Assembly (NCBI RefSeq): GCF_040436345.1
Contig: NC_133223.1
Location: 17,461,113-17,525,112, forward strand
Origin: Pagrus major
Lineage: Eukaryota; Chordata; Actinopteri; Spariformes; Sparidae
DNA length: 64,000 nt
Direction: 5' to 3'
In this document: positions 1-64,000 of the stretch, piece by piece
Numbering within the stretch: the stretch's first letter is position 1
How the letters are laid out: each line of letters starts with the position of its first letter
Notes under the pieces: generated by a model
The model's database searches: none
Seen by the model: only the letters and a program-made list of their open reading frames with translations
Told to the model about the DNA's origin: nothing
Position numbers and translations under genes: made by a program

Positions 1-407
1 TTAAAGATGCAAAACTATCCAGCACAATTATCCTGGAGATGTTGGAGTGATTACATTTTTGCAGTTGTACAACAAATATGGCTCTCATAAAAGCGCCTCG
101 CGTTACACTTCTAGTGTCTGCAAACCGTGACATGTGCCCCAAAATATAACACAACACGTTGAGAAAATATTTTTTTTAAAAATTGCAGCTTATTTGACTT
201 TAAATGTGTGAGGACAGAGCGACGCACAGTGTGCATGCTGCATGGTAAAACCATTCTCTGTTGCCTGTTACTGCAACCTGAGAAAGACTCTCATTAAACA
301 TTACGACTTTAGGGTTGTTTGTGTTTTATACTTGGTTTTATGATGCTGGAGCCTTCTCAGCACCGCAGCGCCACGAGATAAAAGCTTTCATTGTGTAGCC
401 AACCCAC
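1..407 (-). other. hoxd10a: hoxd10a intron (left part)
   Basis: Begins with the donor GTGGGT read on the minus strand at 407 and runs off the window. It is AT-rich, with no homeobox and no other coding signal. I see nothing else in it. Confidence 0.7.
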
Positions 408-1185
408 CTTTCCCTTCCTCGTGGAGCAGCTCAGGACTGGACACAGGCGCCTCCATGGGGCAGCTCTTCTCCCCGGAGCTGCTGCTGGACTTCGGGCTTT
501 CCGCTGCGGGGACCGGCGTCCTTGAGGTGTCGGGTTTTTGCGGGACGTCCTCACTTTTCTTTTCCACCTCTGCGAAATTCGAAGACGCCGAAGAGGAAGA
601 AGAGGAGGAGGAGGAGGGTTGCGGTTTCGGAGTGACCCGGCTGAGTTGCATCAGTGTTGGGTTTGGACTCGGCGGATCATGGCAGTAGTTTTCCTGATGT
701 TTCCCGTTCGCGTAAGTTTGGCTCAGTCTGAAATAGCCCGGAACCGGGATCTCTGGACCGCCATCGACTGGACACGACTCGGGAATAACGTCAGAATATG
801 CGGGGACGTCTGACGAGCTGACTTTTTGCACTCTCTTATCCGAGTACATGCAGCAGTTACTCTCTTCCTTTATGCTCTGTGAAAATGTACAGTTTGACAT
901 CTGACTGGACGACTCTATCCTGCAGGGTCTGCTCGGATCAGTCCAGTTATCTATTTGAGGTATGTAAGAGTGGACATTCATGCCCATATTTTGGTGGTTG
1001 ACCTCCCCTCTTTTGCCGAAAGACGGCAGGAGTCCACAGGTTTGCATTCCGTAAGTTCCCATTTCAGAGCCGGCGGACGGCATGTACATGTTGCTGTTGG
1101 AGTAAAAGCTGTCCGTCCTGCACGCCCCAATTAAAGAGTCCACTAAAAATGTGTTGGCCGCAGGAGAGCTACTGGGGAAGGACAT
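408..1185 (-). CDS. hoxd10a: Homeobox protein Hox-D10a, exon 1 (partial gene)
   Basis: Posterior (paralogue group 10) Hox transcription factor; only the first coding exon is in the window. The start ATG is at 1185-1183 and opens with [20 protein letters not shown], the hallmark HoxD10 N-terminus, followed by [22 protein letters not shown] and [10 protein letters not shown]-like blocks typical of the family. A run of nine serines (about residues 193-201) lies in the variable region. The frame is open for 259 codons and ends at a donor AAAG/GTGGGT (exon end at 408), phase 1, the same phase as in hoxd11a and hoxd12a. The homeobox exon must lie to the left of base 1, because no homeobox occurs in 1-407. 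Its position downstream of hoxd11a on the same strand supports the D10 call. The paralogue assignment is based on recalled family sequence. Confidence 0.95.
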
Positions 1186-2968
1186 TTTGGGGGGTAACGT
1201 TTTTTAAGAGGAGAGAGATGTCCTCTGGAAGCTGACATATCTAGGAAAAACAATCTCCGTGTAAGTCAGGATGCCTCCCGACCACATGACAAGCCCACCA
1301 ATGAGATTTGAAAATGGCCTTGAGACGCAGCCTCCTCTCCCCCCTTCAGCCCCCCACCCACCCTCAACCCCTGCACGCGCTCGCACTGCGGATGCAGACG
1401 TGGTCAACAGCGACACCTACGACGCGGACTTGAAATTGGTTTTTGCTCGTGACTCGTGCAGGCGAGAGGCAACCCAACTGAAACAATGACATTTTTTAAA
1501 AAAAAAAAAAGACGATTTGGACTGACACCAGGAAATAGTCCAACTTTGTTTGGATGTTAGCTGCTCAGCAACAGAAGCTCTATGATTATTATTATTTGTT
1601 GTTTTTTTTTCAATGTGCAAAATGATTCAGAGGATGAGTGTGTTTTTGTGTGAGAGAGGGAGTGTGTGTGTGTGTGTGAGTGTGTGTGTGTGCGTAAAAT
1701 GTTGCCTACATGACGCACAGGCGACAACTGCAGACTATTTGAAAGAATGTAAGCACCTCTACTGAATTCAACGTGTTTCTGTTCATATTAACCATTTCCA
1801 TGACTCCCAGGACCACCAACGACAGAGTCAGCACTCACCGTGTTTGCACGTATTTTAAATACCCCGTGTAGGATCTGTGAAATAAAACAAAAATGGAAAG
1901 CCAAAGAATAAAGATGAAGAATTGTAAATATGCTGTTTGCTCTCACATTGTCTTTCTTTTCAATCCAGGGGTTGAGGTTTATTTTGAAAGGATTTTGTTC
2001 CCTTTTTGATGTTTTGTATTTAAAACAGGACCAAATCATTCGATGGATGAGTGTCGGCCATTTGGATTTCTTGCATTTCAGCATCAGAATAAGGAATCTA
2101 TGAGGTAAAATGTGGCTCCAAGAAGCCCCACATACCTGAAGGTCAACGATAAGGCTGCACTTTTCAAATAAATTCCACTTCAGACGGATAGAAAACTGTT
2201 CTTTATTATTTGCACATATTATTAAGCACGAATTTCTTCATTTGCATTTCGTCACATGTTTATCTGATGGTCAAAAGTTGTAAATAAAAATCCTGCGGGA
2301 GGTGACGGTGTACACAGGGTGGGGATTATTTTGCTCAGGGCTCCATTGTTTTTGTCTGCAAGGGAGGCGAATGTGTGCAAGATAAACAGTGTGCCTGTTA
2401 AAAGTAAAAGGGTAAAGGAGGGGAAAAACTGAAAATATCCATCCACAAGATAAAAAATCAGAAGTCAGGCCAGAATAACTGCAACGATCCTGCAGATGTT
2501 CACAAGTAAACAGAACACGATAAATGCAGCTTGAAATAATTAAATCTTTGGTATTTATGCACCAAGCTCGAAATAATCACACAACGCATGTGTCTAGATA
2601 TTTACAGTTTGTGGTATGCAAATCATCTCAACATCACGGGATTCACAAACAACAGAATACAGGCTGATCTCATCACGGAGTATACACGTGTAGAAAATAC
2701 ATTCCTCATCTTCGGTTATTGTTAAAGAAAAGAAAGAAAAGAACAAAACATTTGACTGAGAAATCTGACAACACGGACATCAGAATGTGGTTCCTAATAA
2801 TGACACTGGGATTATTTTATTTATATCCTGTGACGCACAAAATTGAACAAAAGTCTTTCATGTTGGAATAGTTGGAGCTATTCTTCAGGTATAATCATTC
2901 AATATATGCACAACATATACACAAGTACCGTAAGAGTGGGAAACAAATTGGACCTCGGATTATGAAGC

Positions 2969-3024
<56 letters not shown>

Positions 3025-4924
3025 TTAATGCAATTACAAGGAAATCCGCTGATGCTGAATATAAAATATAAAATATAAAACATAAGACATTGTTGTAGCT
3101 TCAGGCAGCCGAAAGCTTCTTGAAACCACAACAACACTTGTGTCATGCAGTAAGTGTACATGTGCTCATATGTGTGTAAGCATTGCTGTGTGTATATATG
3201 TGTACAAGTACGTGCGGATCTGTGTCATCTGGTTTGTACCTTTAATGCTCTCCATGATTCCTTTCGTATGTTTGTTTCTTTACGTCTCTCTGTATTTTTC
3301 TCTTCTTCTTCCTGATTTAAATAATCAAAATATAAAATAAAATACAATCAAATGAAATATAAAAGAAACTCTTGCGTCCTTTCTTTTGGAGTAATTGTCA
3401 ACTTTGTATTATTGTTTAAATCAAATATCCAGACGCAGTTAAACAGCTGCAAATGAATTTAAATGAAAGGAAATGTTGAGGTTTTATTTTATATATATAC
3501 CCATCATTAATTCTCCACAATGCTTTAATACTTGAGTCTGTGCAGACAGGTTTCTGCTGCCTTCAGGTGAAGATCGACGTCTGTATTTTAAAGCTTCGGA
3601 GGACAAAAGACACACACAAAAAAAGACGCAGCAGAATTATTTGAATTTGTTTGACTCGTCTTCACAAAACACTTGAACGTGACTCGTAAATGTAATTGCT
3701 GGAAGACACATCAACTAAAAATCGTGTTTTAGCATATTTATTGTTTATTTTATTTTATTTGTTTATTTAAAAGCGGAAAAACTCATTAACCAGCCCAGAT
3801 TTAGCCAGATAGCTACATTTTATTTATCAGCAGCCTCCAGGCAGGAAAATCCTCCCAAAAAAGAAGAATTATGGCATCAATTTATTTAGGATTCATTATG
3901 TTTTTATTTTCTTCAGAGAAACTGCAGCCAACATGTTGAATCGTTTGATATACAGACCAAAAAAAAGGTGGTTTGGGACATTTATTTGAGAGAATAATGT
4001 GTTTAAATGTTTAAATCCTGTTAAAAACACGACATAAATCAGGCTTGGATTAAAATAAGAATCCAAACAAACCCTGTGTTAGCCGGATTTTCCTCCTCTG
4101 AAGGGTCTCCATGCATCTTAGATGTTAAATTTGGCTCAACTCTGCATTTCCTCTGGCAGCCAAAAGCTGCAAGTGTGCCCTCATGTGGATACACGGAGAA
4201 GCAAAGTGAGGCGAAACACCCCACACAGTTGGTAATGTAATTTCACTGTAGGAGCGATGACAACCCAATTAAACGCTTAATGAAACCTCGCTTTTCTAAT
4301 AGCCTTTCTGGGAAATAACTGGAGACGTGATACAAATGAAATAAACGTTAAACTTCTCTCTCCGTCATAAAGGAGGCTGAAACAATGGCTGTTATTGTTG
4401 CTGCAGTGTGAAAAATTCACCTACTGGTATCACATGAATTATCAATGAAGCGACTGTTTGTGTGGTGGGATCAATGCATTTATTTACTCTGCCCTCAAAA
4501 ATAGCACAGAGATAAACGCAGCGTGAGGTGAAGCTGGCACCCACAAAGATGGAAACCTGCGTTAATTAAAGACGTAAACGCGCTTTTTGTCGCCAACAAA
4601 TTGGACAATCCCTCTCATTTGCAGCAGATTTAGATGCGTCACATTTACACGTTTGGCTTTAAAAAACGTAGATAAACTTGAAAAATCGCTTCATACCCTT
4701 CCCATGGTGGTCCTTGTCAGATTATTCCTCCATTGTTCCCCCCATGAAGTGCCACGAGATGTGGCGTCAAAACGGAGCTACATGTGGACTGGATGCGCAG
4801 AAATCTCCAAACATTTGTAGCCTGGAGTGAAACTATGAGGCAGGAAGGAGAGTCAGTCCTCTTGTGGTCTGGGGGTTGGGACACCAAAGTCCAATAGCCC
4901 CCTATTTAGACATTTACAGCTGCG
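1186..4924. other. hoxd11a-hoxd10a intergenic spacer
   Basis: Holds the hoxd10a 5' UTR and promoter (first few hundred bases) and the region beyond the hoxd11a poly(A) signal. A plus-strand CCAATGAG at about 1300 reads as an inverted CCAAT box for hoxd10a. Simple repeats are a GT-rich stretch at about 1663-1693 and an (AAT)n array at 2970-3024. No ORF here resembles a protein. The rest looks like single-copy AT-rich DNA. Confidence 0.5.
2970..3024. repeat. (AAT)n microsatellite
   Basis: About 18 uninterrupted AAT/TTA units. The poly-Asn and poly-Leu reading frames across it are artefacts of the repeat. Confidence 0.95.
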
Positions 4925-4930
4925 TTTATT
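4925..4930 (-). terminator. hoxd11a: Candidate hoxd11a poly(A) signal
   Basis: TTTATT on the plus strand gives AATAAA on the minus strand about 610 bases after the hoxd11a stop, the first canonical signal I see there. It would make a 3' UTR of about 0.6 kb. Other signals further on could also be used. Confidence 0.4.
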
Positions 4931-5466
4931 ATACTGTCTAGACGGTTCAAGGTTTAGTAAACAACCCGGCGTTTGAAAGCAAAGGAAATAAAAAAAGACT
5001 ACAGAGGCCTGCAAGCGCCACATTTCTCCAAAGATGAATGTCCAGGAAATAAAAAAAAAAGAAAAGAGAAAAAAAGAAAGAAAATAACCTTTTTCCTGGG
5101 TTATTTTTGTACGACTTGGTTAAGTTCATGTGACAAGTTTCGCAATCGTGACTATGATACGACATTTGTCTCACACCAACAACGTGCATTAGGTCTATAC
5201 ATGCGTCTCATACATGGATATCACACAAAGAGGAAGCCTACACAGATTTTATATAAATAATTTCAAAGCACAGCGCGCGCTCTGCGGAAATATCGGCTGC
5301 CGGTAAAGCGAAAAATATGTGAACACAAATAAATAAATGCAGGAGTCGTTCACAAAAATATGACACCGAGCGGTGGAATTATTCTGTGAATTAATCTGTT
5401 AACACAGGATGATGAGGGGGGACCAGTCTTTAAAACATATGTGTGTGTGTAGCTGATATTTCACTC

Positions 5467-5470
<4 letters not shown>

Positions 5471-5537
<67 letters not shown>
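5471..5537. repeat. (GT)n microsatellite in hoxd11a 3' UTR
   Basis: About 33 GT units that end immediately before the hoxd11a stop codon (5540-5538). The transcript would carry a long CA tract at the very start of its 3' UTR. Confidence 0.95.
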
Positions 5538-5538
<1 letters not shown>

Positions 5539-5934
5539 CAGAATAAAGGATTCCCAGTGAAATACTGTAGGCGGTCGCGGTTCAGCTTTTTCTCTTTCAT
5601 TCTTCTGTTCTGAAACCAGATCTTCACCTGCCGATCGGACAGGTTCAACATCCTGGAGAGCTGGAGCCGCTTCTCTTTGTTAATGTACACGTTGAAGAAA
5701 AACTCTCGTTCAAGTTCTCGGATCTGGTATTTGGAGTAAGGGCACCTCTTCTTCCTGGACTTGGTTGATGAACCTGCGAGAGAAAAAAAAAACAAACAAA
5801 AAGAGAAAAAAAAACGTGGAAAAATGACGAATGTGAAGATAATATAATACAAATCTGGACTGTAGTAGTGTTAACAGGTTGGCAAATACAGTTATTTATT
5901 TATTTATCTCTGGACAAAGGCCCTCTCTCTCTGT

Positions 5935-5983
<49 letters not shown>

Positions 5984-6551
5984 AGAGACAACAACAACAG
6001 TGCAAATGTGCATTAAAATTAACTTGAACTCTGATTTTACGCTTGAATTGATCTACAGAAGCAGATCGTGACATTACACCACGCACTCCTTTAACAATAA
6101 CGCCATAACTGCACAATATTGCTTATAAAGGGCTAAAATAAACTTTAATCTTTAACTTTCTAGCATCCCCTATCAGGACAAATCAGCTCCGGCAGCACAG
6201 CATTGTTATTAGACACAAGGTAACCTTTAAAGTACGCTTACTTAACCGTTTCCCATTGTAAATACCTTTACAACCGTAAAGCAGATCTTATAGGGATATA
6301 AAAGCTTTTGCATGCTTATAAAGAGACACATAACCCTGGACGGCCACGCCGGTGGACACAGAGCAGTCCAGACGCTCTATTGTCTAAATTGCACACCTTA
6401 TATCCAGGACAAAGAGGAAAACAGGGACTTACTCTGTTGGTTGCTCTTGTCGCCGCAGTTGGAGGATGAGTCCTCGTCGGCGCTCCCGCTCGGGTCAGCT
6501 TTGTGCTGCTCCAGTTTGGTTAAAGCCTGATTGTTATTCGCAGCATCTCCG

Positions 6552-6582
<31 letters not shown>

Positions 6583-7060
6583 AGTCTGTCTTTTGTTTGG
6601 GGGGCTCCGCGTTGGGCTTGTCCGAGTTGGGAGTGTCAAGAAACTGGTCGAAGCCCTGGGGAAGAACCCCGTTTCGGCCGACGCCGGCGAAGAAGCCGCA
6701 CGGCGAGCTCGTCCCTCCGTGGTGCCCGTACAAGGACTCGTTTTTGAATATCACATCCGCCCTGCTGCCGGAGGACTGGATCAAGTCCCGGTGCATTATC
6801 TCCGTGTCCGTGGAGTAGTAAGACGCGTAATTGCCCCTGTAGTGCCATTTGCTGGGATGGTCCAGTCCATAATCCCTGAAAGCGACCTCTCGAACAGGTT
6901 GGACTTGGGCTATGTTGGGTGAATAGGGGAAATTAATCTGACACGAAGTAGTCTGCGGTAAAAAGGAGGAGACTGATGTAAAATCAGGCGTCGAAACGTA
7001 ATAAGTGCAGCTCGGTAAATACATATTTGACGCACAGCTGCGATCCTCGTATTCCGTCAT
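5538..7060 (-). CDS. hoxd11a: Homeobox protein Hox-D11a (two exons)
   Basis: Posterior Hox transcription factor that acts in the nucleus in axial and fin patterning. Exon 1 is 7060-6433, starting [21 protein letters not shown], the conserved group 11 start. It ends CAGA/GTAAGT in phase 1. The intron is 659 bases. Exon 2 is 5773-5538 after the acceptor CTCGCAG. The joined protein is 287 residues. The homeodomain (about residues 214-274) begins [20 protein letters not shown] and contains the helix-3 core [26 protein letters not shown] is diagnostic of group 11. Nine alanines in a row lie in the linker (about residues 161-169). The order hoxd10a-hoxd11a-hoxd12a on one strand agrees with the call. 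No frame break is seen. Confidence 0.97.
5774..6432 (-). other. hoxd11a: hoxd11a intron with (CA)n
   Basis: Consensus GTAAGT...CTCGCAG boundaries. It contains a (CA)n tract at 5938-5981 that, with the (GT)n just after the stop, puts two long dinucleotide arrays on either side of the homeobox exon. Confidence 0.85.
5938..5981. repeat. (CA)n microsatellite in hoxd11a intron
   Basis: About 22 perfect CA units. Confidence 0.95.
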
Positions 7061-7325
7061 ATCTCTTCTTCCCTTTTCCTCTTTGCAACAGAGGAAAGGA
7101 ATTGGCAGCTTGGCTGTGTTAAACTTTGTCCATCTATAGCACCACAGGCGTGTGGAAAGACCCCGCCAGGGAGAAAAAATCGGAAACGTAGGCAGACCTG
7201 CAATACATCTTGATCGATTCTTGAGGTAATTGTGTCATGTGATCCGGCCAAGAAATTACCATACATCAATATCAGTCATTAAAAACTGTCCGGAGAAACT
7301 CATGTGAGCGCATGCAAGAGACTTC

Positions 7326-7330
7326 ATTGG
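7326..7330 (-). promoter_or_regulatory. hoxd11a: Inverted CCAAT box upstream of hoxd11a
   Basis: ATTGG on the plus strand reads CCAAT on the minus strand about 265 bases before the hoxd11a ATG. A TTTTTAATGA stretch nearer the ATG could serve as a weak TATA-like element. A promoter assignment is inferred from position only. Confidence 0.35.
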
Positions 7331-9399
7331 CTGCCTGGCTGCAGAGGAAACTCCTCTCCAGCCTTCTTGCCCTATAGCTCACAGAAAAAAAAAAAAAAGA
7401 AAAGACATTTGTGAACCACCGCTGGAATATTTAATTGAAAGCTTTACAGCAGCATCATCTTCACCGCGTATTGACGCGTAATGACAGCCGCACACGCGCG
7501 TACCCGTCGATAAATTTGCGCGCTTTGGAGCAATCATCGCGGCGGCTGTAGCAACAGTTAGGTGGGGAACATTGAAGTTGACCTCGGCGTTTAATGCAAA
7601 GCTCCAGGAGAATGGCACCGAGGCCACCGTGGCTGCTGCACTGTTGAGCACAAGAAGGCCGCACAGTTATTATATTCACAAGCGGCTCATTAAATTAGTT
7701 TTTACGCAGATAAATTTGAGGGTTCACTGCGTGTGATCAGTGTGCGGGGTGTCGGATGGAGGAGGTTTAAACACACACAAACAAACGCAGCGGGGAAATA
7801 TAAGAATTCATTATGAGATACAGTCATCCTCCTCCACCCTGCAGCACGTGGAAGAAAGAAATCACAAAACTACTCTGCTATAACTCATTAAATTATACAT
7901 CCTATTACAAACAGAGCCCATGTGTGCGTCAGCGTCACAAACAGAATATTCAAACATGTTCTGCTGCTGTTTTATTTAAGAAGAATAATAAATGCAGATG
8001 CACACGGCCAGATAAAGCAGCCCACGGTTTTTGCTATAAGTTGATTTTGGATGCCACAAAAAAACCAAGCAGTCCATCACTGAGCACATTCAAGCATGGC
8101 CAAGTCCAAAACAACTGGCTTTGACCGTCTGTGGTCTAGGTGATGTCCACCAAGCATTCACCAACAAGCCTCTGCGCCCAAATCATTTTATTGCACGAAG
8201 GCTGCAGCAGCCATGCCTGCAGTGTTCAGGGCCTCTTCTCGGTGCTCAAAACGCGGAGTTAAAACACTGGTGAGCGGATATTTCTTCAAGCCTCCATCAA
8301 TATTTTTGTTTGCCTTCTGTGAGTATGATGTTTTATGTTTTTGTGCAGCTCGTGGGGAAGTAGAAGAGGCGAAGTTAAATATTTAGAGAAAATCCGGATC
8401 ACAATATTATCAGTCAAACTGCGCAGCCAAAGTAGGAATGCAGCTCAGACTTGAAGGCCAGTGTTGCGTTCAGAGGACACACAGTAGATTCTTCACAGCT
8501 TTAAAAGCCTGAAGGTCACACGCAATGTGGAAGTAGCTTAAAAGCGACTGGGTTTATTGTTATTGGGGGTAAAATCAACTCTGTGGTCGGGCTCTCTGTG
8601 CTCAGCTCTTTCCCACACTTCACGTTTAAACCCCCTCCTCAGGCAGCCGACAACATGTGCAACATTTAGAACAAAAATGTGGATTTATTCACAAATATAA
8701 GAAGGAAACTTGGATATTTCTTTGAAACGCAACAACCTACAGAACACAAAAACGCATATTTACTCATCACCAACAGTCAGCAGTGTTGTAGTGAAATGTT
8801 AAAGAATGTGAGGCTCGTACGAGACGAAATGAGTTTGTTATCAAACAGACAAGAAGAAAAAGTTGAAGCGACCTGTTGCTGTGACTTCTTTTACCTTGTG
8901 ACTTTTTTATCGTCTCGACTGAACTTTTGGTGTGAGGCGTTTTTAAAGTTGGAATTCTTTATTGTGATTGTCGTTGTTATTTTATTTTTACTGCACTTTT
9001 CCATTAAAATATTGTGCAATGTTTAATTTTAACACTCATAATAAAAATAATAAACAATAATGCATTTTATTTTTGCGGCACTATTCAAAACATAAAACAA
9101 AACAAGAAGTGCTTTCCGTAGTTGAGCCAGGAACACAAAAATGTCAGTAAAGCAATGAAATAAAATCAGACGTTTAAAATACAACAAGAATAAAATGGAT
9201 ATAAAATGGAAATAAAATAATCTCCCGAGCTTTAACTCTAACAATCACTAATTCATGCGCTCAGCAGACGCACTTTAACTCACTCGCGTTTTACATTTCG
9301 ATATTTCACATTTCAAATGGCGCTGAAGTCCTGAGTCACCAAACTTGAATTTAACTTTAACTGTCGCTGCTGCTGTGCCAATTTTTTTTTGTGCGCAAT

Positions 9400-9545
9400 A
9401 ATAGATGGACAGACACTTTATCCATCCTGAGGGAAATCTGGGCATCCAGTAGCTTACACGATGCACGCAAGGATGTAAGGATAAAAATAGAAATAGGAAT
9501 ATAAGACTAGAAACATGAATATGAGGTATAAAACACAGTGATGGA
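9400..9545. repeat. Degraded interspersed repeat, SINE/LINE tail-like
   Basis: The motif ACTTTATCCATCCTGAGGGA followed by an AT-rich tail resembles the widespread fish repeat tail with the ACTTTATTGATCC-AGGGAAAT pattern. It is the only transposon-like sequence I recognise in the compact 1-14 kb Hox part. Family not determined. Confidence 0.4.
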
Positions 9546-10285
9546 GTCCAGCCACAACTCCAAACAAAGAATCGTCTATATAATGTCACAGTTTTAATAA
9601 TTATATGAGAGAAAACAACTCTAAATTGTACTTATTGGTTATATATTTAGACATTAAGTGAAACTAATTCCTATATGCTCAAATAGAAGTAGCTTTTGTG
9701 GGGCAAGTAGCAATGCACAGCCTACTAACTTGACCTTAACTTTGTTTTGGCGCCCCCACTTTTTTAAGTAGGCTGAGCTGTATGACGCTGTCTGGCTGCG
9801 TTTGGCAGTAAAGCAATAAAGCAACAAAAAGTGGAAGAAAACGTCGCAGAAAACTCGCTGTAACCATTCAAAATAGTCCGAGCAATAAAATCTAACAGCT
9901 AGTGGGTGAAACTTGTTGTGTGGGGAGGATTTGAAACTGAGAAAGACAGGCACACCTCGAGTTGGAGCACAACAGGCCCGCGGCGCGTTATATGAGCGAC
10001 ATGTGTGTAGATTGTGTGTAAAGTGATACGCACAAAACGCAGCAAAGTTGCGCCAATAAAAAAAGGGGACACATTTAGCCTAAACTGCTCCACAAAATAA
10101 AAGAGCAAAAGTGGAATTAAAAAAAAACCGTTGACCTGCAGCAGCCACTGATGGAAGAACCATCTCTTCACGTTTCATTACAAATTACTGGGTTTGAAAT
10201 GTATCTCTGACTTTCATGAACCTTTAATATGGCTGCAGTGTTATGTGCTGCAGACAGTTGCAGTGGTGATGACGCGATGATGATG

Positions 10286-10303
10286 TAATGGGAGGGCCCA
10301 TTA
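10286..10303. promoter_or_regulatory. TAAT inverted repeat, possible homeodomain dimer site
   Basis: TAATGGG, a 4-base spacer AGGG, then CCCATTA: a perfect 7-base inverted repeat with homeodomain TAAT cores at both ends. Regulatory function is inferred. Confidence 0.25.
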
Positions 10304-12481
10304 TTAGATCCACTCTCTTAATGTTTCACGTGTGCTGCTCTGTCTTTGGTCGGTAGGTCCATCTCCGGAACCACTTGTGACCTGCAGCCTTCAACTCAAA
10401 TCTCAACCACAATGTGAAATCAATATGATAATAATAATGTTTGAAGAATGACGCAGGTAGATATGAGCAAAACACATGCACCAACAGATCTAGCCTCCTG
10501 ACTAATCCAACGCTATTTCCAGGATTGCTTATCGATTTGAACTGTTCCTGAGAAATAAACTGAATAACGCGCACAGCTGAATCTGTTTCTGTCTTATACA
10601 CTGCTTTACATATCATTGATGGAATTAAAAAGGATGCATACATGACTTTTGAATTACACCAGATCCATTTGGCCACAGTAACCTCCCACTGACGAGTGGA
10701 GGCTTTGCCTGTTTGTAGGAGCTGCTGCTGTGTTGTATAGTCACCATAAGAAGGAATTACGCATCTGCGCCGGGTAGGAAATCTTAAAAAGTAGGCACAC
10801 TAGAACATGTAAAGAATAGAAAATACGCACTCAACACTTACAAACACTGGGTTAAGATGCACCCATGCAATACAGGGTTTATTTTACGCAGAAGTAACGT
10901 GTTGTTTTGTTCCAGTAACCAAACAACAACGTCTTTACATGAAACCAACACTGTGTCGTTCCATCCCACTGGTAATGGGTCAAGTTAACCCAGTACTGCG
11001 TCGGTGTTATATTAACCTCACACTGGGTGAATTTTTAACCAGCTGTTTGTTGGTGCGTAAATGTGATGATAAAAGTCCACCCATCGCGCTTTGACTGAAT
11101 TTTTATCAAGTATTTTGTACAAATCTACAACTAAAAGTAAAAATGGATGTTTGTGACGTGAATCTGTTAAAGTATGCGATAATTTAGGTGATTTTTATTT
11201 TTCTGATTGTGAAAATATTAGGATGATGTAGTTTTGAAGCTGCTTGACAGAGATAAATACAGATGTTAACTACAGATGTAGCTAGTCGAGGATCGTTCCC
11301 TCAGAAAGATTGTGCATAAAGGCAACAAATATTTTCCTTCCATGCATTGATCGATTTAAAAAATGGCGAATTTTCTGGTCTACCTCAAGTGAAAGGTAAC
11401 AACACTACGAAGAATAAAAAAGAGGTATTTTCAGTAAACCCTCTCGACTTGTATTTTTAAATCATTACCGAAATTTAGCAGAAAGGATGCAGAGTTCTGA
11501 CGCCTTCACATATTCCAACAATTCATGATCGATTTGTGAGCGACGGACTGAATAATCGTGATAATACAACCAGTGTACTTCAACTTGGTGCCTGTATACG
11601 ACCAATGGACACAAAATGAGTGAAATGATGCGCATGTCATTTAAAAATGGTCTTTATTTACACATGTATTAATCTGGAGGTTGCATTTACATTTACAAAA
11701 AACTCTTATCCGTGCGTAAAAGTGAGGCTGGTGGTCCGTGGTCCGATTCCATCCATCATGCTTTCTGGAATTTTTTATAAATCAGTTCCATCCAAAGTAT
11801 AAAGTGGAATATTCTTTAATTAATTATGTATTTATAAAGACTGGATCCGCAGAGCAGGACTGATACTGACGCATCAGATCTGTGACTGTTCAGTATTATA
11901 TTCACGTTTGCATGGCAACACAAACCCACAGCTGACAACAACATTTAATACAATTAGAATGTAGTTTGAACCAACGCCAGATGAATATTTCACATCCGCA
12001 AACTCTTGTCCTGCAGACATCTGAAGTCAAAGCCTCCGACAATAAATGCGGCGCGGTTGGTTTTCCTCGGCACGACGCGGCCGCACCGAACAAAAGAAAT
12101 GCCACTTTTCGTATTTAACTAGATTCACAATCAATTTGGGGGAAATCAGGGCATTTATTGAACGACAGTAATTAGGAAATAGACATGCAGTTAGAATATA
12201 TTTTTGCGATACTGACTTCTGTTCGTCCGTAAACATGAACTTGACTGTTTGCCTCCACATTAGGCCTGCACCACATGCGCAGGCCATCATACAGAATACA
12301 CAAAAAACATATAGAATCACATTCCTGTTTCAATAGGTCTGAAATCTGAGCTGCATATGAAATAGTAAGGTTTAAAGGTTTATCTTTATCCGGCGGCCAC
12401 AGGCCAACAAGGAGCCAGGGCCTGCTGCGCATTTGGAGACCAGATAAGTAGAATTTACTGCACCTCAACCTGCAGACATTT

Positions 12482-12487
12482 CTTTAT
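12482..12487 (-). terminator. hoxd12a: Candidate hoxd12a poly(A) signal
   Basis: TTTATT on plus reads AATAAA on minus about 240 bases after the hoxd12a stop codon. Confidence 0.45.
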
Positions 12488-12660
12488 TAATATGAATATG
12501 ACTGAAGGTTTGTCTCTGGATAGAAATGTAGCCTATTATCTGACAGGAATATAAACATTTTATACATTTTCATAAATACAAGTCCGAGCCACAAACCGAA
12601 AGGGGCGTGTGGAGTGTGTGCTGCAACATTCATAGTATAGCTACAACATATAATCTGTGC

Positions 12661-12665
12661 GCTGC

Positions 12666-12701
<36 letters not shown>
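12661..12701 (-). repeat. hoxd12a: (CAG)n trinucleotide repeat in hoxd12a 3' UTR
   Basis: On the plus strand this is (CTG)n with one CTT interruption. In the transcript sense it is about 12 CAG units starting roughly 22 bases after the hoxd12a stop codon (12726-12724), so it is not translated in the hoxd12a frame. Confidence 0.9.
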
Positions 12702-12703
<2 letters not shown>

Positions 12704-12723
12704 ACGATCAAGTCCAAAGGTCA

Positions 12724-14098
12724 TCAGTACGCGGAGAAGGCCTGGTCGCGCATCATCAGTCGCTTCTTCTTCATCCTGCGGTTCTGAAACCAGATTTTCA
12801 CCTGTTGGTCGCTCAGGTCCAGTCTGTCCGACAGCTCCTTTCGTTTCTGTCTGTTGATGAATTCATTCATCAGGAATTCATTCTCAAGTTCAGCCAGCTG
12901 TGGCTTCGAGTAGGGCTTTCTCTTCTTTCTGGTTTTAGCTTGTGACGAGCACCACGGGGCACCTGGAGGGAGCGGAGGGAGAAGCAGGTTTTATACTTTA
13001 AATTAACACCGACTTCAGCCACAGTGGAAGAAAGTAGAAGGCAACGAACTGCTCCCTTTACTAAGAATCGCTGCTCATATTTTACAAAGCTAAAAACGGT
13101 TTAATTCTGCATTTATAGAAGCTCAAAGCGCTCAAATAAGAGAGAAGTAGGGCAGATATGACCATGAACCCCACACACAGTAGCCTCTGTTAGGACATTA
13201 TGGGAATGTTAAAATAGTAATGACACCACAGGAGATATAAACTGATCATAAAATAGTCCGACAGTCATAAGAACTCACATGATGTCACACACAAACTGCA
13301 AGCTCTCCATTCAACTCTAATAAAAATAATATTCGCTTATGGAAACTGGTTAGTCTTTTATAACGACGTGATAAAAAGAGAATGAGCATGAAATTAGATA
13401 AAAACAAGAAATAAAATCTATGTATAGGCCTGGTAGATGATAAATAATCAGTGTTAGAGTGGGTTTGTAAAAGCAATAAAAACAGGGAATCACTGTGAAG
13501 TGACAGAGAGGAGTTGTTGTGTAAAATAAGATACATAACCTTCTGCAAAACTCGTCCTGGAGCATGTGTGACTCGATGATGGGTGCTCCTGTTTGGTGGC
13601 GTTCACACTCAGCGATCCTGCCGAATCCGGATCGAGCTGCTGGGCCGCAGAACCGTGAGACCGGCTCCCCAAATCTGAGTAACCACCGCGCTCACTGGCG
13701 GCCCCGTGCTCACCGGCGTAAACTTCATCATGCCTGCTGCTAGACTCCTCCGCCTTCGCGCTCTGGAAGCACCGAGCTGACTCCTCCAAATGCGCCTTGG
13801 CGTGGCCGCCGGGGGAGTTGGAGTTTATAGACAGCGAGTTGGACAGAAACGGCGGACAGTAGCCTCCGAAGGCGCGGCTCTGTGGTGGCGGCGGCGCTGC
13901 TGCCGCTGGTCCAGACGTGCACGAACTTGAGGAAGTCCACGGGAGCGTGCACACCTCTCTCCTGTTGTAGGGGAGCTGATGCAGCCCGGGTATGTGGGCT
14001 CCATTACCCCGCAAGTTGGAGAAATAGAGCGAGTCAGGGGGCGCAAAATTCAAGAGAGAACCAACATAGCCGGGATTTAAAGGATTCCGCTCACACAT
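12724..14098 (-). CDS. hoxd12a: Homeobox protein Hox-D12a (two exons)
   Basis: Posterior group 12 Hox transcription factor. I place the start at 14098-14096, giving [18 protein letters not shown], the conserved HoxD12 N-terminus, rather than at the upstream in-frame ATG at 14143, which adds 15 residues the family lacks. Exon 1 is 14098-13540 and includes REVCTLPW, a group 12 block. The donor is GAAG/GTTATG, phase 1. The intron is 577 bases. Exon 2 is 12962-12724 after a CTCCAG acceptor. The protein is 265 residues. The homeodomain is near the C-terminus, beginning [20 protein letters not shown] and ending in [13 protein letters not shown], followed by [10 protein letters not shown]. The call is supported by its place between hoxd11a and the hoxd13a relic. 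No disabling change is seen. Confidence 0.96.
12963..13539 (-). other. hoxd12a: hoxd12a intron
   Basis: Bounded by GTTATG and CTCCAG. AT-rich, with no coding signal. Confidence 0.85.
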
Positions 14099-14191
14099 TT
14101 CCATGGAGCTTTCCTCAAGCGCTTCTTGCAAGCCCTTTAGCAACTCCTGAAGAATAAAGGGTAGGTAATTGTTGATTTGTTAATACACCGT

Positions 14192-14197
14192 CACGTG
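14192..14197. promoter_or_regulatory. E-box CACGTG just upstream of hoxd12a
   Basis: A palindromic CACGTG about 95 bases before the hoxd12a ATG, next to a TGCAAAAT octamer-like stretch. It falls within the likely promoter or 5' UTR. Function is inferred from position. Confidence 0.3.
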
Positions 14198-14600
14198 ATA
14201 TGCAAAATATGTTGTTCCGCCCCACCCTTGCTCTCAATACTGCAAAGCAAAAAATACTCCATGAGGAAATATTTTGTTATTGGGTGGGGTGAGGGGGGTG
14301 AGGGTATACATTCTACACATCTGTCCGTAGACAGGAATACCTCAGGAAGATTTGGCTTTCGTGCAGGGTTTTTTCTTTTTGGTGTCATTGTGCTGTGGCA
14401 AGAAGAACAGCAAGGTGACACCGCTGAGGACCGGCCCACACAGTCTATGAGGGTAAATGAAGGGCCTTAAACGCACCACAGGAGACACGAGGCAAAGCAT
14501 GGCCGCGTTCATGGGCTTCATTAAACACTTTGGGTGGACAAATCTAATAATTATACAGAATGATTTGAAAATATAACGTTAGAAAAGAAAATACACACTT

Positions 14601-14750
<150 letters not shown>

Positions 14751-15584
14751 GTCCATGACATCAATAAATCAAACGAAAAATCCCCTTATCTCACATGCAA
14801 TCTCAAAAACAATGCAGCATTATAACCCTCACACAAATACCATTCATTGTATTCAATATATTATTGGTGCCCTGGAGGTGTTGCTTCTCATGTTGTCACT
14901 CCGTTGTAAACAGTGCAGCCTTTATTCGTGTAGCCTCGGAGCTATGGGCTGGAAACAACATATGAGGAGCACATACTGAAACATACAATTTCTCTCCTCT
15001 TCTTGTTTCTTTGAAGTAACTCCATAACCCGCTTAAAAATAGCCCATAACTCGCCTTTATTTAGTTTGAAAACTGGCTGTTTACCACCTGCAGCTTTCTT
15101 TATAGACATCATTGTCTTATATTTCTAAGGCCATATCTAAAATAAGCTAAACCTACCAGCGCGTTTTAGGTTGATAATAGCCTATCTATTAAAAAAAAAA
15201 ACAAGAACTTTACTATTTTCCGGAGTGAAGAAAGGGACCTTTAGGCAATAAAAGCTTCTGTATTGCTCCCCTACTCTACAGTAACGACCGTGAATCTCTC
15301 AAGTGAGATGTTAGAAACCTCGAAATGATTAGACTTTCGTTTTTATTTAAAACACAATCAAATTTGAAGGATTCAAATGCTTTACTGTCATATGCAGCAA
15401 TAAACCAAAACAATATAATTCTTACTTCACTGTCTCTAAATAGTGGCGTCAATTAACTTATTTTAAATATGGCCTACTCGAGACAAATAAAAGAAGGATT
15501 CAAATTACGCACATCCATATCTAACCAACACGCAGCACAATCTGATATCGCTTTGTTGGGGTTGTCAGAACATCATAGTAAATG

Positions 15585-15725
15585 TTGCTCCAGGTCCGTC
15601 ATTGAATCTGACGAATCACGTTTTTGTGATTGTGAGTTTTGAGACGCGCAGGGAGGAAAGAGTGGAAAAAATACGCACACGGGAGAAGTTATTCTCTCAA
15701 ACACGTGCGTAAAGTGGTGAAATGA
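15585..15725. repeat. Dispersed repeat, copy 1
   Basis: Shares ATGTTGCTCCAGG, a CATTGAA-CTGAC block, and CACGGGAGAAGTTAT with flanking CAAACAC against 40262-40400. It is a two-copy family within this window; class unknown. Confidence 0.6.
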
Positions 15726-16072
15726 TCTATTTTAACCCAAACCATGGTTACCTAAAAATAACCAAGTATTTTTCTTGCCCCAAACAAAGTATTCTAGTTC
15801 TCTAAATACATAAAGAGGCGGGAATTTGTACTGCGTAAATGTATCCAAGTCCAAGTGCACTTTACCAGCAGCGTGTACTACCAAATGTTGTCAGTGCTGT
15901 CTTCAGGAAATATATTCACATATATCCACATACTCAGCCTGTATCTGATCAACTGGGTATCGCGATAATATACAATAATATATCTCAGAGCCTACCGAGA
16001 ATAAACCTAAGCAAACCTACATTTTGTTATTTTGTTGTGGTATTGGAGTTTTCTTTTTTTAAACATTTATGT

Positions 16073-16074
<2 letters not shown>

Positions 16075-16147
<73 letters not shown>

Positions 16148-16154
16148 TGTGTGT
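16075..16154. repeat. (CT)n(GT)n microsatellite
   Basis: About 28 CT units followed directly by about 12 GT units. Confidence 0.95.
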
Positions 16155-16372
16155 TCAAATACATTGACAGGGGGTCCCTGATCACTTCAGAGACACTAAA
16201 ATACAGCTAGTTTGGATTCCTTATGATAAAAGTTTGTCCATGTTTATTTATATTTATCAGAGCCATCACCCCAAACAGACTAAAGTGATGTTGTGATTGG
16301 TTGAAACAGGCCAACTGCCTCAAAGTCGCATTATTAGGTAATCCTTAAAATATGAGTAATTGCACCTGCAGT

Positions 16373-16387
16373 CCAATAGGTGGCACT
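16373..16387 (+). promoter_or_regulatory. CTCF-like motif
   Basis: CCAATAGGTGGCACT matches the recalled vertebrate CTCF core CCASYAGRKGGCRSY at 14 of 15 positions. A TGCAGT sits just upstream, where the extended CTCF motif often has a second module. Located between hoxd12a and the hoxd13a relic. Binding is predicted, not shown. Confidence 0.4.
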
Positions 16388-17489
16388 ACAAGTTCATATA
16401 TGGCCTCCATCCTGCAGTGCTGTCTGTGCTCTTTTCATTGTTTGTCAGTGGCTTAATTCTGCAATTAAACATCAGCAGCCTTCTCAGTCATCAGTGGAGC
16501 TGTGGGGATTTACTGCTACATGATAAAACCACCGCAGGAAAATAACCGTCAAGGGTAAAACAAAGTATGAAAATTACATCTGCTGCAAATCAGTCCTCTA
16601 AATATGCCTGTTGAGAATGAATGCTCCGAGTACGTTTACATAAAGAAAACAAGAAACATGTGTAGTAATATCGACACTTATATTAGAGATGAAAAAGAAA
16701 CGAATGAAAAGGTTTTCAAAAAATGAAATAATACCAATACAACAAGGGTTTAAAACGGAAATATTTGAATAGAACAGACACAGGCTGAATCTTATGCTGT
16801 TTAAACACGAGAGGGGAAAGATAGAAATATAACACAAATAACTGCATCTGTGGTGGAGAAGCAAATACAAGCAAATCATTTAAAAGCTTTTTTGAATCTG
16901 CTACGTTCGATTTGTTTAGAAAACTGAGCTTTTAAATATTCAGTCTGCATGCAAAAGTTAATATAATGTTTTATAATATTTAAATTTAGCTAACTGACGT
17001 ATAAAAACGTGTCTGAATCGCATGTGACCCTTCAAAATAAAAGAAAAACAAACAACGGCGATATGAATTGAATAAAAGAAGTGTATCACATCAGAATACC
17101 TGTGAACAGACTCACTCTTAATTAAGTTAATGTAGATAAAATAATGGTTAATCTTAACAGAAACTTTGAACTTACTGTTAGTCAGAACTGGCCGGTGTGC
17201 GTCACTTTAATCTGTATCTTCTTCTCAAAACGTGATGTTTGATCACACACTGTGCAGATCTCCTGGAGGCCGAGTGGACATTTAATTATGAGCGAGAGAT
17301 GTTTAAAGACAAAGTAATTTCTATTCACAAACATCAAAATCAGAATAAGTTTGTATTTGGGACGTGCAGGCTTAAAGTTTTGCTGCGTAAAGTTGAGCCT
17401 GCATGCTGTGTAAAGCCTGATGTCACAGAGGTAGACGGGTTCACACAATTAGAAAATTAGGAGAAGTTTTAGTGTTCAGTTTTAGTGTC

Positions 17490-17665
17490 ATTTACTGCTC
17501 TTCGTCCTTCATGTTTAGGGCGTCAGGAGCCAAATTGCGGAGCTTCGGTCTGGTTGTTTTCCAGGCCCTTTGAAGGAAGCTATCCGCCGTCTATTGTCCT
17601 TGGTAATAAACTTGCTGCTTCCCTCGTTCAAGTTCTCTGGGCTGAGAAATGTTGCCTTGAATCTC
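17490..17665 (-). pseudogene. hoxd13a: Decayed hoxd13a homeobox exon
   Basis: Remnant of a group 13 Hox homeobox, at the place and orientation expected for hoxd13a. Read on the minus strand, 17638-17624 encodes R-E-L-E-R and 17613-17581 encodes K-F-I-T-K-D-N-R-R-R-I. Both match the recalled Hox13 homeodomain (LQLKELEREYATNKFITKD, then RRRI). Between them only 10 bases remain where 15 are expected, a 5-base loss that shifts the frame; staying in the first frame hits TAG inside the second block. After RRRI the sequence degrades to a lone I-W in place of IWFQNRR, with about 9 extra bases before it, then a TAA at 17517-17515. An AAGGACGAAGAG near 17500 may be the former basic tail. No exon 1 can be recognised with confidence. 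The protein cannot be functional. Paralogue identity rests on position plus the Hox13-specific FITKD block. Confidence 0.82.
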
Positions 17666-19749
17666 CCAAGTGTTGAAATCTCAACAGCGTTTGGAGTCAG
17701 CAGAAGTCAAAGTGGGTTCATAGTGAAATTTCATTCGATATAATTGACACAGAAGGTAGGCTTATCTTATTTCCTGTCTTCTAAAAATGTTAAATACAAA
17801 CGATCGGGTGATAACAAGCATGAAAACACAGTCTGGCAAATTATTTTATGTCCTAATTTTGTCCATTTGTAAGAAAAATCTGTGAAGTCTCTTCGTCTTT
17901 CAGGTACAAACTTATCAAAAAGTAACAGACCGGAGGCTGCAGGCCCTCAGAGGGTTTTACAGAGCAGGTTTACAGATGTGTGTAACATTTTCGGATTTAC
18001 CTGTTTGTCGAGTATATTCAGTTCTTTCAGGTCTACATTTCGAAACGAACATTTTTTGGTGGTTTGGTTGAGGATACGAGAAATGTGCCATAGAAATGAC
18101 AGCATCGAAACGACATCACTCTTTACAAAAATGTAGAAAAAGCGACGAGTGATGATTTCACCTGGAGGCATCTGAACTGTGACATATTAATTAAATCCCT
18201 CGGTTTAAATATCTCACACGAGCTTCAGGAGTCTGCGCAACTTTCAGAGTGAAGATCCGAAATTAAACTGTGAAGCCAACTCATCACACTTTGGGACAAA
18301 GTTATTCTCCTCGGCACTTGCATGGGAAAGTGTCGGTGAAATAGTCTGAATTTATTATAGAAATTCAAACCAAAGTAACCATCGGTTACACTTTTAACAT
18401 GTTTGCACCAGCGAAAAACCACACCACAACATGTTGTGTTTAATTAAGGAAGTATTTCTTAAAAATAACCACGATTTTAAGATTTAAAATTAGTGGAAAG
18501 AAGTTTTTTTTTAAGGGATCAAGAAATAGAGTCAACTATTAAGTCTGACTCCAGGACTAAAGATACTAATACGAGGCACAGGGTCTTTTTATTAAATAAC
18601 ACGGGGCTTGCATAACGAAATGAGAGTTCTTAACGTCATTCCAGCTACACAAACACATACATGCACTTATTAATATACAAATATCGGCCTGTCGACATAA
18701 ACATTTAGTACTTCTTCTGCATTGTATGTGAAACAGCAGCAAAAACACGGTGATGATAGTGTGCTCGACATCTGGAGACAGTCACTGTAATGAGTCGAGA
18801 TTAAACGTTAAAATAGTCTAAATCTGTACTAAGAGAACTTTATAATGAACTGCTGCTGGATTCTATCGCACACAACTCAATTATCCACATTTATTTCTAA
18901 TTATTTACACATAATGAGCATTATTCTATATCACTAACTATTGTTGAGCCTGCTCAAGTGTACACACAGGCTTACTGAGTAGTTACTATTAGTTACTTTG
19001 TCGTCACTTACCCATCAGTGTCTCATAAAGCAGAAAGTAAGGTCCAAGGTACACGTTTTTAAATAGTGTTTTAAAATAGTAAAGAGTAGTTATCGCGTTT
19101 TTACGCTGAATGGATCCACATTTGGTTTCTTGATAGCAAAACTGAGGAAACAGGAAAACGATCGGCGACATTTCGTCAGTGAATGTTCACTGTAAAGAAA
19201 CACGAGTTATTGTACAAACACTTGAACACACCTGACTATCGTTTATCGCTATGCAGCAGTTAAATATGTTGATACGGAGCGAACAGCTATCCCGAGAATA
19301 ATGATACTCAGCGACTCATTAGTGAACTATGTGCAGCTCATTTTACCGAAAATGAGGAAATGTAGCCCACTGAAGTCCTACCTGAGGTAGAATATAAAGC
19401 AGTTAGATTACAGATGCAAACACTGACTACTTATTTCCACTGTTATGGCAATCACACTAATAATACCTACAATTTATACACACAATATGCAACTTAAAAG
19501 GCGCCTTCATTGCCACTCAAGGTCACTTTACATCATAAAGACAGACAGCCAAACAACAAAGCACCAATAACTGAACATGTAAGACGAAAATATACAATAA
19601 GCAACATCAGTCCAGATAACTGCTAACTGAGATGTTGTAAATCTAACTCTATATTGTAATTATCAGATGTAATACTGCATCGTGCCCAGGGCAGCAATTA
19701 GTTTGGTCCCTGTCCTTTTATTTGGTCTGTGTGCATTCACAACGTGTCG

Positions 19750-19761
19750 CCACTAGATGGC
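19750..19761 (+). promoter_or_regulatory. CTCF-like motif (perfect core)
   Basis: CCACTAGATGGC fits the CTCF core CCASYAGRKGGC at all 12 positions. It lies between the hoxd13a relic and evx2, where mammalian HoxD has CTCF-bound boundary sites. Caution: similar motifs are also carried by some repeats. Binding not shown. Confidence 0.45.
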
Positions 19762-20275
19762 CCTCTCACTCAAGGAAAGAAGTCTGCAGGCCAGCAGAGC
19801 CAGAAGTGTCTTAACGAAGCAGCAGCTTCATTTAGCACTCAGCACTGAAACATGTGATGAGTGAGCAGGTTCAGCTCTCTGTGGGGGCTGACAAACCAAA
19901 GCAAGGGGAACCTTCTCTTCTGCACAGACACAATATGCTTTCATGTCCCTTATTACTAAAACAGCCTTGTGCTAATGTGCTTTAATGACAGTTGTTTTTT
20001 ATATAAAAACAACATCATCATCATTCAGTGAGCTCTCGAGGCTGACTGGCAGCTCAAGTGTTTTTAGTAAGTGGTAATAAGTATCTCAGAAATGTTTCAA
20101 CCAGATGTACATTTATACATTTTTATTTTATTTATTTATTTATTTTTATCAGGGACAGTTGGAGAAAAAACAAACAGTGTAACAAGTTACAATAACAAGT
20201 AACCTGTTGAAACCTCTGTCCCACATGTGTTGCATTTAGGATTTGTAGCCTGCGACCCCTGTCCACGGTCGGGCT

Positions 20276-20450
20276 TTTTGAAATATTACTTAAGTAAAAG
20301 TATGTCACTCATCCAAATATTACTTGAGTAAAAGTAATTATCTGATATGAAATGTACTTAAGGATCAGAAGTACAAGTAAAAGTAAATTACATGTATGTA
20401 CTAATGTATAGTAAAGGTCGACTGATTATTGGTTATGCTGATCATGCTGA
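20276..20450. repeat. hAT/Tol2-like degenerate repeat
   Basis: Repeated ACTTGAGTAAAAGTA and ACTTAAGTAAAAGTA phrases typical of fish hAT (Tol2-type) terminal regions, followed by GGTCGACTGATTATTGG, which resembles the start of the repeat at 47345. Confidence 0.5.
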
Positions 20451-21338
20451 GTACATTATTTGCCTTCAAAATGTAAAATAACAAGCATTGTATGGTGACT
20501 TACATACCATTTTAATATGCAAATATAACATGTATTAAATTCTGCCAGGTCTGCAGGTGATGAATGTGTCACATGTGGCTCGCCTGATGGCTCAATGGGA
20601 CTAACAATCAATAACGAAAAATCCAGCCCAGTGGCAGACCGAAAAGCATAGTGAAAGCGAGGTTTATAGAGAACCAATCTATATGTGGATTCATTTTTTC
20701 TACAGCCATTACACTGTGCAATCAGTATTTACTCCAGAATTATAAGTTAAAACAAAAAAGTTGTATATTGGCAGTTGAAATTATTGTATTTTTTTATCAA
20801 CATGTTGTTGTTTTTTTGGCTTTGGACATCAAAATTGCATGTCAACTCATTTTTGAATTTATAGACCAATTTGATACTTAAATGCGGCATTTAACTGACA
20901 GTATGATTTAAAGTAACATTTCTTTCCCCCTTTCTTCTTCTTCTACAGTGTAGTGTAATATGACCATATGTAAGTAGTTAGTGGTTAATGACAACTGGTA
21001 ATAAGTACTGAGATGTTAAAGAATCTAATCAGAATGTGAAGGAATCATAAATGAATGGTTAAAGCATATACTACTCTGCACTAGTTGATTAAACATGCAC
21101 CTATTGATCGATTGATGATTAAACTACTGTATTGTGTTAACTTGGAATAAAATGTAGCCAGAAAAGTAAGAGTGAAATCATGTAACTAGATATACCACAC
21201 TTTTATTATTTTTTAAAATGCAGTACAAAGAGTGATCAAAGCTAATGGGATATATTCAGAGGGAAACTTGTATAAAAAGCTAAGGCCTGAGTCACTAAGA
21301 GCTAATGGTGTATTCTGAGGAAAGTGCCTCTTTTTTTT

Positions 21339-21599
21339 AATAACCAATGGCAGGACATGGGCAGGTCCATTGCAAAACTCAGGACTTTCCAAGGGAAAAT
21401 ACCCGTGTCAGCAGCTTTGGCTCTGAAGCCACATGTAATCTGCAAAGTAACCAGTGACTTAATTCTGACTCTAATTCTGATTTGCCTTCAAAATGTAAAA
21501 TAACAAGCATTGTGTGGTGACTTATAACCAACCAATAACCAACGACAGGACATGGGCAGGTCCATTGGAAAGCTCAGGACTTTCAAGGGAAAATACCCC
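21339..21599 (+). promoter_or_regulatory. Duplicated block upstream of the lectin gene, with kappaB-like site
   Basis: About 65 bases at 21339-21405 (AACCAATGGCAGGACATGGG onward) recur with few changes at 21535-21599. The first copy contains GGACTTTCC at 21382-21390, a good NF-kappaB half-consensus (GGRNNYYCC); the second has GGACTTTCA. The block lies 215-475 bases before the lectin start codon, where a promoter is expected. That it drives the lectin gene is inference. Confidence 0.4.
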
Positions 21600-21813
21600 C
21601 AAAAGTATTAGATCAGATCAGTTGTTCATGGCCATTGTCTGTGTATGATCTCAGCTCTTACTGCTGGCAATAAAAGCTCAACTGCACTCAGCTTTTGAGG
21701 ACTCCTGGAGAGTATGTCCTTTTTTATTTTTTTATTGGATCCTTTTTGAAACTCTGAAAAACCTTTTCGAACAAACAAAGAAGAAGAAGTCGAGACACGA
21801 CAACCGACAAGAC

Positions 21814-23086
21814 ATGACTTACCCAGAACATGTCCGCTTGAGGTAATGTAATCAGGAGTGTTTTTACAATTCATAGATATTGTTTCTTATTTAAAAATGT
21901 AGCTGGAGGAAGAAAAAATATTGACCAACCACATGAGTATGTCATGTAGAGTTAGGTTAGCGAGTTAAGAGTTTCTATTTAAAATTGTACACAGGTATTA
22001 TTACCCTGTTAAAGTTAATATCTAATTTCTTTCCAACTGTAAACAACAGATGCACTTTTTGTGTTTGTGAGGGGAAACTATTAAGCATAAGCCTTTTTTT
22101 GTCATAGTTTTGTAGGTGAAACTGCCTCAGAAGCTGTCACAGAAGAAGAGACACAACACAACTGCATGAAGAGACTGCGATCCAGCTGGCATGCCATTCT
22201 GACTGGGGTTCTGATGATGCTCCTCTGTGTTGTGACCAGCTACCTCTTCATTCAAGAGCTTCAAATAAAGAACAGCCACCTGAAGCCACTCCTGAACTCT
22301 ACTCATCAAAACTCCAGCGAGTGTGGCCATATGACACTGCTCATTGACGCAATGCTGTACAACTTCACCTCGTTGTCTGCTGAAAAGACCAAGCTGAGCC
22401 TGCTCCTGCAGAACATATCGCAAGAAAAAGCTCAGTTGAGCCTGGACCTGAAGAACACATTGCAAGACAAGACACAGTTAGAAGAGGAGAACAGAGAACT
22501 GTTTCTCAATTCAACAATTAAAAAAGAATTAAATAAACAGCAGCAATCAATCCTGTTCTCCAACAAGCTGTCCTTCCTCTGGCGACTCTGCGACAGGAAC
22601 ACACTGCAGTGTTCACGCTGCCTGCCTGGCTGGGTCGAGCACGCTTCACGCTGCTTCTTGCTTTCCAAAGACACAAAGAAGTGGGAAAAGGCTCGCAGCG
22701 ATTGTCTCAACATGGGGGCTGATATGGCTGTGGTTCTGAATGCCGATGACCAGGCATTCTTGACCAACATGACATTTCAGTTTGTACAGCAGCACCCTGA
22801 AGAGCAGTTCCATTCAGCGTGGATCGGGTTGCAGGACATGGTGATGGAGAACGACTTCTTCTGGGTCACTGGCCAAAGAATCCATCCAAATGTGACTTAT
22901 TGGATTAGTGGTGAACCAAACAATATCATGGCCTCCTGGGACAACAGCGGAGCGGGACAGGACTGTGTTGCAATTGTCCCACCAACAAGCACCGAGACGC
23001 AGGGTTGGTTGAACTCCTGGGATGATATCATTTGTGCTGGCAAACGGCACTACCTGTGTGAAACCACAGCTCTCAGTGTGACCTGA
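21814..23086 (+). CDS. Type II membrane C-type lectin-like receptor (two exons)
   Basis: A probable cell-surface carbohydrate receptor of the CD209/CLEC4-like group. Exon 1 is 21814-21842, encoding MTYPEHVRL and ending at GAG/GTAATG. Exon 2 is 22108-23086 after a pyrimidine-rich GTCATAG acceptor; the phase-2 join is exact. Without exon 1, translation could start at 22166 (306 residues). The spliced protein has 335 residues: an acidic cytosolic tail (FVGETASEAVTEEE), one membrane segment (about 37-58), a coiled-coil-prone neck, and a lectin domain (about 178-328). The domain has paired cysteines, WIGL, an EPN motif (279-281, family rule: mannose-type binding) and W-D-D at 314-316 in place of the usual W-N-D. 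Seven N-glycosylation sequons are present. The whole lectin domain is in one exon. No ITIM or YxxL motif is seen in the tail. An intact reading frame inside a Hox cluster is unexpected. Confidence 0.85.
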
Positions 23087-23204
23087 CTGACTGGGATGAT
23101 AAAGGCTCGAATCCCAAAATTTTGATTTTATGATTTATTATGATATTATTTTGAATTTGTTACCAATTCTTATTTTTTTTTAAGTGTAGCTTGCTTAAAC
23201 AACT

Positions 23205-23675
23205 GAACTATATGGGGACTTGTTTTAAAACGTTGAAATATTATCGGAGAAAAAACATAAGTGGCTCATTACAGCTCGTCCGGTGTAATCCAAGTCTTCA
23301 AAAGCCCAGAGACCAACAATTGATTTGAAAGTACGGTTTTTAAACTCTTTTAAAGCCAAAATCATCACTGAAGCTGCTAAACTTAAAGCGTTTGCGCACA
23401 CCAAGTGGATACATTGACTGTGTGTTGAGGTTGTGAATATTGTCTTTTGACAAGCGACATGGAGCTATTTTGTGATGATGAGAGGCCAAATTGATTTGAA
23501 AAGCTAATATTAACAACCTCATCATAAGTTCAAAATAGTGTAGTGCACCCACATGGTGTGCGCTAATGCTTTTAGCGTAGCGGCTACAGTGAAGATTTTG
23601 GCTTTAAATGGGGGAAATAACGTCTTTTCAAATCAATTTGGGACCTTGGGGCTCCTGAAGACAAGGATTAAGATA
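23205..23675. mobile_element. Miniature foldback transposon, degraded copy (family of 45455)
   Basis: Shares ATGGGGACTTGTTTTAAAA, GTGGCTC-TACAGCT and AAGCCC-GAGA blocks with 45455-45976. Internal inverted arms are visible (AATTGATTTGAAA near 23320 and TTTCAAATCAATTTGG near 23630). Begins about 120 bases after the lectin stop codon. Confidence 0.6.
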
Positions 23676-23679
23676 CTTT

Positions 23680-23935
23680 AAATTACTTTTAAGGCACTAC
23701 ACAGCTTAACTCCTGTTTACATCTCCGAGCTACTCACCGCTTACACCACCTCTTAGATCATCCAACCAGAATCTCTTGGCTATACCACATACTGAACTGC
23801 TCTTCTGAAGTCTTAGCACCCAGACGATGGAACAATTAGATCAGCCGAATCCCTTGTTTGTTTCAAAAAACTCTTAAAATCACACTTTTTAAATCTGGCT
23901 TTTAAAGGATCTTAACCCTGTGGTTATGTTTTCCT
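23680..23935 (+). mobile_element. LINE reverse-transcriptase 3' end remnant (L2/CR1-like)
   Basis: Conceptual reading, with several stops and shifts, gives the pattern of a LINE ORF2 C-terminus: a tract like ALHSLTPVYISELLT, then RSAESLVCFKKLLKSHF. It is dead and truncated. The subfamily is not resolved. Confidence 0.6.
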
Positions 23936-36060: not shown

Positions 36061-37324
36061 AAGGGCTGGCAGCTCAGTAGGGCCTTCAGTGAGCCAAGTG
36101 AGGGCTAAAATACAACATTATTGTGACTAAAATCACGATATGTAAGTCCTTTTGTTCCTCCTAATGGTTTAAAGCAGGAACTTAAAGCCACAACTGTGAG
36201 ATTACACTCCAACACAGCTCAGGCTTGTTCTTAAAACATATTGTCCCCACATTTAAATCTGGTGCAGCTCAGTATTTACAACTGACATACCAGCTGTTAC
36301 ATCAAAACATTCATATCAATCAAATCTCATCAAATAAGAAAACATATAAGCACTCCACATCTTCAAATCCTCCTCATTGTAGGATTTTTCTTATCTGTTC
36401 AGCGAGTGTTTTTCTTGTCCGAAATGTAAGACATGAACTGCAGCCTGATGAGATTTATGCCACCATTATGCTTCTAAAGCAGGCTCTGCTCTGTTTGTCT
36501 CAAATCATTGCCTCTGTTCAAATGTTACTTTCATATATTACATGACATTAATTCAACTATAGCTCATTAAGACAGAATGAAATGGTTAAATTAACTTATC
36601 AACCCATAATGATGATGAATGAGGTATTAATTCAGATACAAGCTGGGCAATTTGCAATTTTGCGCGTTTTGATGGTTCTCAAATAACATTTAATAGAACG
36701 GGTCATCCCCTCAATCAATTACATGAGCGTATGAGTCGGTCGTATGGAAAATCCTTTTTTCATGCATATGTATTGAAATGTGTTACCAATTATCCTTGGA
36801 AATTGCTTTTATTGGTGTAAAGACTAATTCTTTCCAGCAGTCCTAAGCTCTGGATGCGGTTAAGGTGGTACAATAAACTGCTATTCTTCTGACTTGTTCT
36901 TGAAACACAGCCTGAGACACCTTTATTAGGAACAAATGTATTGTTTTCACATCATGTTTGAGAAATCTTAAGAGTAAAATATATTTGAGAGAAGTACATT
37001 TGAAATATAATATTATTTTAGCTCATTTTAACTGTTTCTAGTTACATCTCACGTCAACATTACATACAGTTTGTTATTTTTTGTGAAGAATGCGTTTGAA
37101 CTGGGAAAATGTGCAGTCACTGGGGCAACTGGAGTGTCACTTAAAGGGCGGCTACACTTGAACATACAAAAAAAAGCTGAAAGAGCAGCTGAAAAACATC
37201 AAATCATCAAGTTGTCATCAAGTTTCAAATGGCAGTAAAATTGTGCACATACAGGATCTGTGCTTAATGTAAAAAACACAATAATATATGGTTTTACATG
37301 CTGCCTTGATACATGTGTATTTTA

Positions 37325-37755
37325 TGGATGGACCCATTTTCGGCTTGGCTGATTATCGCGGCCAATATTTAGCATTTTTCCGATTATCGGTATCAGGGAT
37401 TTTTCTGTTAGATTGCCAATAAAGTACACTAATTTAAAAATGTGCTACTTTGGCTCTGATGCAACATCCTCTAACACAACACTATCTGATTGTTGATGAA
37501 CACATCACAATGAACAGCCTATAAACAATAAGATAATATGAATCTGCAAAGTAACTAGTAACTAAATGTATCAAAAAATGTAGTGGAGAGGAAGTATAAA
37601 GTAGCAGAAAAAGGAAAGTACGTCAAAATTGTACTAAAGAATAGTACTTGACATACATTTTTACTGCAAGTTAATGTCGTTTCCTAATATTAGTTACCTG
37701 TTTCCTTGATTTCTAATGATTTTTATCGATATCGGCCCTGGAAAAGATGTATCGG
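37325..37755. mobile_element. hAT-like composite repeat, copy A
   Basis: Begins near GGACCCATTTTCGGCTTGG and ends near ATCGGTTGACCCCTAAT, with CGATTATCGGTATCAGGGAT and TATCGATATCGGCCCTGG terminal regions. An internal part carries AAGTAACTAGTAACTAA. It matches 47345-47855 in the opposite orientation along its length. Confidence 0.65.
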
Positions 37756-38094
37756 TTGACCCCTAATTTATATATACTTTATTTTTTACATAATTACATT
37801 GGAAGACACACACAGGAGATGTTAGTCATACAGTGTTACACTTTCCATGACATTCATTCCTGTTTCACAATTACACTTACCATATCAGTTGTCAGACTCT
37901 TCGTTAGCCAGGTTTGTAACCCATTAAGACCAATACTCTTCTCCCTTTTCTGTCTGTAATCTTAAATCGGATGTCACATCTTCCATACTGTATATGTTGT
38001 TTTACATGCCTGACCAATTGTAAAACCATATTTTCCAGGTCCCAGGATTATTCTTAGTGTCATTGAGATTCACTGTGCCCTATTGTCATTGGAA

Positions 38095-38474
38095 TTAAAG
38101 GCACACTATGTAGTTTTGGAAAAGAAATTCAGACACTCAAAAAGGTAATATTTACAATATCGATAAGGTAATAATACCAACTTAGAAATATCTATTATTT
38201 CCACAACTGAATAAACAAGCTGTTCTCAGAGGAAAATAAGGTCCACAGAACACTGTTTGAAGCTAGATTGGTGGCAGGGTCCGCCACATATAAACAAAGT
38301 AAAACAGTATGAAACTGTGTTGTCCTTTAAGGTCAGTTTGTTTATTCAGTTTATTCAGTCATGAAAACAAAGACAGTTTATGTATCTAGTTTGTTTAAGC
38401 GTGAAAATCAGTCAATGAAGATCTTTCTCTTCTGATAAAAATGTCTTCCCAAAAACTACATAATGCACCTTTAA
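38095..38474. mobile_element. TTAA miniature transposon
   Basis: TTAA at 38095-38098 and 38471-38474. The ends are inverted: AGGCACACTATGTAGTTTTG at left and, reversed from the right, AGGTGCATTATGTAGTTTTT. 380 bases, no ORF. TTAA target choice suggests a piggyBac-type origin. Confidence 0.8.
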
Positions 38475-40261
38475 ATGACACGGTGCTCTATGGGAATTCC
38501 TGACAAAATCCCAAATCCCACTGGAAATTCCTAAAATCTAAACATACCATTATTGGTTGTCTCAGAGTGATTTTTGGTTTTAATTCATTTTAATTTCAGA
38601 ATCATCATCACTGTTTTTCCACTATACTCTTATTTTCAGACAGCGTTTGCCAGTACAAATAAATGTCACTTCTATGGTTCGTTTCATTACAGTCATTATG
38701 TTGTGGACCCGTCTCTGGTGTAATTCTTTAATGAGTCTGGCTCCCAAGAGGGTTCTTATTTTACATTTTTTAGTTTGACACAATATGTAGAAGTGAAGCC
38801 TTGAATTATTTAAGGCTCATGTAAAAGACAAGTAAGATTATTTCTCCAGACTAAAATAAGAAAGGATCCTGACCTCACCGAAGCGTGTGGCTAGACGTTT
38901 GTCTAAATCAATGTTCTCAACAGTGAACACGTTTATAGAGGCGGATAGGCTCAAACAAGTGTGCAGTTACTTTTTTTTCCCCACAAGATGCTGTGAGGAT
39001 ACCTCTCCCCAGTGACCACTTCACTTCAACGTTTCGACTTCCCTGTTATCTGAAGATTTTGAAGTTAAAATGGAGAGAGTGCTTCAAAGTGACAAACAGT
39101 GACAAAGTGATCTCCTGTTGCATGTCTAATATCATTTCTTACGTTTCGACTTAACAATGGCTTTTCAAATGTAACTGATCTGTCCCTACAACTACCGTGA
39201 GTACAGAACCACAAAGCAAACAAGCAACAAAAAAAAAGTTATATAATAATTAAACATTAAAAAAGTGTTTTGAGGTGAGCAGAGAAGGGCTTTGACTGTC
39301 AAGTTTGTATATCATATGATGAATACAAAAAATGACTATTGTGTATAATTACTTTGTATCAGCTTCACTGTTTCCATGTATTGAACCTTTCATACGTTTA
39401 AGTGTATTATAAATATCTTAAAATCGTATTTATATCATTGGTCCCTATCAAGAGTTTCCTAAAACCGGTCACACAGGATCATACTGTAGTACATGACCAC
39501 AGTATGTGCACAGAATAGGGGCCATCCTATTTCATTTGCTACGGAAGCCCTAAACGGTCATGTGTCAAACAAATTATTCATAACCAGTTGAATCTTATTT
39601 ATTATCCTTGAAAATCACAAGTTATTTATGTCATTATCTCGGACTAACAAATCTGACATTTTCAGCTTAAATCAGCAACTACACTTGTCAGGACACCATC
39701 TACAGTATGCATGCTGGCATGTCCCTGTCGATCTAAAAAGCATTAAGGTATAAGCATTAAGAGGGAATGACCTTTTGTTTTTTCATGATAACGGGTTATT
39801 TATCTCTTTATATCGGGAAATCAAAGAAAATTTTACTTGTCATCCCGGGAAAATGTAGGAAATAATATGTTTGATCCATGACCATTTATGCCTTCCCCAT
39901 GAAAGATTAATATACTAAGTAAAAAAGATTTGAGTGAGGATGAAAGATTGCCATGCTGTCATCCCCTAAATATCATACCTGGTTGTTAGTACAAACAGAC
40001 TGAAATGATCGAAGTTCATGTTCAGTGGCAAAGCAGAAAGTTAAAGTGACATTTGAATAAAGCTAAAGAGAAGAACCGGTTGGGATGGAGGGAGATCAGA
40101 GATAGTGCTCTTACGTGGCACTCACCAAAAGTTTTTAACTGTCAAATCATTCCCATATGTTTGAAAGGTAGCTCTTAAAAATTGGTTGTTCTCCCCTTCA
40201 TAACAGACAGTGAATGTATTCAAGTTGCACTGTCTGATATCATTGCGTTGTTTGTTTTTTA

Positions 40262-40400
40262 TTAATGTTGCTCCAGGACCATCATTGAAACTGACCAATC
40301 ATGTGTTTGTAATGTCATAGCTTAGAAACTTGCAGAAAAAAAGACACGGAAAATACACACATGGGAGAAGTTATCCATTCAAACACCTGTTTAACACTGA
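40262..40400. repeat. Dispersed repeat, copy 2
   Basis: Matches 15585-15725: ATGTTGCTCCAGGACCATCA, an AATCATG block and CATGGGAGAAGTTATC. Less CpG-rich than copy 1. Confidence 0.6.
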
Positions 40401-41229
40401 AAGAACAGATTTGTTCCCAGGCTATCTAGTGCCATCAACAGGTAAAAAATGTAATGTAGTTTAGGACCAAATGGTTGCAAAACATCTGACTTTCACATCA
40501 ATCTCAGCTGTACATTGTGTGTAGTGCTAACTGATAAATGGTACTAAGATGATGAACAGAAAATTGTGTCTTGCACTTTGCACACTGTTACAAAATCAAA
40601 ATGAGCATAACATCCTGATGTACTTGTAGCCATCCCTCTGACTGTGATGTCTTTGGTCAGATAAATTCTGTCAATGCCTAAACAAGTGAGGCCAAACAGT
40701 GATCAAGGCCACACATTGATGTCTGTCCTGAACAAGTTTTGTTAAATAAAAATGTCAATTGCCCAATTCTTGCATTGTTATCTTTTGTGATGATATGAGT
40801 CAACAAATTAGCTTTATCTGGGCAAGTTTATACATTTTATTATACACATGTAGTATTATATTGCCAGCTATATTGTTGAATAAAATATAACCATATTGGA
40901 ATAAATATTTGAATGAAATACTGAAAACTAAACAAAAAATCACTGCAACTGATCACATTGTTAAACATCACATAGTCCAATTTGCAAACATTGCTCACAG
41001 TGGCCCACTACAAGTAGAAAAAATGTGATTTTAAATAATATTCATGAACTGGACTTCATTATTGAACTTTGTTGAACCAGTATAGCAACATATCTGAAGA
41101 ATGAATTAGGTCATTTATTTATTTCAATAAAGCTCAACAGGCTGACCTGAATCAAGAACACTGTGGCTATGTTATATATAAACCAGATGTCCTGCAAGCA
41201 GTATTTGAAGTACGTTGTAATCATTTTTA

Positions 41230-41590
41230 GCAATAAACTATAAAGGTTTTGACCAACACACCACCCATATTCACAAACACTGCCAGACTCTGTCATTGGT
41301 AAACTCAAAGCTGTCTCTGTTGCTTTCCAACATCTATTTCTGCTCAATAAAACCATCATTCAGCCCATAATACTCTACTGTTCACCATGTATCCTTAACA
41401 TTTAATCCATCTTCATCAGGGACATACTGCTCTGTCTTTTACACACTACCTCGAAAATCACTGGCCTGCTCACCTCCGACCTCTCAGATCTCAACAACAG
41501 AGCCATCGCATGCAGCACTGACCATAGCAAACACCCACCAACCCAATTAACACATACATTCTATGAAGAAGTACATTAAGGTTCGAGTAA
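41230..41590 (+). mobile_element. LINE reverse-transcriptase C-terminal remnant
   Basis: Imperfect reading gives a tract like SIKPSFSPIILYCSPC followed by ITGLLTSDLSDLNNRAIACS and DHSKHPPTQLTH. This is the layout of a fish LINE ORF2 end (QSVLTYS..., then an IIG...L...DL...R block, then ADPSHP). Stops and shifts show it is dead. Confidence 0.55.
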
Positions 41591-44500
41591 TGTCTCTCCT
41601 GTTTTAGCAGCTCTTAATACTCTACAACACTGATGACAAGGACACACAGCTTTTTGCTTATTTATGTTGTATATGTGCGCGTATGTGTAGATGGGTTAGG
41701 TGTGTGGATGCATCTGCACCATGTTGACTAAGTTCCATAGTTGGCATATTCAGCTTTAACAGATGATGAACAATAATGTACCATGTTTATGAAGAATGAA
41801 TCCACCTACCTGTAACACCCCGAGTTTATGCCTCGCTGTCATTATTCACCACTTGTTGTGACTTCCTCATTAGTCCTGTTCATTTGATGGATTTACATAC
41901 CGGTGAATGATAACCACCTGAACACAAATACCTGGCAAGTAATTTTTTCTGAATTCACAAGGTAATGAGGACTACACAAATGCACAAATGAATACTAAGA
42001 ATATATCAGTTGGGTTCTTTAAGCTTGGGCAAAAGAAAGCTGTATTTCACAGGACTCATAGGAAAAAGACACCTTTGTTGACCAGTTATGACCCATCTTG
42101 AAATGCATAGTTCAAAGGTAACGGCACCTAAACCAGGACACTGCTGGTTCTCTTTGTGTACTCACCTTTATGCTGCCATTTCAGACGTGGGTGCATTTGG
42201 TTCCACATCAGCACATCGTCCTTCCTTGACATCCACTCTTCAGTGAGTGCCCGAGTGATGAACTTCACATAGTAGAAGTAGTGAACCCTTTCTTGTCCTC
42301 GGCAAGGAAACCGGGGCAAGGGGTCGACCAACGACGAAATCAACCAGCCTGCACAGCCAATGAAAGGAAGTACCTTCAGTTTGAGCAGATGAAAGCATGG
42401 ATTCCTTAAAGCAAACACACAAAAATGTGTATTAAAAGGACTGACAGTGTAGTTAGCAATGGAGGTCCAACAAGCTAACAGTGTTTAGCTACAGCCACTT
42501 GCTATGACATCAGTGAGGCTATAGAATACGACTAGCTTGCTAGCCTCTCTACAGTATACAATATCTCAGAGCTTATCTTATAGCCTGGGTCAGAATAGCC
42601 ATGAGTATCACAGCCAATTATGTTCAAATATTGCCGGAAAAATAACACAAACAAACATCTCTGTAACCACTAGCTTCAGGAAAAACTACAAATGTAGCTG
42701 CTGCTCAAACATGGTAGAACCAGGAAGTATAAACAGACCTTAGATCCTCTGCTGACCTTTATGCATGAGGACCAGAGAGTCAGTGAGGTAAGACAAGGTA
42801 AGACAATACTTTGATATTGCAGCACAGCAGTTGAGCCTGCTTATGGTAACAGGCTCAACTGCTCTTGTTAAATACTGTTTGTAGGACTGACTGCCATGGC
42901 TGCCAAGAGGTGCAACCAGAAACAATTGTTTCTCATGGAAACAAGTCCACACCGAGATGCCACTCCTGCCCACTGATGCCCTGCAAGTTTTACTACTTTG
43001 CATGCCAACTGACTCAATCACTCTCCTGCAGTGCTTCACTGTGTTTTAGCCATGAATTGTGTATATCCAAGACCTCTTACACTCTGTAAGGTCATCAAGT
43101 TGCTTTAAGATTGATTTTTACTTTGCATGTCAGGGTGATGCAGAGACCATGTACAAGGCTATATTCTGTAGCTCTGCCAAGGAACTGCCAGAGCTTATAC
43201 TTCCATCTCCTCAACACAACACATTGGGGGACATGTACATCATATGGAGTCCACAGAGAATCTAAGTGGTTGAATTGTGCTGTTAACATGTCTCCGATCC
43301 TGGTTGCATTAACACAAAGTTATACAGTAGAAGTATACTGTATCAGTGTTGAAGAATACTGGGATTGTCATTCAAATACATGTTTGAAATCTGTAAGCTG
43401 ATTGTATGTTAGTGCTTTTGTGTGAATGGATATGTTGTATGAATTTCCCTGGTTGTACTTGTGTCTCTTGCATAAAAGATCTCAATAAGATTACCTGATT
43501 AAATAAAGGCTATATATAAATCTGGGCTTGATGGTGGCTTACTGAGAGAGATACCATGTAATTGAAATGTCCCTGCTTTGATCCCACAGTTGTTGCATGT
43601 CATAGCCCTCTCCTGCAATGCTTCCTGTCTGATAATATCAGACAGGAAAAAACAAATAGCGGTAGAAAATGCCCAACTGTCATGACTGACCTAGACAGCC
43701 AACTAAAAGTTTCAATCCTGCAGTGTATGTGAACACGGGCCATGTCGTTTTTTCATGATCAAGACAGACTGCCCATGACTGACAGATCTCCGCACATATT
43801 TCCTAGTCCAGCCTTTGACATTGCCAAAGAGACATCATTTCGTTACTGTCAGCCAAGTTTTTTGTTAACTTTTGGCATCATGCATCTGGGACTGGGGAGG
43901 TCAGAAGTTAGGAATTTCAAATAGGAAATGTCAACCGCACATTGAGCCTCTTCCTTTAGCACTAACATGAGGTTAACAGATGTGTTTTTGACTTTTGGAT
44001 GGATTGCCATCAAATTGGGTCCAGACATAATGACAAAAATGAGGATTCAGCAGTCTGAGGTAGTCAAATATAATTGTTTTTTTTCCAAAGTTACAGTCTG
44101 TTTAGTGCCAAAATGTGTGTATTAAACATAAATGTTCACTTTCAGTCGACATAGGCATGAGGGTATTATTTTAAGACAGAAAATGTGAACCTGTCCTTTA
44201 ACTGCTGTTGTTTGTCCATGATGACCAATGGCTGCCAGCAAGACAATTAAGTTAATATTGACAGGATTCATTTTATTTATCATTGTCCACACATATGGAA
44301 AAAAAGGGGGAAAAAATCGAGGTAAAAGGTAAAAAAAATACTTTTTTTGATGCATTAGACTATTGTTTTAGAGGCAATGTACACCAGAGCTCGCAGTCCC
44401 TGTTTTGAGATAGAACCTGTTCAGATTACTAACATGCGATTATGGAAGAGAGTCTTTCCTTTCTAAACTAGTCAAAAATGGTGGTTTATCTGGTTTATCT

Positions 44501-45454
44501 TCCAAAGGTGCTGATTTCCTCTGTAATTCTTGAAACCAAAGAGTTTTTTAATGTTTGTCCAAATGTAAGAAGTCCTTAGAATAGTTTTTTTCTGTCTGCA
44601 GTGAGCTAATAACAAAGTGATATCCAAGTATTTTTTCTTAAATAGAAAAAGTATTATGTTTAACTGTTGTTAAAGCAAATCATTTAATTCTCAGTGAAGA
44701 TGTTGGAACATGTTCTCTTTTCTGTTTCCATTTTTCAGTCCATTTTTGCTCATATGTTTTCACCAAATAATGGGCTTCTTGTGATCCTCTCAAGCTCTTA
44801 TGAGTACCCTCCGGCCAGCGCTGTGCTCTCATACTCACTAATGAATCTCACTGTTTAAGTTATATTTGCAATTTTATGTATTAAACCCACAAATCTAAAC
44901 ATCAACTGGGAAATTATGCCTACTGGCATTTTACAGCAATACAAAAAAATGTGCTGGCTTGGCCTAGAATAGAGAATGTGTGAAAAGAGTGTGTACCACT
45001 CCAAAAAACTTCAGGTTCTGGATCACAGAACAAACTGGAGACAAAAGTCATATTACATTCATTTGGCACTTTCATCCAACGTAATTTACATTTTTCGCAG
45101 TTCTATGCTATGAGAGCAATTTGAGGTTCAGTGGCTTGTGCAATGATCCAGAAAATGGCCAATCAATGGTCAACCAATGGTGCTTCAGCTAGTACTGACA
45201 TGATTGGCTTATATAAAGAAAATAATATTATCACAATAACAGCAGAATTCCATTCAATATCAATAACATTTCACACTATCTGTTATTGCATGTCAGATTA
45301 GCTCATTTCACTGATCTGCACCATGTGAATCAAGTCCAACTAGACCTCCCAGCTGTAACTTAAACAGTCACTTTGGGAGAAATGACATATAATAATTCAT
45401 GTACTTTGGTAAGTTGCTCAACTGTAATACTTACCTTGGTTTACTTTTGATACC

Positions 45455-45976
45455 TTAAAGGATAAGTTCACTCAAAAGAAAAAACAAAATCCAGTCATTA
45501 TCTACTCACCCAAGTTTCGTAGTCCACAAACATTTTTGGAGCTTCACAGCAAAACAGCATTAAAGCATTTTTCTAATCAACCGAAGTAGATGGGGACTTG
45601 TTTTAAAATGTAAAAAATAATAAAACAACAACAACAAAAAAACTTAAATGGCTCCATACAGCTAGTCAGGCATAATACAAGTTTCCGAAAGCCCCGAGAT
45701 CCCAAATAGGTTTGAAAAAACTTTTATTTACAACCGTTTTTCAGTTGAAACCTTCACTGTAGCTGCTTAGTTAAAAGCATATCCCGTCTGAGGTGGGTGC
45801 ATGAGCTTGTCAAGAGCGACAATGCCTTTCTTTTTTCCTTTTCTTTTCTTCTTTTACATTTTTAAGCCAACTACTTCAGTTCAATGTTCAGTTCAGTTTT
45901 TTTGTGAAGTACAAAAACAAGTGAGGGTGAGGCGATAATGACTACATTTTCATTTTTGGGTGAATTTACCCTGTAA
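45455..45976. mobile_element. TTAA miniature foldback transposon
   Basis: The left end TTAAAGGATAAGTTCACTCA matches the reversed right end TTACAGGGTAAATTCACCCA, and both continue into GTCATTATC-CTCACCC. 522 bases without coding capacity. Partial relative at 23205. Confidence 0.75.
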
Positions 45977-46379
45977 GTCGATTCTTATACCTATTTTTGA
46001 TTAAGTAAAAACTTGAATGCAACACCTACTTACTAGTTTTACAAAACTAAAAGATCTGGGTACTTCCTCCACTTCTGCTCTGCTGCTATTCTATTAATAC
46101 ACCTACAGCAACAACAACAACCACTTCCACTTGTTCCACCACCAGTAGTGGCCCAGCTAAGTGTTTCATAACCACCAGCAAGAACAGTGGCAGACATCAT
46201 CAAAACAAGTGAATCGCAAAGTTGTCACTCTGACACTATCACGTTGTCCTTGGGATAACTTGCTGTTGACTTAGTGTGCATGAAACGTGATAGCACCAAC
46301 ATGTAGTCGGTCCCCTCAGGCACAGACAGGCAGATACCTGTTGAAGGCCCAGCACCGCTCATGCTCCATGCTGCTCTGT

Positions 46380-46481
46380 CAGTGGACACTCCCCCATCTT
46401 GGCTCACACACCCTCCGTCTGAAGACAAGCTGACTGCAGTCCTGCCACAGGCTGCTGAAACTGGGACAACTCCGCCGCCAA
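46380..46481 (+). other. lnpk: Possible lnpk untranslated first exon
   Basis: GC-richer DNA ending CCGCCGCCAAG/GTAAAT, a good donor, 2.1 kb before the coding start. Lunapark genes commonly have an untranslated first exon. The start of this exon is not defined by the sequence. Assignment is inferred. Confidence 0.4.
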
Positions 46482-47128
46482 GGTAAATACACCCCTGTAG
46501 GCTATTTCACAACACTTGGCAGTCGTTCATTCACTTTACAGCCACATTATTCGGCCTATCTTGCAAACGCAATGCCGCGGTGAATGTTTAATAAGTTAGC
46601 TACGGCTGCTGTTTGTTATCGTGATGGACTGCGGGCTGCATTAGCATTAACAGCTAGCCATGATAAGCTAGTTGTGCGGCGATGCTAACGCTAATGATTT
46701 ACTCCTCTGATGTATTAACTGGGTTAAGAAGTTACTTAGGAAACGTTAGCTGCAAATAGCGACATGGCACACCTCCCCTGCGATTTAGCCTTTGCTGTGA
46801 GGTTACCGCTGACTTCAGGCAACGCTTTTATTAAGTGACATTGACTCCGAAAACATAGAGGGAAGTTATAAGTTAGCAACAGTGTCGTGAGTTCACCGGT
46901 AGGAGTTTTAAAGATGGTGTTTTACTCTGGTGTCCATGTCTCATCTGTGATACTCAGTTAAATTAGGCGAGCTATAATGTGCAGTCCTCAGAGAGTTCAG
47001 CTGGAGTTGTGTAACTTACGTAGCATGTGGCAACCTTATCTAATGTTTAAATTACTGATGTATGTTGTACGCAAACGTGTCTGAAATACGTCTTTCTACT
47101 ACAGCAGCACCGCAATAACTCATCATCA

Positions 47129-47344
47129 GTGGTGGAATGTAACGAAGTACATTTACTCGAGTACTATATCTAAGTACACATTCGGGGTACTTGTACTTAA
47201 CTTGAGTATTTCCATTATGTTCAGCTGAATTCTTCTATTCCCTTACATCTCAGAGGCACTTTTTACTCCACTACATTTGTCTGACAGCTTTAGTTACTAG
47301 TTACCAGTTACTTCAGGTTACAGTTTTTATACTCTTCCTGTGCA
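47129..47344. mobile_element. hAT/Tol2-like fragment in lnpk intron 1
   Basis: CAGTGGTGGAATGTAACGAA followed by GTACATTTACTCGAGTACT has the look of the fish hAT (Tol2-type) inverted terminus. Truncated. Confidence 0.55.
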
Positions 47345-47855
47345 GTGAAAACTAGGAGTCGACTGATGGGGCTTTTGCAGTGCCGATACCGATTATTAGG
47401 AATCAAGGAGACTGAAAACAGATATTTGGGACCGATATTTATTTGCATTAATAACGAAAATCTTGAACCTCAATACAATTTACTCAAGTGCTGTACTCTT
47501 AAGTACAATTTTGAGATACTTTACTTGAGTATATCCATTTTCTACTACTTTATAGTTCCTCCCCACTACATTTATTTCATAAGGTTAGTTACTAGTTACT
47601 TTGCAGACTCAAATTATTTTGTTGTTTATGGGCTATTAATTGTGATCTGTTACCAATCAGATATTGTTGTGTGTGGAACATTGTGTGAGAAGATGTTGAA
47701 TTAGAGCAAAAGTAGCCCATTTTAAATTAGTTTTAATAGAAAAAAAATCACTGATACAGATAATTGAAAAATGCTGAATATCGTATTATCATAATAATGT
47801 AATCAGCCAGGGCCGACAATTGGTCCACCCCGAAAACCAGGTATCTCAAATGTGT
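47345..47855. mobile_element. hAT-like composite repeat, copy B (inverted relative to copy A)
   Basis: From GGAGTCGACTGATGGGGC to GGTCCACCCCGAAAACC. Its reverse complement matches 37325-37755 block by block, including ATCTGATTG, AAGTAACTAGTAACTA and ATTGTACTTAAGAGTA-like segments. Lies in the probable first intron of lnpk. Confidence 0.65.
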
Positions 47856-48478
47856 TGATTTTGAATGTTTGTGATGAACTAAAGGATCAAATGTTCTTAT
47901 ATGGGTGAAGAAAATTCTCCGGCTTCTTAAGCTAAATAAACTATTTAAAGCCCTCTTGGATTAGCTGGTAAATTCATCGCCACAAAGCTGAAAACAGGCT
48001 GTTTTTTCTGAGCTCATGAAAGTTTACTTTTCAGAGATCCATGGTTCTCACAGGACAGCGATGCTACAAACATGTGATGACCTTATAGAATATGATGCAT
48101 TGCTGTAGATTAAACTACTTAACAGTATATAAAGTAGTTAAAATGAGCTCAGTCTTTGCAACCATAATATTAATCCTAAAACATTTTTATACATATTGAT
48201 AGAACACTGATAGGGACCTTTTTTTCTGCATTGTATTGTGTTATACTGAAAGATATTTCAGCTATTTTGTCCCTCATTTGCCATCATATAAATAATAGTA
48301 GCCTACATATTAAAAATGCAAGAATATAATATTAAGGATATCAGTATAGTTTATTATAATTTATCAGCCTCACAAACAAAAAACCTCTTAAAAATAGTTT
48401 TATCAAATCATCGTCATCATATATCTAAAATAAAGTGCAAATTGAGTGTCTATTCAAGCCAGTTACTGTTGTTAACAG

Positions 48479-51326
48479 GTGGAGAGATTATCTGTGAGAG
48501 AAAATCAGAGGAGGGTACCAGAAACAAAATATCCTGCACACCCTCATTATCAACATGGGGGCTGTCATCTCACGGTGGAAGGTTTGTTTTCAAACTTTTG
48601 CTTATTATGTCTTTCCACTTCATGCTGCTTGGTAAATTAAATTATTGCACATTAGTTGGCCATATTGTATTTTGTCTAATTGAAAGTTTAGTTGTGATTT
48701 TTGAACTTTAGATGTAATGGATGGTCTTCTGCAAATAATTTTACCGCGCCATTTAGGCACAAATACTGTTCATATGCTAAGATAGCTCTACATAAATGAT
48801 AACAAATAAGATATGTATGCTTATTATTGCACCATTCTATGGCATATTGGCATGCACAAGCTAACAAAATACTTCCACCAACAGCAGAACCCACACATGA
48901 TACATACACAAAATTTGCTGAAGAGGGAAGATGGAACAGGAAGTTTCTAGAGGATTTCAAGAAGTTGCTTGCACAAAGAGCACTGTTGTTTTGGCAAATG
49001 TCATCATTTGTTCTCTCTGACCAGGATTATGAAATGTTTGACTTACAGGCTAAACCATCCACTGTGGAGATTTTGGAAGGAATCGATAAGGTATGCATAA
49101 CCTAAAATACATGTCAAATAGTGTGCCAGTAGTGCTGTTTTGAATTCACTAAACACATTTAAATATCATGTTTAAAGTTTTTCCTTTTTTACAGTTTCAC
49201 GGGGTGGGAGAAAATGCTTTACTAAAGCAAGACAAATCCATGCTTAAAATGTTTTGTAATATTTACGGCCTAACTCTGCACTTTGGATTGGTTGAAAAAA
49301 CAGACATAAACACGAAACATCTTCACAATCACAATCACCAAAACGGAGATAAGACAGTAAAACTTTCTACCATTATGGTCCTTTTAATTGAAGATAAAAA
49401 AGAAAAAAGAGAGAGAAAGTGCCTCGTGAGAAATTGAAACAGAAGTTTTTTAAAGTAGATCCCTTGACGTTTGGTGCGTCCAAGCTTGCAGAAGGTGCCC
49501 GCTGTCAGTCAAATGAGTAAAACACAAATGAAGCATTATGTGTAAAATGTACCAAAGGCATCTGTTGGTGTAATTATGACCAATGATGTATATGAAGCTA
49601 CACAATCCAGAAACACCCACATGCTCTGCAATTGCTTTCTAAGATGAGTGATTTCAACTATTCACACTGTGGAAAGACAGTCAGTGGGACATTTCAAGGA
49701 AAAGTTACTGGTAAATTGCTTATTTTTATATACAGTACTTCAAGTCACGTAAACTCATGCAGCTCTTTATAACTTGGTTTTTATTTTTGTAGCGCCGGAA
49801 ATGAGTTAACTTGGTTATGGTAACATACTCACCAAAGTAATTGCAGACATCTGGGAGGCAGTGACACTGTCAAAATAGGCTGAAAGGGGCAACTAAAATA
49901 AGCAGTTAGAAAAATCATGTAAGCTGTAAACAGGCCAAAAATTGTGCCAGTTTATCTAAACCAGAGATCTAAACATCTAAACATCTTCCCCGACAAAACT
50001 TTCTTTCAGCCTACAGAATATTAGCAAATTCTTTATAGCGACGTCTTCGCATTCCCATCGCCAGTTATTTTAGCGAGTACAGTATTTTCATAAGCAATGG
50101 AGCCAATGGCCAGAGCTCTGAAAATAAAAAAACAAGTTGTAATAAACTGTTCTTTTCCTTAATTAAACATGCAGATAACACAAGTCAACACATGTGTCAA
50201 TGAATGTCAAATCAGCTCCTTGTTTGCTGAGTGATAGGGCTTTGCTGTTCTTCCCCAGCTAAGCTAGTGTTAGGCTATTTTCAGCACCTGTCCTTGGAGC
50301 CAGAGACCCTTCACATACACTGAAGAGGTCAGGTTCTATTGAAGTTGTGAAGATAAGAGTGTCAGGCCTGTTAATTTCTTCTAGAAAAATCCTGCAATCT
50401 ATTATGGAAGTATATTTCGGCAATAATATATTTTTCATGTGCATGATTACATGCACACATGCATTATATGCTGTAAGGCTTAATGTAAGGTCATTTTAAG
50501 CGGTGCTTAGAGTGACAGACACACATGTTACAGTAGAAACCATAGTGTCCAGAGTTCTTCCCATTCTGTCGACCAGCTATTTATGGATGGGGTAATGAGC
50601 ACTTGAAGGCAATGGTGTAAGCTTTCAATGTGTAAAAAAACAAAACAAAAGGTGGATGAGCCATTAGTAAAATGAATTGCAAAATGATGATGAATTACTC
50701 AAGTAGTTGGCTTTTCTGCCTGAAGGGAAACTAGATCATGATCTAAGGTTGAGCGATCTGGTGATTATAGATAGTGATCGATTTTGAGGGTGTCTACAAT
50801 CAACGTTTCAGGCGAATCATAAAGATTACGGTATTTAATGTCCTCTTACATCTGTTTCCAAACTTCACATAATCTAATTGACTAGCAGATCAGTGCTATG
50901 TCAACAAACCAGTATGTCTCTTCCTTTTGTTGAATAATTCAAAGTTGAATTATTCAATATGAGTTATAGCCAGCAACATAGCGCCAGAAAGAGTTGTGTT
51001 TAAGGTAATATTATGTTTTAACACTGCAAATGGTTAAATTCTTAGGCTATTTCAAGTCTGGCTAAAGTCTACAGGTCATTTCATTACTTTTTATGCTCCC
51101 ACTAGTTAATGCCAAGTTTGGATTAAACTGGATGTAGGATATCCTAATGCTGCAACTAATGATTATTTTCCCCAGAGGCTTGTACTACATATAAATTACA
51201 TTGGATTTAAATATTTAGGGGAAACTCAAAAAAGCCTGCCTGTTTTATATTTTCAGTTTTGTTTATGTTAGCATTTGAACATAATCTTTTCAGTTGTACG
51301 TAAATATGTGCAAAATGGACTGTTAA

Positions 51327-51379
<53 letters not shown>

Positions 51380-54300
51380 CAATTCTACAAAGCTGTAATA
51401 AGATCACATTTGTGTATTAAATAACGCTCCTTTCATTTGTCCTCACAGGATATACAGGTTCTTGAAGAATACAGTGAGAAGTATCAGAAGCAGTTGAAGA
51501 CATGGGTTTGGCGACTGCTTCTGTATTCGTCTCTTCTCTACCTGATCACATGTGCAGTTGTGTATTCCTGGTACCTGCCTGAACAGGTGATGGGGCGGCT
51601 CATATTGTGTCTCCCCTTCCTAATATTTCCATTATTGTAAGTACACAAGATAGTCTTGTCGACACATAGTAGTTACAGATGGCTACGTTTTCTCTAAACT
51701 GTAACAACAATGTTACTAATCAACTATTTTTCCGTTTCCCCGCTAGAGTTTGGTTACTTCGAAAAATGCTTATAATTATTTTTTCACGAAGAACTGAAAA
51801 AAATAGTAAGACCTGTTTTCCTATTTATGCATAACTTTTTTTTAACGTTCAAACTGGTATTGAGCTTAATTTTTTCTATTTTCAGATGACAAATTAGAGG
51901 ATCTGAAAGCACAAAAAAGGAAAATAGTAAGTGGCTTACTCATATGTTGTTGATTAATTTCTCATTTTGATGGATAGTTTTCCTTTTTACAATTTAGTTT
52001 AATATGGCTTAGCATTGTGCTATTAACAAAACAAAACATGTTGTCCCAAAATGACATAAGCATTGAAAATAATGTCACATTTCTTGCCAGTTACATTAAA
52101 ATCACTTTCATGCATCATGATATAAAATCGAGGATGAAGCACATAAAATTTGCAGTTATAAAATATAATTTTTATGCTAAAATGCTCAAAGAGCATATCT
52201 GACATGTCAGTTTACATGGTTCCTTTCACATTTCAAGGGGTACACTAGAGATGGGAACATATCATTTCAATGTAATCAGCACATTTAAGGGTTTTTTTCT
52301 CTCATTTTGGGCCAACTTGTATTATACCTGGGCAACCACATTTGTAAAAGTCATTCAGCATAAACAACTATTTGAAAACTAAATATAAGGCTGAGTCAAA
52401 TTGAAAGACAAAAGACAAGAAAAACATTTTTTAAATAACCTTTTTCTCTGCTTAATGAGGCATATTTGCATAGTAAAGATGAAACTGTTAGTCAGGTTGA
52501 GCTGCTGCTAGATGCTTTATAGAAAACCACACTTAGTAAGAGTGTGTTACATTCACTTTTATACAGTATATTTTACTGTTTACACTCAACATGTCAATGC
52601 TGAAGTAGTAGTTATAAAGCCATTACATTCATTCTCTCTGACATCACTGAAATTATCTCAGAGTGGTCAGATAAGTGAGAGAAACATAGAAGTCATAATC
52701 TCTGTAGGATGTATTATATTTTGATGTCTAGTGGTCTCCAGTGAAGTGAACACTTACACTTCCTTGTAGTGTTCCTCTTGTTGATCCTCTCAGCATTTTG
52801 CAGTACGATACTTGCTAATCTCGGATCCGTACAGACAGAGTTTGACAGTGACTTAACCCAGTAAACCACTCTGCTAATGTCACTTTAATTAATAGCATTT
52901 AGTGCAGGGAAGAAATAAATCTGAGAAATTGCTTGTCATCCTCTGTCAAGTCTAATAACTTTCAATAATTAGGCCTGATGGATTTTCACACTCTCCATTA
53001 TCGAAGTAGTGAATGTAATTATTCTTCATATTATATGTAAACATTTAGAAATGTTTGGTACTTATTTTAAATGAAGATGTACAATTTAGTGAAGTAACTT
53101 CCTGGTGCCATTTCTCAGTCACGTTTACTTGTAATGCTATGGTAGGTGATTTTAAGATATTAATGTGTGCTTATAAAACACCTATTAATTACATCAGATG
53201 ATCATTAGATAATTACATGGGACTAGAGCTATTATTCTAGGAGTGATGATAGAAGCAATTGTCCTACAATACCTTTTAATGTCTTGTTCTTTTCCAGCTT
53301 GAAGAAGTTATGGAAACTGAGACGTATAAAAATGCTAAATTGATTCTGGAGAGATTTGATCCAGATTCTAAGAGGAAAATGGTGAGTTGTTTTGTTTTTA
53401 CCTAGAAACATAAAACATCCTGTAATTGAACATTAAATCATGTCCTTGCACTCTCTTGTTATCTGTGTAAAGGAGCTTGAATCCACTCCTATTGGACTGC
53501 AGATGACTCCAAAACCAGGACAAGGTATCACTGTGTTTGAATAAGACTGCACTATTTTCCCTGCTTTTTCCTACTATTGTTGAACAAACCTGCAATGTTT
53601 TCTGTGTTAGAGCTCCGCCAGCGCAATGTCATGCCAAAGACCCCCTCAGTGGTGGTGAATCCTGCTAGCGTAGCTGCTGCTGCCCGCCCTCCTCTTGCCT
53701 CTGGGCCCACCTATCCTGGACGATCTTCCCACTCTGCTCCAGGTGGACCCCCAGAGAGGAACCTGTCGGCTATAGCTGCTCAGCAGAGCTTGATGAGGAA
53801 GCCTGTGACCCCTGGAACACCTGTTCCAGGAATCGGTGAGTTACCTGCACACAGGGGGACCACATCATAATGTGGTCGATTAAGGTGTGATTTACTCTTC
53901 CCTGGCTCTGTGTCCCCAGTTGCTCAAGGCTCTGTGGTGTGTGTTGTCAGCAAAGGTGCTGTAATTTATACAGTAGTTGTAATGGATAATTATATCAATG
54001 TAGTTTTCAAATATCTTACTTAAAGGTCCAACCTTTCTCTAACAAGTGCATGTTTTGAACTAAGATTAGATATAGGCGATAACTTTTGATACAGTCAGAA
54101 TATGATGGTCGAGAATAGGGGTGTGTGTGGTTAGTCGAGTCGTTGGTTAAACATTGCTACCCTCTTTAGTCGGCACCAGAACTACTGGCCAGTTAAACCT
54201 ATTATTAATTTATTAATGTACTTTATAAAAAACAAGCAACAAGCGGTTAACTGTTCTGTCAGTGTTTTCTTACTAGTGTACTAGTCTCAAGTTAAAATTT

Positions 54301-56914
54301 CTGTTAAAACATCATAGAAATAAGTAATTAGGAACTTCCTTAGTCAAGAATATGATGCCTGTGCCATAAATCTTTGGTTGCTTTCAAAGATTTCAGAAGC
54401 CATGCAGCCAACACGGTGAAGAAATTTTCCATAGAGCAGTTGTTGTATATGGAATACATGTGTGGAGTCTAGAGGTATTGAATATTCAATATAAATTATT
54501 TCTGGACTATGAACACTCAATAGAAGATGCAAATAGGTGCAAACAGTAAAGGAAATGTGTTCCTAGAGGAAGCTGCACGCTGTAATTGCCATGTGGAATG
54601 CCAACTGTGAGGTATGCACGAATCAAGATTACATTAACTATGATTAATTAGCCAGACCTGCGTTTGTTCTCTGGGCAATGGTGGTGGAATCTCACTAAAT
54701 GTCTTTTAATGCTTGGCGAAATTGCCTTTGGCATTGGGAACACCTCACAAATGGTTTACATGACTTGATGTTATCACCTGCTTCAGTGGAAAATTGAAAG
54801 TGAAAAGCAATTTGATACAAAGAGTCACCACAGAGTTTCCATATGTTGGTAAATTAATAACCAGCAGGATACTGAGACTCTGCCAAGTCTCACAGAAATG
54901 ACCAGTCATCTTCCTATGATTGCTCTTGATGTTAGATTATATTAATTACTACTCACCAACACAGCAGGGATTCTGGACGTGCTTTGCAAGTGAGATCTGG
55001 TGTTAAGCTATTAAGGAAACGAGGTAGATCTTTGTGAAATTCATCACGGTTTGTGCAGTAAATTGTGAGTCTCAGCCTCACGGTCTCACTGAGTTTTTAC
55101 TGTAAGCAGCCACAGTTTATTGCAGTTTGTATGCAGGACTGCAGACTGTGTCTAACAGGCATTGATATTGTGCTTTAACAGGGATGCACCCCCCAGGCCC
55201 GCCCCTGGCCAGACCTGTGCTCCCCAGGGAAAGGGGCGCGATGGACAGAGTCATAGAGTATCTTGTTGGAGATGGCCCGCAGAACAGGTAAACAACCTCT
55301 GCTTCTGAATGGAGACAATCTGTTTTCAGAAATACACTCATATATTGTATATACAGTTTCTCATCCAGGATTATTTTTTTGGCTAGTATAGTTGGTGTAC
55401 TAAGCAGGTTCTTATCCAACTTTAGAAAATGTGGTGCTACTTAGAGCGGCGACGATTAGTTGATTGATTTATCAGTAGATTTTAAGAAAATTAGAAGCCA
55501 AGTATTTTGACAATCGATTAATTGTTTCAGTATTGTTCTTTTTTTTTCAATCACAAATGTCAAACATTTGCTGGATCCAGCTTCTTAATTGTTAGGATTT
55601 TCTGCTTTTCTTGATCGTTTGTGATAGTAATTGAGGAGTTGTTGGGTTGGAAGCAATTTAAACGTGTTTTTTAGTCTCTTGGAAATTGTGATGAGCATTT
55701 TTCAAAATTTTTTGGCATTTTATAGACTTAACTTAGATTAATCGATGATGACAATATTGGCTAGTTGCTGCCCTAGTGCTGATGCCAAAAATAATGTAAT
55801 CTGATCATTTTAATGGCATTTATCTCCCTCTTGTTGTGGAAACCAATGTTAAAGTCCTGATAATCTGCCAAGATTCACACTGAATGAAAACTTTGTATCG
55901 ATGTCAACAAAATGACTTTGATTCAATAATGCCAGTCCATGTACTGTATTCTGTCTTAACTGGATTGTCTTTCCTTCCTCGTAGATACGCTCTCATCTGT
56001 CAGCAGTGTCTGTCTCATAACGGCATGGCATTAAAAGAGGAATTTGAATACGTTGGTAAGACTTGGAGAAACACAACACTCTGTGTCAGTCTCCATCAAA
56101 CACTGCGCCTTCATTTGCCCTCTAGCATTTGGCAGTGTAGTATATCATAGGGCTCTTAAATGCCTCTGCCACTAGCGACCCTTGTAAGCAAAAACGCAAC
56201 AAGATTGAATATGCAAACTAGTGCTACACATCAATCTGAAGTGTTTATGCATCTCAGGCGTTTTTTGTCATCGGTTCATATTCATGTATATTAATCTGTG
56301 TCTGTTTGCAAGTCTATTAGTGAGGTGACATAAACTATATGTATGTTGTTTTTTATTTGTGTTGTTTCAGCTTTCAGATGTGCGTATTGTTATTTCTTGA
56401 ACCCGGCAAGAAAGATGAGGCCTCAGGCACCCAGACTCCCTGAGGTTACCAGTGAACTGAAGCTGTCATCTGAGGGACTCTCACCATCACCTGGAACTGA
56501 CGAAGAGGATGACCAATCTGTTTTAGGTGACAGTGACACTCAAGCTGGTTGTGATCATCCACCTAGTCAAATTTTCCCAATCTTGGTACATTTAGAAATA
56601 AAAGTTTAAAATTCTAAATTCTATTGTACACATACAGTCGTGTTAGTCTTTCTTTTTTTTTTATAGTTTTTTTTATATACTTTATTTTATACTTGTTTTT
56701 AATGTGTGTAAATAAACTGAAAACTGATCTCTAATTATCAGGGAAAACCAAGCTTGCTGATGTGTCTGCTGAAACAGACACCCAAGAGCCAGGCACACCA
56801 ACAACCACAGAGCCCAGCTCTGCATCAGATGGCCAAACCACCCAGGAGTCACAAGATCTGCCCTCAGAGAAATCTGATGGAGAGCAGGATGTGTCCGCCA
56901 TGGAAGTGGAATAA
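48479..56914 (+). CDS. lnpk: Lunapark ER junction protein (12 coding exons)
   Basis: ER-membrane protein that stabilises three-way tubule junctions. Coding exons: 48555-48581 (exon opens at 48479 after TTAACAG), 49049-49090, 51449-51636, 51747-51805, 51886-51926, 53298-53381, 53473-53524, 53611-53835, 55182-55287, 55985-56055, 56371-56526, 56742-56914. All joins keep frame; 407 residues. MGAVISRWK gives Gly2 with Ser6, an N-myristoylation signal known for the family. AKPSTVEILEGIDK and a short coiled coil precede two membrane segments (about 46-66 and 73-95). A second coiled coil (DDLK-like, LEEVMETETYK, ERFDPDSK) and a Pro-rich linker follow. The zinc-finger domain has CQQC and CAYC pairs around EEFEYVAFR, then LNPARK, the signature of the family. 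The tail is acidic. An alternative donor at 56547 would add seven residues in frame. Confidence 0.95.
51332..51376. repeat. (GT)n microsatellite in lnpk intron
   Basis: About 22 GT units, 72 bases before the exon starting at 51449. Confidence 0.95.
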
Positions 56915-57741
56915 AACAGTGGAGTAGTGATTTCAACAGTCAGGCTGGAACTTTTATTTCCTCTTTTATTTCCTCTTTGAGTAAATGTGATAACATTTAA
57001 GTTGTAAGTAAATGCCTTGAGTTGGAATTACACAGTAAACAAGTCAGCAGCCGGTGTGATTTTCAACTTACAGTACAGAATGTCCTTTCTTTTGAGAATT
57101 GCTTTTATAGCTCTAGCGTTAGTAATGAATTGAATATTAAGTTGTAAAGCAGTAGTATTTGGTAGCCAAACAAACAACCATACCAGTATGATGCCATGTC
57201 CAGCCCATTGTCATTACATCATATTAAGAGCGATATGGATTACGTTTGTTAATTTTGCTGTTTTTGATGTTGTATAGGAAAAGTCTTTTTCCATGTTTTC
57301 TTTATGTTCCATATTTTATTTGTTTTGCCTGACATTATTCTGACTTAATTGGACACCGCGGAAACAAAACATGAAATATTTTGTGGGGGAAAAATACATT
57401 TCTATTTATGGGAAATTATTTATAAATATTTTTCTACAATGCTGTGCCTTTCATGACGGTGTTGACTGAGGTCCTCTGCAGCACGGTAGTGCTAACATGT
57501 TTACACAACCCTGGTACCGTAATAGGAATGCACATACACTATGTATTTATTGCTAAAAGGGAGGAAAGGAGATTTCTGTCAGTACTGTGCACCTGCCCCT
57601 AAGTGCCTTTTATATTATAAGTCTCTGCCTCAGAGTATTGTCGATAAAAACGTACTCGCATATAGAGAAAAGTCATTTAGCTGTTTACAGACTGTATGTG
57701 TTTGCTGAATGTCTGAATCCCTCTTCTGTATAAAAATACTA

Positions 57742-57747
57742 AATAAA
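57742..57747 (+). terminator. lnpk: lnpk poly(A) signal
   Basis: AATAAA about 830 bases after the stop codon at 56912-56914. Nothing coding lies between. Confidence 0.6.
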
Positions 57748-57769
57748 CTTGAGAATATCTGCGATAGAT

Positions 57770-60297
57770 CCATGTGGTTTTTATACAGCTAGAGATATTT
57801 GAGGAATGTTTCTATTGAATTAATTGATTATTGCTGGATTTTAAATATGATTCTGCTTTAACATCAAAACATGAAAAGGAAAGGTCAAACTAAACATGTA
57901 ATCTCTCATGTATTCCTCCTACCTGTACTGTGTCCTGTATTTTAAATTGCCATTTTTTTCTCCGGCCAGCCGCTCACCAAGGAGCATGTTTAAACAGTCC
58001 TTTTTCATTAGCAGGCCAATTTTAGCTTGTGATCATTTTATTTTAGCTCATTGATCATTTCAGACAGCGTAAGATAATGGCACTGACACGGGGCCCGACC
58101 AGTCTTGATTGCTTGACCCAATTCATTTGCAACAAGAAAGTCATTGCGGCTACAAAGTTGCTCTCTGCCATCACGCGACCCTTTTCCCCTGAAGATAAAC
58201 CGTAAACTATCGAAGAGGTCAACACCCTGCGTCTTCTATGGGTTTTGATAATGTATGTTTACAGAGACGTGACCTCCCGGGCCTTGTAATGCATCAATGT
58301 GACATCGACAGTAACGCCTGATTCCACCGCATGCTGTTTGAGGTTGACCTCTGACAAGAGCCGAACAGGGGAAAAAAATGGGACATCAATAGGACAATGT
58401 TTGGATGTTTTCTCACCACTGGGAGGTTGTCCAGTATACATAGCCTGCACATATGTGCATCATCATAAGTGATATATCACAAAAAGATCTCTGTGCGATG
58501 TGGTTTGAAAATGTATGTTTGAGTTAAGTTTTAGATTTCACAGCACTGAATCATTTCTTGACAGTTTGTACTTCATAGCTGAATTATTATTTCAACTCAG
58601 TGTAACAACATTCAGTTTTTTGAATCTATATATAATGCATGAAGAGTTTCAGAGGTGAGGGATCACAGAGAGATCTGGAGGATGAGGAGAACCCGCTGCC
58701 GAAGTAAAAATGTAATCTCGGCCGTAGTTAAATATGAGCATTTTAAAGTGTTACTCTGATACAGATGATTTCTATTGAGTGGCAAACAGAAGGCCTATTT
58801 AGGCACAATCAATATTTGGGATGGCCCTTCAACTCTCCAATCAGGATATTTATACTGCAGTGATCCTAGTCTGCACCTAATTGACCTTCATCTCAACCTA
58901 CAACATGAGCAATTCAAAGAAATGCTGTTTGTATAATGTGAAAACAAAAGATACACTCTGGCTTTTGTGTGCAATTGTCCAAACACTCAGAGGATTACAT
59001 CTGGAGTGCTTTCATGGAAACACTAATTGATTTTCAAGGGTGACAAATGACATACAAAGCCCCAGTGCCAAGGTAATTTTGAGCAAGCGATGAAAATGTA
59101 CAGTGGGGCTGTCCCAAGGTTCATAGTTCTTTTCATACTCATCTCTCACATGTGCATTCGAGGCCACTTGACACAAATTTATACTGATCTTTTATTTATA
59201 CCCAGAAAAAATGGCAGATAAGAAACATAAGTGTTCTTGATATTGTGTTTTGTCATATCTAGCAGCCAAAGATTGAAATTCTGCGAAACAATTTTCTGAA
59301 GAAATGAAAGAGCGTGCCCTCGTGAACCCTGGAGGAAAATAACCCCACGGTGCGAGGCAGAATATGAAACAGAGGCACAGAATAAGTAAAATAGACAAGT
59401 GCACCAGGCTTGTCACTTTTCCATTTGCTGCCCCCGGGTGTGAGCACTTCAAAATTCTCCTCATCTCAGCGAAGACCTTCATCGTTATGCTCTATCTACT
59501 GTACTGAATACGAAAAAAGTACCATATCAGACAGGGGTAATAAAGGAGGGAGTTTTAAAGATTTACCATGTTTCTGTCGATCATGGTGAAGAATGCAACA
59601 AGAACAACAACAAAGTCATAAATAGACAGCACAAGCCATTGTGCATTGGAGACGATGTGGAAAATGCTGAGATGAGTGTCACAGAAGCAGTTAACATGGT
59701 TGTGATACCAGACATCAGCATTGGCTCTTGACAACAGCATCATTACACAGTAATAAGAGCACAATCTCCTTCAGAGGAGCATTAAAATCAAATTAGATTA
59801 TACAAGAGCTTGGCTTGATGAGCTGCGAGGGGGTGGATCTCTGCTTATTACCAGAGCTCTTTAGCTGCTCGGGCTTGAATTGCAAAGTTGAGCAGCTTCC
59901 CACAAAAGGTCATCAGCTTCCGAGAAATTAGTTTTTAAAATTCAAGTCATTTGAAAGCCACACACACCCAGATGGATGGCTTTCCATTTTTTTTCCCACA
60001 CGTTCTATCTGTCACATCGCGAATGCATGCCGCTGAATACATGATGCCGGCAATAAAGCACTGTGCTGTAGTTTATACTAGAGTGACATTCAGGGATCAG
60101 AGAGCATTGTCATTCCCTGTCCTATCCTGAACTCATCAGGCCACTGAGCGATGACATCTGTTCCAGCTCTCATGCAGTCTGACAATTATCACTCCAAACA
60201 ATCAACTGTGGTACCTAAATTAAATACTAAACTAGAGGAGGAGGACATACTTTTAGAAAGATAACATACGCATGAAAATATCTTTTTCTTTGTAGTG
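57770..60297. other. Gene-free sequence beyond lnpk, candidate regulatory DNA
   Basis: No coding frame is convincing. Parts (about 58050-58450 and 59180-59960) are complex, non-repetitive and of mixed composition, such as GACACGGGGCCCGACCAGTC. This is the side of Lnp where mammals have the HoxD global control region. Homology is not tested here. Confidence 0.3.
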
Positions 60298-60630
60298 TTA
60301 AAGGTCCAGTGTGAAGGATTTAGAGGGCTCTATTGGCAGAAATGTACTACAACAATCATAATCATTTTTTCATTTAGGTATAATCACAAGAAACTAAGAA
60401 TCGCTGTTTTTGTTACCTTAGAATGAGCCTTTAATATCTATAGTATGTGCAGGCATCTTTGGTGAAGTCCGCCATGTTGCACAGCCATTTTCTACAGTAG
60501 CCTAGAATGGACAATGGAAACATTTTTAGCAGCCACCGTAGGGGAGGGTAGATGAGGGGTGTTCAGCTGGTTGCAATCTGCAACCTCACTGCTAGATGTC
60601 ACTAAATCCTACATAATGGTGCCAAATTTA
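60298..60630. mobile_element. TTAA miniature foldback transposon
   Basis: TTAA-AGGTCCAGTGTGAAGGATTTAG at left. The right arm, reversed, reads ATTATGTAGGATTTAGTGAC then ATCTAGCAGTGAGGTTGCAG. The pattern matches a very common fish repeat with TTAAAGGTCCAGTGTG ends. The right terminus has decayed. Confidence 0.65.
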
Positions 60631-60631
60631 T

Positions 60632-61114
60632 AGGAGACCTATTATGCTTTTTGTTTTTTCCTGTCTATAAGGGTGTTGTGTTGGTTTTTGTGCATTTAAA
60701 AAGGTCTTGAAAGTTAAAAAGCCCAAACTCCATGCCAACGGGAGCTCCTCCCTCCCACAGAAAACACTGCTCCTGAAACGCCTCATCAGTAGGCCCGCCT
60801 TAAATTTCGTGACTTCTTGACATCACTGCGTCACAATATCACACATTTGCATATTTTTTGTCTATATTCAAGGTAGAGGTGAAGCTAACTGGAATGCACA
60901 ACAGAGCTGACCAGACACATGGTGATTGGTGTTGGTTCAGGGGGCCTTAAAGAGACAGGAGCTTAAACAGAGCATCTCAGACTGAGGGGGAATACAGTTC
61001 TCCAGTGCAAGACAGTACTGCTGCGTTATTTGAACATAAAAGCATGTAAACTTATTGTAGTAGTAAGCCAAAAGAAAACTTTAAACCTGAAAATGAACAT
61101 AATATGTCTCCCTT
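60632..61114. mobile_element. Miniature transposon with GGAGACCTATTATG ends
   Basis: The left end AGGAGACCTATTATGCTTTT is inverted against the right end, which reversed reads AGGGAGACATATTATGTTCA. About 480 bases, no ORF; abuts the previous element. Confidence 0.65.
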
Positions 61115-62970
61115 AAAATTGAAGTGTTAGCATATAGGCTACTGATTTAGCTTCCAACACAGTCATGTAATTTATTTTGGCTGTTTGTACTTTTAATGCT
61201 CCTGTATGTGCATAATTTCCGTGCTTGACAATTGATATATTGATTAATTTTATGTAGACTTAGGATAGAGCATGCCCTCGGAATCGATAACATAAAAACA
61301 AGGTTAACCTAAATTTACAAGTCCTGTCATATGCAGGATAATAATTCAATTACAGAGCAGAGTTAAAGCACAAAAATGACTTCTTTGTTCTTTTCATCTT
61401 ACTGTTTTATCACATGTTTCTGTGTTGGAAATGTTCAAGAAACCACCAAAAAACAGAAAAGGGAAGAAATGGAGGGCAGAGACAACACACCCCTGCCACT
61501 ACCTCATGTGGAAATCATACAAAGCATCCTGCAGGCAGCAGGTTCATTTTATAGCTTCATCTATTACCGCACTGTCATTGTTAATTGTCTTCTTTTTACC
61601 TCTGCAGGATTCTCCAAATTGGTCCTATCGAATGTGACAGGAGGAAGAGCATTAAGCATCTGACAAGATGATATCTAAGTTCAATTTCCTACTCCTCACC
61701 TGATTTATACCTGCAGCAGATCATTTTCCTTTCTGTCATAAAGACCTCTATAAATCAGTGGTGCTTATGGAAGCACTACAGAACAGGGTCTCTGGATTTG
61801 TATCCCCTGTGTTTGCTATTAGGAAGCCATTACAGCCACATTTTCCTCCTTCAAACAAAAATGATCAAATCTAATACTGGCAAGATTAGAGAGATAAAGA
61901 GAGAAAGCGCTGGCAGAGCTGTTCAACACAGTCCCCTATCTAAACAATATGCTCTAAACTCAATAAAAACAGGGCTTTTTGCTGGTGACACCATTATCCA
62001 TCTGTTTGGACAAAATTGCTGTATCATGGTATAAATCTGCGATACAAGTGACATATCCTCTAAAATAAAAGGGAACATTAACTGCTCTATCTTCTAGAGG
62101 CCATGGGACTAGCTGGCTATAAGCTCAGTCAAGTGTGATGGCAGTTATACTGTGTTTTACTAGACTGCAGACAATTATACTTTGCTCCTCTCCCCTAAGA
62201 AGACAAACTGCCATGGCTTCAGCTGAAATGATTTCAAATAGATTTTCCAAAATGTCTGTCGCCAGATTGCTTCCATACATTATTTCACTTAAATGGAGGG
62301 AAAAAAAGAGGGAGCAAATCCACAAATCAATCACAACAGCCCACTTTACCAGATGGAAAGACGAGAGCTTTCAGTGTGTGCGTGCGTGTGTGAGTGTGCG
62401 TGTGTGTTGAAGACCTGCAGAGAAGGACAGTTATAGGATGTGCTCAGTCCTGTCTCTGCTATGTGTCTCACTCATCTTGAAGAGTGACATGGAGTATGTA
62501 CTTTCAGCGGTGAGCTGGCAGTGCTGTAAAAGTGGAATAATGTATAATGAACTGACCCGCTGACTTCTGGCTAGTTCAACAACTGCTTCATTCAACCAAT
62601 CATGTGTAAATGTCCATTCAAATTAAAGGGGAAATACAATTATATACACGAGAGGCAACACACTGCTATGATAAAAAGTAGGCCGTGTACTCAATCTGTG
62701 TTCAGAGTTGAATACTACTTTATAATATTGTTTTGTAACACAAGAATATGCATAAGATGAATCCAGGTAGTTACATAAAAGAAGCCTAAAAATTATGTTT
62801 TTCATCTTTTTTTCAACATCAAACTCAATATGGCCGTTGGAAATATAACTGAGCTAAAATGCTTTAAACAACTTTGACATCTAGTTAAACAAGCATATTT
62901 TAAGCTACATGTGCTACTTTATTTGTCTACAGTACCTCAACATCTACATAGATACAAACGATGCTACATT
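61115..62970. other. Spacer, no gene seen
   Basis: Complex AT-rich sequence; short ORFs only. A block at about 61795-62000 is non-repetitive and could be regulatory, but nothing specific supports it. Confidence 0.35.
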
Positions 62971-62979
62971 TAGTATCAG

Positions 62980-63549
62980 CCAATGGGAACGCTGGATTTC
63001 AGCCAGCATTACATCCAATCAGCGCTCGACTTTCTCCGCAATCACGCAAATACGCGCTGACGCTAATGTCTATGAATGTGCTATGGTCACGTCTTAGTCT
63101 TAATTTCAGTGGAGAATTTAGCTTGCTAACGTGTCTTAAATATAATATAATATACCACAGTGGAATTTAAAAAACCTGACAGCTACACTTTGTGATGTGG
63201 TTGAAGAGAAAATAAGGTTCAACTGGAGGAAAACAACCGTGTTTTTAAATTAGCTAGTAGCTAACTTGCTAGAAATTGCTAACGCTAGCTAGCTAGCTTA
63301 ACACGTAGAGGAGATGCTTCAGTGCCTTTCACCTCCTGGAAACAACTTAAATGGTAACTTGACTTAATATTTGTGAAGTAAACTTAAGTTGTACTTACTG
63401 TGGCTGAACACTGCCTTTACATTTGTGCCTTTAGGAGCAGCCATGAATGTATTAACATTTGTGATAGCAGCAAACAGCTACCACACTGTGCCAGGGGACC
63501 GTCTCCAGATCTGAGGCAGGTGCCTCCATCAAGGTCGGGGGAAGAAGTA
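62980..63549 (+). promoter_or_regulatory. Possible promoter and first exons of an unidentified transcript
   Basis: Two CCAAT boxes (AGCCAATGGG at about 62980 and ATCCAATCAGCG at about 63015) lie in a locally CpG-richer stretch. An ATG at 63315 opens 13 codons to a donor AATG/GTAACT. Then TTTGTGCCTTTAG at about 63432 could be an acceptor for an exon ending GAAGAA/GTAAGT at about 63549. The joined frame stops quickly, so this would be untranslated or mis-modelled. No protein family recognised. Confidence 0.2.
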
Positions 63550-64000
63550 AGTAAACACAGATTTCTAAAAGCAGTAGCTTGTGTGTTGCCAAAGTTATCA
63601 CCATGCTATCTGTGCAAAACAAATGTAGCCTATAGTCCTGTAAACAGTGTACATGCAGAGGTTGTTAAGCAGAAGAGGCACCATACTAAAACTGTGTTCA
63701 GATTTTAGACCTAGAAACATGTGGGAAAAAACATACAGCTCCTCATTCATTGTAATAAGGCCACTGGATTGATGCTGCAGATGTGCCAACACAATAGCGC
63801 TGCAATGATTAGTCGATCGGAAGAAAATGATTGGCCAACTATGTTGATAATGGCATCGTTTTTCACACAAAACTGTTAAACATTCGCAGGTTTCTGCGTC
63901 CTAAATGTAAGGACGTCACTGTGGGATCCAGGAAATTGTAATGAGCATTTTTCACATCTTCTTTTACATTTTATAGACCAAAGGATTAATCATTTAACTG

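Follow-up and report, generated by a model that had tools for sequence, protein, structure and literature searches.

A young, 5′-truncated lectin receptor gene behind a solo LTR in the HoxD region of Pagrus major

Foreign genes and retroelements are usually said to be scarce in vertebrate Hox clusters. Host genes driven by an LTR are known as a class, and processed retrogenes are moved copies that have lost 5′ sequence and from which the introns have been removed. In a literature search, none of the matches listed concerned a lectin gene within a Hox cluster, judging by titles and abstract openings. Among fish lectins, the DC-SIGN subgroup of the group II C-type lectins is overrepresented in Fugu (PMC514892). 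Here we describe a gene in a 64,000-nt stretch of the Pagrus major genome (the window; contig NC_133223.1). The receptor is of a known kind and its location is unusual: this is a young copy that has lost its head and now has an LTR as a cap.

The window contains homeoboxes which we take to be those of hoxd11a (5756-5583, minus strand), hoxd12a (12930-12748, minus strand) and evx2 (31752-31892 and 32349-32450, plus strand). evx2 is oriented opposite to the hoxd genes. A probable relic of the hoxd13a homeobox lies at 17575-17616 on the minus strand (SKFITKDNRRRIAS; E 0.04 against a homeodomain sequence), with QPRELER in another frame just upstream. The match is weak and its assignment to hoxd13a is plausible. 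Percomorphs are reported to be without hoxd13a (PMC5168715), and the host fish is presumed to be a percomorph. The first-pass annotation had placed a lectin gene between a hoxd13a relic and evx2, and this position is borne out by homeobox matches on either side, that of the relic being only probable. Between the lectin gene and evx2, the segment 25880-27815 holds nested inverted and direct repeats with arms of up to 119 nt, which are several copies of one hairpin-type repeat.

The gene occupies 21814-23086 on the plus strand and is an intact two-exon type II C-type lectin of 335 amino acids with 7 sequons. The coding part of exon B (21814-21842, 29 nt; the exon starts at 21807) contains the surviving ATG and ends at the donor AG/GTAATG. 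It is followed by a retained intron (21843-22107) that can be aligned with paralogues and by the main exon (22108-23086; acceptor TCATAG), which encodes the rest of the tail, the membrane segment, a two-unit neck, the lectin domain and the stop, all on the plus strand. The two exons, 21814-21842 and 22108-23086, join in frame. A hydrophobic segment of 19 residues spans residues 40-58, the sequons are at residues 73, 78, 95, 112, 144, 230 and 271, and EPN occupies residues 279-281 (counted by eye). The neck is built from two tandem 42-nt (14-aa) units at 22395-22479 (plus strand). The product has the layout of a type II group II lectin receptor, namely a short N-terminal tail, one membrane segment, a neck and one C-terminal lectin domain, with the type II topology predicted from hydropathy only.

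Pfam Lectin_C matches the protein with an E value of 2.8e-12 (47.7 bits, cut-off 22.6). The sole other Pfam row, UPF0242, falls on the coiled neck and is below its cut-off (E 0.0043). Sequence relatives in the PDB include the IgY receptor, the mannose receptor, Mincle, CD23 and DC-SIGN. An AlphaFold2 model of the lectin domain, made with 7 alignment rows, had low confidence (mean pLDDT 41.6) and was not used. The splice sites, the cysteines and the WIGL-type core are intact. Neither a tyrosine signalling motif in the tail nor a charged residue in the membrane segment was seen by eye. The canonical ligands at calcium site 2 include the E before DC (E-D-C) and WND. The window lectin has EPN, but it carries GQDC and WDD at two other calcium-ligand positions. 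Because GQDC and WDD are found in every aligned copy that reaches that stretch, sugar binding may be atypical. The receptor may bind glycans or pathogens.

The 785.9 Mb genome (25 contigs) was searched with the window lectin. The search returned 65 matching rows, many of which are distant lectins or several rows of a single locus. Close copies are present on several chromosomes, the best being 82% identical over residues 2-331, and the existence of these paralogues excludes a chance origin of the lectin frame. Twelve loci were read, in 14 pieces; rows at C2:25.17 Mb and C23:28.75 Mb are among those outside this count. The paralogues share a gene body of approximately 4.4 kb. In 3/12 loci the frame stays open all the way from the membrane segment through the lectin domain: the window copy, C9b (C9:19.20 Mb) and a copy on C4 (19.50 Mb). 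The other 9/12 are frameshifted, truncated, rearranged or without the lectin domain.

Several members of the family have unusual forms. The open frame of the C4 copy (C4:19.494-19.511 Mb) runs to 1591 aa, contains 78 repeat cores and 73 sequons, and closes with an intact lectin domain, and the C19 copy (C19:21.5 Mb) has a 1331-aa frame with 54 repeat cores, 63 sequons and a broken lectin domain. Repeat cores (unit 14 aa) and sequons in these two frames were counted with simple patterns. A giant glycosylated stalk of this type may merit its own study. Segments at C23:28.69 Mb and C2:25.22 Mb are 98.8% identical in two aligned blocks (2.4 and 7.1 kb), and in each the lectin domain points the opposite way from the lectin N-terminal part. 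Further lectin fragments that match each other, about 47 and 64 kb from these segments, suggest a larger recent interchromosomal duplication.

In the paralogues exon A, and exon B where present, precede a single main exon. Exon A (ATGGG...AG/gtaatg) is present in C9b, C13, C19 and C23a. Exon B, which resembles exon A, is present in C9b, C13, C4big and C12b, while C19 and C23a seem to be without it. The C9b exon B, 36 nt long by eye, starts after ttctatag and keeps the frame. The window copy is homologous to C9b, C13 and C4big only from 20474 onwards, a point within the intron that precedes exon B. Both exon A and the sequence found upstream of it in relatives are missing from the window copy. 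The gene had been described as a full-length receptor; its membrane segment, neck, EPN, seven sequons and open frame stand, but comparison with the paralogues shows that the native first coding exon and the upstream region are absent. What remains of the truncated intron upstream of exon B (20474-20948, plus strand) ends in the original exon-B splice acceptor.

The block spanning the left junction (20458-20502, plus strand) includes 16 nt of non-lectin flank. A copy 98% identical to it is found at 21480-21524, inside the LTR described below, and the block is in none of the other loci compared when up to 6 substitutions and no gaps are permitted. Since the junction block is duplicated inside the LTR, misassembly at the left edge is unlikely, and the left junction is probably real DNA rather than a contig join.

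A solo LTR of 854 nt, in the same sense as the lectin, lies at 20949-21802 on the plus strand. It starts with TGTAGTGT and ends with ACACGACA. The insert separates the splice acceptor of exon B from the ATG, and its 3′ end is 11 bases before the latter. The target-site duplication is ACAG on the left (20945-20948, plus strand) and ACCG on the right (21803-21806, plus strand), with one mismatch between them. A genome search with the LTR gave at least 76 matching rows (40/380 candidates scored). Among these matches, a start at the first base of the element is frequent, as is an end at query position 854 or 855. Perfect 4-bp duplications, read by eye, flank two further solo copies: ATTC for the one on C6 and GTGA for the one on C7. 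The element has the TG...CA ends, short target-site duplication and dispersed copies of a solo LTR and is without an internal region. Two LTR copies on C7 enclose 2.5 kb of sequence in which no open frame reaches 150 aa. On the same contig, 12 scored matches of this LTR family lie within 188 kb (C7:2084211-2271807), spaced roughly 8-28 kb apart.

The LTR contains TATAAA at 21271 (543 nt before the lectin ATG), CCAAT at 21344 and 21532, and AATAAA at 21146 and 21669. Upstream of the lectin ATG, a short frame starts at a further ATG (21714). These motifs, which are no proof of a promoter, are all that mark the LTR as a candidate promoter. A 60-nt stretch (21339-21398, plus strand) is duplicated at 21534-21593 (88%), and these duplicates flank the 45-nt copy of the left junction block. 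A young gene copy and a solo LTR lying between hoxd12a and evx2 suggest that insertions are tolerated in the interval left empty by hoxd13a.

The sister copy, C9b, lies 1.72 Mb from the window copy. The two group at 93/98, below the star threshold of the tool, in a tree in which 1/7 inner branches is starred and 4 are open. They differ at 25/684 noncoding sites (3.7%). Among 681 noncoding sites with an outgroup letter, 12 changes are specific to the window (1.8%), 10 are specific to C9b and 1 is unpolarised. The exon differs at 81/946 sites and the 3′ flank at 62/954, and C9b has gaps at all three coding indels, of 3, 9 and 15 nt. The lectin domain, on the C9b side, accounts for much of the excess difference in the exon, which may reflect gene conversion or selection there. 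The C9b lectin domain has 0.295 changes per codon, several times faster than its own intron (10/681 sites).

The 3′ flank shared with C9b extends from 23087 to 24090 on the plus strand. It contains a common hairpin-type repeat (23196-23670, plus strand) and what we take to be a LINE-like 3′ end with an ATT tail (about 23749-24090, plus strand). Homology to C9b ends at 24090, and the LINE-like repeat has other copies, on C1 and C20, that end nearby (24087 and 24083). Since the intron was kept, the gene arrived either as a DNA-level copy or as a LINE-mediated copy of an unspliced read-through transcript. A spliced, processed retrogene is ruled out because the intron at 21843-22107 is present and aligns with the paralogues. 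A precise transposon unit carrying the lectin is also ruled out, given the gene body of approximately 4.4 kb and since no shared terminal repeats were recognised by eye at the edges compared.

Codon models were fitted to 191 codons of 9 copies; C2 (a near copy of C23b), C12b and C22 were left out, and frame-shifted tails were trimmed from C4b (7 codons), C19 (12) and C23b (1). The topology was set by hand, the set includes broken copies, and gene conversion could bias the results. A single omega for the 9 copies is 0.873, not different from 1 (2dlnL 0.81). On the window branch, whose coding length is about 1.9-2.0%, omega is 0.80, also not different from 1 (LRT 0.08). Log likelihoods under the site models are -2071.6 for M0, -2058.4 for M1a and -2053.7 for M2a, and M2a places 35% of sites at an omega of 2.07. 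M2a is preferred over M1a (2dlnL 9.46, P about 0.009, 2 df). The lectin domain of the family is under mixed purifying and diversifying selection. Because the site models show this mixture, a mean omega near 1 was rejected as proof of neutrality.

Private amino-acid changes in the lectin domain were compared with sites invariant in the other copies (leave-one-out; 77/186 sites invariant). This test used 8 copies, with C12a in the codon models but outside the test, and its P values are uncorrected. None of the 7 private changes of the window copy falls on an invariant site (binomial P 0.024; permutation on constrained-site probability P 0.003). The corresponding counts are 8/27 in C9b, 8/17 in C4big, 5/10 in C13, 1/8 in C23a, 3/10 in C23b, 1/2 in C4b and 6/9 in C19. 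None of these 7 copies reaches P<0.05, the closest being C9b (0.064, 0.055) and C23a (0.088, 0.126). This result favours constraint on the window copy, though there are few changes (7), and some of the branch may be older than the move. Since the intact C4 copy shows no such avoidance, the test is no clean marker of function. In neutral simulations with substitutions only, at 1.8% divergence, the frame remained stop-free in 44%; it would not be unusual for a copy as young as the window lectin to have kept its frame intact. Recent arrival or selection had been proposed from the open frame, together with a dN/dS check. Recency holds, given the sister copy C9b and 3.7% noncoding difference, while selection is favoured weakly, by the private changes and not by omega.

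We put the probability of the following history at roughly 0.6. A piece of about 2.8 kb, beginning within the first part of the gene and ending where the LINE-like repeat ends, would have been copied from a C9b-like source, a member of a chromosomally dispersed family of DC-SIGN/Mincle-like type II lectin genes. This young duplicate would have landed in the interval between the hoxd13a relic and evx2, with the native first exon and promoter region either missing on arrival or lost later. The solo LTR would then have inserted into the exon-B splice acceptor, which would place its 3′ end just ahead of the in-frame ATG that survives. Should the gene be in use, its transcript most likely starts in the LTR, or at local HoxD promoters, and is spliced from 21842 to 22108. 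The product would be a surface lectin with a short two-unit neck. An unexpressed passenger is compatible with this account. We infer that the lectin may be expressed and the LTR used as its promoter; any transcript probably starts in LTR or HoxD sequence.

The same history could also have left a promoterless duplicate that is open only through youth, unused and decaying, and we give this outcome a little under an even chance. It fits the missing first exon and upstream region, the window-branch omega, the broken state of most loci read, the stop-free simulations and the agreement of the coding branch with the noncoding rate (12/681). It is opposed by the intact splice sites, cysteines and WIGL-type core and by the 0/7 count at invariant sites, as compared with broken C13, C19, C23b, C4b and C23a, the last being nearest to avoidance. 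Recruitment of a functional gene to the posterior HoxD landscape, with fin, genital or tail expression under evx2/hoxd enhancers, is improbable; the position between hoxd12a and evx2 and the open frame would be consistent with it, but the LTR provides a separate start. On the route of arrival, copying of an unspliced read-through transcript by LINE machinery, rather than DNA-level duplication, is an alternative to which we give somewhat less than an even chance. The 5′ truncation inside an intron and the end of homology near the ends of the LINE-like repeats on C1 and C20 speak for it. Conversely, no target-site duplication was recognised, the (ATT)n array could equally be the breakpoint of a DNA-level duplication, the read-through transcript is hypothetical and the LINE label is tentative. 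Repeats at both edges might hint at an assembly artefact joining a lectin locus into HoxD. Such an artefact is very improbable, as the window is without N, the contig is chromosome-scale, the junction block occurs twice here and in no other locus compared, and the window copy differs from the other copies read. The strongest form of the preferred history, in which the LTR re-promoted a headless lectin and placed a fast-evolving pathogen-recognition receptor under mixed LTR and posterior-HoxD control with the cluster unbroken, is unlikely.

Compared with processed retrogenes, the window copy likewise has moved and lost its 5′ part, but it retains an intron. It resembles LTR-driven host genes in having a same-sense solo LTR directly before the start codon, the LTR promoter here being putative. 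Its WDD and GQDC set it apart from the Fugu DC-SIGN group, in which we take WND and E-D-C to be canonical. The 23-aa neck units by which CD209/DC-SIGN orthologues are recognised are replaced by 42-nt, 14-aa units, and Mincle and the mannose receptor score better than DC-SIGN among its PDB sequences. Of the Fugu DC-SIGN-F genes, 4/8 are in one cluster (PMC514892), whereas the Pagrus major copies are on several chromosomes. The window lectin also differs from that group in having membrane segment, neck and lectin domain in one exon. Otherwise the two are alike: both have a single C-terminal lectin domain and a predicted type II topology with a neck, and both are expanded in fish without clear tetrapod orthologues, with DC-SIGN and Mincle among the PDB matches of the window lectin. 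The human DC-SIGNR neck has units of 23 aa as opposed to 14 aa here (2 in the window copy, about 78 cores in the C4 copy), and, as in the window lectin, it is repeat-built, extended and projects the lectin domain (PMC2971551).
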